A stretch of DNA of 64,000 nt, taken from positions 372,001 through 436,000 of the forward strand of contig NZ_JAAIYO010000001.1 of assembly GCF_014930455.1 (NCBI RefSeq), in the 5' to 3' direction. Below the pieces are notes generated by a model. It was not told the origin of the DNA and made no database searches. It was given only the letters and a program-made list of their open reading frames with translations. This document shows, piece after piece, positions 1-64,000 of this stretch; position 1 is the stretch's first letter, and every line of letters begins with the position of its first letter. Origin of the DNA: Corallococcus soli (lineage in GTDB: Bacteria > Myxococcota > Myxococcia > Myxococcales > Myxococcaceae). Position numbers and translations under genes: made by a program.

Positions 1-1076
1 ACGTGTCGCTGCCGAGCGTGCGGCTGGACCGCCGCATCGACCACATCCTCGGGTACTCGGCGACGCCGGTGGTGGTGCTGACGGACAAGGAGGGCCAGGA
101 GCGGGAGGTGGTGGGCCAGCTCCAGGCGCGCAAGCAGCAGTACGGCAAGGACTCCACCGTCGACTTCGTGGGGGCGCTGGAGGACCTGGTGCCCGCGCAG
201 CAGCAGGAGAAGCAGGCGCTGCTCCAGTCCATCCACAAGAAGCTGTCGCGCATCGACCCGGAGAAGGTGGCCAAGGACACACGCGCCAGCCTGGTGCGCG
301 CGCTGCGGATGTCGGAGGCGAAGCCGTTCGTGCGCGAGGACCTGCCCGTGGGCCTGCGCCGCCAGTTCGAGCCCGCGCCCGGCCAGAAGGGCGGCGTGGT
401 CCTGGTCTACGCGAACGTGAGCCTGTCGGACGGTCAGGGCACGCGGCGCTTCGCGAAGGAGGTGCGCAACCTCCAGCTGTCGGATGGCAGCCAGGTGTCC
501 GCGGCGGGCGAGGCGCTCATCCTGGCGGACATCCTGGACATGGTGGCCAAGGAGAGCCCGCGCATCCTGGTGGCCGCGGTGCTCAGCGTGTTCTTCGCGA
601 TGTGGATGACGCTGGGCAGCCTGCGCAACGCGGTCATCTGCATGATGCCCACGCTCCTGTCCATCGCGGCGCTGGTGGGCCTGATGTCCATCCTGGGGTT
701 GCAGTTCAACTACCTGAACGTCGTGGTCATCCCGGTGCTCATCGGCACCACGGTGGACGCGGGCGTGCACCTCATCGAGCGGCTGGGGGAGCGGGGCGCG
801 GACTTCGTCGCGGTGTACGCGGAGACGGGGCGCGCCATCACGGGCGGTCTGCTCACGAGCGCCATCGGCTTCCTGGCGCTGGTGTTCGCCAAGCACCCGG
901 GCCTGAACTCCATTGGCGATCTGGCCAACCTGGGCTTCGCGGTGAACATGGTCGTCGTGCTGGTGGGCTTCCCGGCGCTGCTGCTGCTGGTGGACCGCTG
1001 GCGCAACAAGCACGGCACGACGCCCACCGCGACGGCGGGGGACGAAGCCCCGCAGCGGCCCGCGCCGGAGAGCTGA
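1..1076 (+). CDS. MMPL/RND-family transporter, C-terminal part (5' truncated by window edge)
   Basis: The reading frame is open from the left edge, so the true start lies outside the window. The visible 357 residues begin in a soluble, charged periplasmic-type segment (about residues 1-180). A bundle of about five transmembrane helices follows from residue 187 to 335. This is the second half of the two-bundle architecture of RND-superfamily 'MMPL' exporters, which are usually 750-900 residues long. Between helices there is a GTTVDAGVHLIERL segment, the position where these proteins carry membrane acidic residues for proton coupling. The last 20 residues are polar and disordered. Family membership is supported by architecture; the substrate is unknown (hydrophobic lipids or hopanoids are common for the family). 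The gene is closed by a strong terminator. Confidence 0.75.
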   Translation, partial: VSLPSVRLDRRIDHILGYSATPVVVLTDKEGQEREVVGQLQARKQQYGKDSTVDFVGALEDLVPAQQQEKQALLQSIHKKLSRIDPEKVAKDTRASLVRALRMSEAKPFVREDLPVGLRRQFEPAPGQKGGVVLVYANVSLSDGQGTRRFAKEVRNLQLSDGSQVSAAGEALILADILDMVAKESPRILVAAVLSVFFAMWMTLGSLRNAVICMMPTLLSIAALVGLMSILGLQFNYLNVVVIPVLIGTTVDAGVHLIERLGERGADFVAVYAETGRAITGGLLTSAIGFLALVFAKHPGLNSIGDLANLGFAVNMVVVLVGFPALLLLVDRWRNKHGTTPTATAGDEAPQRPAPES

Positions 1077-1100
1077 GCCCGCGCGAGACGTGATGGTGTG

Positions 1101-1132
1101 AAGAGGCCCCGGCTCCCAAGCCGGGGCCTCTT
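1101..1132 (+). terminator. Rho-independent terminator after the MMPL transporter
   Basis: A perfect 14-bp stem (1101-1114 with 1119-1132, arm AAGAGGCCCCGGCT) closes on a 4-base CCCA loop. It lies 24 bases after the transporter stop and ends in a short T run. It also argues against any start for the next gene upstream of about 1135. Confidence 0.85.
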
Positions 1133-1202
1133 TCATTGCCGGCCGGAGCGCGGGCGCGGGGCCACACGGGCGCGGGTACGTGATTTGCTAAGGCATGCCG
1201 TC

Positions 1203-1829
1203 ATGGCCATGACGCGACCGCTCGCTGTCCTCCTCTCCCTTTGCTGTGCGACCGCGATGGCGGAGGCGCCGAAGAAGCCGGCCCCCCCTCCGAAGCCCAG
1301 GGCCGCCGTGTCCTGCGCCAGCGCTCCCCTGTTCCAACGCTATGCGCGGCTGGGGTGGGTGGAGGCGCTCCCGGATGGCCGGGTGCGCCTGTCGGTGGCG
1401 CTGGATGCGCACGGCGCCGACTGCGGCACGGGGGACTGCTACTTCACGACCGTGAAGGCGCTGTTCCGCTTCTCAGGCGATGGCGGATGCCGCGTGCAGG
1501 ACGTCGACGTGTGGTCGCAGGAGGAGGTCCACTGCGAGCTGAAGGACCGGCCCCAGGAGCCACCTGGCAAGCCTCGGCAGGAGGTCTTCGTCCCCAAGGG
1601 CGCCACGAACCTGTCGGACCCAAAGCTGACGAAGCTCACCCTGCGCACGCGCAAGGGCGACCGGGCGTTCGTCATCCTCCAGGAGAACCTCTTCCTCTTC
1701 GAGGACGTGAAGCCGGGCGCGCCGCTCCACACGACGCTCCCGAGTGATGACGACGATGAGTCCGAGTGCTGCTGGGGCGCGTCCATCGCGAGCTCCCACT
1801 TCCTGCCCCTGTACGAGGACGGGAAGTAG
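1203..1829 (+). CDS. Secreted protein of unknown function
   Basis: This 208-residue protein has a clear signal peptide: residues 1-19 carry a short basic start (MAMTRP), a hydrophobic core and an AMA-EA cleavage site. A proline/lysine linker (KKPAPPPKP) follows. The mature part has seven or more cysteines, including a DCGTGDC pair and a late ECC pair inside an acidic stretch (DDDDESECC), which suggests disulphides in the periplasm or outside the cell. I do not recognise a family. The start was set at 1203 because the open frame upstream runs through the terminator hairpin and encodes low-complexity arginine-rich sequence. An ATG at 1209 is an equally good start. Confidence 0.6.
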   Translation: MAMTRPLAVLLSLCCATAMAEAPKKPAPPPKPRAAVSCASAPLFQRYARLGWVEALPDGRVRLSVALDAHGADCGTGDCYFTTVKALFRFSGDGGCRVQDVDVWSQEEVHCELKDRPQEPPGKPRQEVFVPKGATNLSDPKLTKLTLRTRKGDRAFVILQENLFLFEDVKPGAPLHTTLPSDDDDESECCWGASIASSHFLPLYEDGK

Positions 1830-1838
1830 CCCGCGTCC

Positions 1839-2420
1839 CTACGCGGCCTGCTCCGGCACGCCCGTCCACGCGGCCACGAAGTCCGCCAGGCCCCGCAGCT
1901 GCCGGTCATTGAGCGTCGCCTGCCACCGCGCGTGGCGCACCGCCCGGTACGCCTCCGGCGCATCCCAGCCGCGCGCCACCATCACCGCCAGGCCCATCAG
2001 CGGCCCCCGGCCCACGCCGTGCTCGCAGTGCGCGTACAGCACGCCGCCCGAGTCCAGCCGGGGCAGGGCCCACCGCACGCCCTGCGACAGCTGCTCCACC
2101 GACGGCGGGAAGCGGTCCGTCACCGGCAGGTGCAGCAGCTCGATGCCCAGCGCGGCGAGCGCCTGCCGGTCGTCACAGCGCTCCGCGCGCAGGTCGATGA
2201 CCGCCGTGATGCCCCGGGCCTTCAGCTCGCCGTAGCGCGCGCGGGGCACGCCGCCGCCCACGTGCAGCCACTCGTTCACGCGGGACACGTTGAGGGCGCG
2301 CTGGCCGGGCAGCTTGGTGGTCCACTCCACCCCGCGCGCCACCACCCGCAGCACCTGCTTGCGCACGAACCCGCGGACCCCCGGGACGTGATGCACCGAC
2401 CGAAGCAGCGACTCGCTCAC
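1839..2420 (-). CDS. Dual-specificity phosphatase, candidate phosphatidylinositol-phosphate phosphatase
   Basis: This 193-residue protein has the cysteine-phosphatase signature HCEHGVGRG, with catalytic Cys at about residue 132 and Arg at 138. A candidate general-acid Asp is at about 102 (PVTDR). The GTG start at 2420 is fixed by an AGGAGG Shine-Dalgarno in the 17-bp gap after the previous gene. It is the last gene of the inositol-lipid unit. Lipid-directed members of this fold, such as mitochondrial PTPMT1, remove the phosphate from phosphatidylglycerophosphate. By context I infer that this enzyme dephosphorylates phosphatidylinositol phosphate made by the CDP-alcohol phosphatidyltransferase encoded two genes upstream. 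A protein-tyrosine phosphatase role cannot be excluded. The first 45 residues may be a membrane-associated helix region rather than part of the catalytic domain. Confidence 0.8.
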   Translation of the reverse strand: MSESLLRSVHHVPGVRGFVRKQVLRVVARGVEWTTKLPGQRALNVSRVNEWLHVGGGVPRARYGELKARGITAVIDLRAERCDDRQALAALGIELLHLPVTDRFPPSVEQLSQGVRWALPRLDSGGVLYAHCEHGVGRGPLMGLAVMVARGWDAPEAYRAVRHARWQATLNDRQLRGLADFVAAWTGVPEQAA

Positions 2421-2437
2421 GGACCCTTCGCCTCCTG

Positions 2438-3433
2438 CTACTCGCCTTCCAGCGTGACTTCCATCAGGCCTTCGACCGGCGCCTTGCCCGCGCGCTCCAT
2501 CACCGCGCGGTGCAGGTACGTCACCGGCGAGCCCACCATCGGCCGCACCAACCCGCTCAACACGCCCAGCGACTCCACGGGCGCGCTGCGCTGCAACAGC
2601 GTCCGGCTGCGCAACGTCAGCGTCGGCTGACCCTCGCGGTCGGTGAACTCCGCGCGCCAAACGCTGCGCTCCTTCTCACCCGTCTGCGTCAGGGTGAACG
2701 ACTCCAGCAACTGCGCCGGGCCCTTGTCCTCCCAGAGGTACATGGGCCCGTAGTCGCCCTCCTGGCCCTCGCGCCCCAGCACCACCGCGCGCTGCGTGCC
2801 CCGGAGCGCGCGGAAGCGCACCCAGCGCTTCGCGAGCTTCGCCGGCGCCACCGTGCTGCGCGAATGGTCCACGTACCCGCCGCCCGTGAGCGACACCTCC
2901 GCCGTCTTGGGCACCTGGAGCGTCACCTTCACGGGGCTTGCGCCCACCAGCACCTCGTGGCGGTAGCGGTCCTTGCCCAGCTCGATGGTGGAGCCGTCCG
3001 GCGACCACGGCTCCGGCTTCTTCGCGTACTCCAGCACCACCCGGCCCCCGTCCAGCGGGGCCACCACGGACAGCCCGTTGTCCGTCACCTTCGCGCTGCA
3101 CGTGCCCACCTTGAGGGCGTCCGTGGCCGCGTCGTAGCTCCACTCCTTGCCGCCCACCCGGGTCTGCGGCGCCCAGGCGGGCTTGCCCGGGCGCAGCACG
3201 GTGGCGCGGCAGATGCCCGTGCGCGACCCCGGGCCGATGTTCGTCACCGACAGGTTCACCGTCACGTAGACACCGTCGTCCGTGTCCGCGACGAAGGTGA
3301 AGCTCTCGCCGTACCGGTCGCTGGAGTTGAACACCACCTCCAGCGCACCGGCCGCCGCCACCCCCGGCAGCAGCGTCAGCAGGGCCCCCAACCCCAGGGC
3401 CCTCCCGACGCGGGAGCGCGAATCACGCCGCAT
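2438..3433 (-). CDS. Secreted lipocalin-like (Svf1/AttH-like) protein, candidate lipid carrier
   Basis: This 331-residue protein has a signal peptide (about residues 1-28: arginine-rich start, hydrophobic core, AAA-G cleavage). The mature part is beta-rich. An early segment, FVADTDDGVYVTVNLSVTN, and a later GGGYVDHSRSTVAP segment recall the two-lobed lipocalin-like fold of Svf1/AttH/CrtC proteins, where a G-x-G-Y-x-D-H motif is typical. This assignment is made by eye and is tentative. Yeast Svf1 is known to bind and move ceramides. Because the neighbours look like inositol-phosphorylceramide enzymes, a lipid-carrying role is an attractive inference. Its start overlaps the end of the preceding phosphatidyltransferase gene by 11 bp, which implies translational coupling. 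Confidence 0.5.
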   Translation of the reverse strand: MRRDSRSRVGRALGLGALLTLLPGVAAAGALEVVFNSSDRYGESFTFVADTDDGVYVTVNLSVTNIGPGSRTGICRATVLRPGKPAWAPQTRVGGKEWSYDAATDALKVGTCSAKVTDNGLSVVAPLDGGRVVLEYAKKPEPWSPDGSTIELGKDRYRHEVLVGASPVKVTLQVPKTAEVSLTGGGYVDHSRSTVAPAKLAKRWVRFRALRGTQRAVVLGREGQEGDYGPMYLWEDKGPAQLLESFTLTQTGEKERSVWRAEFTDREGQPTLTLRSRTLLQRSAPVESLGVLSGLVRPMVGSPVTYLHRAVMERAGKAPVEGLMEVTLEGE

Positions 3434-4667
3434 GGGGCCGCTGCTCCAGGAGCGCGTCCGACGACGTGTCGTTGAACACGTAGTCGCGCTGCAGCGGCAG
3501 GTTCCAGGCGAAGTAGATGACGCCGCGCACCAGCCACCAGCCCAGCGTGTAGGCCAGCTGCGGGTGCAGCGTGAGCAGCGCCACGCCGCCCGCGTTGAGC
3601 AGCGCGCTCGTCGCGCTCACCAGCGTGTAGCGCGCCAACTGCGGCGCCACCGCGCCGTGGCTGCGGAAGGTGATGACCCGGTTGATGGAGTAGTTCACCA
3701 CGCCGCCCAGCACGCAGCCCATCACCGTCGCCAGCACCGGCGACAGCCCGGCCCACTCCACCATGGCCAGCACCGCGGCGAAGTCCACCGCCGTGGCGAT
3801 GGCGCCCGCCGCCGCGTTGAAGCCGAACAGCGCCACGCCGGAGCGCGGCTGCGCGGGGCGCTTGGGCGCCAGCGCCTTCACCAGCGTGCGGAAGCGCGAC
3901 ACCGCCGTGACGTTGCTCAGGATGGCGACGAAGACGAGCCCCACCACCGCCAGCCAGTGCATGGGGTGCTTCTCCGCCGGCCAGAACAGCGCCTCCAGGA
4001 TGGGCGACAGCGCCGTGCCCACGCCCAGGAACAGCACGCGCTCCAGCCGCTGCATCGCGCCGTCGCGCACGCTCACGCCCAGGCCTTCACCCTTGGCGCG
4101 CACGTACGGCACCAGCGACGAGCCCAGCAGCGCGCCCAGCGCGGGCAGGAGCACCCAGGTGTCCCGGTAGTACCAGGCCAGGCCCATCAGCATCGCGGAG
4201 TCCACGTAGCGATCCAACACGGAGTCCAGCGCCGCGCCCGCGGGGTTGGCCTCCTTGCGGGTGCGCGCCACCCGGCCGTCCATCACGTCCAGCACGCCCG
4301 CCATCAGGAACAGCCAGCCGCCCAGCGCGAAGCGGCCCGCCGCCACCGCGACGCCGGAGGACACGCCCAGCAGGCCCGACAGCATGGACAGCGCGTTGGC
4401 CGGCAGCCCCGAGCGCAGCAGCACGCGCCACAGGGGCTGGATGACCCAGAAGAAGTAGTGGCGCAGGAAGAAGCCCACCAGCACCGACTTGCCGCGCGTC
4501 AGCGTCTCCGCGTCCTGGGGGATGCCCTTGATGGCGCAGCGGATGCAGAAGAGCAGCAACCCGCCCAGGAAGTAGGCGATCGCGAAGAGCGCGGGCGCCA
4601 GCGCGGTCCAGATGCGCGCCGAGGGGGACAGGTCTCCACTCAGCAAGGCCAGGACGGTGTCATGCAC
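3423..4667 (-). CDS. CDP-alcohol phosphatidyltransferase fused to a GtrA-like membrane domain
   Basis: This 414-residue membrane protein has two domains. The first (to about residue 270) contains the full CDP-alcohol phosphotransferase signature D-x2-D-G-x2-A-R-x8-G-x3-D-x3-D, from Asp127 to Asp152 (DVMDGRVARTRKE...), with transmembrane helices around it. The second (about 285-400) has four helices and a GtrA-type pattern (VNYSINRVITFRS, then a late DYVFN). GtrA proteins are thought to move or organise lipid-linked sugars in the membrane. The first domain should join a CDP-diacylglycerol phosphatidyl group to an alcohol. Beside inositol-phosphate synthase the likely acceptor is inositol phosphate. 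The gene overlaps its upstream neighbour by 8 bp and its downstream one by 11 bp. The fusion is unusual. Confidence 0.8.
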   Translation of the reverse strand: MHDTVLALLSGDLSPSARIWTALAPALFAIAYFLGGLLLFCIRCAIKGIPQDAETLTRGKSVLVGFFLRHYFFWVIQPLWRVLLRSGLPANALSMLSGLLGVSSGVAVAAGRFALGGWLFLMAGVLDVMDGRVARTRKEANPAGAALDSVLDRYVDSAMLMGLAWYYRDTWVLLPALGALLGSSLVPYVRAKGEGLGVSVRDGAMQRLERVLFLGVGTALSPILEALFWPAEKHPMHWLAVVGLVFVAILSNVTAVSRFRTLVKALAPKRPAQPRSGVALFGFNAAAGAIATAVDFAAVLAMVEWAGLSPVLATVMGCVLGGVVNYSINRVITFRSHGAVAPQLARYTLVSATSALLNAGGVALLTLHPQLAYTLGWWLVRGVIYFAWNLPLQRDYVFNDTSSDALLEQRPHAA

Positions 4668-5565
4668 GGGTGTTTCCTCCAGACGGCAGGGACACGGACG
4701 CCGCTTCCAGCGTCCCGCTGTTCCGACGAGCGAATACGGCCCTCACGACGACGTACGCCACGACCGCGGCGACGCAGCCCGCCAGCACGTCGAGGATGTA
4801 GTGGTGCGTGAGGTAGACGGCGGAGAAGGCGACGAGCAGCGCGAACAGGCTGGTGCCCACGCGCCACGCGATGCCCTTGTACCAGAGGACCAGGACCATC
4901 ATCAGCGGGTAGGCCGCGTGCAGCGACGGCATGGCCCCGAAGACGTTGGGGTTTCGCGAGTAGAAGTTGGCGAAGTACTGGATGCCGAAGAAGGCGTCGA
5001 AGCGCGCCGTGCCCGCGGGGCTGGGCAGCGCCGCCAGGTTCGCCGGGCCGGGGCCGTACTGGAGCACGTACCAGGGCGGGGCCGCCGGGTAGACGAGGTA
5101 GATGACGACGCCAATGGCGTTCACCACCAGGAAGGCCCAGCAGAGCGCTTCGAAGCGGTGGTCGTCCTTCTTGAAGAAGAACCAGAGCGCCACGAGGAAG
5201 ACCTCGTAGAGGTAGGCCGCGTAGGCGAAGCCGCACAACAGGTCCAACGGCGTGTTGGGGTGGTGCGACCACCACTCGGGCCAGATCATCCCGTCCGGGG
5301 CGGGGAACAGCGACCGCTCCAGCTCCCACAGGTCGCCGGTGTGGATGGTGCCGCGCACGCCCAGCCACAGCCCCTGGCTGTCCAGGAGCATGCCGGTGAG
5401 CCACAGCGGGAACGCGCCCCGGAGGAACCGCCGCGGGCCGGGGCCGGCCCACGCCAGCACCACCAGCAGCAGCGCCGCCGCGACGTGTTCCCACCGGACC
5501 CGACCGGTGATGACCACCAGTGCGAAGTGGCCCGTCGCCATGAGGGTGACGAGCCACTTGAACAT
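4660..5565 (-). CDS. PAP2-superfamily membrane enzyme, candidate inositol phosphorylceramide synthase (AUR1-like)
   Basis: This 301-residue polytopic protein carries the C-terminal PAP2 catalytic motifs: GAMPSLHAAYPLM (His at about residue 216) and YLTHHYILDVLAG near residue 255. The S-L-H-A and T-H-H-Y-x-x-D forms resemble the AUR1/IPC-synthase branch more than soluble phosphatases. Enzymes of that branch transfer phosphoinositol from phosphatidylinositol to ceramide. The adjoining myo-inositol-phosphate synthase and CDP-alcohol phosphatidyltransferase support such a role; a plain lipid phosphatase is the alternative. The start at 5565 leaves 10 bases after the upstream stop; in-frame starts at 5598 and 5613 would overlap that gene, and none has a strong Shine-Dalgarno. 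The 3' end overlaps the next gene by 8 bp. Confidence 0.75.
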   Translation of the reverse strand: MFKWLVTLMATGHFALVVITGRVRWEHVAAALLLVVLAWAGPGPRRFLRGAFPLWLTGMLLDSQGLWLGVRGTIHTGDLWELERSLFPAPDGMIWPEWWSHHPNTPLDLLCGFAYAAYLYEVFLVALWFFFKKDDHRFEALCWAFLVVNAIGVVIYLVYPAAPPWYVLQYGPGPANLAALPSPAGTARFDAFFGIQYFANFYSRNPNVFGAMPSLHAAYPLMMVLVLWYKGIAWRVGTSLFALLVAFSAVYLTHHYILDVLAGCVAAVVAYVVVRAVFARRNSGTLEAASVSLPSGGNTRA

Positions 5566-5575
5566 GGCGGGGTTC

Positions 5576-6910
5576 TTAGCGGGCGAGCGGGAGGTCATCC
5601 CCGTAGTAATCAAGCCCGAGGTGGGTGATGGGCTCTTCGCCCGCGACGACGCGCAGCGTGTTCTTCAGCTTGGTCAGCTGGATGAACAGGTCATGCTCCA
5701 CCGGCAGGCCCGGGTGGGCCATGGGGCTCTTGAAGTAGAAGGACATCCACTCCTGGATGCCCCGCCACTCCAGCCGCTTGGCCAGGTCCAGGAACAGCGC
5801 GATGTCCAGGACCAGCGGCGCGGCCAGGATGGAGTCGCGGCACAGGAAGTTGATCTTGATCTGCATCGGGTAGCCCAGCCACCCGGTGATGTCGATGTTG
5901 TCCCAACCCTCCTTCGCGTCGCCGCGGGGCGGGTAGTAGTGGATCGACACCTTGTGCGAGTACTTGTTGTACAGCTCCGGGTACAGGTCCGGCTGCAGGA
6001 TGGTGTCGAGCACGCTCGACTTGGTGACCTCCTTGGCCTTGAAGGCCTGGGGATCATCCAGCACCTCGCCGTCGCGGTTGCCCAGGATGTTGGTGGAGAA
6101 CCACCCCTCCAGGCCCAGCATGCGCGCCTTGAGCGCCGGCGCGATGACGGTCTTCATCATCGTCTGGCCGCTCTTGAGGTCACGACCGGCGACCGGGATG
6201 CCCTCCAGCTTCGCCAGCTCCTGCAGCGCGGGCGTGTCCACGCTCGCGTTGGGGGTGGCGTTGGCGAACGGCACGCCTTCCTTGATGGCCGCGTAGGTGT
6301 ACAGCGCCGTGGGGTTCACGTCGGTGCTGTTGGCGTCCAGCGCCTTCTCGAAGTTCGCCAGCGTCTGGAACGCCTCCGGCAGGGGGCGGAAGGTCTCCAC
6401 GCTGCTGCACACCACCATCACGGCGCGCTTGGCGTTGAGCTCCTTCTTGAAGTCGCGGATGTCCTGGCGGATGGCCTCGATGCTCTCGCGGTGCGTCTTC
6501 GTGGCCTTGACGTGGTCGGCCGCGATGCGGCGCACGAACTCCGCGTCATGCACGCCCGGCTTGGGCTTGATGCCCTGCAGGAAGGGCTTCACCTGCTCCA
6601 TGTGCTTGTCGCTCAGCACGCCGGAGCGCTGCGCCACCTGGTAGGCGTCCTCCTTGATGATGTCCCAGGCGCCGAAGACGACGTCTTCCAGGGTGGCCAG
6701 GGGCACCAGCTCCTTGAGCTTCACCGTGCGGCCGTCGGTGCGCTTGCCCAGACGGGCCGTGCCCATCTGCGTGAGCGAGCCAATGGGGGCGCCCTTGCCC
6801 TGCCGCGCCAGCTCCACACCCGCCATCAGGGTGGTGGACACCGCGCCGAGCCCAGGGATGAGCACCGCCAGCTTGCCCTCCGGCTTCGCGACCTTGTTCT
6901 TGTTCTCCAT
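5576..6910 (-). CDS. ino1: myo-Inositol-1-phosphate synthase
   Basis: This 444-residue enzyme isomerises glucose-6-phosphate to inositol-3-phosphate with NAD. The N-terminus carries the nucleotide-binding glycine cluster LIPGLGAVSTT (about residues 16-26). The C-terminal half has the family catalytic segment with lysines (about 260-345: GRDLKSGQTMMKT, WFSTNILGNRDG, KSSVLDTIL). Length and motif order fit the family. The ATG at 6910 is preferred over one 14 codons upstream because the extra residues are non-conserved and a purine-rich GAAGGAATCAGGA sits just before it. It is the first gene of the five-gene inositol-lipid unit, and its product is the proposed head-group precursor for the enzymes that follow. 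Confidence 0.92.
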   Translation of the reverse strand: MENKNKVAKPEGKLAVLIPGLGAVSTTLMAGVELARQGKGAPIGSLTQMGTARLGKRTDGRTVKLKELVPLATLEDVVFGAWDIIKEDAYQVAQRSGVLSDKHMEQVKPFLQGIKPKPGVHDAEFVRRIAADHVKATKTHRESIEAIRQDIRDFKKELNAKRAVMVVCSSVETFRPLPEAFQTLANFEKALDANSTDVNPTALYTYAAIKEGVPFANATPNASVDTPALQELAKLEGIPVAGRDLKSGQTMMKTVIAPALKARMLGLEGWFSTNILGNRDGEVLDDPQAFKAKEVTKSSVLDTILQPDLYPELYNKYSHKVSIHYYPPRGDAKEGWDNIDITGWLGYPMQIKINFLCRDSILAAPLVLDIALFLDLAKRLEWRGIQEWMSFYFKSPMAHPGLPVEHDLFIQLTKLKNTLRVVAGEEPITHLGLDYYGDDLPLAR

Positions 6911-7319
6911 CGTCCTGATTCCTTCAAAAGGCGGGAAATCGCTCCGCCCCAATGAGCGTCTCCGAGTTCACTCCATCCGGCGCCGGCACACCGCCGGACG
7001 GAAGGTGGAAAATCTCGAAAGCGGATGGTTGATACTCTAAACCGTTCGTCACTTCAACGTGATGTGACGGTGGATCGGGCTCGTATCACGGCGGCGCCCG
7101 GGTGCATGACCCGGGCCGGCCTGCCTCCACAAGCCACAACGAACGGCGCTGTCAGAGAAACAGCAACTGCGGGGCAAATGCCGCGCCCACCGCGGCACGC
7201 TTCCTCTGTACGGAAGTGCCGGGTGGGCGGATGTGCCACGGGTCTGGAACTGTCCTGACTTCACTCACTCCCTGACACGGATGTCGGGATTTTGAGAAGT
7301 CGGGAAGGACCGGCCGGCG
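6911..7319. other. 409-bp intergenic region holding the presumed promoter of the inositol-lipid unit
   Basis: I see no convincing coding sequence here. The region separates the ino1 start from the 3' end of the PNPOx-like gene, so it should carry the ino1 promoter. It includes an AT-rich patch (about 7001-7040, with GATACTCTAAA on the plus strand) and three inverted repeats: 6976-6982/6992-6998 (TCCGGCG/CGCCGGA), 7047-7052/7064-7069 (CGTCAC/GTGACG) and 7097-7103/7109-7115 (CCCGGGT/ACCCGGG). Base composition is visibly less GC-rich than the neighbouring genes. Confidence 0.5.
7097..7115. repeat. Short perfect inverted repeat, operator-like
   Basis: CCCGGGT and ACCCGGG flank a 5-base GCATG spacer, forming a 19-bp interrupted palindrome about 190 bp upstream of ino1. 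It could bind a dimeric regulator or be a small hairpin. There is no T run, so a terminator is unlikely. The call rests on symmetry only. Confidence 0.35.
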
Positions 7320-7844
7320 CTAGTTGCGGCGGACGGGGGCGCCGCGGTCCAGCTTCTGGTTGTCGCCCGGGTGATACTTCTCGCCGGTGAGGACGGCCTT
7401 CACGAAGCCGACGAGCTGGACCATGCGGCTGTTGGGCGTGTCCCAGTACTCGGCCTTCTCCACGCTGACGCGCAGCAGGGCGAGGTTTGGATCATCCAGC
7501 CCCTGGGGGAACCAGGCCTTGAGGGCGGGGTTCCACAGCTCCTTCGCCTTGGCCTTGTCGCGGATCAGGTGGCAGCGGCCGCTGACGGACACGTACCGGT
7601 CCTTGCTGGGGTCGGCATAGGCGAGGCTGACGTGGTGGTCCTTCTCCACCTCGTCCACCTTGTGGGTGTGGTCGTTGGTGAAGAACCACAGCTCGCCGTC
7701 GAAGTCCTTGTCGTAGGTCCACATGGGACGGCTGCGAAGGCTGCCGTCGGTGTCCACGGTCGTCATCATGGCGACCTTGATGCCGTGGATGAGCTTGCCC
7801 AGGTGCGCCACCACGTCCTGCGGATCCTTCTGTGTCGTTGTCAT
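7320..7844 (-). CDS. Pyridoxamine 5'-phosphate oxidase-like (general stress protein 26 type) flavoprotein
   Basis: This 174-residue single-domain protein is of the split-barrel FMN-binding PNPOx-like fold. Typical elements are seen in order: MTTVDTDGSLRSRPM (first strands and phosphate-binding region), GELWFFTN, KDRYVSVSGRC and a C-terminal VEYWD-type segment (AEYWDTP). The length fits the stress-protein-26 subgroup, whose members bind FMN or related cofactors and have ill-defined redox roles; they are not true vitamin B6 oxidases. A GGGAGG Shine-Dalgarno lies about 6 bases before the ATG. The gene appears monocistronic. Confidence 0.85.
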   Translation of the reverse strand: MTTTQKDPQDVVAHLGKLIHGIKVAMMTTVDTDGSLRSRPMWTYDKDFDGELWFFTNDHTHKVDEVEKDHHVSLAYADPSKDRYVSVSGRCHLIRDKAKAKELWNPALKAWFPQGLDDPNLALLRVSVEKAEYWDTPNSRMVQLVGFVKAVLTGEKYHPGDNQKLDRGAPVRRN

Positions 7845-7994
7845 GCTCGCCTCCCTGGGGGCTCAAGGTAGGCAGCGGACAGGGGGCGGACACCGGCGCG
7901 GCGGCTGCCCGGCGCCAGGGCAGGCGGGCGTGTGATAGGGGGCGTGCGACGTCACCTTCCCTTCCGGGCGGGTGTGACGCCCGGGAGCGACACG

Positions 7995-8489
7995 ATGCTG
8001 AAGACCGCGTGGAATGAGTGGAGCCTGAAGGCGCTGCAACTGGAGACGGCGCTCCTGGCGTTGGAGGAGATCGAGCTGCCGGACGCGATGCACGCGCTCC
8101 ATGACGCCGCCCAGCAGAAGGTGCTGGAGCTGGCGCGGGCGTGGCAGAAGACGCAGCCGGCGAAGGAGTCGCGCCAGTGGAAGCGCGAGGAGACGGCCGG
8201 GGGCACGCCGCGCGACGAGGAGCTGGCGGACCTGGTGAAGGGCTTCCGCGAGGACGCCAAGACGTGGACGCTCCTGCGGATGACCAGCGACCGGAAGGAA
8301 GTGGTGGAGACGCTGGTGTCGGAGGGGCGCGCCTGCATGGCGGCGGGCGGCGAGTACTACCTGGGCCAGTGGGACGCGGAGGCGCAGGTGCTGGAGGTGG
8401 GGCGCGACGACGAGACCGGCGAGACCGGCACCGGGCTGGTGCTGGAGCCGAGCGGGGAGCTGCACTACACGCCGTCGCCCGAGCTGTAG
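7995..8489 (+). CDS. Hypothetical soluble protein
   Basis: This 164-residue, charged, mostly helical protein has no signal peptide or membrane segment. The first half is a helix-rich region (AWNEWSLKALQLETALLALEE). The second half looks like a small beta domain ending in a GEYYLGQWDAEAQVLEVG stretch. I do not recognise the family. The ATG at 7995 is chosen because a GGGAG lies about 8 bases upstream and the upstream frame is not conserved-looking. It converges on the aldo/keto reductase gene, whose stop is only 17 bp away. Confidence 0.6.
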   Translation: MLKTAWNEWSLKALQLETALLALEEIELPDAMHALHDAAQQKVLELARAWQKTQPAKESRQWKREETAGGTPRDEELADLVKGFREDAKTWTLLRMTSDRKEVVETLVSEGRACMAAGGEYYLGQWDAEAQVLEVGRDDETGETGTGLVLEPSGELHYTPSPEL

Positions 8490-8506
8490 GCGCGGAAGGG
8501 GGGGCT

Positions 8507-9460
8507 TCAACCCTCCAGCAGCTTCACCATCCGGGCGCGCGTCTTCTCGTCGGGCAGCCGCCCCAGGCCCGCCTTCACGTTGTCCTCCAGGTGGGCGGGG
8601 TTGGAGGTGGCGGGGATGGGGCAGTTCACCGCGGGGTGGCCCAGGATGAACTTGAGGAAGAACTGCGCCCAACTGGCGCAGTCGAAGTCCTGGGCCCAGG
8701 CGGGCAGGGGGCGGCCCTTCATCTTGCGGAAGAGGTTGCCCTTGTCGAAGGGCTCCATGACGAGCACGGCGACCCCGTGCTCCTTCGCCGCGGGCAGCAG
8801 GCGCGCCTCCGCGTCGCGCATCGCCAGCGAGTAGGGCAGCTGCACGAAGTCCAGCTTGCTGCCCTTGATGTGCTTCTCCAGGTCGTCGAAGGCGCCGCGC
8901 TGGTAGTGGGTGACGCCCACGTAGCGGATCTTCTTCGCGGCCTTCAGCTCGCGCAGCACGGGCAGGTGGGTGTCCACGTCGAGCAGGTTGTGCACCTGCA
9001 TCAGGTCCATGCGGCCGTGGCCCATGCGCTGGAGGGACGTCTGGATTTGAGCGGCGCCCTCGGCCTTGCCGCGCGTCCAGACCTTGGTGGCGAGGAAGGG
9101 TGTCTTCTCCTGGCCTGACTGCTTCAGCAGGTCACCCACCACGGCTTCGGAGCGGCCGTACATGGGCGATGAGTCGATGAGGCGCGCACCCGAGGCGAAG
9201 AACTTCTGGAGCACCTGCGCCAGGGGGGCGCGCTCGCCCGCGGCACCGCCGACGTCGAAGGTCTGCCAGGTGCCGAGGCCGATGACGGGCAGGGCCTCGC
9301 CCGAGCTGGGGATGGGACGGGTGAGCATGCGGGGACCGGGGGCGGTGGGGGGCTGGGCGAGGGCCGGGAGCGAGGGCGTGAGCGCGGCGCCGAGCCCGGC
9401 CACCAGGACCTCTCGGCGGGTGGGGCCCGGGGGGGCATGGCGGGGACGGGACGGGCGCAT
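8507..9460 (-). CDS. Aldo/keto reductase with Tat signal peptide
   Basis: This 317-residue protein begins with a twin-arginine leader (TRREVLVAGLGAAL, about residues 15-28) ending near an ALA-Q site, so it is probably exported folded to the periplasm. The mature part is an AKR (beta/alpha)8 barrel: PVIGLGTWQT start, LIDSSPMYGRSE with the catalytic Asp-Tyr pair, a Lys in FLATKVWT, and His in MDLMQVHNLLD. The AKR fold uses NADPH, so export raises the question of cofactor supply. Periplasmic AKRs of unknown substrate are known in other proteobacteria. The reading frame stays open far upstream of the ATG at 9460, but the signal peptide makes this start clear. Confidence 0.85.
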   Translation of the reverse strand: MRPSRPRHAPPGPTRREVLVAGLGAALTPSLPALAQPPTAPGPRMLTRPIPSSGEALPVIGLGTWQTFDVGGAAGERAPLAQVLQKFFASGARLIDSSPMYGRSEAVVGDLLKQSGQEKTPFLATKVWTRGKAEGAAQIQTSLQRMGHGRMDLMQVHNLLDVDTHLPVLRELKAAKKIRYVGVTHYQRGAFDDLEKHIKGSKLDFVQLPYSLAMRDAEARLLPAAKEHGVAVLVMEPFDKGNLFRKMKGRPLPAWAQDFDCASWAQFFLKFILGHPAVNCPIPATSNPAHLEDNVKAGLGRLPDEKTRARMVKLLEG

Positions 9461-9664
9461 GGGGAAAGCGTAGCGGCCGGAGGGCCCGGCCACCGGGACT
9501 TCAGGGGGGAGGAGACAGGCAGGTGACAGTTCTGGAAGGGGCCGGTGTTCCTGTGTCCGCGAGGGGCGAAGACGCCCCGACATGACGGTGGCGCACCGGG
9601 CTCCCCACGCGGGAGGCACCCGGACGGCGGCCCCATTCGGAACCAGTCCAGGAAGGTCCAGGCG

Positions 9665-11233
9665 ATGAAGCGCAAGGTCGCGGTGTGTGTCGGGGTGATG
9701 GTCGCGGTGGCGGGAGGCGTGGCGGGGGCAGCGGAGCCGACGGCGTCCGCGAAGGTGGCGGTGGTCACGGCTCCAGTCCAGGCGGCTCCGGTCCAGGCGG
9801 CTCCGGTCCAGGCGGCTTCGGTCCAGGCGGCTTCGGTCCAGCCGTCCCCGGCGATGGCTGGCCCGGCGATGGCGTCGGACCCCGTGGCTCAGCCGGCTCC
9901 GGCGGGGCAGGCGGCCCCGGCGATTGAGATGGCCCCGGTGGATCCGGCGACGCCGGGGGTGGCGGCTCCCGTCACCGTGTTGTCTCCCGCGCCCCTGGTG
10001 GAGGCCGCGGCGGGTGGTGCGCCGGTGGGGGGCACGGTGGCCCAGCGCGCGGCGCCGGATGAAATCCACGCTCCGGCGGTGCTGATGGTGATGCCGCACG
10101 TGAGCTCCGTGGGTACGGCCACGGACCGCGTGGTGACGACGTTCGCGGTGGGCCTGCTCGGGACGCAGGCGAAGCGGGTGAATGGCCTGGCGCTGTCGCT
10201 GGGCGCGAACTGGGTGGGGGAGTCCCTGTCCGGCGGACAGCTCGCGGTGGGGGCCAACGTGGTGCGCGGCGCCGCGTCGGGCGTGCAGTTCGCGGTGGGC
10301 GGCAACGTGGTGACGGGCGAGCTGGAGGGGCTTCAGTCGTCGGTGGGGCTCAACGTGGTGCGGGGCGCGACGACGGGCGGGCAGTTCGCGGTGGGCGGCA
10401 ACGTGGCGGGAGGGGCGCTGTCGGGCGGGCAGTTCTCGGTGGGCGCGAACATCGCGGGCTCGGGCGGCGTGGGTGGGCAGTTCTCGGTGGGCGCGAACAT
10501 CGCGGGCGGGGCGCTCAAGGGCGTCCAGGCCTCGGTGGGCGCCAACGTGGCCCCGTCCATGGTCGGCCTCCAGGCCGCCACGGGCCTGAACTACGCGAAG
10601 GAGATGCGGGGCGCGCAGCTGTCGCTGCTCAACGTGGGCGGGGACGTGTCCGGCACGCAGGTGGGGCTTCTCAACATCGCGGGCAAGGTGGACGGGTTGC
10701 AGCTGGGGCTGATCAACGTGGCGCGCGAGTCCCAGGGTGAGGCGCTGGGCCTCTTGAGCTTCATCGGCAACGGTCAGGCGAACGTGCAGCTGTGGGCCAG
10801 CGACATCGCGTACACGAACGTGGCGCTGAAGTTCGGCAGCCAGCACTTCCACACGCTGCTGACGCTGGGCTTCAACCCCGGCACGGACACGCACCGTCGT
10901 CGCTACGTGGCGGGCTTCGGCTTCGGCACGCACATCCCGGTGGGCCGGGTGTTCTTCGACGTGGACGCCATCGGCTCCAGCGTCCATGCGGACAACCTCT
11001 TTCGCGACGGCGACGGCCTGAACGTGCTCGGGCAACTGCGGCTGGTGGCGGGGTGGCAGGTGGCGAAGCGGTTCGCGCTCATCGGCGGCATCACCGGCAA
11101 CACGCTGGTCACGTGGGACAATGGCGACCGGTGGGAGGAACTGGGCATCGGGCCTGAGTGGCGCAGCGTCTCCGACGAGGGCAACACCACGGTGCGCGTG
11201 TGGCCGGGCGTGCTCCTGGGCGTGCAGCTGTAG
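9665..11233 (+). CDS. LA_2272-type surface repeat protein
   Basis: This 522-residue protein has a signal peptide (MKRKVAVCVGVMVAVAGGVAGA), an Ala/Val/Pro-rich linker with five VQAAP-type repeats, and then about ten copies of an 18-20-residue motif of the form G-x-Q-x-S/A-V-G-x-N-V/I-x-x-G from about residue 175 to 360. Such repeats are typical of the LA_2272 family of surface proteins and suggest a stacked beta-solenoid or outer-membrane beta structure. The C-terminal 150 residues look like outer-membrane beta strands (GFGFGTHIPVGRVFFDVDA). Function is unknown; an envelope or adhesion role is inferred. The linker is encoded by a 15-bp DNA tandem repeat. The next gene, a GIN-domain lipoprotein, starts 33 bp downstream and is probably co-transcribed. 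Confidence 0.75.
   Translation: MKRKVAVCVGVMVAVAGGVAGAAEPTASAKVAVVTAPVQAAPVQAAPVQAASVQAASVQPSPAMAGPAMASDPVAQPAPAGQAAPAIEMAPVDPATPGVAAPVTVLSPAPLVEAAAGGAPVGGTVAQRAAPDEIHAPAVLMVMPHVSSVGTATDRVVTTFAVGLLGTQAKRVNGLALSLGANWVGESLSGGQLAVGANVVRGAASGVQFAVGGNVVTGELEGLQSSVGLNVVRGATTGGQFAVGGNVAGGALSGGQFSVGANIAGSGGVGGQFSVGANIAGGALKGVQASVGANVAPSMVGLQAATGLNYAKEMRGAQLSLLNVGGDVSGTQVGLLNIAGKVDGLQLGLINVARESQGEALGLLSFIGNGQANVQLWASDIAYTNVALKFGSQHFHTLLTLGFNPGTDTHRRRYVAGFGFGTHIPVGRVFFDVDAIGSSVHADNLFRDGDGLNVLGQLRLVAGWQVAKRFALIGGITGNTLVTWDNGDRWEELGIGPEWRSVSDEGNTTVRVWPGVLLGVQL
9770..9844 (+). repeat. 15-bp tandem repeat (5 copies) inside the surface-protein gene
   Basis: The unit GCTCCGGTCCAGGCG occurs five times with one to three mismatches and encodes VQAAP/VQAAS. 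It keeps the reading frame, so copy-number change would alter linker length without breaking the gene. Confidence 0.85.
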
Positions 11234-11266
11234 CGCGAGGACTTCGTCATGAATCGGGAGGGAACC

Positions 11267-12109
11267 ATGTGGAAGCGCCTGGTGGTGGCAGTGCTCGCGG
11301 CGGGTCTGACGACCGGCTGCTATTTCACCGATGACCTGCAGGGCAACGGCGACACCGTGACGGAGGCGCGCGTCACGGCGGGCTTCGTCAAGGTGGAGAA
11401 CCACGACTCGCTGGACGTCGTGGTGATGGAAGGGGAGGTGCCGGAGGTGAAGGTCATCATCGACTCGAACCTCCAGTCGAGCGTGCACACCTTCATCGTT
11501 GCCGAGGACACGCTCGTCATCGCGACGGACGGCTCGTTCAATCCCAAGGGGCAGGCGCGGGTGGAGGTGCGGATGCCGCGCGTGGTGGGCGTCACCCACC
11601 GTGGCTCCGGCACCCTGCGGGTGGAGGGCTTCGAGCAGGGCCAGGAGGACATGCGGCTGGTGTCGAAGGGCTCCGGCACGCTGTCCTTCTGCGGCGGGGC
11701 CCACACGCTGGACGCGAAGCACAGCGGCTCCGGGCGCATGGAGCTGTGCACCGCCGGGGAGCGGATGGTGGAGTGGGTGGACTTCACCCAGTCCGGTTCG
11801 GGCGAGCTGACGTGGTCCGGCAGCGCCAAGCTGGTGCGCGCCTTCATGGAGGGCTCCGGCGACATGACCCTCACGGGCGCGACCAACCGCCTGGTGTCCC
11901 GGCTGGATGGCAGCGGCCGGATGAGCGCCCAGGGCCTGCGGGCCGTGGACGTGGACATCGCGTCGCAGGGGTCGGGGAACGTCACCGCGTTCGTGGACGG
12001 CGGCGGGGTGGTCGTCACGCTCGACTCGTCGGGGAGCGTGGACCTCTTCGGCCACGCGCTCTCCACCCAGGCGCGGGTGAACGGCAGCGGTCGGGTCATC
12101 TGGCACTGA
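11267..12109 (+). CDS. GIN-domain (DUF2807) lipoprotein
   Basis: This 280-residue protein begins with a lipoprotein signal (lipobox LTTGC, Cys about residue 18). The body is a right-handed beta-helix-like GIN/DUF2807 domain, recognisable by repeated G-S-G turns (GSGTL, GSGRM, GSGEL, GSGDM, GSGNV, GSGRV) spaced about 20 residues apart. These proteins are called putative autotransporter-adhesin heads and are envelope-associated, but their function is not settled. The start at 11267 follows a GGGAGG Shine-Dalgarno; an ATG at 11249 is in frame but lacks one. Placement after the repeat surface protein suggests the two act together at the cell surface. Confidence 0.8.
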   Translation: MWKRLVVAVLAAGLTTGCYFTDDLQGNGDTVTEARVTAGFVKVENHDSLDVVVMEGEVPEVKVIIDSNLQSSVHTFIVAEDTLVIATDGSFNPKGQARVEVRMPRVVGVTHRGSGTLRVEGFEQGQEDMRLVSKGSGTLSFCGGAHTLDAKHSGSGRMELCTAGERMVEWVDFTQSGSGELTWSGSAKLVRAFMEGSGDMTLTGATNRLVSRLDGSGRMSAQGLRAVDVDIASQGSGNVTAFVDGGGVVVTLDSSGSVDLFGHALSTQARVNGSGRVIWH

Positions 12110-12161
12110 CTACCTTGTCTTCATCACCCGCGACGTGCGCGGGGGGGAAGGCAGGCGGGCG

Positions 12162-13184
12162 ATGTCAGGGACCATGCGGGCCATGGTGCTCCATGCACCC
12201 GGGCAGCCGTTGAGGGAGGAGCACCTCCCCCTGCCGGAGCCCGGGCCGGAGCAGGTGTTGTTGAAGGTGCACGCCTGCGCGGTGTGTCGCACCGACCTGC
12301 ACGTGGTGGACGGCGAGCTGACCCGCCCGAAGCTGCCGCTGGTGCCCGGCCACGAAATCGTGGCGACGGTGGTGGGGATGGGGGAGCGGGTGGGGGGCTT
12401 CGTGCCCGGGATGCGCGTGGGCGTGCCGTGGCTGGGGTGGAGCTGTGGACACTGCCGCTTCTGTCGCGCGGGGAAGGAGAACCTCTGCGACGCGGCGCGC
12501 TTCACCGGCTACGACGTGGACGGGGGCTTCGCGGAGTACACCGTCGCGGATGCGCGCTTCTGCTTCCCCCTGCCGCCGTCGTACGGGGACGTGGAGGCCG
12601 CGCCGCTGATGTGCGCGGGGCTCATCGGCTTTCGCAGCCTGCGCATGGCGGGCGAGGGGCCCCGGCTGGGGCTGTATGGCTTTGGCGCCGCCGCGCACAT
12701 CCTCATCCAGGTGGCCCGCTACCAGGGGCGCAAGGTGTATGCCTTCACGCGCGAAGGCGACGCGAAGGGGCAGGCGTTCGCGCGCGAGCTGGGCGCGGTG
12801 TGGGCGGGAGGTTCGGACACGCCGCCGCCGGAGCCATTGGACGCCGCCCTCCTCTTCGCGCCGGTGGGCGCGCTGGTGCCGGCCGCGCTGCGGGCCGTGG
12901 ACAAGGGCGGCGTGGTGGTGTGTGGCGGCATCCACATGAGTGACATCCCCTCCTTCCCCTATTCGGTGTTGTGGGAGGAGCGCGTGGTGCGCTCGGTGGC
13001 GAACCTCACGCGGTCGGATGCGCTGGACTTCCTGGCGCTGGCGCCGCGCGTGCCGGTACGCACGGAGGTCCAGGTGTTCCCCCTGTCCGCCGCGAACGAG
13101 GCGCTCCAGGCGCTGCGCGAAGGCCGCGTGCGAGGGGCGGCGGTGCTGGACATGACGGACCCGGGCGAGGGTCCACGGGCCTGA
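12162..13184 (+). CDS. Zinc-dependent alcohol dehydrogenase family protein
   Basis: This 340-residue medium-chain dehydrogenase has the expected order of motifs. The catalytic-zinc Cys is in HACAVCRTD, followed by GHE (PGHEIV). The four-cysteine structural-zinc loop is CGHCRFCRAGKENLC (about residues 93-107). The Rossmann part has a GLYGFGAAAH glycine turn (about 168-176). The turn is G-x-G-x-A rather than the usual G-x-G-x-x-G, so cofactor preference cannot be read off. It resembles the AdhA-like branch active on primary alcohols or aldehydes; the physiological substrate is unknown. ATG 12162 is used; ATG 12174 is also possible. Confidence 0.85.
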   Translation: MSGTMRAMVLHAPGQPLREEHLPLPEPGPEQVLLKVHACAVCRTDLHVVDGELTRPKLPLVPGHEIVATVVGMGERVGGFVPGMRVGVPWLGWSCGHCRFCRAGKENLCDAARFTGYDVDGGFAEYTVADARFCFPLPPSYGDVEAAPLMCAGLIGFRSLRMAGEGPRLGLYGFGAAAHILIQVARYQGRKVYAFTREGDAKGQAFARELGAVWAGGSDTPPPEPLDAALLFAPVGALVPAALRAVDKGGVVVCGGIHMSDIPSFPYSVLWEERVVRSVANLTRSDALDFLALAPRVPVRTEVQVFPLSAANEALQALREGRVRGAAVLDMTDPGEGPRA

Positions 13185-13249
13185 CCGCCTGGATGCTTGG
13201 AGCGTGGGGGGCGTGCACAGCTTTGGCGGACACGGAGGCTGCCCACCGC

Positions 13250-13870
13250 ATGAAAGCGCTTCAGGAGACGGGACCGTTCGCCGGCTATGACTCGGAGCAC
13301 CACCCGCTGGGCTCCTACGCGGCGCTCATCGGGACGTTCGGCACGTCGATGCTCGGCTTCCTGGGATGGATGAGCGCATCAGGGCGGGGGCTGCCTGAGC
13401 GCCTGGGGTGGAGGGACCTGGCGCTGTTCGGTGTCGCCACGCACGCGGTGTCGCGGCTGGTGGCGCTGGACAGGGTGACGGCCCCGCTGCGCGCGCCCTT
13501 CGTTCGCTATGAGTCCGACAGCACCGCGGGCGAGGTGGTGGAGAAGGCGCGGGGAGACGGCCCCCGCCGCGCGCTGGGCGAGCTGCTGGACTGCCCCTTC
13601 TGCCTGAGCCCCTGGGTGGCCACGGGCTTCGTGGCCGCGTCCACGGTGCGTCCTCGTGAGACCCGCTTCGTGGCCTCCATCTTCGCGCTCAGCGCCGCGT
13701 CCTTCTTCCTGCACCGGGCCTACGAGTGGCTGGGGGAGGGGCTGCACCGCACGCGCGCGCAGGTGAAGTCGCTGGAGAAGCAGCAGGAGCACGAAGCCGC
13801 CGTGCAGCTGCCGGGCACCGGGCCGCAGGTCGTGGAGTCCGGCCGCGCGCCCATCCCGTCCCCGAGCTGA
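13250..13870 (+). CDS. DUF1360 family membrane protein
   Basis: This 206-residue protein has three or four membrane-associated segments. The DUF1360 hallmark block is complete: a helix with THAVSRLVALDRVTAP followed by LRAPFVRYE, and a downstream LLDCPFCLSPWVA cysteine motif (about residues 107-120). The family resembles the Bacillus YjcZ-like/DUF1360 sporulation-associated proteins but has no firm function. The start at 13250 was preferred because a CGGAGG lies about 10 bases upstream and the conserved region begins just after it. The frame remains open back into the alcohol dehydrogenase gene, where it is not coding. Confidence 0.75.
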   Translation: MKALQETGPFAGYDSEHHPLGSYAALIGTFGTSMLGFLGWMSASGRGLPERLGWRDLALFGVATHAVSRLVALDRVTAPLRAPFVRYESDSTAGEVVEKARGDGPRRALGELLDCPFCLSPWVATGFVAASTVRPRETRFVASIFALSAASFFLHRAYEWLGEGLHRTRAQVKSLEKQQEHEAAVQLPGTGPQVVESGRAPIPSPS

Positions 13871-13960
13871 ACCGGACACTCTCCTGGACTCCGGGGAGGG
13901 GGCCTGCCGGGGCCCGGGCGGAGCCGGTAGCGTCGGCGTCTTCCAGGAGGCGCCGCGCGC

Positions 13961-14569
13961 ATGAAGGGACCTTCCACCCGGGGATGGCTGGTGCTCGCGG
14001 GGGCGCTGTGGCTGGGCGGCATTGGCGCCGGGTTCGTGGTGCTGGCGCGCTACTCCGCCACGCCTGGAATCGCGCAGGCGAAGGTGGCGCGGTGGCCGGA
14101 GGCCACGCGGCTGACACGTCAGGCGGGACGGCCCGTGCTGGTGATGCTCGCGCACCCGAAGTGCCCCTGCACGCGGGCCAGCGTGACGGAGCTGGCGGAG
14201 CTGATGGCGCACGCGGGCGGGCGCGCGGACGCGTTCGTCCTGTTCCTGCGTCCGGAGGGACTGGAGGACGGCTGGGAGCAGGGCGAGCTGTGGCGCGCCG
14301 CCGCGCGCATCCCCGGGGTCACGGTGCTGCGAGACCCCGGAGGCGTGGAGGCGAAGCACTTCGGCGCGACGACCTCCGGGCACGTGGTGCTCTATGGCGC
14401 GGACGGCCTCCTGCGCTTCAGTGGCGGCATCACCGTGGCGCGCGGCCACGAGGGGGAGAGTCCGGGACGCATGGCGCTGGAGCGCGTGCTGCGTGAAGGC
14501 GGCGAGGGCGGCGACACGCCCGTCTATGGCTGCGCGCTGGAGGACCCTCCGGCGTCCGCGAGCCGCTGA
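13961..14569 (+). CDS. Membrane-anchored thioredoxin-like protein
   Basis: This 202-residue protein starts with an N-terminal membrane anchor (about residues 9-30, WLVLAGALWLGGIGAGFVVL). A thioredoxin-fold domain follows, facing the periplasm. The redox site is unusual: HPKCPCTRAS (about residues 66-75) has a C-P-C in place of C-x-x-C. The rest includes a plausible cis-Pro/strand region (GHVVLYGADGLLRFSGG). A disulphide or thiol-redox role is inferred. The C-P-C spacing could favour metal binding, for example copper, or a persulphide chemistry. Neighbours give no specific partner. Confidence 0.65.
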   Translation: MKGPSTRGWLVLAGALWLGGIGAGFVVLARYSATPGIAQAKVARWPEATRLTRQAGRPVLVMLAHPKCPCTRASVTELAELMAHAGGRADAFVLFLRPEGLEDGWEQGELWRAAARIPGVTVLRDPGGVEAKHFGATTSGHVVLYGADGLLRFSGGITVARGHEGESPGRMALERVLREGGEGGDTPVYGCALEDPPASASR

Positions 14570-14720
14570 CGCGCGCGGATGTCCTGCGGAGGTCGGAACC
14601 CGGCGCGGCGCTGTTCCGCGCTGGACGTCCAGGGACGAGGGCTGTTGGCGCGGTGGGACGTGTGGGGTTGGCTTCGCGGGTCTTCGTCCGCTCCACCCTT
14701 CGCTTCACGGGGAACCCGCC

Positions 14721-15809
14721 ATGTCGCTCGACCACTACGTCACCCTGGGCCGCTCCGGCCTGCGCGTCAGTCCCTTCTGCCTGGGAGCCATGACGTTCGG
14801 CGAGGACCTGGGGTGGGGCAGCAGCGTGCAGACGTCCAACGCCATCATGGACCGCTTCATCGAGCGGGGCGGCAACTTCATCGACACGGCGAACGTGTAC
14901 ACGTTCGGCCACTCGGAGAAGATCATCGGGGACCACCTGGGCAAGGACCCCGCCAAGCGCGACCGGGTGGTCATCGCCACCAAGTTCTTCGGCAACCTCT
15001 TCGACAGGGATCCAAACGGCGGCGGCGCGGGCCGCAAGTCCGTGATGGCCGCGTGCGAGGAGTCGCTGCGCCGGCTCCAGACGGACTACATCGACCTGTA
15101 CTGGATGCACGCCTGGGACGCGCACACGCCCATCGAGGAGACGATGCGCGCGCTGGACGACCTCGTGCGCTCAGGGAAGGTCCGCTACGTGGGCTTCTCC
15201 GACACGCCGGCCTGGAAGGTGGCGCAGGCGCAGGTGACGGCGACCTTCCGGGGCTGGGCGCCGCTGGTGGCGCTGCAGATTGAATACTCGCTGCTGGAGC
15301 GCACGGTGGAGGGGGAACTCATCCCCATGGCGCGGGAGCTGGGGCTGGGCGTGACGCCGTGGTCGCCGCTGCGCAGCGGGGCGCTCAGCGGCAAGTACAC
15401 GCGCCAGAACGCGGGCAAGCAGAAGGCGGACCGCGGCGCGTGGGCGGAGAGCTCGCTCAACGAGAAGACCTACGCCCTCATCGACCTGCTGGAGCGCGTG
15501 GCGAAGGAGCAGGCCTCGACGGTGGCGCGCGTGGCGCTGGCCTGGGTGCAGAACCGTCCCGGCGTGGCGTCCACCATCCTGGGCGCTCGCACGCTGGAGC
15601 AGCTGGACAACAACCTGGGCGCGCTGGACCTGAAGCTCACGCCCGACCAGATGAAGGCGCTGGATGAGCTCTCCAAGCCCACGCTCGACTTCCCGTCGGC
15701 CTTCCTGCAGAACGCCCCGTCCTTCATGCACCCGGGGCTGCGCGTGAACGGCGTCCAGGCGCCGCCGAGCAACCTGAAGCCCAAGTCCGGCACCGCCCCG
15801 AGCTACTGA
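14721..15809 (+). CDS. Aldo/keto reductase (cytosolic)
   Basis: This 362-residue AKR has the full motif set: LGRSGLRVSPFCLGAMTFG at the N-terminus, FIDTANVYTFGHSE with catalytic Asp and Tyr, VVIATKFFG with Lys, and IDLYWMHAWD with His. VASTILGARTLEQL marks the C-terminal NADPH-binding region. It resembles the broad yajO/tas-like group that reduces aldehydes and ketones, so the exact substrate cannot be predicted. No signal peptide is present, in contrast to the exported AKR at 8507-9460. The ATG at 14721 follows GGGGAACCCGCC. Confidence 0.87.
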   Translation: MSLDHYVTLGRSGLRVSPFCLGAMTFGEDLGWGSSVQTSNAIMDRFIERGGNFIDTANVYTFGHSEKIIGDHLGKDPAKRDRVVIATKFFGNLFDRDPNGGGAGRKSVMAACEESLRRLQTDYIDLYWMHAWDAHTPIEETMRALDDLVRSGKVRYVGFSDTPAWKVAQAQVTATFRGWAPLVALQIEYSLLERTVEGELIPMARELGLGVTPWSPLRSGALSGKYTRQNAGKQKADRGAWAESSLNEKTYALIDLLERVAKEQASTVARVALAWVQNRPGVASTILGARTLEQLDNNLGALDLKLTPDQMKALDELSKPTLDFPSAFLQNAPSFMHPGLRVNGVQAPPSNLKPKSGTAPSY

Positions 15810-15827
15810 TCCGGACGGCGGAAACCC

Positions 15828-15850
15828 GGGCCCCTTCGGCACAGGGGCCC
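15828..15850 (+). terminator. Possible terminator hairpin after the aldo/keto reductase
   Basis: A 7-bp GC stem (GGGCCCC/GGGGCCC) with a 9-base loop lies 18 bases after the stop. It lacks a T run, so termination is only possible. Confidence 0.35.
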
Positions 15851-16023
15851 ACACCGTGGAGTGAGGGGCCGTACGTTTCTGCCCGTGCCAACGGGAAAAC
15901 GGCGGCTGGAACGTTCACGACACGACGCTCGCGGTAGCGCGAACGGGGGCCGTTCCTAGTATCGGCCCCCTGGCAGTCGGGTGGGTGGGTGGTCTGGCGC
16001 GGTACGGGCGGCGGGAGGGTGGC

Positions 16024-17658
16024 GTGAGCGAGCTTCTGACGGGTGATGGGCTGTTGCGTGCGCAGGGTGTTGGCACCCCGGCTTCCTCGGGCGGTGCGGG
16101 CCTCTCCCACGACTCCGAAGCCTTCGACGCGGAGCTGGATGCGTGCCTGGATCGCGCGCTCTTCTCCGGTCCTTCCCAAGACACCGACGACGTGCAGGAG
16201 GTCGCCGCGACCGGCTCCATGCGCACGCTGCTCGACCTGGCCTCCACGGAGGAGTCCTGGTTGCAGTCGCTGCCGCCGCCCTCCAACGACGACACGGAGC
16301 CCGCGCTCACGCTGTCGGACGAGGCCGCCAACGTCGTCATCCCGGAGTGGCTGCGCGCCGAGGCGTCGCCGTCCAGGCCGACGTTCGCCCACGCCCTGCA
16401 CGACGTCTCATGCGGAGGGGTGACGTCGTGGGACGCCGCGCCCCCGCCGAGCGCCTGGGCCGCGCCGGGCTCTCCGGCCGCAGCCTATTCGCCGCAGCCG
16501 TGGGTGCCCTACGAAGCTCCGGCCCCGGAGGCTCCGCCGCCGGCCATCGCGGACGTGTCCACGCGCATCCTGGGGATGAACCCCCTCTCCTTCGTCAGCG
16601 CGGTGGCGATGGGCGCGCTCGCCGCGGGCCTCCTGGTCGTCGCGGCCGTGCGCCTGACGCAGCCCGCGTCCAACGCGCAGGGCACGGCGTCCTTCGCGCA
16701 GTCCACGGGCGCGCGGTACGCCACGGGCACGCAGGCCGCCACGGGGCCGCAGAACGTCATCGGCGCTGCGGGCATCGCGGGGACCCCGGGTTCGCGGAAC
16801 GCCACGGGCACTCCGGGCGTGCAGGGCTTCCAGGGCGTGACCTCTTCGCAGTCCGCGACACCGGGCTGGCAGGCGTCCGGTGACTTCCAGCAGGCCGCCG
16901 CGTCCGTCGCGAACACGGTGGGCGCGTCCGCGCTGACGGAGGCGCAGCGTGCCGCGCAATCCCTCACGCCGAACACGCCCGGGCTCACGGGCCCGGCGAA
17001 CGTGGGCCTCACCACCGGCCTGAACACGCTGGCCCCGGACGCCCGGCCTTCCACGGCGGTGGCCCCGGTGACGAAGAAGAAGGCGCCCGTCGCGGCGCGC
17101 GCGGCGACGCTCGAATCCCCGGAGGACACGGGCGAGGTGCAGGAGCTGTCCTTCGGCCGGGAGATTACCCCCGAGGAGATCGAGCAGGCCCGCCTGGCCG
17201 CCGCCGCTGCGGAGGCCGAAGAGGCCGCGCCGCCGGGCTCGGAGTTCGACGAGGACTTCGCGCGGGAGATGGGCTTCACCGAGGAGGCGGACGCCGCCCA
17301 GGCGCAGGCGTCGGAGCAGGCCCCGGAGAAGACCGTCTACATCCCGCCGGCCCCGAGCGCCGCCGGCCCCGAGCGCCTGTCCCCTGCGGACGTGAGCAGC
17401 GTGGTCCTCACGAACCAGCCGGACATCGCCACCTGCGTCCAGAGCTTCAAGGCCGGCACCGCCCTGGAGAACGGCGGTCGCTTCCAGGTGCGCTGGTCGG
17501 TGGACACCTCCGGCAGCGTGTCCGGCGTGGCCATGGAGACGGACTCCCTGCGCGGCACGCCGCTCGCCGGCTGCGTCGAGGACCGGGTGCGCGGCTGGAA
17601 GTTCCCCGTGCACCGCGTGGCCCTGGACGCCCCCGTGCGCTTCCCCTTCGTCTTCTAG
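16024..17658 (+). CDS. Membrane-anchored protein with AgmX/PglI-type C-terminal domain
   Basis: This 544-residue protein has four parts. First is an acidic cytoplasmic N-terminus (residues 1-180). Next is one transmembrane helix (about 185-205, VSAVAMGALAAGLLVVAAV). A long low-complexity periplasmic stalk follows (about 210-440) with collagen-like TGTPGVQG sequence and Ala/Glu-rich segments. Last is a C-terminal AgmX/PglI-type domain (about 449-544: LSPADVSSVVLTNQ, then CVQSF and CVEDRVRGW, ending in a PVRFPFVF strand). This layout resembles TonB-like or energy-coupling proteins, and AgmX itself belongs to the Myxococcus gliding apparatus. A link to motility or envelope energisation is inferred from the domain alone. 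The GTG start follows a GGGAGGG Shine-Dalgarno. Confidence 0.7.
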   Translation: MSELLTGDGLLRAQGVGTPASSGGAGLSHDSEAFDAELDACLDRALFSGPSQDTDDVQEVAATGSMRTLLDLASTEESWLQSLPPPSNDDTEPALTLSDEAANVVIPEWLRAEASPSRPTFAHALHDVSCGGVTSWDAAPPPSAWAAPGSPAAAYSPQPWVPYEAPAPEAPPPAIADVSTRILGMNPLSFVSAVAMGALAAGLLVVAAVRLTQPASNAQGTASFAQSTGARYATGTQAATGPQNVIGAAGIAGTPGSRNATGTPGVQGFQGVTSSQSATPGWQASGDFQQAAASVANTVGASALTEAQRAAQSLTPNTPGLTGPANVGLTTGLNTLAPDARPSTAVAPVTKKKAPVAARAATLESPEDTGEVQELSFGREITPEEIEQARLAAAAAEAEEAAPPGSEFDEDFAREMGFTEEADAAQAQASEQAPEKTVYIPPAPSAAGPERLSPADVSSVVLTNQPDIATCVQSFKAGTALENGGRFQVRWSVDTSGSVSGVAMETDSLRGTPLAGCVEDRVRGWKFPVHRVALDAPVRFPFVF

Positions 17659-17704
17659 GAACGACCAGCACCGCGGCCCCGGGGCGCTTATCCTCTCCCG
17701 GGTC

Positions 17705-18037
17705 ATGACGAAGCGCGCGCCCCCCTCCGTGGAGCATCCAGACCCGACGGAGGTGCACCTGTGCTACCGCTGCCTGGTGCGGCTGCCGGTGGAGGCGGGT
17801 GGGGCGGACCTGCCGCGCCGCGTGCGCGAGGCCCTGAAGACGCACGGCCTCGCGAACCGCACCCAGCTCATCCCCGCGTCCTGCCTGGGACACTGCCCCA
17901 CAGGGCTCGTCACCACGCTCGTCGTCCCCGACGCCACGGCGAAGGGGACGCACGCGAAGCTCATCGACCCGGTGGCGGACGGCGAGGACCTGGCGCAGCA
18001 CCTGAAGCAGGTCCTCGCGAAAGCCGGGCGGCCTTGA
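17705..18037 (+). CDS. (2Fe-2S) thioredoxin-like ferredoxin family protein
   Basis: This 110-residue protein has paired cysteine motifs CYRC near residue 20 and SCLGHCPTG near residue 60. This pattern is typical of thioredoxin-fold [2Fe-2S] ferredoxins (DUF1636 and NuoE-like small proteins). It probably carries one electron-transfer cluster in the cytoplasm, and its partner is unknown. Its 3' end overlaps the 3' end of the convergent pdxA gene by 77 bp, so the last quarter of the protein is encoded antisense to pdxA. Confidence 0.7.
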   Translation: MTKRAPPSVEHPDPTEVHLCYRCLVRLPVEAGGADLPRRVREALKTHGLANRTQLIPASCLGHCPTGLVTTLVVPDATAKGTHAKLIDPVADGEDLAQHLKQVLAKAGRP

Positions 18038-19010
18038 GCAGGGCCTCCATCATGGGCACGCAGCTCGCGGTGCCCGTGCCGGCAATCGCATAGGCGGTGC
18101 CGTGGTCCGGCGACGTGCGCGGCACCGGCAGGCCCAGCGTCACGTTCACCGTGCGCTCGAAGTCCAGCGCCTTGGCCGGGATGAGTCCCTGGTCGTGGTA
18201 CATGGCCAGCACCACGTCGTACTTCGCGCCCACCTCGTCGGGCCGGGCGAACAGGCCGTCCGCGGGGATGGGCCCGTGCGCATCCACCTTCCGGGCGCGC
18301 GCGCGGCGGATGGCGGGACCAATCACCTCCACCTCCTCGCGCCCCAGCATCCCGCCCTCGCCCGCGTGGGGGTTGAGCCCCAGCACGGCGATGCGCGGCT
18401 TGCGGCCCACCACCGGCTCCAGGCTGCGCGACAGCAGTTGGAGCTGCGCCACCAGCTTCTCCACCGTCAGCAGCGTCGGCAGCGCGGAGATGGGCACGTG
18501 GTTCGTCGCCAGCGCGATGCGCACGCGCGGCCCGTCCATCATCATCAACACGTCCACGCCGAACGCGTCCGCCAGCACCTCCGTGTGGCCCATGAAGGGG
18601 ATGCCCGCGCGGGAGATCTCCTCCTTCGACACCGGCGCGGTGCACAGCGCGTCCACCGTGCCCGCGCGCATCGCGTCGATGGCGGCCCGCACGTACGCGT
18701 ACTGCGCCCGGCCTCCCTCGCGCGACGGCTTGCCCGGCACGCGGTGCTTCGGCGCCAGCCGCGTCACCTCCACCACCGCCGGCCCCGTCGTGCGCCCCAG
18801 GTCCTCCAGGGCCACGCGCGGGAAGCGGCGCAAGAGGGGGAAGCCCTCCAGCGTGGGCCCGTCCCCGAACACCACCGGCACCAGCGCGCGGCGCACCTGG
18901 GGGCGGGCCAGCGCCAGGGCCGTCACCTCCGGCCCGATGCCCGACACGTCCCCCAGCGAGATGCCCACGCGAGGCAGCGCGGGCGTCGTGGCCACCGGGG
19001 CGCGCTTCAC
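17961..19010 (-). CDS. pdxA: 4-Hydroxythreonine-4-phosphate dehydrogenase (vitamin B6 synthesis)
   Basis: This 349-residue enzyme oxidises 4-phospho-hydroxy-threonine in the DXP-dependent route to pyridoxal phosphate. The family motifs are in place: VGISLGDVSGIGPEV at the N-terminus, CTAPVSKEE, GHTEVLADAFG with a metal-binding His, LATNHVPISA with the second His and MYHDQGLIPAKAL with the third. The GTG start overlaps the surA stop (GTGA). The surA-pdxA order is the same as in Escherichia coli. The last 25 residues (Gly/Pro/Arg-rich) extend past the usual end and overlap the convergent ferredoxin gene. Confidence 0.93.
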   Translation of the reverse strand: MKRAPVATTPALPRVGISLGDVSGIGPEVTALALARPQVRRALVPVVFGDGPTLEGFPLLRRFPRVALEDLGRTTGPAVVEVTRLAPKHRVPGKPSREGGRAQYAYVRAAIDAMRAGTVDALCTAPVSKEEISRAGIPFMGHTEVLADAFGVDVLMMMDGPRVRIALATNHVPISALPTLLTVEKLVAQLQLLSRSLEPVVGRKPRIAVLGLNPHAGEGGMLGREEVEVIGPAIRRARARKVDAHGPIPADGLFARPDEVGAKYDVVLAMYHDQGLIPAKALDFERTVNVTLGLPVPRTSPDHGTAYAIAGTGTASCVPMMEALLKAARLSRGPASGAAPGPRRPPPGR

Positions 19011-19978
19011 ATCTTCACTTCGACGTTGGCCTTGGAGCGCAGCTCCTGGACGTACTGCTCCAGGAACTTCTCCGTCTTCTCGGAGAGGAGCTTGGTCTCC
19101 AGCTTGGGCTTCATCTCGTCGTAGGAGGCCACCGCGACGTTGCGGCGCTCCTCCACCTTCAGGATGTGCCAGCCGAAGTTGGTGCGGATGGGCTCGCTCA
19201 CCTCGCCCTCCTTGAGGTTGAAGGCGGCCTTCTCGAACGCGGGCACCATCACGCCGCGCTTGAAGTAGCCCAGGTCGCCGCCGTCCGCCGCGCTGGGGCC
19301 CTCGCTGCGGGCGCGCGCCAGGGCGGAGAAGTCCATGCCCTCACGGCGCGCCTCCTTCGCGATGCCCTCCGCCTTCTGCTTCGCGGCGGCCACCTGCTCG
19401 GCCGTGGCCTTGGCGTCCACCTGCACCAGGATGTGACGGGCGTGCACCTCCACGTCCTCGCTCTCCAGGCGCGTGTACTGCGTGTACGCGGCCTTCAGGT
19501 CCTCCTCGGTGACCTTCACCTTGGGGCCCACCTTCATGCGCAGCAGCTTGTCGCGCACCACGCGCTTGCGCAGCATGTCCTTGTAGCTGGCGAGCGTGTA
19601 GCCCTCGTTCACGAGCATCTGCTCGAACTGCTTCATGTCGGAGATGTTGTTCTGCTTGAGCACGTCCTGCACCAGCTCCTCGACCTCCGCGTCGGTGGTG
19701 GTGATGCCCAGCTGCTGCACCTCGGACTCCATCAGCTTCTCGCCGATGAGCGTGTCCAGCGCGCTCTTCATGAGCTGCGCGCGGGCCTCGGCGCGCTTGC
19801 GCGAGTCCACCTCCGCGTTGACGCGCTGGAGCTCCGGCGCGGCCCGCAGCTGCACCTCCGACAGCGCGATGACGTCGCGGTTCACCACCGCCGCCACCTT
19901 GTCCACCAGCTCCGCGCGCGCGCGCGTACCGCCCGCCAGGAGCATCACCGCCGCCAGGAACGCCACCAGGTTCTTCAT
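19007..19978 (-). CDS. surA: SurA-type periplasmic peptidyl-prolyl isomerase/chaperone
   Basis: This 323-residue protein has a signal peptide (MKNLVAFLAAVMLLAGGTRARA), an N-terminal chaperone domain of helices (ELVDKVAAVVNRDVIALSE) and one parvulin domain (about residues 180-275: VHARHILVQVD ... GGDLGYFKRG ... GWHILKVEE). SurA guides outer-membrane protein folding. E. coli SurA has two parvulin domains and is about 430 residues, so this is the single-domain form common in deltaproteobacterial lineages. ATG 19978 is chosen over 19996 because it begins the signal peptide and has a GGAGAGGG upstream. It lies 61 bp after a second PPIase gene and overlaps pdxA. Confidence 0.88.
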   Translation of the reverse strand: MKNLVAFLAAVMLLAGGTRARAELVDKVAAVVNRDVIALSEVQLRAAPELQRVNAEVDSRKRAEARAQLMKSALDTLIGEKLMESEVQQLGITTTDAEVEELVQDVLKQNNISDMKQFEQMLVNEGYTLASYKDMLRKRVVRDKLLRMKVGPKVKVTEEDLKAAYTQYTRLESEDVEVHARHILVQVDAKATAEQVAAAKQKAEGIAKEARREGMDFSALARARSEGPSAADGGDLGYFKRGVMVPAFEKAAFNLKEGEVSEPIRTNFGWHILKVEERRNVAVASYDEMKPKLETKLLSEKTEKFLEQYVQELRSKANVEVKM

Positions 19979-20039
19979 CGCAACGACCCTCTCCACGAAA
20001 CCCCGGGATGGCCAACCGGCAGGCCCCCGGAAAAGTCCT

Positions 20040-21041
20040 TCACTTCGCCGCCTGCGGCGCCGGCCGCCCGCGGATGGTCTGCAGCGTGGCCTCGTTCACC
20101 ACCACCTGGGCCTTCTCGTGCAGCTCCTTCTCGAAGGCCTCCTGCGCCTGCGCCCGCTTGGTCTCCAGCAGGCGGGCCTCCACCTTGGAGCGGACCTCCA
20201 CCAGCTCCCGCTTCCTCGCCGCCCTGCGCTCCAGCACCTTGAACAGGTGGTAGCCGTACTCCGTGGACACCACGTCCGAAACCTGCCCCACCCCCAGCTT
20301 GAATACCACCTCGTCGAAGGCGGGCGGCATCTGTCCCCGGGGGAAGAAGCCCAGGTCCCCGCCCACCTTGGCGTCCGCGCTGAGCGAATAGCGCCGCGCC
20401 AGGTCGGAGAACTTCTTGCCCGACTTGAGCTGCACCTGGAGCCTTCGCGCCTCGTCCAGGCCCTTCACCACCATCTGCGCCGCGTGGACCTCCTCCGGCT
20501 CCTGGAAGTCCGCCTCGTGCGCCGCGTAGTACGCGCGCAGCTCCTCCTCCGTCACCGCCACGCGCGAATAGACGTGGTGGGTGAAGAGCTTCTCGATGGT
20601 GAGCCGGCTCGCCTCGCGCGCGCGCAGCTCCGCCATGGACAACTGCCCCTGGGCCAGCACCTCGTTGAAGTTGCCGGCCGGGTAGTCGCCCGACAGCCGC
20701 AGCACGCCCCGGTCCACCTCTTCGGGCGTCACCGCGATGTTGTTCTGCTTGGCCGCCTGGAGCAGCAGCATCCGCTTCACCAGCGTGTCCACGAGCGCGC
20801 GCTTGAAGGGCTCCACCTCCTCCGGCGTGGGCTCGGGCCCCTCCGTGGTGGCCAGCTCCCGGCCCAGCTCCTGCTCGAAGTCCGCCCGGCTCAGGGACTC
20901 GCCGTTCACGGTCGCGACCACCGTGGGGTCCGGGCCCTCCTGCGTCGGCGGGCGGCAACCGGACGTGCCCAGCACCCCCGCTGCGAAGACCAGGGCGGCG
21001 GACCAGGACAGCAGGGAGGCGCGGAGGGAAGCAGGACGCAT
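20040..21041 (-). CDS. PpiC/PrsA-type peptidyl-prolyl isomerase lipoprotein
   Basis: This 333-residue protein has a lipoprotein signal (hydrophobic core then GTSGC, Cys about residue 29). The N-terminal SurA-like helical domain opens with VVATVNGESLSRADFEQEL, and a parvulin domain follows (about residues 185-285: VHAAQMVVKGLDEARR, FSDLARRYSLS, GGDLGFFPRGQMPPAFDE, YGYHLFKVLE). The parvulin strand reads AAQMVV where active members have H-I-L, so the catalytic His is replaced and chaperone activity may dominate. It is first in a ppiC-surA-pdxA transcription unit. The frame is open far upstream, but the lipoprotein signal fixes the start. Confidence 0.85.
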   Translation of the reverse strand: MRPASLRASLLSWSAALVFAAGVLGTSGCRPPTQEGPDPTVVATVNGESLSRADFEQELGRELATTEGPEPTPEEVEPFKRALVDTLVKRMLLLQAAKQNNIAVTPEEVDRGVLRLSGDYPAGNFNEVLAQGQLSMAELRAREASRLTIEKLFTHHVYSRVAVTEEELRAYYAAHEADFQEPEEVHAAQMVVKGLDEARRLQVQLKSGKKFSDLARRYSLSADAKVGGDLGFFPRGQMPPAFDEVVFKLGVGQVSDVVSTEYGYHLFKVLERRAARKRELVEVRSKVEARLLETKRAQAQEAFEKELHEKAQVVVNEATLQTIRGRPAPQAAK

Positions 21042-21220
21042 GCGCGGGGGCCTCAGGGGAGACAGCGGGGGACCTTCCACGGTGGTGTCGGGCCGCCGTG
21101 CTTTCAAGCGGGACGTCACGGCCGGGATGGGAAGCGGACGGATGGGCCCATGGGACGGCCTCCCGGGTAGCACGGCGTCGGGGCCCGGACAACCCGAGCC
21201 CCCGTCCGCGCCCGGGGCCG

Positions 21221-22240
21221 CTAGAGCCGGGTGCCGTGGGTGGTGAGGAAGGCCTCCACCTGGGGGAAGATTTCGTCCGGCGCCTTGCGGCCCAGCACCA
21301 GGTCCGCGTGGCCGTAGTCCTCCGCGAAGCCGTGGCCGCGCCCGGCGACCAGCATCTTCACCGGCCCGCCCAGGTGCTCCTTCGCCCGGGCCACCGCCAG
21401 CGGCGGCGCGAGCAGGTCCCGGCTCCCGGCGATCAGCAGGAAGGGGATGCGCACCCCGGCGAGCGGCTCGCGGTAGTCGTACCCGCCGTCGTAGGAGGTG
21501 AACTTGTTGGAGACGATCCACCGGGCGAACTGCCGCCCCACGCCCCCCGCGATGTCCGCCGGCACGTTGGCCAGCGCCCAGCGCACCACCTGCGGATCCA
21601 TGTTCTCCGCCAGCATCATGTAGCGGGTGAGCGGCCCCGGCGGCGCCCCGAAGAAGGCGATGCTGGTGACGCGGCGGGTGGGGATGACCTTCAGCTTGAG
21701 CAGGGGCTCCACCCGCTGGACGAAGGCGCGCAGCCCCGGCTGCACCGCGAAGGTGAAGGGCGCGCCCAGGGCCACCGCCGCCTTCACCGGCGCCTGGGGG
21801 TTCTTCGCCAGGTGGGCATAGAGCATCAGACCGCCCTTGGAGTGGCCCACCCAGAGGACCTGCTGGGCACCCGTGGACATCACCGTGCGCAAAGCGGTTC
21901 TCACGTCGTGTTCCGCCTGATCATCAAAATTCCAGTCGGCGCACGCCCCGGCCAGCCCCCGGCCACGCAGCTCGATGACCCAGGTCTCGAACCCCGCCCG
22001 CGCCAGATAGCGCGCCAGGCTGTACTGCTCGTTGAAGTCCATGTGGAAGCGGTTGGCCCCCAGCCCATGGCACAGCACGACGGGCTCCGCGTACCGGCGC
22101 TCCCCCCGGGGGTGGTAGCGCCCCAGCGCGATGGAGGCCCCGTCGTCCGTGGGCACCCGGTAGAGCTCATCCGGCTTGAAGCTCAGTGTCAGCAACCCCT
22201 CCTTGCCGCGCTCGACTGCTCGCGTGAAGAGGTCCGCCAT
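21221..22240 (-). CDS. Alpha/beta hydrolase
   Basis: This 339-residue hydrolase has a nucleophile elbow GHSKGG (Ser at about residue 135), an oxyanion-region VLCHGLGANRFHMD (about 58-71), an Asp in AGSRDLLAPP (about 282) and a His in GRGHGFAEDYGHADL near 305. This completes a Ser-Asp-His triad. A segment around residue 150-200 (ALGAPFTFAVQPGLRAFVQ) forms a hydrophobic cap, which hints at lipid or polyester substrates such as in lipase or PHA-synthase-like hydrolases. The start is uncertain: ATG 22240 begins MADLFTRA, and an in-frame GTG at 22279 would add 13 residues. The gap to ppiC is about 180 bp, so co-transcription is unclear. Confidence 0.8.
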   Translation of the reverse strand: MADLFTRAVERGKEGLLTLSFKPDELYRVPTDDGASIALGRYHPRGERRYAEPVVLCHGLGANRFHMDFNEQYSLARYLARAGFETWVIELRGRGLAGACADWNFDDQAEHDVRTALRTVMSTGAQQVLWVGHSKGGLMLYAHLAKNPQAPVKAAVALGAPFTFAVQPGLRAFVQRVEPLLKLKVIPTRRVTSIAFFGAPPGPLTRYMMLAENMDPQVVRWALANVPADIAGGVGRQFARWIVSNKFTSYDGGYDYREPLAGVRIPFLLIAGSRDLLAPPLAVARAKEHLGGPVKMLVAGRGHGFAEDYGHADLVLGRKAPDEIFPQVEAFLTTHGTRL

Positions 22241-22391
22241 CCGGCTCAACCGGGGTGCCGCTGCCTGTCGTGGTGTCACATCTCCAGTCTACGCCCGACC
22301 CCGGACCAATGCCGCCGTGTCGCACAGGGACTTTCATGGGACGGCAGGACAGTTGCATCAGGTGCGGGGTATTCGCTGGGAGGTCGTGGAA

Positions 22392-22709
22392 ATGCGGCAG
22401 GGCCGGGGTTTCAAGGAAGTGTTGTCGTCCTTCATTGCCACAGTTTTTCCCACAGACACCCTCTTGGGTGCCTTGAAGGTGATGGAGAGGCACCGGGTGA
22501 GCCTCGTCGGGGTGGTGGGAACGGGAGGAGGGTTGGTGGGGGTGGTCCATGAGACGCAGCTGCTGGCCGCCTGGAGGGCGGATCCGTTGGCGCAGGTGTC
22601 GGACGTGATGGCGCGCGTGCGCAAGACGCAGGTCCGGAGCAATGGCCGGCGGCGCATCCACCTGGCGCGCCTGGCCGCACGTCCGGCGGGGAGGCAGAAG
22701 CTTTTCTGA
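22392..22709 (+). CDS. CBS-domain protein (single CBS motif)
   Basis: This 105-residue protein has the pattern of a CBS repeat: VFPTDTLLGALKVMERHRVSLVGVV, then GGLVGVVHETQLL, with a basic C-terminus (RRRIHLARLAARPAGRQ). CBS domains normally work in pairs, so a homodimer or a partner is expected. They sense adenine nucleotides. A GGGAGG sits about 8 bases before the ATG. It is divergent from the hydrolase gene, with a gap of about 150 bp. Confidence 0.6.
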   Translation: MRQGRGFKEVLSSFIATVFPTDTLLGALKVMERHRVSLVGVVGTGGGLVGVVHETQLLAAWRADPLAQVSDVMARVRKTQVRSNGRRRIHLARLAARPAGRQKLF

Positions 22710-22748
22710 AAGGGCAGGGCGTTCCGGGCGGAATAGAGTGGGGGCGCC

Positions 22749-23024
22749 GTGTCAGAAGCCGCCCCCGCCGCCTGGACCGTGTACATGCTGCGCTGTCGCG
22801 ACGGCACGCTCTACACGGGCGCCACCAACAACCTGGAGCGCCGGCTGGCCACGCATGGTCGGGGCAAGGGCGCCGCCTATACACGGGCCCGGTTGCCGGT
22901 GACGCTGGTGTGGAGCGAGCCCGCCGAGGACCGCGGCGCTGCTTTGCGCCGCGAGGCCGCCATCAAGCGGCTCACCCGCGCGGACAAGCTGCGGCTCTTC
23001 GCGCGGCGTCCCGGACGGCGCTAA
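22749..23024 (+). CDS. GIY-YIG nuclease family protein (YhbQ/UPF0213-like)
   Basis: This 91-residue protein is one GIY-YIG domain. V-Y-M-L-R-C replaces the GIY strand, and LYTGATNNLERRL carries the YIG and catalytic Arg. A Glu is present in LRREAAIKRL. The short length and the A-x-I-K-x-L-x-R-x-x-K ending fit the YhbQ/UPF0213 group, for which some members show DNA nuclease activity in vitro. The biological role is unclear. The GTG start lies 39 bp after the CBS gene. Confidence 0.85.
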   Translation: MSEAAPAAWTVYMLRCRDGTLYTGATNNLERRLATHGRGKGAAYTRARLPVTLVWSEPAEDRGAALRREAAIKRLTRADKLRLFARRPGRR

Positions 23025-23212
23025 CGCGCATACCCCCGGAATCTTGGCCGGATGGATTTAATTCGTGGGGCGGGATGCGGGCTGCGCGACAGTCCGCGCG
23101 GCGTCCGTGGTTGTTTCATCCTGGAGTGATGATCCGCCTGGGTCGTCCGGGCGGGTGTACGGGAGGGCGGAGCCCGAATTAGGGTGGGGCCATTCCTCGC
23201 AGGGAGAAGCCC

Positions 23213-23614
23213 ATGCTCCGGTCACGCTCCGCCGTGTTCGTCTTGCTTGCTTTGGGATGGGGGGTCTTGGGGTGCTACGCGCCCAATCACCAGCCCGTCA
23301 TCACCGCGGGGCCCCGGCCCCTGGGTTCGCCGTCGACGCCGGGGGGCCTGAAGTTCGAGGAGGGGACGGAGATCCAGCTCCAACTGGAGGTGACCGACAA
23401 GGACGAGGATGAAATCTTCTTCCTCTGGTCGCAGGTGCCCCCGAATCCGGCCGGCGCGTTCAGCAGCACCACGGTGGCCACGCCCACCTGGACGGTGCCG
23501 CCGCCCCCGGAGAACCCGAAGCAGGCCATCTACCTCACCGTGGAGGTGAAGGACGGCAACGGCGGCGTGCTGCTGGGCAAGTCGCCGGACATCTACGTCA
23601 TCCCCAAGCAGTAG
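23213..23614 (+). CDS. Small Ig-like lipoprotein
   Basis: This 133-residue protein has a lipoprotein signal (GWGVLGCY, Cys about residue 21). The mature part has the sequence pattern of a PKD/cadherin-like Ig fold (LQLEVTDKDEDEIFFLWSQ ... TWTVPPPP ... YLTVEVKDGNGG), as found in extracellular myxobacterial lipoproteins. The D-K-D-E-D-E motif probably binds calcium. A surface-structural role is inferred. AGGGAGA precedes the ATG. Confidence 0.65.
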   Translation: MLRSRSAVFVLLALGWGVLGCYAPNHQPVITAGPRPLGSPSTPGGLKFEEGTEIQLQLEVTDKDEDEIFFLWSQVPPNPAGAFSSTTVATPTWTVPPPPENPKQAIYLTVEVKDGNGGVLLGKSPDIYVIPKQ

Positions 23615-23639
23615 GCGCCGGGGATGACGCTCGCGGCCC

Positions 23640-23948
23640 CTACCCGGCGACGGTCGCGGGAGGGGGCGGTGAGCCGGGGCGCTGCTTCGAGCGGCTCCGG
23701 GCGCGCACGGCGACGAGGATGGCCGCCACCAGGCCCACGCCCGAGCCGATGGCCGCGCCCATGAGCTGCGAATGCATGAGCGACGCGGTCACGCTGCGCA
23801 CCACCTCCGGCAGGTTGCACATGGTCTGCGCGGCGAGCGGCGTGCTGTTGTTCCACTCGATGTACGAGGGGGCGGTCAGCGACGCGATGAGGGTGCCCAG
23901 CAGTGTGCCGGCCAGGATGAAGATGAGGAATGTCTTGAACAGGGCCAT
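23640..23948 (-). CDS. Small membrane protein, two transmembrane helices
   Basis: This 102-residue protein has helices at about residues 5-27 and 60-82, a short loop with one cysteine (TMCNLPEVV) between them, and a basic Pro-rich tail. The family is unknown. AGGAGG lies just before the ATG. It is convergent with the Ig-like lipoprotein and divergent from the next small membrane-protein gene. Confidence 0.6.
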   Translation of the reverse strand: MALFKTFLIFILAGTLLGTLIASLTAPSYIEWNNSTPLAAQTMCNLPEVVRSVTASLMHSQLMGAAIGSGVGLVAAILVAVRARSRSKQRPGSPPPPATVAG

Positions 23949-24040
23949 GGGAGGGACCTCCTCGGCGGGTGGGCGGCGGGCCGTCCTTAGTATGCGTCCG
24001 TCCGCCGCGAAAGGGGCGAAGGCATGCTAAGGGAGGGGGC

Positions 24041-24322
24041 GTGCCGCTCCTGCCACTCGCCATCCTGTTCGGGGTCGTCTCGCTCGCGTGCGCGGTCACC
24101 CTGTTGATCCACGCCTTCCGCCGCAGCGTGGGCACGGGGGTGATGGTGTTGCTCATCCCCTGCTACATGCTCGTGTACGCCTTCAGCCAGTTCGAGCACC
24201 CGCGCAAGAACCTCATCGTCGCCGGCTTCGTGGCCAGCACGGTGCTGACGGCGGTGTTCCTGGGCATGGGAGTCCACGGCATCGCCGCGGTGGCGGCGCG
24301 CACCCCGCCCCCGGGCTTCTAG
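24041..24322 (+). CDS. Small membrane protein, probably three transmembrane helices
   Basis: This 93-residue, highly hydrophobic protein has helices at roughly residues 3-25, 31-50 and 58-86, joined by short basic loops (HAFRRS, FEHPRKN). The family is unknown. The GTG start is supported by GGGAGGGGG immediately upstream; longer in-frame starts run through non-coding-looking sequence. The next gene starts 2 bp after its stop, so the two are co-translated. Confidence 0.6.
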   Translation: MPLLPLAILFGVVSLACAVTLLIHAFRRSVGTGVMVLLIPCYMLVYAFSQFEHPRKNLIVAGFVASTVLTAVFLGMGVHGIAAVAARTPPPGF

Positions 24323-24323
24323 C

Positions 24324-24818
24324 GTGGCCCCGGCCCCCGTCCTCCTGCCGGATGCCCGCTGTGGTCAGCATCCGGACGTGACGGCGGTAACCCTCTGCGC
24401 GCGGTGCGGCGGCTTCCTGTGCGGCGCGTGCACGGAGGTCCTGGAGGAGGCGGCGTACTGCGAGCCGTGCGGCGAACGGCGCTGGCGGGACACGCGGCCG
24501 TCGCGCGCGGTGCAGGCGACGCTGGCCGCCAACGTCCTGGGGCTCCTGTTCCTCTCCGCGCCGGTGACGCAGCTGTCGTGGACGACGCAGCCCGGGCGCA
24601 TGAGCGGGGTCTCTGCCACGCTGCTGCAACTGGGCGTGTCGCTGGCGGCGGGGGTGGGCGGCACCGCCCTGGCCACGTGGAAGCTGCGGCACCCCGCGGA
24701 GCCCGGGGTGTTCCTGCGCGGGGGCGGGCTGACGCTCGGCCTGCGCATCGTGGCCGCGCTGAACCTGCTGGGCGTGGCGCTGTGGGCCGCGCTCGCTGCC
24801 TTCCTGCTGTTCGTCTGA
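24324..24818 (+). CDS. B-box-like zinc-finger membrane protein
   Basis: This 164-residue protein begins with a B-box-type zinc-ribbon of six or seven Cys and one His (CGQH ... LCARCGGFLCGAC ... YCEPC, residues 13-49). Three transmembrane segments follow (about 65-83, 92-115 and 135-162). Such zinc-finger/membrane proteins are frequent in myxobacteria and have no known function. The GTG start lies one base after the upstream stop, which supports co-expression with the preceding small membrane protein. Confidence 0.65.
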   Translation: MAPAPVLLPDARCGQHPDVTAVTLCARCGGFLCGACTEVLEEAAYCEPCGERRWRDTRPSRAVQATLAANVLGLLFLSAPVTQLSWTTQPGRMSGVSATLLQLGVSLAAGVGGTALATWKLRHPAEPGVFLRGGGLTLGLRIVAALNLLGVALWAALAAFLLFV

Positions 24819-24852
24819 GCCCGGACGTCCGTGGCCGGCCCGGTCGCGCGCG

Positions 24853-25545
24853 TCACACGCCGCGCGCGTTGGGGTCCCACATGTACTTGTGCATCTGGAG
24901 CTGGAAGCGCACGGGGAGCCGGTCCTCGATGATCCACTCCGCCAGCTCGCGCGGGTGGAGCTTGTCGAAGATGGTGGAGAACAGGACGCCGTAGGGCCGG
25001 GAGCCCAGCCCGTGCTCGGTGATGAGCGCGCGGGACCACTCGTAGTCCTCGCGCGAACCGATGACGAACTTGAGCTCGTCGTTGGCGTTCATCGACGCGA
25101 AGTTGCGGTAGTCATTGCGGTCGCACTCGCCCGACGACGGCGTCTTCATGTCCACGATCTTGTGGACGGCCGGGGGCACGAGCCGCACGTCGATGGCGCC
25201 GCTCGTCTCCAGGAGCACCTTGAGGCCCGCGTCCAGCAGCGACTCCATCAGCGGGTACACGCCGGGCTGGAGCAGGGGCTCTCCGCCCGTCACCTCCACC
25301 GCGGGCGTGTTGAGCGCCAGGATCTGCGTGACGACGTCCGCGTTCTTCATGCGGTTGCCGCCGTGGAAGGCGAACTCGCTGTCGCAGTACGAGCAGCGCA
25401 GGTGGCAGCCCGTGAGGCGGATGAAGGCGCAGAGCAGGCCGGCGTGGGAGGACTCCCCCTGGAGGGAGAGGTAGATTTCCTTCACCACCACAGAGTCGGC
25501 GGTGGGGACGCGGCGGGGCTCGATGTGCGGTCGTGCGGCGGGCAT
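24853..25545 (-). CDS. queE: 7-Carboxy-7-deazaguanine synthase (radical SAM)
   Basis: This 230-residue radical-SAM enzyme of the queuosine/7-deazapurine pathway converts 6-carboxy-tetrahydropterin to 7-carboxy-7-deazaguanine. The cluster motif CHLRCSYCD (about residues 47-55) has the C-x3-C-x2-C spacing, followed by AFHGG. The SAM-binding GGEPLLQ is near residue 88, and TPSSGE lies near 134. Length is in range. The rest of the pathway (queC, queD, queF) is not visible in this window. Overlapping plus-strand frames are shadows. Confidence 0.88.
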   Translation of the reverse strand: MPAARPHIEPRRVPTADSVVVKEIYLSLQGESSHAGLLCAFIRLTGCHLRCSYCDSEFAFHGGNRMKNADVVTQILALNTPAVEVTGGEPLLQPGVYPLMESLLDAGLKVLLETSGAIDVRLVPPAVHKIVDMKTPSSGECDRNDYRNFASMNANDELKFVIGSREDYEWSRALITEHGLGSRPYGVLFSTIFDKLHPRELAEWIIEDRLPVRFQLQMHKYMWDPNARGV

Positions 25546-25674
25546 GGCTTGTGGGGATGGAGGGGCGCATCAAGCGCACCCGGGGGCCGTGGGTCAAGCC
25601 CGGTGCTCCATCCCGGGACGAACGCACCCCGGGGGGCGGGGAATTCCGGGCCGGCCGCCTGCTCCCGGGCGCGG

Positions 25675-26511
25675 CTAGGACGTGGGCCGGCGGGCCTTCA
25701 CCCGGTCGATGAAGGTGTCGATGAGGTGCCGGGCGATGCTCAGCCGGGGCGGGATGCGCGGCAGGTCGTCCACGTCGAACCACCGGGCCTCGGCGATCTC
25801 CTTGCCGTCCACGGTGACGTCGCCGCCCGCGTACTCGGCCATGAAGCCCACCATCAGCGACCGGCCGAAGGGCCACGGCTGGCTGCCGAAGTAGGTGAGG
25901 TCCTTCAGGTCCACGCCCACCTCCTCCTTCACCTCGCGCAGGACGGTCTCCTCCAGGGACTCGCCGGGGTCCACGAAGCCGGCCACGGTGCTGAAGAACG
26001 GCTCCGGGAAGGACGCGTTGCGCGCCAGCAGCATCTGGTCGCCCCGGGTGATGAGGACGATGACCGCCGGGGAGATGCGCGGGTAGAAGGGCGTGTGGTC
26101 CACGGGGCAGCGACGGGCGCGCTCCCCCGCGACGAGCTGCGTGGGGGTGCCGCACTTGCCGCAGAAGCGGTGGCTCACATCCCACTCCGCGATGGACAGC
26201 GCGCGGCCCGCCACGGCGAACGTGGCCTCATCCACCTGCTTGTAGAGCGAGCGGGCGGGGACGAACTTCAGCCCCTCCGGCGGCGTGAAGTCCCCGGCCA
26301 GCGCCACGGCGTAGCAGTCCGTGTCGTCGAGCACGCCCAGGAAGTGGGCGCCGGCGGCGGGCTCCGGCAGGTCCGCGCCCCGGGGCAGGGCGAGGTGGCC
26401 GTCGTGGTCGGACACGAGCAGGTCCATGCCGCGCGCGAGGAACAGGAGGGCGGTGTCGCGCGAGCGGGCGGGCGTGTCGTACCCGGGCTGGAAGCGTTTC
26501 AGGGAGCTCAC
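25675..26511 (-). CDS. nudC: NADH pyrophosphatase (NudC-type Nudix hydrolase)
   Basis: This 278-residue enzyme hydrolyses NAD(H) and can remove NAD caps from RNA. The Nudix box GFVDPGESLEET...REVKEEVG is complete (about residues 167-189), and the NudC-specific SQPWPFGRS motif follows at about 205. The zinc ribbon (about 105-125) reads CGKC then CPVDH, so the fourth ligand is not the usual Cys but Asp or His. The GTG start begins MSSLKRFQPGY. The gene is divergent from a small membrane-protein gene. Confidence 0.88.
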   Translation of the reverse strand: MSSLKRFQPGYDTPARSRDTALLFLARGMDLLVSDHDGHLALPRGADLPEPAAGAHFLGVLDDTDCYAVALAGDFTPPEGLKFVPARSLYKQVDEATFAVAGRALSIAEWDVSHRFCGKCGTPTQLVAGERARRCPVDHTPFYPRISPAVIVLITRGDQMLLARNASFPEPFFSTVAGFVDPGESLEETVLREVKEEVGVDLKDLTYFGSQPWPFGRSLMVGFMAEYAGGDVTVDGKEIAEARWFDVDDLPRIPPRLSIARHLIDTFIDRVKARRPTS

Positions 26512-26627
26512 GGGGCCACCTTAACGAACGGCGCGGCGGGGCGCCGCGCGCTATGCTCCTGGCCGCTCGTCATCGAGCCAGGAACCCGGCGCCCCGGGCC
26601 CCCGGGCTCGGCTCCCGGGAGTCACGC

Positions 26628-26855
26628 GTGAATGCCCTCATCCTGCGTCTGGTCTGCGCCCTGCTCTTCGCGGGCATGGTGCTGGGCGTGGTGGCCCGTC
26701 CCCCCAAGGACCTCACGCAGGGCCTGGGCATGATGCTGCCGGCGACGATGCTGCTGGGCGTGGCGCTGAAGGGGCCCAAGGGCCGCTCGCGCCTGCCGCC
26801 CAAGAAGCGCGCCCCGCCCACGCCGCCGGTGTCCGGTGGGACGCCCGGCGTCTGA
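26628..26855 (+). CDS. Small membrane protein
   Basis: This 75-residue protein has two hydrophobic segments (residues 2-22 and 34-49) and a very basic Pro/Lys/Arg tail (KGRSRLPPKKRAPP). No family is recognised. Coding status is moderately supported by a hydrophobic pattern typical of short myxobacterial membrane proteins. The GTG at 26628 is used; the upstream in-frame part looks non-coding. Confidence 0.45.
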   Translation: MNALILRLVCALLFAGMVLGVVARPPKDLTQGLGMMLPATMLLGVALKGPKGRSRLPPKKRAPPTPPVSGGTPGV

Positions 26856-26885
26856 GGGCGCCCCTCCCGCGCCGGGCGTGGGACG

Positions 26886-27338
26886 TCAGTAGGTGTTCAG
26901 CAACTGCACGTCGAAGACGAGCACGGCGTTGCTGGGGATGGCGGGCGGCGAACCCTCGCTGCCGTAGCCCATGTCGGAGGGGATGACGAGCTTGCGCTTG
27001 CCGCCCGCGCGCATGCCGGAGACGCCTTCGACCCAGCCGTCGATGACGCGGCCCTTGGCGAGGACGAGAGAGATGGGCGTGCCGCGAGGGATGCTGCTGT
27101 CGAACAGCGTGCCATCCGGGAGCCACCCGGAGTAGTGCACCTGGACGACCTTGCCGGGGGAGGCCTCCGCGCCGTCGCCGACCGTCAGGTCCTGCGTGTA
27201 CAGCCCGGAGTCGCTCTTGTTCATCGCGGCCAGGTCCACGCCCAGCGCGTCGGCGTACGTCTCCTTGGCGGGGTCCCCGGAGGAGTCACCACAGCCCGCG
27301 AGGGCCAGCACGGCACACAGAAGAAGGGGTCGAATCAT
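26886..27338 (-). CDS. FKBP-type peptidyl-prolyl isomerase lipoprotein
   Basis: This 150-residue protein has a lipoprotein signal (ALAGCG, Cys about residue 16) and one FKBP domain from about residue 45. It contains VQVHYSGWLPDGTLFDSS, VIDGWVEGVSGMRAGGKRKLVIP, MGYGSEG and VLVFDVQLL, which carry the active-site Tyr, Asp, Trp and Ile of the family. It should assist protein folding at the outer or inner membrane surface. Confidence 0.9.
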   Translation of the reverse strand: MIRPLLLCAVLALAGCGDSSGDPAKETYADALGVDLAAMNKSDSGLYTQDLTVGDGAEASPGKVVQVHYSGWLPDGTLFDSSIPRGTPISLVLAKGRVIDGWVEGVSGMRAGGKRKLVIPSDMGYGSEGSPPAIPSNAVLVFDVQLLNTY

Positions 27339-27467
27339 GGCCCGCAGCCTGCCCGGCGCACGCGCCCCGCGAAAGGGGGAAGGGGCAGGAGGCCTGCCCG
27401 CCCGGAGGGCGCTTCTGGGGGACGCAGCCGCACACGGCGCTCGTGGTCTGGACCTGACGCGGGAGCT

Positions 27468-27908
27468 TCAGAGGTCGCGCTGCATGTTCCGGTGGGGCAC
27501 GCCCACCTCGACGTAGGGCTCGCCGTAGACGGCGTAGCCCAGGCGCTCGTAGAAGGGGACCACCTGCGCGCGGGCGTGCAGGTGCACATGGCGGAAGCGG
27601 CGCTGGCGCAGCTCGTCCTCCAGCGCGCGCACCAGCCGGGCCCCCAGGCCCTGGCCCTGGAGCGAGGGCGCCACCGCCATCTGGAAGAGCCGGCCGCCGT
27701 GCGCGTCCTCCGGGTGGAACAGCACGCAGCCGGTGACGGTGTCGCCCGCGTGGGCCACCAGGTGGAGGCTCGCGTCCTCGAAGGGGAACTTCACGTCCGC
27801 GCGCGTGAAGCCCAGCGGTTCGCGCAGCACGCGGAAGCGCAGCTCCAGCTCCCCGTCATACAGCGGGTGCCCGGGGTGGATGAAGGCGAGCGAGGTGTCG
27901 TCGGCCAT
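27468..27908 (-). CDS. GNAT-family N-acetyltransferase
   Basis: This 146-residue protein has the acetyl-CoA-binding pattern QMAVAPSLQGQGLGARLVRALEDEL (about residues 77-101, Q-x-x-G-x-G/A) and a C-terminal PFYERLGYAVYGE block. It belongs to the small ElaA/PhnO-like group of GNATs, and its substrate is unknown. The ATG at 27908 lies 14 bp after the stop of the TonB-receptor gene, so it is probably its distal operon partner. The frame remains open far upstream, but that part is antisense-like, low-complexity sequence. Confidence 0.85.
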   Translation of the reverse strand: MADDTSLAFIHPGHPLYDGELELRFRVLREPLGFTRADVKFPFEDASLHLVAHAGDTVTGCVLFHPEDAHGGRLFQMAVAPSLQGQGLGARLVRALEDELRQRRFRHVHLHARAQVVPFYERLGYAVYGEPYVEVGVPHRNMQRDL

Positions 27909-27922
27909 GGCGTGCGAGGCGG

Positions 27923-30781
27923 TCAGAAGCTGCCGGTGAGCTGGAGGTTGAAGGTGCGGCCGTACTGGGGCACGGGGCCGGCGGACACGTCCTCGCCCAC
28001 GACGAAGGCGTAGCGGGTGTCCAGCAGGTTGTTCACGCCGGCGAAGTAGCGCAGCCGGCCGTAGTCGCCGGACACGCCGAAGCCCAGCAGCAGGGCCTCG
28101 CCGCTGTCGGCGCCGGAGATGTTGTCCACGCGCGAGCTCTGGTACGTGGCCTGGGTGGCGATGCGCATGTCGCCGTTGCCCACGGGCAACAGGAAGCGCC
28201 CGGAGGCCAGGTGCGCGGGCTTGGCCTGCACCACGTCCTGCGAGGCATTGCGCAGCGTCACGTAGGAATAGCTCAGGTCCACCAGCAGCCAGCGGCCCGG
28301 CTGCCAGTGCAGCCCGGCCTCCGCGCCCCACGCCAGCGTCTCCCCGGAGCTGTTCGCGTACACGAGGCACTGGGTGGGCGCGCCGTCGGGACCGCAGCGG
28401 GGCGTGGGCGCGGCCTCGGTGTTGAGCGTGATGAGCTGGGAGATGCGGTTGTGGTAGCCGGCGACCGTCAGGCGCAGCTCCTGCGTGAGGTCGTGCGAGT
28501 GCTCCACCTCGAAGGTGGTGATGGTCTCCGGGAGCAGCTGCTCGGCGGGGCGCTGGGTGAGGAGGTTGTCCTGGTAGAACAGCTCGTAGACGTTGGGGGC
28601 ACGGAAGGCGCGGCCGATGACGAGCTTCGTGAGGCCCTTGTCATAGGGCCGGCCGATGACGGCCAGCCGCGGGGTGAGCGGCAGCGTGTCCAGGTCGGTG
28701 TACTTGTCCACGCGGAAGCCCAGCGACAGGCTCAGGCGCGGGTGCAGGCGCCACTCGTCCAGCGCGTACACGGACACCAGGGAGCGCGTGCGCGTGCCCA
28801 GGGGCTCTTCCACGGAGGGGCCCACGCTCTTCTGATCCACGCGCAGCTGGTGCTGGCCCTCCACGCCGAAGGTGAGGCGGTTGGCGTCGAACAGGCCCAC
28901 CAGCACGCGCGCCTCGGCGGTGAGCCAGTCCGCGGCGCCGGAGTCGGTGTTCGTCTGGTCACCGCCGTAGTTGAAGTGGCCCTCGTAGCGGCTCAGGTCC
29001 ACCGCGCCGCGCAGGGACAGGTTGATGCGCTCGGAGAGGGCGCGCTCGTACTTCGCCTCGGCGAAGCCGCGCACGTCCTGCACGCGGGTGCCCTGCGCGC
29101 CCACCAGGGTGCCATAGGGCGCGGTGGGCACGTCCTTGGTGCGCCCATGCAGCTGGGCCACCAGGGACAGGTTGCCGATGCGCGCGCGCAGCGACCCGGT
29201 GCCGGCCTTCTCGCCGTCCAGGCCGGTGACGATGGGGCCGGGGTCGCCCAGGCGGGTGGTGTCCGCGCCCCGGGCATTCATGCCCGCGAGGCTGAAGAGG
29301 ATGGAGCGGTTGGGGTCCTCCCACGACGTGGTGGCGTGCACGAGCGTGGAGCCCATCGCGCCCACGGCCCCGGTGATCTCCAGGCGTCGGTCCAGGCCCA
29401 GCGACTCGCGGGGCACGACGTTGATGACGCCGAAGAAGGCGCCCGTGCCGTACAGGGCGCTGCCAGGGCCGCGCACGATTTCAATGCGCTCCACCTCCTC
29501 CAGGTCCACGCTCAGGTCGTGGGCGGCATAGCCCTGGCCGGCCCACACGTCGTTCATCGCGTGGCCATCCCAGAGGATGAGGATGCGCGTGTTGAGGTCG
29601 CCCGGCGGGGAGAAGCCGCGCACGCCCAGGTACGTGTACGTCCGGTCGTCGGTGAGGAAGAAGCCGCGCACGCCGGCCAGGGCCTCGGCGAGGGTGCGCC
29701 AGCCGAAGGCGCGCAGCTCCTCCGGCGTGAGCACTGTCGTGGAGGCGGGGGCCTCGTCCACGGACAGCAGGCTCTTGGATGCCGCGCGCACCGGGGGCGG
29801 CTCGTAGCGCAGGGTGGCGTGGACCTTCACCTCCTGGTCGGGGATGACGGTGACCTTCTGGCGCATGGGGCGCACGTCGCGGCTCTCCACCTCCAGCACA
29901 TGTTCGCCCTCCGGGAGGGTGACGACGGTGGGGGTGAAGCCCGCGGGGCGGCCGTCCACGCGCACCGTGGCGCCGTCGTGGTTGGCGGTGACGACGACGC
30001 GGCCGGTGGGGCGCGTCTGGGCGCTCAGGGTGACGACGAGCGGCAGGGTGCCCTCGGCGGGCACGTCGAGGACGTACTGCCCGGGCGCGTGGCCGGGGGC
30101 GCGCACGTGGAGCACGCGCTGGCCGGGGGACAGGCGCAGCTTCGCGGGGATGCGGCCCAGCAGGGGGCCCGTCGGCGAGTCACGCAGCTCGGCGCCCGCG
30201 GGGGTGCCGGTGACGTCCACGATGCCGGTGATGAGGCCCAGGTCCAGGTCGACGGGCGTCTCGCGACCCTTGGTGACGGTGACGATGGCCTCGGTGGGGC
30301 GGTAGCCGTCCTTGCGCACGAGGACCTTGTGGCGACCCGGCGTGAGCGCGAGCGTCTGGGGCGAGCGGCCCCGGCTGCCCAGGTCGGTGCGGTCCACGAA
30401 CACGTCCGCGCCCCGGGGGTTGGTGGTGACGCGCACCAGGGCGACCTTGGGGCGCAGGCGCTCCAGGGAGCGGGACACCTCGGCGGCGTCCTCGGTGGGC
30501 AGGTCCTCGCCGAGCAGGTCGTTGTAGTAGCGGTACGCCTCGTTGAACTTGCCCAGGGCCTCGAAGCAGCGGGCGATGTTGAAGAGGACGTTGCGGTTGG
30601 GGACCAGCCGGTAGCTGGTGAAGTACGAGCGCAGCGCTTCGGTGTAGTTCCCGTGGGAGTAGGCGTCGTTGCCCAGCTCGAAGGCGATGTCCGCCTCATC
30701 CGCCGTGTTGTCCGCCAGGGCGGGACCGGTGGTGAGGAGCAGCAGTGAGAGCAGCCACGGGCCGAGGGAGGACACACGCAT
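27923..30781 (-). CDS. TonB-dependent outer-membrane receptor with N-terminal TPR and PEGA domains
   Basis: This 952-residue protein has a signal peptide (residues 1-24), TPR-type helices (about 28-105: ELGNDAYSHGNYTEALRSY ... ALGKFNEAYRYYNDLL) and several PEGA-type beta modules (about 115-340: GADVFVDRTDLG, PGRHKVLVRKDGY, GATVRVDGRPAG). A TonB plug follows (about 355-475: EELRAFGWRTLAEAL, ERIEIVRGPGSALYGTGAF), then an outer-membrane barrel to the C-terminal aromatic (TGSF). The ligand is not predictable. Fusing TPR and PEGA modules to a receptor suggests periplasmic scaffolding, perhaps binding cell wall or regulators. ATG 30796 is in frame and would add five residues; 30781 has the better-spaced GCAGGAC. 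Confidence 0.8.
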   Translation of the reverse strand: MRVSSLGPWLLSLLLLTTGPALADNTADEADIAFELGNDAYSHGNYTEALRSYFTSYRLVPNRNVLFNIARCFEALGKFNEAYRYYNDLLGEDLPTEDAAEVSRSLERLRPKVALVRVTTNPRGADVFVDRTDLGSRGRSPQTLALTPGRHKVLVRKDGYRPTEAIVTVTKGRETPVDLDLGLITGIVDVTGTPAGAELRDSPTGPLLGRIPAKLRLSPGQRVLHVRAPGHAPGQYVLDVPAEGTLPLVVTLSAQTRPTGRVVVTANHDGATVRVDGRPAGFTPTVVTLPEGEHVLEVESRDVRPMRQKVTVIPDQEVKVHATLRYEPPPVRAASKSLLSVDEAPASTTVLTPEELRAFGWRTLAEALAGVRGFFLTDDRTYTYLGVRGFSPPGDLNTRILILWDGHAMNDVWAGQGYAAHDLSVDLEEVERIEIVRGPGSALYGTGAFFGVINVVPRESLGLDRRLEITGAVGAMGSTLVHATTSWEDPNRSILFSLAGMNARGADTTRLGDPGPIVTGLDGEKAGTGSLRARIGNLSLVAQLHGRTKDVPTAPYGTLVGAQGTRVQDVRGFAEAKYERALSERINLSLRGAVDLSRYEGHFNYGGDQTNTDSGAADWLTAEARVLVGLFDANRLTFGVEGQHQLRVDQKSVGPSVEEPLGTRTRSLVSVYALDEWRLHPRLSLSLGFRVDKYTDLDTLPLTPRLAVIGRPYDKGLTKLVIGRAFRAPNVYELFYQDNLLTQRPAEQLLPETITTFEVEHSHDLTQELRLTVAGYHNRISQLITLNTEAAPTPRCGPDGAPTQCLVYANSSGETLAWGAEAGLHWQPGRWLLVDLSYSYVTLRNASQDVVQAKPAHLASGRFLLPVGNGDMRIATQATYQSSRVDNISGADSGEALLLGFGVSGDYGRLRYFAGVNNLLDTRYAFVVGEDVSAGPVPQYGRTFNLQLTGSF

Positions 30782-30892
30782 GGTGACGTCCTGCATTCTC
30801 CCCCCGATGACATGTCAGGTCCATGACAGTGGCCTGCCTGGAGGCGGATTCGGGGGATGGGCGCCGGAGGCAGGGGGCACCTCCGGCGTGGG

Positions 30893-31336
30893 TCAGCGGG
30901 CGAGCGCCGTCGCCAGCCGGACGGCGGCGGCCTCGAGCTCCTCCGGGGCACGGTGTTCGGAGGGGGCCGCGTCGAAGGCGCCCCGACCCCGCAGGTGCGG
31001 TGGTGTGTCCGCGAAGCGGGGCACGAGGTGCAGGTGGAAGTGCAGCAGCACGTCGCCAATGGCGAAGGCGTAGACGTGCTCCGCCCCGAGCACCTCGCGC
31101 TGGGCGCGCATCACCCGGGCGGCGAAAGGCCCCAGCTCCCGCGAGGGGGTCTCCTCCAGGTCGTACCAGCCGCGCACGTGCTGCTCGCTGGTCAGCACCA
31201 CCCAGCCGGGGACGGGGCTGGGCGAGGCCACGGCGTGGAGGACGAAACCGGGGGCGCGCGCCAGGACGCCACCGGTGGTGCGGGTGTCTCCCCGCACGAT
31301 GGCGCAGCCCAGGCAGGGGTGGTTGACGTCTGACAT
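30893..31336 (-). CDS. HIT-family hydrolase
   Basis: This 147-residue histidine-triad protein has the catalytic motif HFHLHLVPR (His-x-His-x-His, about residues 99-104) near the C-terminal third, and an N-terminal CLGCAIVRGD. HIT enzymes hydrolyse nucleoside phosphoramidates and dinucleotides. The N-terminal Cys pair C-L-G-C, possibly a zinc site, fits the Fhit/HinT-like bacterial subgroup. A GWVVLTSEQHVRGW segment supports the fold. Confidence 0.85.
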   Translation of the reverse strand: MSDVNHPCLGCAIVRGDTRTTGGVLARAPGFVLHAVASPSPVPGWVVLTSEQHVRGWYDLEETPSRELGPFAARVMRAQREVLGAEHVYAFAIGDVLLHFHLHLVPRFADTPPHLRGRGAFDAAPSEHRAPEELEAAAVRLATALAR

Positions 31337-31426
31337 GGCGTGTCATCCTACGGAGGGGCTGGGTCGAAATCCCCCCACCTTGACGCAGTGGCCTCGGCTC
31401 GGGGAGTGTCCGATATCCGCCCTTTC

Positions 31427-31432
31427 TTGACA
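31427..31432 (+). promoter_or_regulatory. Possible -35 element for the following lipoprotein gene
   Basis: A TTGACA hexamer lies 48 bp before the ATG at 31475, followed by an AT-rich stretch (GAAAATTCCGTCAAAAATTC, 31443-31462) that is rare in this DNA. No clear -10 box at 17 bp was seen, so the call is weak. Confidence 0.35.
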
Positions 31433-31474
31433 GCTGGGGCGTGAAAATTCCGTCAAAAATTCAAGGTGGGGACG

Positions 31475-33133
31475 ATGAAGAAGCATTTGGTGATGGCCGT
31501 ATTGCCGCTGCTGGCTTGGGGGTGCGGCGACTCGACCGACGCGGACAATGATGGTGTCGCGGACGGAATTCGCGATCCGAACAACGTGTCGGTGGTGGTG
31601 CCTTCGACGCCGAAGGGGACTGTTTCTGGCCAGGTGCTGGGAACGAACCTCCAGGGGCTCGCGGACGTCACGGTGGCGATGACGATCGGCAGCCAGGCGG
31701 CGGGCAAGTCGGCGACGACGGACGCCAACGGCAACTTCGTGATGACGGACGTGCCGGCGGCGGCGCAGGTGTTGCTGACGTTCAGCAAGCCGGGCTACGC
31801 GACGCTGCGCGCGACGTCCACGGTGCCGGCCGAGGCGGGCACGGTGCCCATCAACAACGGCAATGCGAGCTTCGGTCCCATCACCCTGGCGCAGCTGAAC
31901 AGCTCGCTGCGCTTCTACGTGGTGACGCCGCAGGGCCGTCCGGCCGCGGGCGCGAAGGGCACGCTGGAGGTGGACCGCGCGGGCTCCATCATCCTGAGCA
32001 ACTACGAGACGGGCACCTCCGTGGTGAGCCGGGTCTACGTGGAGGCCACGGCGGATGACCAGGGCGTGCTGACGTTCAACGGCGTGCCCTCCGGGACGGA
32101 GCTGGCGCGGCTGAACGGCAGCTACAACCTGTGGGTGTCCCCGATGGACGCCAACGGCGACGGTGTCCCGGAGACGGGCGGCTTCGTGACGAGCTACTCG
32201 GGTGCCGCCATCGTGAGCACCAGCGTCACGCGCGTCGTGAACCTGCCGTTCTCGAAGCCGCAGACCAACGCGGCGCTGGCCATCGAAGGCAGCAACGTGG
32301 GCAGCCTCAAGGCCTCGCAGAACACGGACCCGCTCAACAACATGGTCCGTCCGGGCGAGCCCATCTACGTGTACTTCAACCAGCCGGTGCAGCCGGGCTC
32401 CATTCTCGTGCGCCTGACGGACGAGTACGCGAAGGAGTCGCTGCCGGTGACGGCCACCGTGAACAACGGCGGCTATTCCGCGACCATCTCCCCGTCCTCG
32501 GGCATCGTCCAGGAAGGGAAGGAGTACAACATCTTCGTGCGCGCCGTGTCCGCCGAGGGTGGCACCAACATCACCCAGACGGGCTACTTCTTCGGTGGTG
32601 ACCAGGCCAGCCCCAAGGCCGTGACCATCACCGACATCCGCTACCAGGAGACCACCCTGCCGCCCGCGGCGACGGCGACGCAGCTCAATGCCGGCGAAGT
32701 CGTCTACGTGACCTTCAGCGCGCCGCTCAAGAACATGTCTGGCTACAACGCCCACATCTTCTTCGACGCGGACATCAACGGCGATAGCAAGAAGGGCGAG
32801 TACGCCGTCGGTGAGCTTGGCAACTACACTGGCGAGGGCTTCCCCCTGGTCATCAGTGAGCCCATGTTCCCCTACGCGACGCGGACGCCCGCTGAAAAGC
32901 CTGTCTTCGGCATCCAGCCGTCGACCTACAGCACCCGGTACGCCTTCACCTACGGGGGCAGCGTCGGGCTCAGCACGGGCTTGTTGAAGGTCGTCGTCGC
33001 CTTCTCCAAGCAGGCCGCCAATCAGGGCGCCAACGAGACCTACGAGAGCATCTGGGGCCAGCCCGTCAACGTGGACCTGGACTCGACGGGAATCGCGATC
33101 CAGGCCGCGCCGACTCCGGCCCCCGTTCCTTGA
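31475..33133 (+). CDS. Large lipoprotein with carboxypeptidase-regulatory-like domain
   Basis: This 552-residue protein has a lipoprotein signal (LLAWGCG, Cys about residue 17), a calcium-type loop DADNDGVADG, and then a carboxypeptidase-regulatory-like beta domain (about 45-110: GTVSGQVLGTNLQGLADVTV ... TTDANGNFVMTDVP). A long beta-rich extracellular region to the end includes an Ig-like Big_5 segment (VRPGEPIYVYFNQPVQPGS, about 290-370) and a second one near 400. This is probably a surface or secreted-matrix lipoprotein. AAGGTGGGG precedes the ATG. A strong terminator follows. Confidence 0.75.
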   Translation: MKKHLVMAVLPLLAWGCGDSTDADNDGVADGIRDPNNVSVVVPSTPKGTVSGQVLGTNLQGLADVTVAMTIGSQAAGKSATTDANGNFVMTDVPAAAQVLLTFSKPGYATLRATSTVPAEAGTVPINNGNASFGPITLAQLNSSLRFYVVTPQGRPAAGAKGTLEVDRAGSIILSNYETGTSVVSRVYVEATADDQGVLTFNGVPSGTELARLNGSYNLWVSPMDANGDGVPETGGFVTSYSGAAIVSTSVTRVVNLPFSKPQTNAALAIEGSNVGSLKASQNTDPLNNMVRPGEPIYVYFNQPVQPGSILVRLTDEYAKESLPVTATVNNGGYSATISPSSGIVQEGKEYNIFVRAVSAEGGTNITQTGYFFGGDQASPKAVTITDIRYQETTLPPAATATQLNAGEVVYVTFSAPLKNMSGYNAHIFFDADINGDSKKGEYAVGELGNYTGEGFPLVISEPMFPYATRTPAEKPVFGIQPSTYSTRYAFTYGGSVGLSTGLLKVVVAFSKQAANQGANETYESIWGQPVNVDLDSTGIAIQAAPTPAPVP

Positions 33134-33139
33134 TTCAAG

Positions 33140-33206
33140 CCGCGTCGCATTGACGCGGATGTGTAGAGCCTGGTGCCCCTGTGAAGCGCTGGCTTCGCAG
33201 GGGCAC
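33140..33206 (+). terminator. Strong Rho-independent terminator (tandem hairpins)
   Basis: Two hairpins lie after the lipoprotein stop. The first has a 7-bp stem (33140-33146/33152-33158). The second has a 15-bp stem with a single G-U pair (33173-33187/33192-33206, loop GCTG) and is followed by TTGTGTTTTCC. Confidence 0.85.
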
Positions 33207-33377
33207 TTGTGTTTTCCGCTGGGTTCGCGGGCGCTCGGTTGGACGCGGTCGTCTCATTGTCTGGACGCCCATCTCCCCTGGAGACGCCCCAGGCTTCCTG
33301 CGATCGCGGGACACCGCGGTGGACGTGCGTACGCGGGTCTCCAGGTGTTGGACACCTTCTTGCTGTGGACGTCGAGC

Positions 33378-35192
33378 ATGCCCTTCCGCCAAAGCCTCTT
33401 CGCGTCGTTGCTGCTCCTGCCGGCGATGTTGTTCGGGCCGAGCGCTTGTCTGCAGATTCCTGAGCTGGAAGCCGACACAACCCAGGATGCTGGAAGCCAG
33501 GACAGCTCCCCTGTCACGGTCAACTGGTTGTCGCCAGGGCCCCCTGGCTTCACCAATGGAACGCTGCAGATCCGGGTGGAGGTCACCGGGCCCGCTCCTG
33601 AGCGCGTGGAGTTGCTGGTGGATGGCGTTCCGGTCGCCCCGCTCTCCGCCCTCCATGCGTTGGATTGGGAGACCTGGCTGATTCCCGAGGGGCCTCATGT
33701 CCTTGCGGTGCGAGCGACTCGGGGGGCGCAGACATTCATGAGTACCGAGCGCACTGTCGTGGTGGATAGGACGCGTCCAAGGATGACCCTCCAGCGCCCT
33801 GCCCACGGCGAAGCCTTTGTTTCACCGGGTGCGGCGATAGAGGCGGCGTTCTCAGAGCCCCTTCTGCCCTCCAGCGTCAGCAGACAGTCCATCCGGGTGA
33901 CCGCGAACTCCGCGGCGGTTGCCGCGGAGGTGTCGCTGTCCGGGGACGGAAAGACACTGACGATTCTTCCTGATGCCCCTCCACCCGTGAACAGTGAGGT
34001 CACGGTGTCGCTTGACCCGACTGTCACCGACCTGGCTGGGAACAGCGTGGATGCGATGTATCAAGAGTGGCGGTGGAGGGTTCCTGCCTACCTCACGGTC
34101 GGAGAGCCGTTGTTCGCGGGGAAGCCTGAGAACAGCTATATCGAAAAGGCATCGCTTCGCGTTGGGGCGGATTCACGCCCCATCGTGGTGTGGTCGCAGC
34201 ATGGCAGTGTCCATGTCAATCGTTGGAGCGGCGAGGCATGGAAAGCTCTTGGGGAGCCACTGAGGAGGGGGGCAACCCACATCGCATGGGATGGCGTTCT
34301 TCAAATAGATCGTGAAGGGCGCCCGCTCGTGATGTGGATGGAGTTTCCCGGAGAGGCTCCGTCCCAGCTCCATGTCCAACGATGGGATGGCGCGGCTTGG
34401 ACGTCCCTCGGGACGTTCCAGACCGCCAGTCTGGGAGGCGGCGCCATCTTTTGGATGGGCTTCAGCAGTGGGGCGAGCGGTGCCCCGATGATTGCATGGC
34501 GGGAAAGCAATTCGACCCAGCACCAGTTCGTGTTTCGCAAGTGGGATGGCAGCGCGTGGGTGGCGGGGGCCGCACCCTTGCCATTGCGGATGAGCACGAC
34601 CATCAACGCCTCGGGGTTTGATCTGGATTCAGCGGGGCGGCCTGTTCTCTCCTTTTCGGAGAATGACTCGCAGGGAGGATTGACGGGTCATGTGGTGAGA
34701 TGGAACGGGTCGGTCTGGGAGGATGTCTCAAGCGGTCTCGCTGGGATTCCCTGGGCCCGTGCAGTCCATCCGGATGGAAGCATCCTCGTGGGTGTCAGCG
34801 CGCTGGTGCAGGGGCAATGGAGGCCGCTCGTCCAGCGCTGGGACGGAAGCGCATGGCTTACCGTGGGAGGCCCTGTCGATGCGGCGCCCAGCGCCAACTC
34901 TCGGACCATTGACTTCCTTGTCCTGGATTCCCAAGGCCTGCCGGTGGTCATGCTCAGGGAAGCGCTTCCTGTTTCAGTGCCCGGCACCTGGACGGGACAG
35001 GTGCGGCGTTGGACTGGAACCCGCTGGGAAGACATTGGTGGAGCCCTGAAAGCGAGCCCTGGCATGTTGAAGAGGGGGTTGCCCTCGTTCGCCCTTGCCG
35101 CTGACGACGAGCCGATCATCGCCTGGCCGGAAAACCCCCATCCGACAGAGAGCACCTGGGACAGCCTCTACGTGTACCGCCTCAACCACTGA
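33378..35192 (+). CDS. Large lipoprotein with Ig-like domain and propeller-like repeats
   Basis: This 604-residue protein has a lipoprotein signal (LLLPAMLFGPSAC, Cys about residue 24). Two Ig-like domains follow, the second of Big_5 type (about 130-235: RPAHGEAFVSPGAAIEAAFSEP). A C-terminal region (about 245-600) has repeats ending in RW-x-G-x-x-W (VNRWSGEAW, VQRWDGAAW, FRKWDGSAW, VRWNGSVW, VQRWDGSAW, VRRWTGTRW), six in all, which suggests a beta-propeller. Function is unknown; surface adhesion or recognition is plausible. Base composition and codon use are noticeably less GC-biased than in the neighbours, which hints at foreign origin or relaxed selection. ATG 33378 starts the signal peptide. 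Confidence 0.7.
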   Translation: MPFRQSLFASLLLLPAMLFGPSACLQIPELEADTTQDAGSQDSSPVTVNWLSPGPPGFTNGTLQIRVEVTGPAPERVELLVDGVPVAPLSALHALDWETWLIPEGPHVLAVRATRGAQTFMSTERTVVVDRTRPRMTLQRPAHGEAFVSPGAAIEAAFSEPLLPSSVSRQSIRVTANSAAVAAEVSLSGDGKTLTILPDAPPPVNSEVTVSLDPTVTDLAGNSVDAMYQEWRWRVPAYLTVGEPLFAGKPENSYIEKASLRVGADSRPIVVWSQHGSVHVNRWSGEAWKALGEPLRRGATHIAWDGVLQIDREGRPLVMWMEFPGEAPSQLHVQRWDGAAWTSLGTFQTASLGGGAIFWMGFSSGASGAPMIAWRESNSTQHQFVFRKWDGSAWVAGAAPLPLRMSTTINASGFDLDSAGRPVLSFSENDSQGGLTGHVVRWNGSVWEDVSSGLAGIPWARAVHPDGSILVGVSALVQGQWRPLVQRWDGSAWLTVGGPVDAAPSANSRTIDFLVLDSQGLPVVMLREALPVSVPGTWTGQVRRWTGTRWEDIGGALKASPGMLKRGLPSFALAADDEPIIAWPENPHPTESTWDSLYVYRLNH

Positions 35193-35362
35193 ATCCCAGT
35201 TCCTCCGCGCACCTACACTGTCGTTCACCGTACTCCCGCCTCACACCGGACACCGACCCCACCCCTGCGTCCCGTCCAGGGAAATCTTGCGAGAACGGGC
35301 ACTTTTTCGGGGACGTGTTTAGATTCGTCCCGCCCCTCCCCTACATGCGAGGCCTCTGCTCC

Positions 35363-35830
35363 ATGAAGAACGCGGTCCTGACATCCCCGGAGGGCGAACC
35401 GACCGCCAGTGGCGGACCCGCCCCCGTGAACTCCAAGAAGCGCGTCCTCGTCGTGGATGACTTCGACGATGCCCGCGAGATGTACGCGGAGTACCTGGAA
35501 TTCTGCGGGTTTGAGGTCGACACCGCCCGCAACGGCCTGGAGGCCGTGGAGAAGGCCCAGGAGGGGGAGCCGGACATCATCCTCATGGACCTGTCCCTGC
35601 CCGTCATGGACGGCTGGGAGGCGACGCGGCGCATCAAGCAGGACACGCGCACCCGCGACATCCCGGTGATGGCCCTCACCGGCCACGTGCTCGCCGGCAA
35701 CGCCGAACATGCCCTGTCCGTGGGCGCGGACGAGTTCGTCGCCAAGCCCTGCCTGCCGCAGGACCTGGAGAATAAGATCCGCAACATGCTCAAACCCAGC
35801 AAGGCCAAGCCCCGCTCGGGTCAGGAGTGA
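35363..35830 (+). CDS. Stand-alone response regulator receiver protein
   Basis: This 155-residue CheY-like receiver has acidic pocket Asp32-Asp33 (VVDDFDD), phospho-acceptor Asp76 (ILMDLSLP), switch Thr106 (ALTGH) and Lys128 (VAKP), all intact. An N-terminal 25-residue tail of low complexity precedes the fold. No output domain is present, so it acts through partners. The start at 35363 is chosen because the in-frame upstream region lacks receiver features. The kinase-NTPase gene begins 119 bp downstream on the same strand. Confidence 0.9.
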   Translation: MKNAVLTSPEGEPTASGGPAPVNSKKRVLVVDDFDDAREMYAEYLEFCGFEVDTARNGLEAVEKAQEGEPDIILMDLSLPVMDGWEATRRIKQDTRTRDIPVMALTGHVLAGNAEHALSVGADEFVAKPCLPQDLENKIRNMLKPSKAKPRSGQE

Positions 35831-35949
35831 CCCGAGCCTGGAGCTCGGAGTGTCCACGGGTGGACACCCGGGTCCACGCTCCTGCTGCTGGCCCACCTCT
35901 CTCCGGCCCCCGGGTTGACCCCCGGACGCGGGATGCGTAGGCAACCCCG

Positions 35950-38900
35950 GTGGGCTCTCCCGCCTCGTCCCCTCCATCCGACGCGTGGACTCCTCCGGAG
36001 GAGTTCGACGAATACCGCATCGTGCGGCCGCTCGGACGGGGGCGCACGGGCCGGGTGTACCTGGCGCACGACACGCTCCTGGAGCGCCCCGTCGCGGTGA
36101 AGTTCATCCCGTCGCTGGGCTCCAACGCGCTGGCGCGCTTCCTGGTGGAGGCCCGCGCCGCGGCCCGCATCCAGCACCCCAACGTTGTCACCCTGTACCG
36201 GGTGGGACAGCTGGAGGACCAGCCGTACCTCATCTCCGAGTTCATCCGGGGCGTCAGCCTGGACCGGCTGGCCCGGCCCGTGTCCTGGGAGCGCGCGCTC
36301 GGCATCGGGCGGGACCTGGCGCGGGGCCTGGGGGCCGCCCACCGCCGGGGCGTGCTCCACCGCGACATCAAGCCCGGCAACGCCGTGCTCACCGAGAGCG
36401 GCGAGGTGAAGCTGCTCGACTTCGGGCTCGCCAAGCTGCTCGACCGCGCCGAAAGCAGCGAGCCCACCGCCCCGCGCGCGCCCATGCCTCCGCCGGAGCT
36501 GCCCGCGGACTGGGACCCCGAAGCGAGCCCCGCCCTGGGGGCCCGGTCGCTGGATGGCGTCTTCCTGCCGTCCCTGCCGCGCGGCTCGCTGGTGGGCACG
36601 CCGTACTACATGTCCCCGGAGGCCTGGGCCGGGGAGGAACTCACCGCGCGCAGCGACGTGTACTCGCTGGGCGTCGTGCTCTACGAGCTGTGCGCGGGCC
36701 GGGGCCCCTTCCGCGACGTGCCGTGGCGCGAGCTGTCCGAGGCCGTGCGCACCCGCGACGTCCGGCCCCTGGCGGAGGTGGCCTCGTCGGTGGATCCCGG
36801 CTTCGCGGCCGCCATCGACAAGTGCCTCAGGCGCGACCCGGCGGAGCGCCACGCGTCCGCCGCGCAGCTGCTCGACGCGCTGGAGGCCCTGACGCGGGAC
36901 GAGGTGCCCGTCGTCGTCCCGGAGGGCAATCCCTACCGCGGCCTCCAGGCCTTCGAGGCCGAGCACCGCTCGCTCTTCTTCGGCCGCCGCCGCGAGCAGC
37001 GCGCCGTGTTGGAGCGGCTCAAGGCGGAGGCCTTCCTGCTGATGACGGGCGACTCCGGCGTCGGCAAGTCGTCGCTGTGCCTCGCGGGCATCCTCCCCGC
37101 CGTGTGCGACGGCGCGCTGGAGGACGGCCGGCGCTGGCGCACCGCGCGGCTCGTGCCCGGACGCAGGCCCGTCTCCGCGCTCGCCGTGGCGCTCGCTCCC
37201 GTGCTGGAGGTGGACGAGGCGCCCCTGGCGGAGACGCTGCGCCAGGACCCCACGTCGCTCGGCCGCCGGCTCCGAGCGAAGCTGGGCACCCAGGGCGGCC
37301 TGCTGCTGTACATGGACCAGTTGGAGGAGCTGGTGACGCTGTCCCCGCCGGAGGAGGCGGCGCTCGCGGGCGCGGCGCTGGGCTCGCTTACAGAAGCGGC
37401 CGGCGGGCTGCGCCTGCTGGCCACCGGCCGCAGTGACTTCCTCACCCGCCTCACCGGTGTGCCCGGCCTGGGGCCGGAGGTGCCGCACGCGCTGTACCTG
37501 CTGCGCGCGCTCACCTCCGAGGAGACGCGCGAGGCCATCGTCGGCCCCGCGCGCGTGAAGGGCGTGCGCTTCGAATCCGAGGCGGTGGTGGACGCGCTCG
37601 TCGCCTCCACGGCGGCCTCCGACGGCGGCCTGCCGCTGCTCCAGTTCGCGCTGGCGGAGCTGTGGGACGCGCGCGACGAGTCCCGGGGCGTGATGACCCA
37701 GGCGGCGCTGGACTCGCTGGGCGGTGTGTCCGGTGCGCTCGCGCGACATGCGGACGCCGCCGTGGCCCGCCTGCTGCCCGACCAGCGCTCGGCGGCGCGC
37801 GGGGTGATGCTGCGCCTGGTGACCCAGGACGGCACCCGCGCGCGCAAGACGGACCGCGAGCTCGTGGGCGACGACCCGCGCTACCGCGCCGCGCTGGAGG
37901 CCCTGGTGCGCGCGCGCCTGCTCGTCGCCCGTGAAGGGGAGGGCGGCACCGCGTACGAGCTGGCCCATGAGGCGCTCCTCACCGGGTGGACCACGCTGGC
38001 CCGCTGGCTGGTGGAGGCAGGCGAGCGCCGCGAGGTGCAGGCCCGGCTGGAGGCCGCGGCCGCGCAGTGGGAGCGCCTGGGCCATGCGCGCGAGTCCCTC
38101 TGGGGCCCCCGCCAGCTCGCGGAGACCGGGGTGCTGGAGCCCTCTGAACTCACCCGGCGCGAGCAGGCCTTCCTGGAGGCCTCGCGCCGCACCGGCGTGC
38201 GCAGCCGGCGCCTGAAGCAGGGCCTGGCGCTGGGCTTCCTCGTGTCCCTGGCCCTGGTGTACCTGGGCCTCCAGTGGCGCGAGCGCCGCATCCTGGACGG
38301 GCGCGTGCGCGCCGAGCTGGGCGCGGCCACCACGGAGCTGGGCGCCGTGCGCGCTGAACGCGACGCGCTCCGGGCCGAGCGCGCCGAGGCCTTCCGCCTC
38401 TACGACACCGGCCACAAGGCGGACGGGGACCGCAACTGGGCGAAGGCCACGGGGCACGCGACCCAGCTGGCCCACCACTTCGACGTCGTGGCGGACCGGC
38501 TGGAGCGCGCGCTGGCCCTGGCCCCCGGCCGCGAAGACGTGCGCGACACGCTGGCGGACTTCCTCTACGAGCGCGCCCTGTGGGCCGAAAGCGAGCGCGA
38601 GCCCGTGCTGCCCGCGCTCATCCAGCGCATGCGCCTCTACGACAGCGACGGCACCCGCTGGCGCGACTGGAACGCGCCCGCGCGCCTGTCTTTGGACACG
38701 GACGCGCCTGGCGCCTCCGTGGAGCTGCGCCCCCTGACCCGCGAGCCCGGCGGCCCGGAGGTCGCGGGCGAGCCCGTGCCTGCCGCCAGCGCGGCCCCCT
38801 TGAGCGACGTCGTCCTGCCTCCCGGCCCCTACCGGCTCACCGTGCGGGCCCCGGGCCGCGAGGAGGCGGTGCAGCCCCTGCTCCTGCAGCGCGGCGAAGC

Positions 38901-39774
38901 GCGCCGCGTCGTCCTGCCGCTGCCCCGCGCGGGCGCGCTCCCGGCGGGCTTCGCCTACGTGCCTCCGGGCGAGGTGCGCTTCGGCAGCGCCGCGGAGGCC
39001 AGCGTGCGCGACTTCTTCAACGCCGTGCCCCTGCACCCGGTCTCCGTGCCGGGCTTCCTCATCGCCCGCCACGAGACGACGTTCGCGGACTGGCTCGCGT
39101 ACCTGGAGGCCCTGCCCGCCGAGGAGCGCGCCCGGCGCCAGCCTCGCGTGGGCACGGGCGGCTATGCCGGGGTGCTCGCGCTGGAGCCGGAGGCCGGTGG
39201 TTGGAAGCTGCGCTTCCAGCCGGGCGGCGTGCTCTACACCGCGAAGAGCGGCGAGCCCCTGCGCTACGCCCGGCGGACGCTGCGCGCGGAGCAGGACTGG
39301 CGGCGCTTCCCGGTGAGCGGCATCTCCTTCACCGACGCGGAGGCCTACGTGGCCTGGCTGTCCACGTCCGGCCGCGTGCCCGGGGCGCGGCTGTGCTCGG
39401 AGCTGGAGTGGGAGCGGGCCGCTCGCGGCGTGGACGGCCGCGAGTACCCCCACGGCAACCGGCTGGGCCCGGACGAGGCCAACGTGGACACCACCTACGG
39501 CAAGGACCCGGGCGGCTTCGGCCCGGACGTCGTGGGCAGCCACCCCGCGTCCCGCAGCCCCTTCGGCGCGGACGACATGGCGGGCAACGTGTGGGAGTGG
39601 GCGCGCTCGTGGCTGGAGCCCGGCCGCCCGGTGGCGCGCGGCGGCAGCTATTCGTTCGCCGTGACGTCCGCGCGCTCCACCAACCGCGAGCTGCCGGAGG
39701 CCTCCATGCGCGACGTCGCGGTGGGCCTGCGCGTGTGCGCGGACCTGCCTCCGTCCGCGGTGCCGGGGCAGTGA
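35950..39774 (+). CDS. Ser/Thr protein kinase - nSTAND NTPase - FGE-like fusion protein
   Basis: This 1274-residue protein has a protein kinase domain (about 20-320): GRGRTGRV loop, Lys51 in VAVKF, HRDIKPGN (137-144) and DFG 157-159. The activation segment is stretched by a Pro-rich insert of about 35 residues before SPE near 224. A STAND-type NTPase follows with Walker A GDSGVGKSS (367-375) and helical repeats to about 750. A transmembrane helix is near 758-778. A PEGA-like module covers about 915-985. A C-terminal FGE-like (SUMF1) domain runs from about 1000 to 1264. The FGE part lacks the two catalytic Cys of true formylglycine enzymes. The protein is probably a membrane sensor kinase. The GTG start is taken at 35950. 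Confidence 0.85.
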   Translation: MGSPASSPPSDAWTPPEEFDEYRIVRPLGRGRTGRVYLAHDTLLERPVAVKFIPSLGSNALARFLVEARAAARIQHPNVVTLYRVGQLEDQPYLISEFIRGVSLDRLARPVSWERALGIGRDLARGLGAAHRRGVLHRDIKPGNAVLTESGEVKLLDFGLAKLLDRAESSEPTAPRAPMPPPELPADWDPEASPALGARSLDGVFLPSLPRGSLVGTPYYMSPEAWAGEELTARSDVYSLGVVLYELCAGRGPFRDVPWRELSEAVRTRDVRPLAEVASSVDPGFAAAIDKCLRRDPAERHASAAQLLDALEALTRDEVPVVVPEGNPYRGLQAFEAEHRSLFFGRRREQRAVLERLKAEAFLLMTGDSGVGKSSLCLAGILPAVCDGALEDGRRWRTARLVPGRRPVSALAVALAPVLEVDEAPLAETLRQDPTSLGRRLRAKLGTQGGLLLYMDQLEELVTLSPPEEAALAGAALGSLTEAAGGLRLLATGRSDFLTRLTGVPGLGPEVPHALYLLRALTSEETREAIVGPARVKGVRFESEAVVDALVASTAASDGGLPLLQFALAELWDARDESRGVMTQAALDSLGGVSGALARHADAAVARLLPDQRSAARGVMLRLVTQDGTRARKTDRELVGDDPRYRAALEALVRARLLVAREGEGGTAYELAHEALLTGWTTLARWLVEAGERREVQARLEAAAAQWERLGHARESLWGPRQLAETGVLEPSELTRREQAFLEASRRTGVRSRRLKQGLALGFLVSLALVYLGLQWRERRILDGRVRAELGAATTELGAVRAERDALRAERAEAFRLYDTGHKADGDRNWAKATGHATQLAHHFDVVADRLERALALAPGREDVRDTLADFLYERALWAESEREPVLPALIQRMRLYDSDGTRWRDWNAPARLSLDTDAPGASVELRPLTREPGGPEVAGEPVPAASAAPLSDVVLPPGPYRLTVRAPGREEAVQPLLLQRGEARRVVLPLPRAGALPAGFAYVPPGEVRFGSAAEASVRDFFNAVPLHPVSVPGFLIARHETTFADWLAYLEALPAEERARRQPRVGTGGYAGVLALEPEAGGWKLRFQPGGVLYTAKSGEPLRYARRTLRAEQDWRRFPVSGISFTDAEAYVAWLSTSGRVPGARLCSELEWERAARGVDGREYPHGNRLGPDEANVDTTYGKDPGGFGPDVVGSHPASRSPFGADDMAGNVWEWARSWLEPGRPVARGGSYSFAVTSARSTNRELPEASMRDVAVGLRVCADLPPSAVPGQ

Positions 39775-39779
39775 GCACC

Positions 39780-39825
39780 ACCGGACGGTAGAACCCCTGG
39801 AGAACGCCGGGGTTCGCCCTCCGGT
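39780..39825 (+). terminator. Possible two-tier terminator hairpin after the kinase gene
   Basis: An outer 6-bp stem (ACCGGA 39780-39785 / TCCGGT 39820-39825) and an inner 7-bp stem (GAACCCC 39791-39797 / GGGGTTC 39809-39815) begin 6 bp after the stop. There is no T run, so Rho-independent termination is uncertain. Confidence 0.4.
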
Positions 39826-39961
39826 CTGCTGCAAGTGAAAGCCATTGGACGCTGCAAGTGCCCGGCGGGGCCTTCAGCGGTTGCCGCTCCCCGTTGCCGG
39901 ACGGACCTTGTCACCTGAAGCACGGTGCGGGGTCGGGGTCGGGCAGGGAAGGGGCATCCAG

Positions 39962-40930
39962 ATGAGGACGTTGCAGCGAGTGGTCGCGGCGTGTCTTGCC
40001 GTCGTGGCGGTGGGCTGTGGCACGGAATCGTCGGAGCCCGAGGCTCCGTCCCTGCGCACGCAGGTGGCGGAATTGGCGTCGCCCAACGGGCGCAACCTGA
40101 ATGGTCGCAACCTGAATGGTCGCAACCTCAACAACACGGAGCTGGGCGGCATGCTGGTGTCCGTGGCCTACGCGGGCGCCCAGTCCGTCAGCGGCAAGGC
40201 GCTGAGCAACGTGCGGCTGCAGGGCTCGGTGTTCGTCGGGCTCGACGGCGCCAACCCCGTGACGGGCACCAGCTTCACCGGCGCGCGCTTCGTCGGGACG
40301 CTGGGGGACGGCTCCACCCTGCCCCTGCGCGTGGACAGCATCACCCCGGGCACCGGCGTGGACAGCGACCTGTGGTCCTACCGTGTCTCCTACCAGGGCA
40401 GCGACGGCGGCTGGCGCCCGGTGTGCCAGGACTCGAGCGGCGCGGCGGCCTCCGCCATCGCCGTGGCCGGCCGCTGGGACTACCGCCAGGGCGTGGAAGG
40501 GGGCGGCGCGAAGATCAACGACGCTGGGGCCTTCACCTTCGCCTGCGAGGGCGCCGCCATCGCGAAGTGCATGCACTTTGGCTACAAGCCCTGGGCCACC
40601 GCCGCCAACGGCGAGAGCCTGGCGGGCCACCACCAGGCCTGCACCCGGATGGTGCGCGCGGACTTCTGCGGCGACGGCGTCTCCCACACCACCGACGGCC
40701 AGTGGGTCAACCTCTTCGACGCCGCGGGCGTCCAGGGCGACACCGAGTCCTGGACCACGGAGGCGGAGTGGAACGAGGGCGGCGCCCGCTGCTTCACCAG
40801 TGAAACGCGCGCCCAGGCGCCGGTGACGTGCGCGAACCCCACCACCCTCGCCAACTGCGGCGACACCACCCATTTCCAGTCCGGCACCCGCCTCATCAGC
40901 GAGACGCCGTACGGCACCAGCGGTTTGTAA
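39962..40930 (+). CDS. ADYC-domain lipoprotein with N-G-R-N-L repeats
   Basis: This 322-residue protein has a lipoprotein signal (VVAVGCG, Cys about residue 20), a short tandem NGRNL repeat (about 42-57) and a C-terminal ADYC-type region. That region has the typical RMVRADFCGDGVSHTTDG (about 232-249) and many cysteines. The ADYC domain is found mainly in myxobacterial secreted proteins and has unknown function. It probably lies on the cell surface. ATG 39962 begins the lipoprotein signal; the upstream frame is not signal-like. Confidence 0.8.
   Translation: MRTLQRVVAACLAVVAVGCGTESSEPEAPSLRTQVAELASPNGRNLNGRNLNGRNLNNTELGGMLVSVAYAGAQSVSGKALSNVRLQGSVFVGLDGANPVTGTSFTGARFVGTLGDGSTLPLRVDSITPGTGVDSDLWSYRVSYQGSDGGWRPVCQDSSGAAASAIAVAGRWDYRQGVEGGGAKINDAGAFTFACEGAAIAKCMHFGYKPWATAANGESLAGHHQACTRMVRADFCGDGVSHTTDGQWVNLFDAAGVQGDTESWTTEAEWNEGGARCFTSETRAQAPVTCANPTTLANCGDTTHFQSGTRLISETPYGTSGL
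40085..40129 (+). repeat. 15-bp tandem repeat (3 copies) in the ADYC gene
   Basis: The unit AATGGTCGCAACCTG occurs three times with one to two mismatches and encodes N-G-R-N-L. The frame is kept, so copy-number variants would be tolerated. Confidence 0.85.
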
Positions 40931-40978
40931 CCTCCCAGGCTACGGCAAACCCTGGCTTGTAGCGGGATAGGTTACAAA
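40924..40978. repeat. Long interrupted inverted repeat spanning the ADYC stop codon
   Basis: Perfect 10-bp arms TTTGTAACCT (40924-40933) and AGGTTACAAA (40969-40978) enclose a second small stem (CCAGG/CCTGG). The left arm contains the gene's TAA stop. AT-rich arms are uncommon here. Structure-only call; it may be a terminator or a regulator site. Confidence 0.6.
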
Positions 40979-41188
40979 ACCAGCAAGTCGTTAATTGTCA
41001 GTGTTTCATGATATGGGAAACGCCTGATTCAGCGTCGGTGCCGCGAGGCGCCGGCGCTGGGTGGGGCGTGACTGCTTTCACACGGGACGGGACCGGGGCG
41101 CGCGCCTTTCGGACCCGACGGGCGGGGCGGGGGAGGGTGCCCCATCGGATGCCTGCCGTCGCTGTTCCCCGTCGTGGAAGGAGCACCC

Positions 41189-43069
41189 ATGAAGCCTGAC
41201 CTGTCTTCGCTGTGGAAGCATTCCCGGAGTGCGCGGTGGCGCCTGCCGTTCGCGCTGCTGGCCTCGTCGCTCGCGGTGGGCTGTGGACAGCCCGCGCCCG
41301 AGGCCTCGGAGCCTGGAGCCCCGGTGACGGAGCCCTCCGCCCAGGACGTGGTGCTGGAGGAGTCGCTCGGGACGGTGGACCAGGCGCTGGAGGGGCAGGT
41401 GGCGCGCCCCGTGGTGGAGTCGCTGGTGGCCATCCCGCAGGCCGCGATTGGCAAGGCCACGGCCTCCGTGTTCGAGCTGAAGCTGAGCGCGCAGCGCTCG
41501 GAGAACGAGCAGTTCCGCGGCCAGACGCTGTCCATGGTGGACGGCGCCCAGCAGCTCGTCTTCCGTGACGATGGCCAGAATGGTGACGCGGTCGCGGGCG
41601 ACCTGCTGTTCACCGCGTCCGGCACCTTCGACTTCGTGGCGCTCCAGGCGGAGCAGCAGCGCATCGCCCAGGCGCAGTCCCAGTCGCCGACGCAGCTGAC
41701 GACGGCGGTGTTCGAGAACCGCGCGCTCGTGCGCACCGTCCCGGTGACGCCGCTGCCCGCCGGCGTCTTCCAGGTCGGCCAGCGCGTGCCCATCCGGCCC
41801 ATTGGCCTGGCGACGCTGGTGGACCCCGCGCGCTCGCTGCTCATCACCGCGCCGGGCGTCATCAATGATCCGACGCGCACCTGGAACCCGTGCACCAACG
41901 CGGGCAACCCGAACGGCAAGTGGACGTTCAACTACCTGATGACGGAGATGGCCAACCAGCCGTTCACCGGCGTGCCCCCCACCGCCTTCGTGCGTGAGTG
42001 GCTCAAGCAGTGGGAGGCGCCGCGCACCATCAACGGCTTCGTCAACCCGCCGCGCGGCAACATCGTGCCGAAGCTCATTACCCCCTGGCCCAAGCTGGCC
42101 TCCGGCGAGCTGAACCTGGCGAAGTCGCCCTTCAAGCTCATCGCCATCGTCAACCGGCTGGACCTGGCCGGCGGCAACCCCGCCTACGGCGCCGGCAACG
42201 CGGGTGAGGGGCGCTTCATCTTCGCCGCCACCCAGGGCACGGGCAGCTCCTGCTACACGGTCCCCTTCCTGGTCATCCTGGAGTACGGGGTGGACAAGAC
42301 CGGCTGCGTGGCCCTCAAGGCCTATGCGCAGCAGTGGCAGGCCCTGTCGTCGCTGACGCCGGGCAGCGCCACCTACAACGCGGCGCTGGAGAACCTCACC
42401 GAACAGTTCGCGAAGCGGGACCTGTCGCCGCGCAAGCCCAACCGCAGCTCCATCAACCAGGTGCGCACCAACGAGGAGTGGTTGGCCCAGCCGTGGGAGC
42501 TGCGGGAGTTCCGCCTCTGGAACTCGCAGATCAACCCGTCGTCGTTCTCCACCACGCCTCCCCCCATCCTGGGGCTGCTCAACAGCCACACCGTGGCGCA
42601 GACGCCGGACCGCAAGCCCTCCGTGAAGAGCACGCTGTTCCCGTCCTACGTGAACGCCACCGCCCCGAGCATCGTCGCCGGCGCGTACACCGTCCCGCTC
42701 GCGTGGACGGCCAGCCCGTTCCGGTCCGGTCGCGCCATCGTGACGTCGACCTCCGCCAACCCGCTCAACCCTCCGTTCTGGAGCCTGCCCCCCGCGAGCA
42801 TCCCCAACCGTCAGGCCCGGCACGTCTTCTCGCTCAACACCTGCGACGGCTGCCACGGTGATGAGATTGGCACCCACTTCACCCACGTGGACTGGAACGG
42901 CGCACTGTCGCCCTTCCTCAGCGGCCCGCTCGTCGTCCCGGACCCTGCGGACGGGGCGCCCACCCGCACGTTCAACGAGATGCTGGCGCGCCAGACGTTC
43001 CTGGACCAGGTGGCCAACCAGAGCTGCCTGACCTCCGCGTTCCTGAGCACCAGCGCGTCCGTCCACTGA
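41189..43069 (+). CDS. Large lipoprotein with a single CXXCH heme-type motif
   Basis: This 626-residue protein has a signal sequence ending in AVGCGQ (lipobox Cys about residue 31). A beta-rich N-terminal domain (about 60-190) resembles sandwich domains of secreted proteins. The C-terminal half carries one heme-c-type motif, CDGCHGDEIGTHF (about residues 552-564). One CXXCH does not prove a cytochrome, but CDGCH with a following His pattern fits c-heme attachment. No catalytic domain is recognised. A GGAAGGAG lies just before the ATG. Function is unknown. Confidence 0.7.
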   Translation: MKPDLSSLWKHSRSARWRLPFALLASSLAVGCGQPAPEASEPGAPVTEPSAQDVVLEESLGTVDQALEGQVARPVVESLVAIPQAAIGKATASVFELKLSAQRSENEQFRGQTLSMVDGAQQLVFRDDGQNGDAVAGDLLFTASGTFDFVALQAEQQRIAQAQSQSPTQLTTAVFENRALVRTVPVTPLPAGVFQVGQRVPIRPIGLATLVDPARSLLITAPGVINDPTRTWNPCTNAGNPNGKWTFNYLMTEMANQPFTGVPPTAFVREWLKQWEAPRTINGFVNPPRGNIVPKLITPWPKLASGELNLAKSPFKLIAIVNRLDLAGGNPAYGAGNAGEGRFIFAATQGTGSSCYTVPFLVILEYGVDKTGCVALKAYAQQWQALSSLTPGSATYNAALENLTEQFAKRDLSPRKPNRSSINQVRTNEEWLAQPWELREFRLWNSQINPSSFSTTPPPILGLLNSHTVAQTPDRKPSVKSTLFPSYVNATAPSIVAGAYTVPLAWTASPFRSGRAIVTSTSANPLNPPFWSLPPASIPNRQARHVFSLNTCDGCHGDEIGTHFTHVDWNGALSPFLSGPLVVPDPADGAPTRTFNEMLARQTFLDQVANQSCLTSAFLSTSASVH

Positions 43070-43119
43070 CGGCCCGTCGGTTGCCTGCCCCTCGTGCGTG
43101 AGGGGTTCGACGTCATGCG

Positions 43120-43151
43120 CGGCCTCCGCCCGGTGCACGGGGCGGAGGCCG
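43120..43151 (+). terminator. Candidate terminator hairpin after the CXXCH lipoprotein
   Basis: A 12-bp stem (43120-43131 with 43140-43151, arm CGGCCTCCGCCC) with an 8-base loop sits 51 bp after the stop. A smaller CCCCTC/GAGGGG stem precedes it at 43088-43105. The T run is poor. Confidence 0.5.
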
Positions 43152-43340
43152 TTGACGTTCGGGCCCTCCAGCGCCCGCCTCCCTGACTGCCGGGAGAGGG
43201 GCCCGGGGGTGTTCGCCGGACCCACCATCCCGGACAGGGCGGCTTCCCCGGGCGGGGGGGCGGCACCACGTTTACCCGGCCCCGGAGACCTCCCTCGCTC
43301 GTTTCGGATGGGAGGGCTTGGGGGAACGGGGAGGCAGGCC

Positions 43341-44600
43341 GTGAGACGAGCCGAATCAACGACGGGACGCCGGTCCGCGCGCGCGGGCCTGCGGCTGGGG
43401 GCGCTGCTGGGGGTCGTCTGGCTGGGGGCCGCGTGCGGACAGCGCGCGGAGGACGCGCCCGCGCCCACCACGCCCGCGGTGGTGTCCCTGGGGCCTGAGA
43501 ACGTCGTGCGCGTGGTGCCCCTGCGGCTCCAGAGCGGCCCCCTCATCTCCGGTTCGCTCCAGGCGCGGCGGCTGGCGAGCGTGCGGGCGGAGGTGGGGGG
43601 CAGCATCCTGGACGTGAAGGCGGACCAGGGGCAGGTGGTGAAGGAGGGTGACCTCCTGGCGCGCGTGGAGGAGGGCACGCTGCGCGAGCAGGTGCTGGCG
43701 GCCCGGTCCACCCTGACCGTGGCGCGCAATGCCTTGCAGGTGGCGAAGGCGGATGAGCAGCGCAACCAGATGCTCGTCAAGCAGGGCGTCATCACCCGCC
43801 GCGACTTCGAGCGCACCCAGCTCGCGCGGACGCAGGCGCAGGGGCAGCTCGCCGAAGCGCAGGCGCGGCTGAAGCTGGCGCAGGACCAGCTGGGGCGCAC
43901 GAAGGTGACCGCCCCGTTCACGGGCGTGGTGAGCGAGCGGCAGGTGCACATGGGCGACATCGTCCAGCCGGGCGCGCCGCTCTTCACGGTGGTGGACCCC
44001 GCCACGCTGCGGCTGGAGGCGTCCGTGCCCGCGGCGCAGCTGGGCCAGGTGCGGGTGGGCACGCCGGTGGACTTCCGCGTCACCGGCTACGACGACCGCG
44101 CCTTCAAGGGGCGCGTGGAGCTCATCAACCCCGCGGTGGACCCCGCGACGGGCCAGGTGCGCATCTACGTGAGCATCCCCAACACCGAACAGACGCTCCT
44201 GGCGGGCCTGTTCGCCGAAGGGCGCGTGGCGTCGCAGGCGAAGCAGGCGCTGGCGGTGCCGGTGGACGCGCTGGACACGCGCCAGGAGCCGCCCACCGTG
44301 CAGCGCATCACCGACGGCAAGGTGGAGCAGGTGGCGGTGAAGCTCGGCCTGCGGGACGACGTGGCGCAGACCGTGGAGGTGAGCTCGGGGCTGAAGGCCG
44401 GGGACATGGTGCTGCTCGGGTCCGCGCGCGACCTGACGGAAGGGACGCCCGTGAAGCTCACCGCCGCGCCCGAAGGACCGCGCAAGCCCGGGGCTCCTCG
44501 GGAGGCCCCCGGCGTGGGCGGTGCGGGCCGTGCCTCCGGTGCGCCCGCGCAGGCCCCGGATGCGGGCACGCCGTCAGGGCCCCCCGTGAAGGTCGAATAG
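43341..44600 (+). CDS. RND efflux periplasmic adaptor (membrane-fusion protein)
   Basis: This 419-residue lipoprotein (LGAACG, Cys about residue 33) has the layout of AcrA/MexA-type adaptors: lipoyl half (about 85-105: VRAEVGGSILDVKADQGQ), a helical hairpin (about 110-190: VLAARSTLTVARNALQVAK ... ARLKLAQDQLG), second lipoyl half (TKVTAPFTGVVSE), beta-barrel (about 215-290) and C-terminal membrane-proximal domain. It links the inner-membrane pump of the next gene to an outer-membrane channel. The GTG start at 43341 follows GGGGAGGC; an ATG at 43308 is possible. A pump gene follows on the same strand, and no TolC-type gene is nearby. Confidence 0.9.
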   Translation: MRRAESTTGRRSARAGLRLGALLGVVWLGAACGQRAEDAPAPTTPAVVSLGPENVVRVVPLRLQSGPLISGSLQARRLASVRAEVGGSILDVKADQGQVVKEGDLLARVEEGTLREQVLAARSTLTVARNALQVAKADEQRNQMLVKQGVITRRDFERTQLARTQAQGQLAEAQARLKLAQDQLGRTKVTAPFTGVVSERQVHMGDIVQPGAPLFTVVDPATLRLEASVPAAQLGQVRVGTPVDFRVTGYDDRAFKGRVELINPAVDPATGQVRIYVSIPNTEQTLLAGLFAEGRVASQAKQALAVPVDALDTRQEPPTVQRITDGKVEQVAVKLGLRDDVAQTVEVSSGLKAGDMVLLGSARDLTEGTPVKLTAAPEGPRKPGAPREAPGVGGAGRASGAPAQAPDAGTPSGPPVKVE

Positions 44601-44646
44601 GCGCGGACCGCGCGCCCCACCCGTTGAAGCCGTGCAGGAGCCGTCC

Positions 44647-47600
44647 GTGTTCATCTCCGACTTCGCCATCAAGCGCCCCATCATCACCGTCACGGCGATG
44701 GTGGCGCTCGTCGTGTTCGGCATCGTCGCGCTCATCAACCTGGAGACGGACGAGTTCCCGGACGTGCAGCAGCCGGTCATCAACGTCACCATCGCGTACC
44801 CGGGCGCGGCCCCGGACACGGTGGAGCGTGAAATCGTCGAGCCCATTGAAGATGCCATCTTCAGCATCTCCGGCATCGACGGGAAGAAGACGACGTCCAG
44901 CGCCACGGACAGCCTGGCGAACTTCACCGTCTTCTTCGACTTCGACAAGGACGTGCAGGAGGCGTCGCAGGACATCCGGGACGCCATCTCCAGCAAGCGC
45001 GCGGACCTGCCGCCGGAGATGGAGGAGCCCATCCTCACGCGCTTCGACCCGGCGGACCAACCCATCGTGTCGCTGGTGCTCACGTCGGACGCGCTGGACG
45101 TGCCGGCGCTGACGCTCATCGCGGACCCCATGGTGGTGGGGGACCTGCGCTCGGTGCCGGGCGTGGCGCAGGCCACGGTGGTGGGCGGCGTGGACCGGGA
45201 GATGACGGTGCAGGTGCGGCCCACGGCGCTCCAGGCGGCGGGCCTGTCGGTGGCGCAGGTGGTGGCGGCGCTCCAGGCGCAGAACCTGGCGGCGCCGGTG
45301 GGCCGGCTCAACTCCGAACTCCAGGAGCGCACCATCCGGCTCAAGGGCCGGCTGGCGACGCCGGAGGACTTCGCCCAGGTGCCCATCGCGGAGCGCAACG
45401 GGCGCACGCTGCGGCTGGGCGAGGTGGCGGACGTGTTCGCCGGCACCGAGGAGCCGCGCACGCTGTCGCTCTACAACGGCGCGCAGGCGGTGGGCATCGA
45501 GGTCATCAAGTCCAAGGGCTACAGCACCACGGAGGTCGCGGACGGCGTGCGCGAGCGGGTGAAGGCGCTCCAGCAGCAGCTGCCCGCCAACGCCCGGCTG
45601 GAGATCGTCCGCGACGCGGGCACGCGCGTGGAGAACTCCGTGCTCAACGTGCAGGAGGCGCTGATTGAAGGCGCGCTGCTGACGGTGCTGGTGGTGTTCC
45701 TGTTCCTCAACTCCTGGCGCTCCACGGTCATCACCGGCCTGGCGCTGCCGGTGAGCGTGCTGGCGTCGTTCGTGAGCGTCTGGGCCTTCGGCTTCACGCT
45801 CAACACGATGTCGCTGCTGGGGCTGACGCTGGCCATCGGCATCCTCATCGACGACGCCATCGTGGTGCGTGAGAACATCGTGCGGCACGTGGAGATGGGG
45901 AAGGACCACTACACGGCGGCGCGCGAGGGCACCAACGAGATTGGACTCGCGGTGGCGGCCACGACGTTCTCCATCGTGGCGGTGTTCGTGCCGGTGGCGT
46001 TCATGTACGGCGTCGCGGGACAGTGGTTCAAGCCGTTCGCGCTCACCATCGCCATCTCCGTGCTGGTGTCGCTGTTCGTCAGCTTCTCGCTGGACCCCAT
46101 GCTCAGCGCGTACTGGCCCGACCCGCAGATTGAGAAGGGGCAGCGGCGCAACTTCATCTCGCGGGGGCTGGAGCGCTTCAACCACTGGTTCGACCGGCAG
46201 GCGGACCGCTACAAGGGCGTCATCGCGTGGGCGCTGGACCACCGGCTCGCGATGGTGCTGCTGGCGGTGGGCTCGCTGGTGGGCGCGGTGGCGTTGCAGG
46301 GGCTCTTTGGCGGCGCGGGCTTCGTGCCGGTGAGCGACCGCGCCGAAATCGAGATGCTGGTGGAGACGCCCGCGGGCTCCAGCCTGGACTACACGCGGCG
46401 CAAGGTGGAGGAGGTGTCCCGCCTCACGCGCGAGCACCCGGAGGTCGCGTACACATACACGACCATCGGCGTGCCGCTGCCGTTGCGCTCGCCGGGCGTG
46501 GACCAGGCCCTGGTGTACGTGCGGCTCAAGCCGAAGGACGAGCGCAAGGCGAGCCAGGAGGTGCTGGGCAAGACGCTGCGCGAGGAGCTGCGCGCGGTGG
46601 GCGGCGCGTCCGTGTCGGTGTTCACCAGCGGCTTCGGCGGGGCCATCAAGTCCATCCAGTTGGAGCTGCGCGGGCCGGATTCGAAGGGGCTCAACCAGCT
46701 GGCCCAGCAGGTGATGAAGGAGGTGAAGCAGGTGCCGGGCGCGGTGGACGTGGGGCTGTCCACGCGCGGTGAGAAGCCGGAGCTGGAGGTGGAGCTGAAC
46801 CGCGGCGTCGCCGGTCAGCTCAACGTCACGGTGGGCATGGTGGCGCAGTCGCTGCGGCCGGCCTTCGCGGGGCTGGACTCCGGTGACTGGGTGGACCCCA
46901 TTGGCGAGACGCGCGACGTGATGGTGCGGCTGGCGCCGCAGTTCCGGGAGAACCCCTCTGACCTGGCGCAGCTGCCGCTGGTGATTGGCGCGGGCCCCAC
47001 GGGCGCGCCGGTGGTGGTGCCGCTGGGGCAGGTGGTAACGGTGAGGCAGACCATTGGCCCGGCGCAGATCGACCACCTGAACCGCGAGAAGGTCATCAAC
47101 GTGCAGGCGAACGTGGCGGGCCGCTCCTTGTCGGAGGTGATGGGCGAGGTCCAGACGCGCCTGGAGGGCGTGAAGCTGCCGCCGGGCTACGAGCTGTCCA
47201 CGGGCGGCGAGTCGGCGGACCAGGAGGAGGTGTTCGGCCGCGTGTTCCTGGCGCTGGGCGTGGCGGTGATGTTGATGTACCTCATCCTCGTCATCCAGTT
47301 CGGCTCGTTCCTGGATCCGCTGGCCATCCTGGTGTCGCTGCCGCTGTCGCTCATCGGCGTGGTGCTGGCGCTGGTGGCGACCGGGGACACGCTGAACATC
47401 ATGAGCCTCATCGGCGTCATCCTGCTGATGGGCATCGTGGCGAAGAACGCCATCCTGCTCATCGACTTCGCCAAGTGGCAGCATGAGAAGGGCATGCCCC
47501 TGCGCGAAGCGCTCATCGAGGCGGGGCGCATCCGCCTGCGGCCCATCATGATGACGACCCTGGCGCTCATCGCGGGCATGGTGCCGGTGGCGCTGGGCAG

Positions 47601-47829
47601 CGGCGAAGGCGGCGACTTCCGGGCCCCGCTGGGTCGCGCGGTGATTGGCGGCGTCATCACCTCCACGGTCCTCACGCTGCTGGTGATACCCACGGTGTAC
47701 GAGATTCTCTCGGACGGTCGTACGTGGATGACCCGGAGGCTGCGCAAGGTGTTCAAGGGCGGCGCGCCCGGGCCCGTGCACGGCGGCGGAGGTGAGCCCA
47801 GGCCCCAACCCCAGGCCCGCCAGGATTGA
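44647..47829 (+). CDS. RND efflux permease (AcrB/MexB-type, HAE1 family)
   Basis: This 1060-residue pump has twelve membrane helices and two large periplasmic loops. Proton-relay residues are present: the Asp-Asp pair in AIGILIDDAIVVREN and Lys in MGIVAKNAILLID. The N-terminus FISDFAIKRPIIT and the duplicated helix pattern are typical. It should export drugs, detergents or organic compounds with the adaptor just upstream. The outer-membrane channel must come from elsewhere. GTG at 44647 is preferred, because the in-frame GTG 44632 sits inside the AGGAG Shine-Dalgarno. The gap to the adaptor gene is 46 bp. Confidence 0.93.
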   Translation: MFISDFAIKRPIITVTAMVALVVFGIVALINLETDEFPDVQQPVINVTIAYPGAAPDTVEREIVEPIEDAIFSISGIDGKKTTSSATDSLANFTVFFDFDKDVQEASQDIRDAISSKRADLPPEMEEPILTRFDPADQPIVSLVLTSDALDVPALTLIADPMVVGDLRSVPGVAQATVVGGVDREMTVQVRPTALQAAGLSVAQVVAALQAQNLAAPVGRLNSELQERTIRLKGRLATPEDFAQVPIAERNGRTLRLGEVADVFAGTEEPRTLSLYNGAQAVGIEVIKSKGYSTTEVADGVRERVKALQQQLPANARLEIVRDAGTRVENSVLNVQEALIEGALLTVLVVFLFLNSWRSTVITGLALPVSVLASFVSVWAFGFTLNTMSLLGLTLAIGILIDDAIVVRENIVRHVEMGKDHYTAAREGTNEIGLAVAATTFSIVAVFVPVAFMYGVAGQWFKPFALTIAISVLVSLFVSFSLDPMLSAYWPDPQIEKGQRRNFISRGLERFNHWFDRQADRYKGVIAWALDHRLAMVLLAVGSLVGAVALQGLFGGAGFVPVSDRAEIEMLVETPAGSSLDYTRRKVEEVSRLTREHPEVAYTYTTIGVPLPLRSPGVDQALVYVRLKPKDERKASQEVLGKTLREELRAVGGASVSVFTSGFGGAIKSIQLELRGPDSKGLNQLAQQVMKEVKQVPGAVDVGLSTRGEKPELEVELNRGVAGQLNVTVGMVAQSLRPAFAGLDSGDWVDPIGETRDVMVRLAPQFRENPSDLAQLPLVIGAGPTGAPVVVPLGQVVTVRQTIGPAQIDHLNREKVINVQANVAGRSLSEVMGEVQTRLEGVKLPPGYELSTGGESADQEEVFGRVFLALGVAVMLMYLILVIQFGSFLDPLAILVSLPLSLIGVVLALVATGDTLNIMSLIGVILLMGIVAKNAILLIDFAKWQHEKGMPLREALIEAGRIRLRPIMMTTLALIAGMVPVALGSGEGGDFRAPLGRAVIGGVITSTVLTLLVIPTVYEILSDGRTWMTRRLRKVFKGGAPGPVHGGGGEPRPQPQARQD

Positions 47830-47901
47830 TGCGCGGAGGTCGCTCGCGTCATCCCAAAGGAACGGTTGGCGCTCCCCGCTCCAGCCCATAGGGTCAGGAG
47901 T

Positions 47902-49860
47902 GTGGAGCTCCCGTCCCCGCTGCCCGATTCGCACCGCTCGCTCATCACCGAAGCCCTGGAGGCGCTGGGCGTCACCCGCTGGGTCCTGAGCCTCCATGAC
48001 CCCAGCTTCCCCGGCCTCCCTGGCGAGGACGTGGGCTGGGGCTCGCCGTACTCCGAGGGCGCCGCGCGCTTCCTCGCCTTCGCCCGGGACCTGGGCTTCA
48101 CCGGCGTCCAACTGGGGCCCCAGGGGCAGACCACGGCGCACAACCCGTCGCCGTATGACGGGACGCTGTTCTCGCGCAACACGCTCAACGTGGCGCTCGC
48201 GCCGCTCACGGATCCGCACGGGCCCTGGGGCGCGCTGCTGTCCGCCGACACGCTGGCGCGGCTGTCCGCGGAGGTGCCCGAAGGTGGAGGCCCGGAGGCC
48301 CGCTACCGCCACGCCTGTCGCTCCCAGTCGCTGGCATTGCAGGAGGCCTGGGAGACGTTCCTCCGGGAGCGGACCCGCGCGGATGCGCCCGCCGCCATCC
48401 ACGCGTTGGACCAGCGCTTCGCGGCGTTCCGGGAGGAGCACCGGGCCTGGCTGGAGCCGGATGCGCTCTTCGACGTGCTCGGGGCGCGCAAGGGCACTCC
48501 GGATGACTGGCGGGGTTGGGCGGAGTCGCTGGACGGGCGCCTCTACGCACCCCGGCCGGGAGAAGAGGCGCGGGCCGAAGCGCGCATCCGGGAGCTGCTG
48601 ACGCTCGAAGCGGAGGCGGTGGAGCAGTACGCCTTCCGCCAGCTCCTCGTGCACGAACAGCACGGCGTCCTTCGCGAGCGCGCCGCGGGCTGGGGCCTGA
48701 AGCTGTACGGCGATCTCCAGATCGGGTTCTCGCCCCGGGACACCTGGACGCGGCAGGGGCTGTTCCTGTCCGCGTACCTCATGGGGGCGCCGCCCAGTCG
48801 CACCAACCCGGAGGGCCAGCCGTGGAACTACCCCGTGCTGGACCCCTCGCGCTACGTCGCCCCGGACGGTGTGGGGCCCGGCCCGGTGCTGCGCTTCATG
48901 GAGGCGCGGCTGGGCAAGATGCTCTCCGAGTACGACGGGCTGCGCATCGACCATCCCCACGGGCTCGTGTGTCCGTGGGTGTACCGTGCGGGCCAGGCGG
49001 ATCCGCTGCGCGCCGTGCAGGGCGGGGCGCGCCTCTTCTCCTCACCGGACCTGCCGGACCACCCGGAGCTGGCCCGCTACGCCATCGTCGTCCCGGAGCA
49101 ACTGGACCGCGCGCGGGCGCGTCACGCGGATGGCTGGGTGAAGTCGCTGACGTCCGAACAGGTGGGCCGCTACGCGCGCCTCTTTGACACCGTGGTGCGC
49201 GCGGCACGGGAGCGGGGACGTGCCCGCGAGGACGTGCTGTGCGAGGTGCTGAGCACGCTGCCCTTCGAGTTGTCCCAGGTGATGGCGCGCGACGGGCTGG
49301 GCCGCTTCCGCGTCACGCAGAAGGCGGACCTGGACAACCCGGCGGACGTGTATCGCAGCGAGAACGCGTCCCCCGAGGACTGGATCATGGTGGGCAACCA
49401 CGACACGAAGTCGCTCTGGCGGCTCGTGGGTGAGTGGCAGTGGAAGCACCTGCTGCGCGCCCAGGCGGACTACCTCGCGCAGCGGCTGCACCCGGAGGCG
49501 GAGGGCCGTGAGGACTTCGCGCGCCAGCTCGCGCATGAGCCGGGGCTGCTCGCGCAGGCGAAGTTCGCGGACCTCTTCACCAGCCGCGCCCGCAGCGTGA
49601 TGGTGTTCTTCACGGACCTGCTGGGCATGCCGGACACGTACAACGCCCCGGGCTCCGTGGACGCTCGCAACTGGTCGCTGCGCCTTCCCCAGGACTGGGA
49701 CTGGCAATACCAGCAGCGCCTGCGCGCGGGCGCGGCCCTCAACCTGCCGCAGGTGCTCGCCATGGCCTTGCGCGCGGGGGGGACCGAAGCGCGGAGCCGC
49801 CACGCGGACCTCCTCGCCCGCCTGGACCGCGCCGCCGCCCGGCTCCGGTGGGGCGCGTAG
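47902..49860 (+). CDS. malQ: 4-alpha-Glucanotransferase (GH77, amylomaltase)
   Basis: This 652-residue GH77 enzyme transfers alpha-1,4-glucan segments. Catalytic residues can be placed: nucleophile Asp in GLRIDHPHGL, acid/base Glu in VLCEVLSTLP and transition-state Asp in GNHDTKSLW. The N-terminal barrel motif RWVLSLHDPSFPG and later RDTWTRQGLFLSAYLMGAPPS (substrate loop) support the family. Its role is glycogen/maltodextrin turnover. The GTG start at 47902 is a choice; a TTG at 47866 behind AAAGGA is also possible. No other glycogen genes are visible. It is the last core-like gene before the defence island. Confidence 0.85.
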   Translation: MELPSPLPDSHRSLITEALEALGVTRWVLSLHDPSFPGLPGEDVGWGSPYSEGAARFLAFARDLGFTGVQLGPQGQTTAHNPSPYDGTLFSRNTLNVALAPLTDPHGPWGALLSADTLARLSAEVPEGGGPEARYRHACRSQSLALQEAWETFLRERTRADAPAAIHALDQRFAAFREEHRAWLEPDALFDVLGARKGTPDDWRGWAESLDGRLYAPRPGEEARAEARIRELLTLEAEAVEQYAFRQLLVHEQHGVLRERAAGWGLKLYGDLQIGFSPRDTWTRQGLFLSAYLMGAPPSRTNPEGQPWNYPVLDPSRYVAPDGVGPGPVLRFMEARLGKMLSEYDGLRIDHPHGLVCPWVYRAGQADPLRAVQGGARLFSSPDLPDHPELARYAIVVPEQLDRARARHADGWVKSLTSEQVGRYARLFDTVVRAARERGRAREDVLCEVLSTLPFELSQVMARDGLGRFRVTQKADLDNPADVYRSENASPEDWIMVGNHDTKSLWRLVGEWQWKHLLRAQADYLAQRLHPEAEGREDFARQLAHEPGLLAQAKFADLFTSRARSVMVFFTDLLGMPDTYNAPGSVDARNWSLRLPQDWDWQYQQRLRAGAALNLPQVLAMALRAGGTEARSRHADLLARLDRAAARLRWGA

Positions 49861-49920
49861 GGTAGCCCTCCCGGTTCGTGGACTGCTTCCCTCCTCAGTC
49901 CCGGTGAGGCCCGTAGCCCC

Positions 49921-49993
49921 CTTCCTGCTCATGGGCTGCGTTGCACCCCTTGCTTCGGTGGGGCGAGTAGCCCTTCCTGCTCATGGGCTGCGT
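49921..49993. repeat. 21-bp direct repeat, two copies with 52-bp period
   Basis: Exact copies of CTTCCTGCTCATGGGCTGCGT at 49921-49941 and 49973-49993; a GTAGCCC-type sequence precedes each. Possible relic of a duplication at the island boundary. Confidence 0.75.
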
Positions 49994-50058
49994 CGCTTGC
50001 TCTCGGGCCCCTCCGGGGCTCCCTCATGGGTTTTCTTCTCCATCATCAGACTCGCCTT

Positions 50059-50253
50059 CTAGCCGATCGAGCCTGTCCGACTCTTCAGGGGGCTACACCA
50101 CAGGGCCCGGCCCACGGTGACAACCGCCAAGAATGCCGCGTGAATAACGCCCAGCGTCGCATTCGCCAGCGCGCGCCTTGCGTGAAGGTCCTCGCTGACG
50201 ACTGAGCTCGCGAACTCCTCGACGATTGCCGGGTTCAATGGATGCTTGTGCAT
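50059..50253 (-). pseudogene. Truncated IS4-family-like transposase remnant
   Basis: This is a 64-codon open frame whose first 50 residues (EDLHARRALANATLGVIHA, then FLAVVTVGRAL) resemble the N-terminus of IS4-family transposases, where L-H-A-x-R-V-x-S-L-A-N-A-T-L-G-V-x-H-A-A-S-L-A-V-H-A-I-G is typical. The match stops at about residue 50, and no DDE catalytic domain follows, so it cannot be active. Family recall is by eye. It marks past mobile-element activity beside the BREX genes. A 7-bp palindrome covers its start codon. Confidence 0.5.
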
Positions 50254-50431
50254 CCAAGCACCGTCCTCTTCAGGGGCCTTTCGTTCAAACGGCGTCGCAG
50301 GCCTCTCCTGCAGTAGCAGCGCTGCCCATGTTCAGCCCTTCTCATGCTGCGTAAGGGGATCCCTCATCGCTTACACAGCACCTGTGAGCGAGACCATTCT
50401 CTTCCCCAACCAAGGTCTACGTTGCTCGCCA

Positions 50432-52579
50432 TCAACGGCCTCCTGCGTCGTCCTGCGTCGAACTGCGCTTCCACTCCGCGAGGGTCGTGTTTGCGTCATC
50501 GACGTTCATCGTCTCGCGGGCGATGAGCCCGTGCTCAATCTCCGGCGGTAGGCATGGCTGGAACTTCGAGATGCGCGCGCGCTGCCCGGGATCGATGAGG
50601 CGCGCGGCGTCGGCCCAACCGAGCGGCGAGCGAGAGGCGAGCGCGTCGATAGCCTGCCGGAGCGCGACGATGCTCTCGGCGGCACCGTCGGCGAATGTGA
50701 TGAAGGTGTTGCCGGGCGAGACGCGCGCGCCGAACTCCTGCTCGAGCAGGCCCGCGAGTACGCGGTTGCCCGCGCCGCCGCCGAACGTCCACCAGCGACA
50801 GCGGCCGTCGGGTCCCTCTTCGAGGGGCAGTGCAGCGTCTTGGGTGAAGGAGTGCGATTCGCGTTGGGCTCCGAGGGCCGCAGCCGCGCGCTTCGACCAC
50901 GAGGGGTCGCTCTTCGAACCGCAGAGGACGCGACGCATGGCCTGGCACAGCGAGCGATCGAGGCTCACGGGCTGCCCGAACCAGCGCGGGTAGCCGCCCG
51001 CCTCGCCGGGCTCGACCGAGCAGGTGCCGCCCTTCCAGTCGATGCCTGCGATGCGCCAGGGGCGGCCAGCGAGGACGAAGTTCGGGCTCTGACGTTCCTT
51101 GTCTTGGAGGAACGACGCGTCGACGACTCCAACTTCCGTCTGGCCGTGCATCACCCGCAGCACGCGAGGTGTCGAGAACACGGCGTAGAGCTCGAGGAAG
51201 TTACGCGCTCCGTAGAGTTTTTCTCCTCGGGCGCCGAGCGCCAGCCGCGCGTCGGCTTCGACGAGGATGTCGTTGTCGACCATGTGTCGAACGATGGCTT
51301 CGCGCTCACTTGTCGAGACGTCACGAAACGCCGCACAGCCCTCGATCCAGTTCCACCAGGAGTGAGAAGCCGAGCCCTGCTCCTGCATCGCAAGCGCAAT
51401 GGCCTGATGCGCCAGCACGTGTGGCGACCACGCTGAAGGCCCCGCCGGTTCGACGTATCCGCTCCTGAAGAGGTCGATGATGGCGGCAGCGCGCAGGAGC
51501 GCGTCATCGTCGGTCGCGAGGAAGGTGCAGTTCGCCGTCGCACCGGCACGGCGGCCCGTGCGTCCCATGCGCTGGAGGAAGGACGAGACACTGCTCGGCG
51601 CGTCGATCTGAATCACATGGTCTAGATCGCCGACGTCGATGCCGAGCTCAAGCGCGCTGGTCGCGACGATGACGCAGTTGGCTCCTTCCTCGAAGGCCTT
51701 CTCGGCGGCCGTCCGCTGCGAGAGGGCGAGCGACGAGTGCGACAGGTAGACGTCCACGCCCTTCTGCGAGAGGCGATGCCCCAGCTCCTCGACACGTCGT
51801 CGGCTGTCGACGAAGACGAGCCGCCGCGTTCCCGGGTACAGCCGGTCAATGAGGAGCGCCGCGTTGTCGAGCGTGCCCACGAAGTCGAGCGCCAGCTCCG
51901 GCGGCTTGCGCGCGCTGCCCGGGTCGACGATGCGCTGTGGACGCAGGCTGCTCCCGCTAAGCCACGAGACGATGGTCTCGGGGTCGCCGACCGTCGCCGA
52001 GAGTCCGATGCGCTGCACATCCGCCTCGGCGATGCGGGAGATTCGCTCAAGCAACGCCACCAGGTGCGCGCCGCGATCGTCCCCCGCGAAGGCGTGAACT
52101 TCGTCGATGACGACCGCGCGAAGGTGGGCGAGGAAACGCCGCGCTGGAGTGCGCGTCGAGAGAAGCATCGCCTCAAGCGACTCCGGCGTGATGGCCAAGA
52201 GATCAGGAGGGTCGTCGATGAGGCGCTTGCGCGCGGGTTCTTTCACGTCGCCGTGCCACTTGCCGGCGCGCCGACCGATGAGCCCCGTAAGCTGCGAAAG
52301 CCGCGCCTCCTGGTTGTTGAGGAGCGCGCGAATCGGCGCGACGTAGAGCACGGAGACGCCGCGCCAATCCTCCACGTCCATCTTCGAGAGCAGCGGGAGG
52401 AAAGCTGCTTCGGTCTTACCACCTGCGGTGGGCGCGAGAACGACGCAGTTGGCGCCGTCGAGGATGGCTTCGATCGACAGAGACTGCACCGGACGCAGGC
52501 CGCTCCATCCCAGCCCATTCGCTATCTGGTAGCGAACGGCGGGGCTCAGGCGGTCGATGGCGTTCGGGCGCGTCGTCAC
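50432..52579 (-). CDS. brxHI: BREX type 2 helicase BrxHI (DEAD/DEAH-box, Lhr-like)
   Basis: This 715-residue superfamily-2 helicase has Walker A APTAGGKTEA (Lys55), Walker B DEVH (159-162), SAT motif in GLSATVGDP (about 193-201) and motif VI QRMGRTGRR (336-344). A C-terminal extension follows (about 430-715). It is the last gene of the coupled set, and its GTG start overlaps the brxD stop (GTGA). BrxHI is one of two helicase types in BREX systems and marks types 2 and 6; its exact task in phage blocking is not known. The C-terminal codons carry a short direct repeat (CCTGCGTCGT/CCTGCGTCGA). Confidence 0.85.
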   Translation of the reverse strand: MTTRPNAIDRLSPAVRYQIANGLGWSGLRPVQSLSIEAILDGANCVVLAPTAGGKTEAAFLPLLSKMDVEDWRGVSVLYVAPIRALLNNQEARLSQLTGLIGRRAGKWHGDVKEPARKRLIDDPPDLLAITPESLEAMLLSTRTPARRFLAHLRAVVIDEVHAFAGDDRGAHLVALLERISRIAEADVQRIGLSATVGDPETIVSWLSGSSLRPQRIVDPGSARKPPELALDFVGTLDNAALLIDRLYPGTRRLVFVDSRRRVEELGHRLSQKGVDVYLSHSSLALSQRTAAEKAFEEGANCVIVATSALELGIDVGDLDHVIQIDAPSSVSSFLQRMGRTGRRAGATANCTFLATDDDALLRAAAIIDLFRSGYVEPAGPSAWSPHVLAHQAIALAMQEQGSASHSWWNWIEGCAAFRDVSTSEREAIVRHMVDNDILVEADARLALGARGEKLYGARNFLELYAVFSTPRVLRVMHGQTEVGVVDASFLQDKERQSPNFVLAGRPWRIAGIDWKGGTCSVEPGEAGGYPRWFGQPVSLDRSLCQAMRRVLCGSKSDPSWSKRAAAALGAQRESHSFTQDAALPLEEGPDGRCRWWTFGGGAGNRVLAGLLEQEFGARVSPGNTFITFADGAAESIVALRQAIDALASRSPLGWADAARLIDPGQRARISKFQPCLPPEIEHGLIARETMNVDDANTTLAEWKRSSTQDDAGGR

Positions 52580-53889
52580 AAGTCGATCTCAATGTCATCC
52601 GGCTTCCTACCGGCGGCTGCAGCCTGTTCTTCGAGCGTGAGCTCGTCGGTATCAATGCGGATGTCGAGGTCCTTGGCCGGGTCGAACTCGGGAAACAGGT
52701 CGACGCGGTCGAGGATTGTGGCGACGAGCTTCCGCAGGAAGATGCGGGGGGCAACCCCCACCTTCCCACCGAGCTTCCCTGCGACCTCGTTGGCAAGCCC
52801 CGCGAGCACCGCGTCGGTCACGCGGGCCTTCATGCGATCGGGGTGGTTCGTCGGGTACAGGTCACGTACGCGGCGACCGACCTCAAGCAGCCGCTCCTGG
52901 TCGAACGGCGAGAGGCGCACCTGGACGTCGCGCGGGTTATCCCATCTGGCGTTCCCGGAGAAGTCGACGTGGAGGCGCTGGGCGAGCGGCGGCAGCCGCT
53001 TCACGCCATTCGGCCCGTCGAAGAAGGCAGGCGTGCCCGTGATGAGCACGTAGAGCCCAGCAAATCGCCCGCCGTAGAGGTCGTCGATGAGCTTGCGGAT
53101 CGCCTCGAGGCTCTTATCACGGCTGTCCGAGCGAACGCGCTGGATCGTCTCTACTTCGTCGAGGACGAGCAGGAGGCCCGGTCGCCCGCACTGTTGGAGC
53201 ACCGCGAGCAGGCCACGCAGAAAGCCGAGCGCGCCTGTGTGGTCGATCTCGCCCTTGATGCCCGCATGGCGCTTGATGTCCGCGCTGACGTTCGGCTGCC
53301 CCATCAGCCAGGCGATGAGCCCTTCGGCGAGCGCGTGGTCCTCGGCGACCTCCGCGGCGTGGTAGGCGCGAAGCACCGCAGCGTACTGCGGCTGCACGGC
53401 GCTCACGTCCTTGAGCCTGGCCTCGAGCAGAGCGCCGACCCCGGCCGCAAGCGCCTTCAGGTCATCGGGGTCGCGGAGCGTGCGGGACACCTCCTCTTCG
53501 AGACCCATGAGCCACTGGGAGATGACTGCGCGGAACGCGCCTGTGTCCCACTCCACAGTGCGCAGGCCTTCGGTCGCTCGGCGGTACACCGTCTCAAGTC
53601 GATGCAGCGGCGTGTCGCTCTCCGAGACCTGCACCTCGGCGACCGCGAACCCGTGTGCGAGCGCCTGCTGCTGGTACCAGCGCGCGGTGAAGCTCTTGCC
53701 GCAGCCGAAATCACCGCGCAGCGCCTTGAAGACGGCGCCGCCGGTCGCGCAGCGTTCGAGCTCCTCGCGAAGCGAGACCGCGAAGCGGTCGGTCCCCACG
53801 GCGAAGAGATCAAGTCCCCGGCGCGGAACCGTGCCCCGGCGCAGTGCCTCGATGACGTCTTTGCGGAGCAGCACGCTCGGCTCGCTCAT
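52576..53889 (-). CDS. brxD: BREX ATP-binding protein BrxD
   Basis: This 437-residue AAA-type ATPase has Walker A GDFGCGKSFT (59-68) and Walker B-like LLLVLDEVETIQ (about 239-250). BrxD is a core gene of BREX types 2 and 6. The C-terminal region is acidic and helix-rich (DELTLEEQAAAAGRKPDD). It starts at an ATG overlapping the pglZ stop (ATGA) and ends in a GTGA overlap with brxHI. The protein looks complete, without frameshift. Confidence 0.85.
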   Translation of the reverse strand: MSEPSVLLRKDVIEALRRGTVPRRGLDLFAVGTDRFAVSLREELERCATGGAVFKALRGDFGCGKSFTARWYQQQALAHGFAVAEVQVSESDTPLHRLETVYRRATEGLRTVEWDTGAFRAVISQWLMGLEEEVSRTLRDPDDLKALAAGVGALLEARLKDVSAVQPQYAAVLRAYHAAEVAEDHALAEGLIAWLMGQPNVSADIKRHAGIKGEIDHTGALGFLRGLLAVLQQCGRPGLLLVLDEVETIQRVRSDSRDKSLEAIRKLIDDLYGGRFAGLYVLITGTPAFFDGPNGVKRLPPLAQRLHVDFSGNARWDNPRDVQVRLSPFDQERLLEVGRRVRDLYPTNHPDRMKARVTDAVLAGLANEVAGKLGGKVGVAPRIFLRKLVATILDRVDLFPEFDPAKDLDIRIDTDELTLEEQAAAAGRKPDDIEIDL

Positions 53890-56654
53890 TCCGTCACTCC
53901 AAACTGCGAGAGCAGCCTCGCTTTGTGCAGAACGACCCGGCGGCCCGCTACGTCGTGTTCGACGATGGCAAAGCCGTCTGCGTTCAGGACCCCCATGCGC
54001 GCAACGGCGCCGCCAACCTGATGGGACCGCACACCGCACAAGCGCGCGAAGTCGGAGGAGGTCAGGCTGCCCCCCGCTTCAACAAGGACCGCGAGCCACG
54101 TGAGTACGCGCTCGACGTCGGGCTTCGGCACGCCCGCGACTTGCTGCGTGAAGAGCTTGGACGTTCGCAGGCGCGCGACGAGCGCGGGCTCGGTCGGCGC
54201 GTGCGGTGGCGCCGTCGGCGCCTTCGCGGAGCCCACCGGAATGAGCTGGAGCTGCGCCTTCGTCGTCGGCTGGGGCTGGACCGCGACGGGAGGTGCTGCG
54301 GGCCGAGCGATCTTGAGCCCCCACCAGTCGGGCTCCGGGAGCACGCGGCACGACAGCTCGACGTCCTCGCCCGCGACGCGATCAAGCCACTCGGGGCCAA
54401 TCAGGAAGGCAGGCGCCACCGCCTCGGCGAGCGAGAGCCCGCCGTGTTCGCCATAGTGCGGAGCGCGGTTTGCGATCGCGGTGTCCCACAGTGCAGCGAT
54501 GCCGACCGCCCCGCGAGGCTTCCATGAGGTCCGGGGCAGGAGGACCTCGCCGTCTTGCGGCTCCTCACCTTCGGCCAGCGCGCGCCAGCGGGCGCCACCT
54601 TCGCGTCCCGCCGGGATGCGCCCCCCCGCGACGCGCATCGCATCGCCCGCGACGTGCCCGTGGTCCGCTACGAGCAACACCGCGCGCTCCGCACCGTCGG
54701 CGGCGCTCAGCAGCGCTTCGAGCGGGAGAATGGGCGTCTTGCTGTAGTCGACGGCCACCTGGAGGCTGCCCTTGAGCTGCTCGTCGATGGCGTTCACGAC
54801 GACGGCGACGACGCGCTGGTCCCCCGCCACGGCCTGCTTCACCTCGTCGATGAGCTCGTGCCCCGCATGAATGTCGCGCCGGAAGAACACCTTGAGCGGC
54901 TCGTCGCCGACCAGCTCGCGCAAGTGCGGGTTCGTCGCCCAGCGCGAGTCGTCCTTGTCGGTGCCCTGGTCGCCGAAGCGTGGATCGGCCACGCCCGCGA
55001 AGAGCGCCGCGCGGCTCACTTCGGTCAGCGTGGGCGCAGCGGCGAGCACAGGTGGAATCGGGAGCTGACCGTTCCAGCCGGGCGTGCGCCACGCGATGGG
55101 GCTCCAGCGACGCTGGTCGCGCAGGCGCTGAAGTACCTGCACCGCCGCCGCGTAGCTCATGCCGTCCATCAGCACGAGGAGCAGGCGCCGATGGTCGCCG
55201 CCCTTGAGGAACTGCGCGACGACGCGCTTGGTGACGTGCTCGATGGGCAGCACCTCGTTCGAAGGCTTCCCGGCATCGATCCAGGCCACGTAGGCCTGGG
55301 CGAAGCGCCGGTCGTCGGCACGCGCCACCGCGTCAACGGCCTCGTACAGCCGACGCACGGCTGCCATCAGCGCGTCGCCAGCACCGCGCATGCCGCGCAG
55401 GCTCTGGCGCGCCCAGTCGAGGAAGCCGCCCTCCTCTGTGTAGCGGCGCGCGAGGTCGCTCACAGGCTGCCACGGAGTGCTGTGATCCGCGAGCTGAGGC
55501 CGTACCTTGCGCGCGAGCAGCCAGGCCGCGAGGCGCGCCGCCATCCTTCGCGCCTCGACGTGTTCCGAGCGGCGGAGCGCCTTGTCGAGGCGGTGGGCAC
55601 CCAGACGGTCGAAGGTGGTGAGCAAGGCTTCCATCGCGTCGGGGCCGGGCGCATCAACGAAGGCGGTGAGGGCGGCGGCGACGGCAACCTCGCGCGCGGC
55701 GTGGCCGGCAGGCAACCAGTCGCTCGCCGTCGCGAGCGCTGATGCCCCACCGTCCACCGCGTGCTGCTGAGCCTCATCAATGAGCCGCCGATCATAGGCA
55801 TCCTCGACGCTGAGCACCGCTTCGAGCAGGGCCTGCGCGGTTCCTCCGGCGTGCGCTCCCCGGACTTCGTTGGCGAGCCCCGGAGCGATGCTCGCGACCT
55901 GTCCGTTCACGAGACCGCGCAGGTATGCATCCTCATTCTGCTCAACGGCACTCAGCAGCAATAGCGCTTGAAGCGCCCGGTCGACGAGCCCCAGCTCCCA
56001 CGCGCGCAAGCCCAACACGCCGACAGCGGGAAGTCGCTCTTCGAGCCAGTCGAGAAGCTCGCGCCGCACGGCCCGCAGGAGGTCGTCGCCCTCGCAAGCT
56101 CGCGCGAACGCCGGGCCTGCGTCGGAGGTACGCACCCAACGCAGCCACTCGCTCGCGGTCTCGAGCGCGGCCTCAGGGATGCCGAACCGCGCTTCGAGCA
56201 CCCGCTTCCAGAGGTCGGTGCGCATGAGCCGAAGCCCCGTGACCTTTCGCAGCCCCGTGATGGCACCGGAGAGCGCGAGGCGCGCTAGCGCAGTGGAGGA
56301 GAGGCCCGGATCGACCTGGCGCGCTCCGAAGAGCGCGGCGAGCCGGGCGTCGCGCGCGACGTGGTAGATGCGCCCGCCTGCGAGCCGGCACGAGACGTCG
56401 AGTGGGAGCGCGTCCTCGGCCCAGTCGACGAGGTAGACGCTGCCCGCGGGGGGCGGCTCGCCTGGCGCCGGCAGCTTCGAGCGCAGCTCCAGCTCGCACG
56501 ACGTCGGGATGATCTCCCACGCGAGGCCGTCCAACTCGAAGCGGCCCGGCTGCCCTCGGCCGAAGAGCGCGAGCAGCTTCGAGCGATGGTCGCGCCGGAA
56601 CAGCCGCTCTACCTCCAAGCGAACGTCGGCCTCCGAGAGGAGCGGCGAGTCCAT
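53886..56654 (-). CDS. pglZ: BREX type 2 phosphatase-like protein PglZ
   Basis: This 922-residue protein has an N-terminal half of helical, family-specific sequence. The PglZ alkaline-phosphatase-superfamily domain spans about 480-780. Metal-binding motifs are visible as LLLVLMDGMSY (Asp near 496) and LLVADHGHVAGD (Asp-His near 663). A C-terminal winged-helix-like part (about 840-922) ends the protein. PglZ is the signature protein of all BREX types; metal-dependent nuclease or phosphatase activity has been reported for homologues. Its ATG overlaps the stop of pglY by one base (TGATG). An in-frame open stretch upstream belongs to another frame of pglY and is not used. Confidence 0.88.
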   Translation of the reverse strand: MDSPLLSEADVRLEVERLFRRDHRSKLLALFGRGQPGRFELDGLAWEIIPTSCELELRSKLPAPGEPPPAGSVYLVDWAEDALPLDVSCRLAGGRIYHVARDARLAALFGARQVDPGLSSTALARLALSGAITGLRKVTGLRLMRTDLWKRVLEARFGIPEAALETASEWLRWVRTSDAGPAFARACEGDDLLRAVRRELLDWLEERLPAVGVLGLRAWELGLVDRALQALLLLSAVEQNEDAYLRGLVNGQVASIAPGLANEVRGAHAGGTAQALLEAVLSVEDAYDRRLIDEAQQHAVDGGASALATASDWLPAGHAAREVAVAAALTAFVDAPGPDAMEALLTTFDRLGAHRLDKALRRSEHVEARRMAARLAAWLLARKVRPQLADHSTPWQPVSDLARRYTEEGGFLDWARQSLRGMRGAGDALMAAVRRLYEAVDAVARADDRRFAQAYVAWIDAGKPSNEVLPIEHVTKRVVAQFLKGGDHRRLLLVLMDGMSYAAAVQVLQRLRDQRRWSPIAWRTPGWNGQLPIPPVLAAAPTLTEVSRAALFAGVADPRFGDQGTDKDDSRWATNPHLRELVGDEPLKVFFRRDIHAGHELIDEVKQAVAGDQRVVAVVVNAIDEQLKGSLQVAVDYSKTPILPLEALLSAADGAERAVLLVADHGHVAGDAMRVAGGRIPAGREGGARWRALAEGEEPQDGEVLLPRTSWKPRGAVGIAALWDTAIANRAPHYGEHGGLSLAEAVAPAFLIGPEWLDRVAGEDVELSCRVLPEPDWWGLKIARPAAPPVAVQPQPTTKAQLQLIPVGSAKAPTAPPHAPTEPALVARLRTSKLFTQQVAGVPKPDVERVLTWLAVLVEAGGSLTSSDFARLCGVRSHQVGGAVARMGVLNADGFAIVEHDVAGRRVVLHKARLLSQFGVTE

Positions 56655-59600
56655 CACTCCGGCCTCCGCTTCCAGGCCGTGACGCGGATGGAGATGCGCG
56701 AGGCGTCCTTGCCCTCCGCTTCGAGTCGCTCGGCGAGCCCGCGCAGCGCCATGGCCGCCGACCTCGCATCTGCGAGGTCGTTCGACGATTCGAGCACGAC
56801 CTCCTCGTCCTGCATGGGCGGCTGCGGCCTCGTTGGCACCCGCAGCAGCTCGTCCGCGCGTCGGGTCAGGTCGCTGAGACCTTCGGCGAGCATCTTGTTG
56901 ACCTCGTCGGCGGCGAGCAGTGCCCCGAGGTCTTGCAGGAGCAGCTTCGCGCGCTCGCCACGCTCCGCGTCGCCGAGCAGCCCCTTCACCTGCCGCAGCA
57001 CGATCCACCGCGCGTCCTCCTGAAGGAGGCGCTTGCTCGCGCTCGAAGTGGTGAAGTCCCGCCCCATCGCGGCGATGGAGGTCTTCGGCGTGAAGCCCGC
57101 AAGGTCGCGCACGAGGGCCGCGCCGTCGCCTCGTCCAAGCTTCGCGAGCAGCGCCGCCGAAGCGCGAGCCGTGTCCAGCCGGGGTGCGTTCTCGGGCTCG
57201 GCCCAGTCGCGAATCTTGGGTTCGAGTGCGTCCGGCAGGTCGGCGGCGGCGCGCACCTCGTTCAGCTTCTCCTTCACCTTGTCAGCGAAGGCCGAGACGT
57301 TGCGCGCGCCCAGTGAGCGGCCGCCGATGGCCACACCGAACAGGTCACCCGCGCGGTTCAGCGCTTCGGTCCACTCGGCCTGCGTCGGCAGCTCGGGGCG
57401 CAGCAGCTCGACGTCGTCCGGGAGCTGACCCGGGCGCGGCAGCGAGTAGCGCCTACCGTCGCGCCGGAGGGTGCGACCGCTCCACGAGGCGTAGAGCGAG
57501 ATGAGCACGTCCTGGACCTCTCCGGGCAGGCCGCGTGTGCGCTGCGGATCGAGCCAGCCGCGCACGTCGCCGACAGCCGGCGTGTCGGTGCCGGCCTGCT
57601 GACGCTGCTGCTCGATGTCCTGGAAGGGGCGTTCACGCAGGAGCACCGCGACGTCGCCGGTCTCGGTAATGCCGAGCGGATCGGCGTAGGCGCGCAGGTC
57701 GTTGCGCTCGCCCTTCTCGACGTTCATGCGGCGGTCGCGCTCATCGAGCAGCTTCTCGACGAGGGAGCCGATCTTCTCCATGCGAGTCGCCGACACCGTC
57801 CCGTCGAAGCGCGGGTGGTGCGGGTACTTCTTTGACAGCATCGTGTCCACGACCTGCCGGAAGCCATCCTTCATCGTGCCTGCGAGCACCGCGCGGATGT
57901 CGAGGTCGCCGAGCAGCGGGATGAAGTGCTCGTCCACCGTACGCGACTGGTCGAGGTACGCGCTCCCGTTCGCCATCGCGAGTCCGTAGGCCTGGGACAG
58001 CGTGCGCTTCACCAGCGCCTCTTTCTGGGCGCGCAGGCTCGCGAGGTCAGCGCGCGTGGTCGACTGGTCCTCGACACGTAGGTGACCGAGGTACTTGCGT
58101 GGATCGCCGTCCAGGATGTGCTCCAGCACCACGAGTTCGCCCAGCTCGCGCTCAAGCGTGTGCGAGAAGAACGTCGGCAGCCAGACCACCGTGGGGTTCG
58201 CCGGCGCGTCGGCGGGGCGCGTGTCGCGGAAGCGCTCGACCGTGCGCAGGTCCTCATCGGGCCCGTGACCGCGCTCGTCGAACGGATAGTCAACGATGAC
58301 CTGCCACTCGTACTCGCGCGGGCAGGTCAACGTGGCGTCGTCCATCTCGCGGACGTTGCCATAGCGGACGCGGCCCTTGCGCCGCGTGCCGTGGAAGGGC
58401 AGCTCGGTCTCGACGACGGTGCCTTCGCTGTCCAGTTCGAGCGCCTGGAACAGGAGCCGCCGCATCGCGTTCTTGCGGGCGCCGCTCGTGTCGGCTTCGG
58501 CGGCCTGCGCGAGGATCGGCTGGAGATCGACGCCCGCGAGGTGGATGTTCACCTCGGGGTCGGCCTGCTCGCCCAGGCGGAGCGCGCCGACCTGGCTCGC
58601 CCAGTCACGCAGGCGCTGCGCGACCACCTGCATTTCGGCACCAGGGATGGGCGACGCGATGGTGCCGTGGTTCAAGTGGGCGAGCCGCTTCACGGTCAGG
58701 CCCTTGAACGGCTTGGTTTCCGGCACGAGCGCCGCCATCAGCAGCGTCTTGGCGAGGCGGTTGTCGTTGCGGCACATCTTCTGCGTGCAGCCGCTGCAAC
58801 CGAGGCGGCGGTCGTGGTCCTCTCGCAGCCGCTGGCACGCGGCCGGGTTGTCGGTGCTGTGCTGGCGCCGGATGATCGGCAGGAAGCTCTCGCGGTAGAG
58901 GTCGCGGGCGCGGTCGAAGCGCGCCTTCATGACCGGGTCGTCGATGGGATCTTCGCTCTCCGCGAGGGCGTCGAACGCGTCGCCCACGGGCACCACGCGG
59001 CCGGTCTCGAGGTCCGGCAGATGGTTGACCAGGAGCTCCATCAGGATGCGGATCGCGGTGCGCTCGCGTTGCAAGCAGTCCGACAGCGCGACAAGCGCTT
59101 CGACGAGCGCGGGCGAGAACGGGTAGACCTTCTTGAAGTCGGCCTCGTCGCCCTCGCTGCCGATGAGCACGCTCTGCGCTTGCCCGGCAGCCCGCCACGT
59201 CCTGGCGAAGTCATCAGCGAGGCGCTGCGCCGCCGATTCGTCCTTCGGGCGCACCACGCGGTGAGCAACGATCGCCGGGAGATTCGAGTCCGCGAGCGTG
59301 ACGGTCTCGAAGCGGCCGTCGTGGTGCGAGAGGTTGCGCGACAGCTCGTTGCGGACCGCGCCCTGCGCCTGCTCGCCAAGGAACTGCGAGAGGTCACGCT
59401 GGCGCGCGATGAAGCTCACGATGGGGATGGCGCGGTCGGCGTCCTGCGCCTCCTTGAGCTTCACCATCTTCTGCACCTCGCGGCCGACGAAGGGCAGATC
59501 GCTTGAGTTGCCCGCGAGCCAGAGCACCAACTCATCGAGGTACAGCACGATGGCGTCGAAGCCGAGCGACCTGGCATGGCGACTCATGACGCCGAGCCCG

Positions 59601-60349
59601 GTGTCCAGGTCAACGAAGCGTCCCTGCTGCGCGGTCCACGACGTGAAGAACGTCCGGACGAGGTCGCTGAACAGCCTGGCGCGCGGGCTCTGCGAGTCGC
59701 GGTCGCTCTCGCCGACGTAGGTGGCCGAGGCCGCCGCGTCGAAGCCCTGCGCGTCCCACTCGCGCTTCTGCGCGAGCTTGCCCCAGCCGCTCGCAGCCTG
59801 CTGAACGCCGCCATTCAGCTTCCCGAAGAACACGTCGTCGCCGAGCGTGCCGCGGAGGCGGCGCGCGTCGTCGAAGAGCCCCTGGTCGGCGTAGAGGGCG
59901 GGCGTCGGCGCGTCGGGGTGGTTCTTGGCCGCCCACGCGACGTAGGAGCCGAGGACCTTCGACTCCATGTCCTGCGCGCCGAGCATGTGGATCGGGAGCT
60001 GGAGGAGCTTCTTCTTGCCGATCCACTCGTTCTTGCCGCGCAGCGCGTGGAGCTCACCGCGGCTCCACGGCGCCGGGTGATCGGCGAGCATGAGGTCGAG
60101 CAGCGCCATGAAGTGGCTCTTGCCGGCGCCGAACGAACCGTGGAGGTACGCCGCCTGGCTGCGACCGTCGCGCAGCGCGCTGCCGATGATGGAGAGCGCG
60201 TGCTCGAAGGTCTGCATGATCTTCGGTGTGATCGCGTAGTCCCTCACCGTGCGCTCGGGGTTCGAGATGCCGCCCGTGAGGTCCTGGACGAAGTCGCCCT
60301 TGCGGACGGCCTCGGGGAGATCGAGAAGTTCGTGGATGAGGGTCGTCAT
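56654..60349 (-). CDS. pglY: BREX type 2 ATPase PglY
   Basis: This 1231-residue P-loop ATPase of the BrxC/PglY (DUF6079-like) family has Walker A GSFGAGKSHF (71-80) and a Walker B-like VLYLDELVLWL near residue 275. Large helical extensions follow. A cysteine cluster at about 505-527 (CQRL ... LGCSGCTQKMC) could bind zinc. The ATG overlaps the pglX stop (ATGA). PglY/BrxC is essential in studied BREX systems, probably as an ATP-driven coordinator of the methylation/exclusion complex. No frameshift is seen. Confidence 0.88.
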   Translation of the reverse strand: MTTLIHELLDLPEAVRKGDFVQDLTGGISNPERTVRDYAITPKIMQTFEHALSIIGSALRDGRSQAAYLHGSFGAGKSHFMALLDLMLADHPAPWSRGELHALRGKNEWIGKKKLLQLPIHMLGAQDMESKVLGSYVAWAAKNHPDAPTPALYADQGLFDDARRLRGTLGDDVFFGKLNGGVQQAASGWGKLAQKREWDAQGFDAAASATYVGESDRDSQSPRARLFSDLVRTFFTSWTAQQGRFVDLDTGLGVMSRHARSLGFDAIVLYLDELVLWLAGNSSDLPFVGREVQKMVKLKEAQDADRAIPIVSFIARQRDLSQFLGEQAQGAVRNELSRNLSHHDGRFETVTLADSNLPAIVAHRVVRPKDESAAQRLADDFARTWRAAGQAQSVLIGSEGDEADFKKVYPFSPALVEALVALSDCLQRERTAIRILMELLVNHLPDLETGRVVPVGDAFDALAESEDPIDDPVMKARFDRARDLYRESFLPIIRRQHSTDNPAACQRLREDHDRRLGCSGCTQKMCRNDNRLAKTLLMAALVPETKPFKGLTVKRLAHLNHGTIASPIPGAEMQVVAQRLRDWASQVGALRLGEQADPEVNIHLAGVDLQPILAQAAEADTSGARKNAMRRLLFQALELDSEGTVVETELPFHGTRRKGRVRYGNVREMDDATLTCPREYEWQVIVDYPFDERGHGPDEDLRTVERFRDTRPADAPANPTVVWLPTFFSHTLERELGELVVLEHILDGDPRKYLGHLRVEDQSTTRADLASLRAQKEALVKRTLSQAYGLAMANGSAYLDQSRTVDEHFIPLLGDLDIRAVLAGTMKDGFRQVVDTMLSKKYPHHPRFDGTVSATRMEKIGSLVEKLLDERDRRMNVEKGERNDLRAYADPLGITETGDVAVLLRERPFQDIEQQRQQAGTDTPAVGDVRGWLDPQRTRGLPGEVQDVLISLYASWSGRTLRRDGRRYSLPRPGQLPDDVELLRPELPTQAEWTEALNRAGDLFGVAIGGRSLGARNVSAFADKVKEKLNEVRAAADLPDALEPKIRDWAEPENAPRLDTARASAALLAKLGRGDGAALVRDLAGFTPKTSIAAMGRDFTTSSASKRLLQEDARWIVLRQVKGLLGDAERGERAKLLLQDLGALLAADEVNKMLAEGLSDLTRRADELLRVPTRPQPPMQDEEVVLESSNDLADARSAAMALRGLAERLEAEGKDASRISIRVTAWKRRPE

Positions 60350-63300
60350 GCTTCGTCTCCAGTGGCCAGGTACCGAGCAGGGCGCCCGGAGAGCTTCTCA
60401 ACGAGTCCGTCGGCTTCGAGCTTCTTGAGCGCCTTCTTGATGAGGGCCTTCGTGGCGCCCACCTCGCTCGCGAGCTCGGCCTCGGTCGGGCCCTCGGGCT
60501 GCTCGGCCTCCTCGTCGGCGTCTTCGTCCTCGTCGACCTCGGGCCTCCAGGCCTTCAGCGCGGCGAGCACGTCGCTGGGATCCACAGTCGTACGCTTCAC
60601 CGCGGCGGGCGGCGTCCACTTGCGAAGGTCGCTCACGGCGACGCCGAGGCTGTGCGCTTCGCCCGCTACGAAGTCGCGGAAGAATTCGCCGAGCTTCATG
60701 CCTCCGAAGGCCGCCGACGTCTCGTTGTGCCACTGCAGGAGCCAGGGCACGCGCTCGTCGAGGCCGGCGAGCAGCGGCACGAGGCGGTCCTTCTGCCAGC
60801 CGTCCTCCGACTTGCGGCGCTGGTAGATGCCGGAGAGCGCCTGCGCGACCTGCAGGTGGTCCCAGCCCGCCCAGCCGACGAGCGGCGTCATGTCCTCGTC
60901 GGCGTTGCCACCGGGGACCGTGACGAAGCGCTCCTTCGGCACGTCGACAGTTCCGCGCAGGCTCCAGTAGTGGCGGAGGTAATCCTTGGGGCTGTAGTTA
61001 TCCGGTGCGGGGATAGCCTTGAGATTGAGGCGCTCAAGCTCGGACTTGAGCTTCCCTTCGTCCTCGAGGCGCTGCAGGCGCCAAGCCTCCTCCCAGCTTG
61101 CACGCTTTTCCATGCCGGTCTCCGCGTAGCGGTAGCAGGCAAGGAAGGGCACACCATCGCTGTCGACGAGATCGGAAAGGACCTTCGGGAGGTCGAGTCC
61201 GCTCTCCTCGGTCAGTAGCTCGTGCGCGGCAGCGACCGCCGGATCGCTCCCGAGCTCAAGGGCGAGTTGGCGTGCGGTGCGCAGCTCCGGCGTGGTCTGC
61301 TCGCGGAACGACGCCTCGATGCGATCTAGGAGCCACATCCGAACCGCCGTGGCGAAGGAATTGGTGTCGTCCGGCGGCGACCAGCGGCGCTTGGTCTCCG
61401 GCGTTTCGAGGAGACGAAGCTGCTTCCCGTGCTCTGGATCGTCGAGAAGGCGCAACCGCTGGCGATACAGTTCGGTGAGCGGGCCCCCGACGTCCTTCGG
61501 CGCCTCGCGCTTGTGCACGCGGAACCACTCGGAAGCCGAGATGTCCGACGCGACTTCGCGTGCGAGGCGCACCTCGAAGGGGCGCTGATTCGGCTCGACG
61601 ACGACGCGTACCGCATCGACGGAGGGAGCCTGGACGGTGGGCAGCCCGAACAGACCGTACACGCGCCAGTCGATCTCCTCTTGGAGTGACACGAGGATGC
61701 CGCGTAGGCGCGCGCGCTCGGCGAGGCTCTTGGCGCGCACATCACGAAGTGCGGTGACCTTGGGGACGGCAGCGAGAGTGGATGCGACGGCCTTCTCGGG
61801 CCCGAGTTCGGCCATCTGGAGAAGGGCTTCTTCGGCAGCCACGACCAGTTCCAGCAGCTTCTCCCGTAGCCCGTCGAGCTTCGGAGCGGGAAGTTGCTGC
61901 AGGATGTTTCCAGATCGTTGTAGGCGATCTTGCCACGGTGTTTTGGACAACCGCGCGCCCTCACCAACCTGGTCTCCACCTTTCTGGAAGAAGTTGAGGC
62001 GATCCCAAAACCCAACCGTCGAGCTGTTCAGATAGCCGCACAGCGCTTGATAGTCGGCTTCGTTGCGATCGGAGTTCAGCTTGATCAGCGGAGCCGTCTG
62101 CTTGAAGAGCCTTCCACCACGGTCGAGAACGTAGTGATTGTGTGTCGCTACCTCGCCGAACACCAAGGAGAACGGGGTCTGGTGCTTCTCGATAGGTAGC
62201 TGCGGGATGGCCCAATGAGGCAATCCGACGTCGGTCATTCGAGTGCCGCCGGATACGAACCGGTTCGCCAGCCAGAATCGGTGAGGCCAGAGGAACCTTG
62301 CGAGTCCCGGCGCCGACTGCAGATTGTGCCACAGGTCCCACGAGTCTCTCGAGTAGGGCACGGGAATGTGGATGCCTGCATCCCGAAAGGCCCAGTCCCG
62401 AACTGTGTCGCCGTTTACGTAAGGGAGGAGGGATTCGACTTCCACACCAAGGCGCGTGTAGGCGGCCTTGGTGATCTCCAGAAGATCGGACGCGCGCGTG
62501 ATTGTGTCGACGCCTACGCTCTTGGCGATCTTGCCGAGGCTCGTGGGCGCGGCTTCTTCAAGCCGTTCATAGAGCGTTCGTGCACCACCACCGGCGAGGA
62601 GCCAGGGATGGCGTCTCGCTTCGAGTCGCGTGAACGACTCCACCGAGACGTACTGGCCGTCAAACCCGACCGCTTGGTGATTCGCGACAATCTCGGACCA
62701 TACCGGCGCCCGCGAAGGTTCGAACGGTGGTTCCTGCTCGCCACGCTTACCAAGTACCGCCGGAATTGCGGTCTCGGTCGGCGACCGGTTCCGGCCGAAC
62801 AGCAGGAGTGTCGGCGTGCCATGGCCCGGCAAGTAACACCCGGACGTGTCGATGATCTTCTGAACGTCAAAGCGCGGCAGGACCTTCTCAATCAGAACCT
62901 TGCCGTAGTCCCGTTTCGTCCAAGCGTTCGTGTTGATCAATCCGACGAAACCGTTGGATACAGCCAAGTCGAAGAACCGCTGCGTGAACGGGGCCCCGAG
63001 AGCCCACCTGCCAGTGATGCTGTCGTACAGTTCCTTGAAGCGGCGCTTCTTAACTCCGTCCTTCTCGGTGATGTACGGCGGGTTGCCGAGCACCGCATGG
63101 AATCGCTTCGTGAGGACGCGCTCAACGTCACCTCGACTCTCGAGCCGAAACAGCCGGTCGCCCCAGCGAAGGTCATCGTCCATCGACATCTGTCCGACGC
63201 TGAGGACACGCTGGTCGAAGCGATGCAGCAGGCTGTCGGCCACGACGACGTTCGGCTTGATGTCGGGCGCGCGCTCGAGCCGCTTGATGCCCACCGCATC

Positions 63301-64000
63301 GAGCAGCGCCAGCACGAGGCGGAAGCGCGCGATGGCCACCGCGTACGGGTTGATGTCGACGCCGTAGACCTGATCGAGCGCGCGCCGCGCGAGGTCCGCG
63401 ATGTTCTCGGTCGGAGCCTCCTTCTGCCAGCGACCGAGGAGCCGCCTGAACGCACCGAGGAGGAAGTGGCCCGAGCCGCAGGTCGGGTCGATGAGGGTCA
63501 CCTCCTTGAGACCGAATTCCGCGATGGCCGGGTCGAGCGTCTGGTCGAGGATGAACTCCTCCACGAACTCCGGCGTTTGCAAGAGCGCGTAGCGCTTGCG
63601 CACGGCCTCGGACAGGTCCTGGTACAGGTCGCCGAGGAAACGCGTGTCCTCGTTCGCGCTGTGCTTGTTTGCTTCGCTCGGCTCACGCTTGGGGAAGATG
63701 AGCGCGGGCGCGCCGCTCGCGTCGGGCTTGCGGAAGAAGTCGAGCAGTGCCTGAGCGCCTTCGCTCGACGGCGAGAGCACCCAGACGGGGTTGTGCTTCG
63801 TGTCGAATACGTCGCGCGCGCCGGGGAGCTTCGCCAGTTCGCGGAACACCGCCAGCAGGTACTCGCGCGGACCGAGGAAGGGCGCGACCTGGAGGAAGAG
63901 TGCCTCGCGGTCTTCTGCGGCGCGCAGCGCGCTGGCGGTCGCGCCTGCTACGCGCGGATCGACGTACCCGCGATCCTCCAGCGTGCGCACGAAGACGATG
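60346..64000 (-). CDS. pglX: BREX type 2 adenine-specific methyltransferase PglX (N-terminus cut by window edge)
   Basis: About 1217 residues are visible; the frame is open to the right edge. The first visible residues ([13 protein letters not shown]) match the inner part of PglX, so about 60 residues and the start lie outside. The N6-adenine methyltransferase core has motif [15 protein letters not shown] (about 167-180 from the edge) and catalytic NPPY (LGNPPYITE, about 305). The long C-terminal region includes target-recognition and helical parts and ends in a winged-helix-like tail ([20 protein letters not shown]). PglX marks the host genome by methylation so that unmodified phage DNA is recognised. 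Confidence 0.88.

Follow-up and report, generated by a model that had tools for sequence, protein, structure and literature searches.

The window, the whole stretch of 64,000 nucleotides of the Corallococcus soli genome that was analyzed, contains an open reading frame at positions 35950–39774 (+ strand), which has a GTG start and encodes a protein of 1274 residues. From its N-terminus this receptor has a Hanks-type kinase, an nSTAND1 NTPase, a membrane helix, a helical and beta part and an FGE-fold domain. An earlier note had placed a kinase, a STAND module, a membrane helix and an FGE-like domain in one chain of this length, and the open reading frame, Pfam and hydropathy all agree. Directly upstream lies the gene for a CheY-like receiver-domain (REC) response regulator with no output domain (35315–35830, + strand; Pfam Response_reg, E = 3.6e-27). 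The receptor gene is followed by that of an exported ADYC-domain lipoprotein (39962–40930, + strand; PF20032, E = 2.3e-55), having three exact NGRNL repeats and a lipoprotein signal (...LAVVAVGC) that was judged by eye. A perfect inverted repeat, GTGTCCA-N4-TGGACAC (35850–35867), is located between the regulator and receptor genes. Its core TGTCC...GGACA is present in 15/15 aligned close homologues, and the exact pattern occurs at a single place genome-wide. It is possibly an operator or an attenuator.

The kinase domain comprises residues 20–315 (36007–36894, + strand). It is matched by two Pfam Pkinase stretches, of which the better covers residues 22–169 (E = 8.8e-42), and its closest solved structure is PknB. 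The VAIK lysine, the alpha-C glutamate, HRD, DFG, the asparagine and PE are all present, and are invariant or nearly so across an alignment of 98 distinct receptors. These include that of the window, and were obtained from 117 kinase-STAND-FGE frames by collapsing those with identical last 1000 residues. A kinase missing essential residues would have contradicted the earlier note, but the Lys, Glu, HRD, DFG and PE motifs are complete, as in an intact Hanks-type Ser/Thr kinase. The insert that it described in the activation loop is genuine. The DFG-to-GT segment (residues 157–217, including SLDGVFLPSLP; 36418–36600, + strand) is 59 residues long, and is 55–61 residues in all 38 receptors of group A, the closest to that of the window. 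The corresponding length is 22–23 residues in 27 of 53 distant receptors, with others among the 53 being longer. The NTPase (residues 328–713; 36931–38088, + strand) matches the PF20703 profile with E = 4.2e-98. Its Walker A and Walker B residues are intact, and invariant or nearly so in the same alignment, which is consistent with ATP-driven oligomerization of the receptor. There are paralogues that have no STAND module, so the NTPase is not needed in every case.

Hydropathy reveals one hydrophobic helix in the receptor, at approximately residues 758–776 (38221–38277, + strand), with a positively charged N-terminal flank. In the 98-receptor comparison 90 sequences passed the helix cut-off and eight were below it, and the mean net charge was about +5 to +6 before the helix and +0.2 to +1.9 after it. 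On the basis of the helix and the charge bias, the FGE-fold domain is predicted to lie outside the inner membrane. An AlphaFold2 model of residues 831–1274 has a mean pLDDT of 83.9. In this model the middle part (residues 831–985; 38440–38904, + strand), predicted to be periplasmic, is formed of helices followed by a beta region. The middle part and the membrane-proximal coil are the fastest-evolving segments of the receptor, with dN/dS = 0.49–0.88.

The FGE-fold (C-type-lectin-like) domain occupies residues 1003–1262 (38956–39735, + strand), and the Pfam FGE-sulfatase match over these residues has E = 6.9e-31. Foldseek matches of the model include CalU17, FGE, EgtB, SUMF2, PvdO and OvsA, so that Pfam, model and Foldseek all identify the fold. 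The C-terminal segment reads RGGSYSF...GLRVC. In true FGE the catalytic cysteine pair follows RGGS, and our positive control (L042) has the pair at this location. In the 98 aligned receptors there is a cysteine at neither position in any sequence, and CxxxxC is found there in no row. The lack of paired cysteines claimed in the earlier note is thus borne out for the whole set, and the intact pair that would have contradicted it was not seen. Absence is also the rule among 102 related FGE-domain segments. Seventy-eight have an RGGS-type motif, followed by the catalytic pair in L042 only, and the motif is missing in the other 24. The FGE alignment consisted of the window sequence plus 58 of the 102 candidate segments, three of them lengthened. 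Since the catalytic cysteines are missing the known FGE cysteine chemistry is ruled out. This supports the suggestion that the domain binds a ligand, and binding is the most plausible role for it. The only cysteines in the FGE part of the window receptor, C1149 and C1263, are away from the catalytic positions and are kept in 98/98 receptors. They may form a structural disulfide, and two invariant cysteines fit with an oxidized periplasmic domain.

An orthologue with at least 65% identity over residues 320–1274 is present in 62 of 96 Myxococcaceae genomes, including the host, which excludes a chance open reading frame. Three of the 62 matches (G039, G055 and G061) have in-frame stops. Within seven genera the orthologue was found in 62 of 63 genomes, and near genera share much of the gene order at the locus. 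Synteny and identity were the basis for judging vertical descent. Many genomes have several copies of the receptor. Compared with seven relatives, all five receptor segments tested give a mean dN/dS below 1. For the FGE domain the mean is 0.15–0.34, though averages may hide single fast sites.

The earlier note had proposed a search for co-conserved response regulators, and one is found. Of 45 close homologues, 44 have a REC gene on their own strand no more than 2.5 kb upstream (37/38 receptors of group A and 7/7 of group B); at the sole group A locus without a REC call there is too little flanking sequence. The acidic pocket, phosphoacceptor aspartate, Thr/Ser and lysine of a receiver are kept in 44–45 of the 45 sequences. 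Receptor, REC and ADYC genes are kept together in group B (L150, L155), whose surroundings yielded none of the other group A block genes that were queried. Paralogue clades have an FHA-sigma54 activator in place of the receiver, and in the tree the type of output gene largely tracks the receptor clades.

The ADYC gene usually adjoins the receptor. In 22 genomes, chosen from the 96 of the family mainly for few contigs, 87 of 91 ADYC genes have a Hanks kinase no more than 3 kb away, and 75 of these genes are beside a kinase-STAND-FGE receptor. The count combines 67/71 in regions around ADYC genes with 20/20 beside the orthologue by coordinates; an earlier count of 89/93 included kinase-centered regions, and the ADYC-centered set was used instead. 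All five ADYC genes of the host genome are next to a Hanks kinase. The background for such adjacency was 10.9% of contig C1, calculated from 18 kinase positions with two C-lobe-only matches omitted. Twenty sampled 20-kb regions by chance contained no kinase (0/60 sites), and this zero and the resulting Fisher value were set aside, although the search had been checked with positive controls and the sequence had been checked too. Amongst 174 Myxococcota genomes, 72 have both ADYC and a strong receptor match, two have ADYC only and none the receptor only. An ADYC neighbor was not found for one orthologue (L149), nor for the distant fifth kinase-FGE gene of the host genome (L159, contig C23). In 11 of the 71 ADYC regions, and at one locus of the host genome, the kinase close by lacks both the STAND module and the FGE fold, so ADYC is not confined to FGE receptors.

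We used a mirror-tree analysis of 75 receptor-ADYC pairs, taking one ADYC per receptor. ADYC and receptor distances are correlated at 0.30–0.48, and the maximum in shuffles, performed for FGE only, was 0.19. The FGE-specific partial value is 0.06, and the largest is that of the kinase domain at 0.29; in the distant group the FGE value of 0.14 is again below that of the kinase (0.28). Contact of ADYC with the FGE domain is therefore not supported by co-evolution. A structural model of ADYC from four sequences was unusable, with a pLDDT of 36.9. A lipobox was rejected as a general trait of ADYC proteins, being present, under the rule applied here, in only 21/71 (controls 0/49 sigma54 and 1/211 kinase frames). 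A hydrophobic stretch upstream is more widespread, occurring in 56/71 (controls 13/49 and 10/211 respectively). No paper on the ADYC domain was found in the open-licence library searched.

We consider it fairly likely that the protein is the single-pass receptor kinase of a myxobacterial signaling module, presumably clustered by its STAND NTPase and with partner genes that may provide input and output. This is supported by the near-invariance of the motifs in the 98 receptors and by the helix with its positive-inside bias, by the conservation of REC, the adjacency of ADYC and its co-occurrence across genomes, by the retention of receptor, REC and ADYC in group B without the rest of the block, and by the fact that no receptor segment tested reaches a mean dN/dS of 1. 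The receptor probably senses something beyond the inner membrane and signals inward via its kinase. The N-terminal kinase and NTPase would then be cytoplasmic and the FGE-fold domain periplasmic, where it would bind a ligand that is possibly the ADYC protein, or is presented by it. The STAND NTPase would receive the binding signal via the helix and juxtamembrane coil, exchange nucleotide and cluster the receptors. The clustered kinase domains could phosphorylate one another on the long activation loop, and the kinase would then act on the neighboring output, i.e. the CheY-like receiver here and the FHA-sigma54 activator in the paralogous clades.

The earlier note had seen a design shared with some conflict systems. 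Kaur et al. (2021; PMC8195603) list the STAND-FGE-fold combination as a counter-invader type. It occurs there with nSTAND1, S/T/Y kinases are among the N-terminal partners, and the FGE-fold domains sense inside the cell and are often diversified by a reverse transcriptase. The window receptor has the identical combination, with STAND and FGE fold fused to an N-terminal effector or adaptor; its FGE fold would accordingly bind an invader molecule, the NTPase oligomerize and the kinase trigger protection. The several copies per genome would suit such a role, as would the PADLOC matches of the receptor to PD-T4-6, mad6, MkoA and the kinase model C3a189, but among the matches listed all are in the kinase part and C3a189 alone extends further, to residue 399. 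The predicted topology places the FGE domain on the wrong side of the membrane, its mean dN/dS is low with the caveat on averages given above, the neighborhood is conserved, and the orthologue is present in 62 of 63 genomes of the seven genera. The single RVT_1 match of the genome is on contig C11, and the window is on C1. Six of the seven neighbors have no PADLOC match; the other, the receiver protein, has weak matches to parts of the SduA, PDC-M60B and PD-T4-6 models, so that none is a convincing defense gene. Topology, selection, synteny, the reverse transcriptase search and PADLOC thus give the conflict-system reading no support, and we regard it as improbable. The receptor looks more like an ordinary signaling receptor than an anti-phage weapon.

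Another explanation is that receptor and ADYC are merely co-inherited neighbors, with ADYC having a separate function in the envelope and the FGE fold binding a cell-envelope polymer. The lectin-like fold, the synteny of much of the group A neighborhood and the lack of an FGE-specific mirror-tree signal all point this way. Yet ADYC stays beside Hanks kinases with or without the STAND and FGE parts at many separate loci, and its co-occurrence with the receptor at genome level is nearly perfect; we think this explanation rather unlikely. That the FGE-fold domain is some other catalyst, regulated by the kinase, seems very improbable. Foldseek does match CalU17, EgtB, OvsA and PvdO besides FGE, but a domain joined to a kinase across a membrane helix is more suggestive of a sensor. 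Beyond the receptor-kinase module itself, we tentatively propose that ADYC proteins are dedicated extracytoplasmic ligands or co-receptors of myxobacterial receptor kinases having STAND between membrane and kinase, with receiver and FHA-sigma54 outputs exchanged; this is doubtful at present.

PknB is a single-pass kinase, and the window receptor shares this design with PknB/StkP-type Hanks kinases; in contrast to these it has no PASTA among its Pfam matches, and has STAND and FGE-fold parts in its place. The FGE domain shares its fold with SUMF1, bacterial FGE and SUMF2. It differs from SUMF1 and bacterial FGE in lacking the catalytic cysteine pair, and SUMF2 is a paralogue without FGE activity. 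To our knowledge the input and output of many M. xanthus Ser/Thr kinases have not been identified. The gene context of the receptor is the new part. Among the papers listed in literature searches on how FHA, FGE and kinases are connected in myxobacteria, we found no description of a module of receptor, REC or FHA-sigma54, and ADYC. The STAND NTPase-FGS systems (PMC8195603) have in common with it STAND (including nSTAND1), FGE fold and an N-terminal S/T/Y kinase partner. The window receptor differs in the membrane helix that parts its NTPase from the FGE fold and in having REC or FHA-sigma54 plus ADYC as partners of its type, and neither a retroelement nor a convincing defense gene was found linked to it. 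The single-spanning Ser/Thr kinases of Planctomycetota (PMC11032199) share the cytoplasmic kinase, one helix and a periplasmic FGE fold (sulfatase-modifying-factor domain); to this the window receptor adds nSTAND1 between kinase and membrane, and conserved partner genes. The same source gives M. xanthus 99 Ser/Thr kinases of the Hanks class.

The recurring gene module offers a testable set of input, receptor and output, and a first lead on the ADYC proteins. Receptors with and without STAND, and with REC or FHA-sigma54, provide a natural comparison of what the STAND switch contributes to a receptor kinase. If the proposed role of ADYC is true, bacteria would possess a receptor pathway of three parts, resembling an inflammasome, that responds to extracellular signals.

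The open reading frame at 35950-39774 (+) is a real gene, and all the parts that the earlier note had named (kinase, nSTAND1 NTPase, one membrane helix and FGE-fold domain) were confirmed. Opposite lies an antisense frame of 1337 codons (35821-39834, −); coding DNA this rich in GC is expected to carry such frames, and we take it for a mirror ORF. Structure prediction for residues 831-1274 (mean pLDDT 83.9) supports the FGE-fold assignment, and the best solved-structure matches include CalU17, FGE, EgtB, SUMF2 and PvdO. We aligned 98 distinct kinase-STAND-FGE receptors including this one: 38 close (group A, at least 65% identity over residues 320-1274), 7 intermediate (group B) and 53 distant. 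The formylglycine-forming cysteine pair is indeed missing, both here and in all 98, while C1149 and C1263 are conserved in every one. An RGGS-type motif occurs in 78 of 102 related FGE-domain segments, and the catalytic pair follows it in one of those 78 (L042). Loss of the catalytic cysteines is thus common among these segments.

Most receptors carry a strongly basic stretch and, after it, a hydrophobic segment (90/98 pass the cut-off). This order predicts, from sequence, that the kinase and NTPase are cytoplasmic and the FGE-fold domain periplasmic. When the gene is compared pairwise with seven near relatives, dN/dS rises from 0.01-0.08 (STAND) through 0.05-0.16 (kinase) and 0.15-0.34 (FGE fold) to 0.46-0.69 (helix plus coil) and 0.49-0.88 (middle part). 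These segment averages do not indicate a hypervariable sensor, and are compatible with single fast sites. The architecture itself is of published kinds: PMC8195603 describes STAND-FGS proteins that have kinase partners, and PMC11032199 single-span kinases whose FGE-type domain is periplasmic.

The search for a co-conserved response regulator was productive. A CheY-like receiver gene (here 35315-35830, +) is present upstream of 37 of 38 group A and all seven group B receptors, and the phosphorylation-site residues of its product are conserved. The 38th group A locus had too little flank, and a longer region of that genome (L139) places the receiver 1.7 kb upstream. Group B is the stronger evidence for the link because group A neighborhoods are largely syntenic; group B loci retain receiver, receptor and ADYC gene in different surroundings. 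Upstream of the 53 distant receptors we found an FHA-sigma54 activator in 23 and a receiver in one; two had no flank, and in 27 neither was seen in 1.6 to 8 kb of upstream flank, one of these (L192) having the activator downstream. These upstream states form large clades on the receptor tree.

Among 22 orthologue loci, some limited by contig ends or by the extent of the stretch fetched, the receiver gene is always found near the receptor; the ADYC gene is there in 21. A TonB-dependent receptor, a HIT protein and an efflux system are common to many, not all. The predicted protein at 33150-35192 (Big_5 and BNR-like matches) shares only 29-46% identity with the corresponding proteins of six near relatives (L021, L023, L131-L134), at a place where its neighbors are 70-98% identical. 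Two conserved elements precede the receptor: an inverted repeat (35850-35867) whose exact pattern occurs nowhere else in the genome, and a block containing TTGACC (35913-35945) immediately 5′ of the receptor start. They are possibly the gene's own operator and promoter.

The ADYC protein (39962-40930, +), a predicted exported lipoprotein, carries three exact NGRNL repeats after the lipobox, invariant in four aligned orthologues. Four of the genome's five ADYC genes each adjoin a different one of its five kinase-FGE genes; the remaining ADYC gene abuts another kinase gene, next to an FHA-sigma54 gene. Twenty-two other Myxococcaceae genomes gave 91 ADYC matches, 20 of which adjoin a receptor orthologue by coordinates. 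The remaining 71 regions were fetched with ~6-kb flanks, and in 67 of them a kinase gene lies no more than 3 kb away, against a background of ~11% of contig C1 lying within that distance of a kinase gene. The kinase is kinase-STAND-FGE in 55, kinase-FGE in one and neither in 11, nine of these 11 having a sigma54 activator within 4 kb. The regions without a kinase are L168, L227 and two short frames, L205 and L223. At ten loci (L158, L200, L203, L206, L209, L217, L222, L224, L225 and L226) ADYC adjoins a kinase lacking STAND and FGE fold, and in every case a sigma54 activator lies no more than 4 kb away. By eye, the L158 kinase has a long, TPR-like C-terminal part. Of 12 ADYC regions outside Myxococcaceae, five show a STAND kinase. 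In six of the other seven (L229, L230, L231, L233, L237, L238) the contig ends ~2 kb or less from the ADYC domain on one side; L232, with 4-6 kb to either side, has no such kinase.

Of 174 genomes, 72 have ADYC together with a strong receptor match (residues 320-1274, E <1e-100, a cut-off chosen here), two (G102, G114) have ADYC alone, none has the receptor alone and 100 have neither. Matches in 24 genomes were weaker (1e-60 to 1e-77), and these genomes were scored as lacking the receptor. The co-occurrence is strongly dependent on phylogeny: 65 of those 72 genomes belong to one family. Mirror-tree correlations for 75 receptor-ADYC pairs were 0.30-0.48. That of the FGE domain (0.33) exceeded all 500 shuffles, and its specific (partial) component was 0.06 versus 0.29 for the kinase. 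The kinase's partial value and a kinase-FGE gene on contig C23 that has no ADYC neighbor count against a dedicated ADYC-FGE pairing, and they slightly lower the odds that ADYC proteins are dedicated ligands or co-receptors of these kinases. We found no description of the recurring receptor-ADYC-output module in the open-licence literature, as judged mostly from search listings.

The nearest records are a Myxococcaceae MAG (95%) and a Corallococcus (89%). Orthologues (at least 65% identity) occur in 62 of 96 Myxococcaceae genomes; these are all but one of the 63 genomes that belong to seven genera. A record titled Comamonas sp. (L022, BNCN01000008.1) contains much of the Myxococcaceae block, with receptor identity 75%, and its name looks wrong. 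Besides this receptor, the 9.4-Mb genome encodes two more kinase-STAND-FGE paralogues, a kinase-FGE paralogue that lacks STAND, and the distant C23 gene (L159, 5299-8487, −), a kinase-helix-FGE protein of another type with a kinase match of 27% identity. The STAND-less paralogue (L153, contig C3, 993191-995926) and L218 both have a kinase, a hydrophobic helix and an FGE fold, and their activation-loop inserts are very long. These two receptors offer a natural test of the contribution of the STAND domain.
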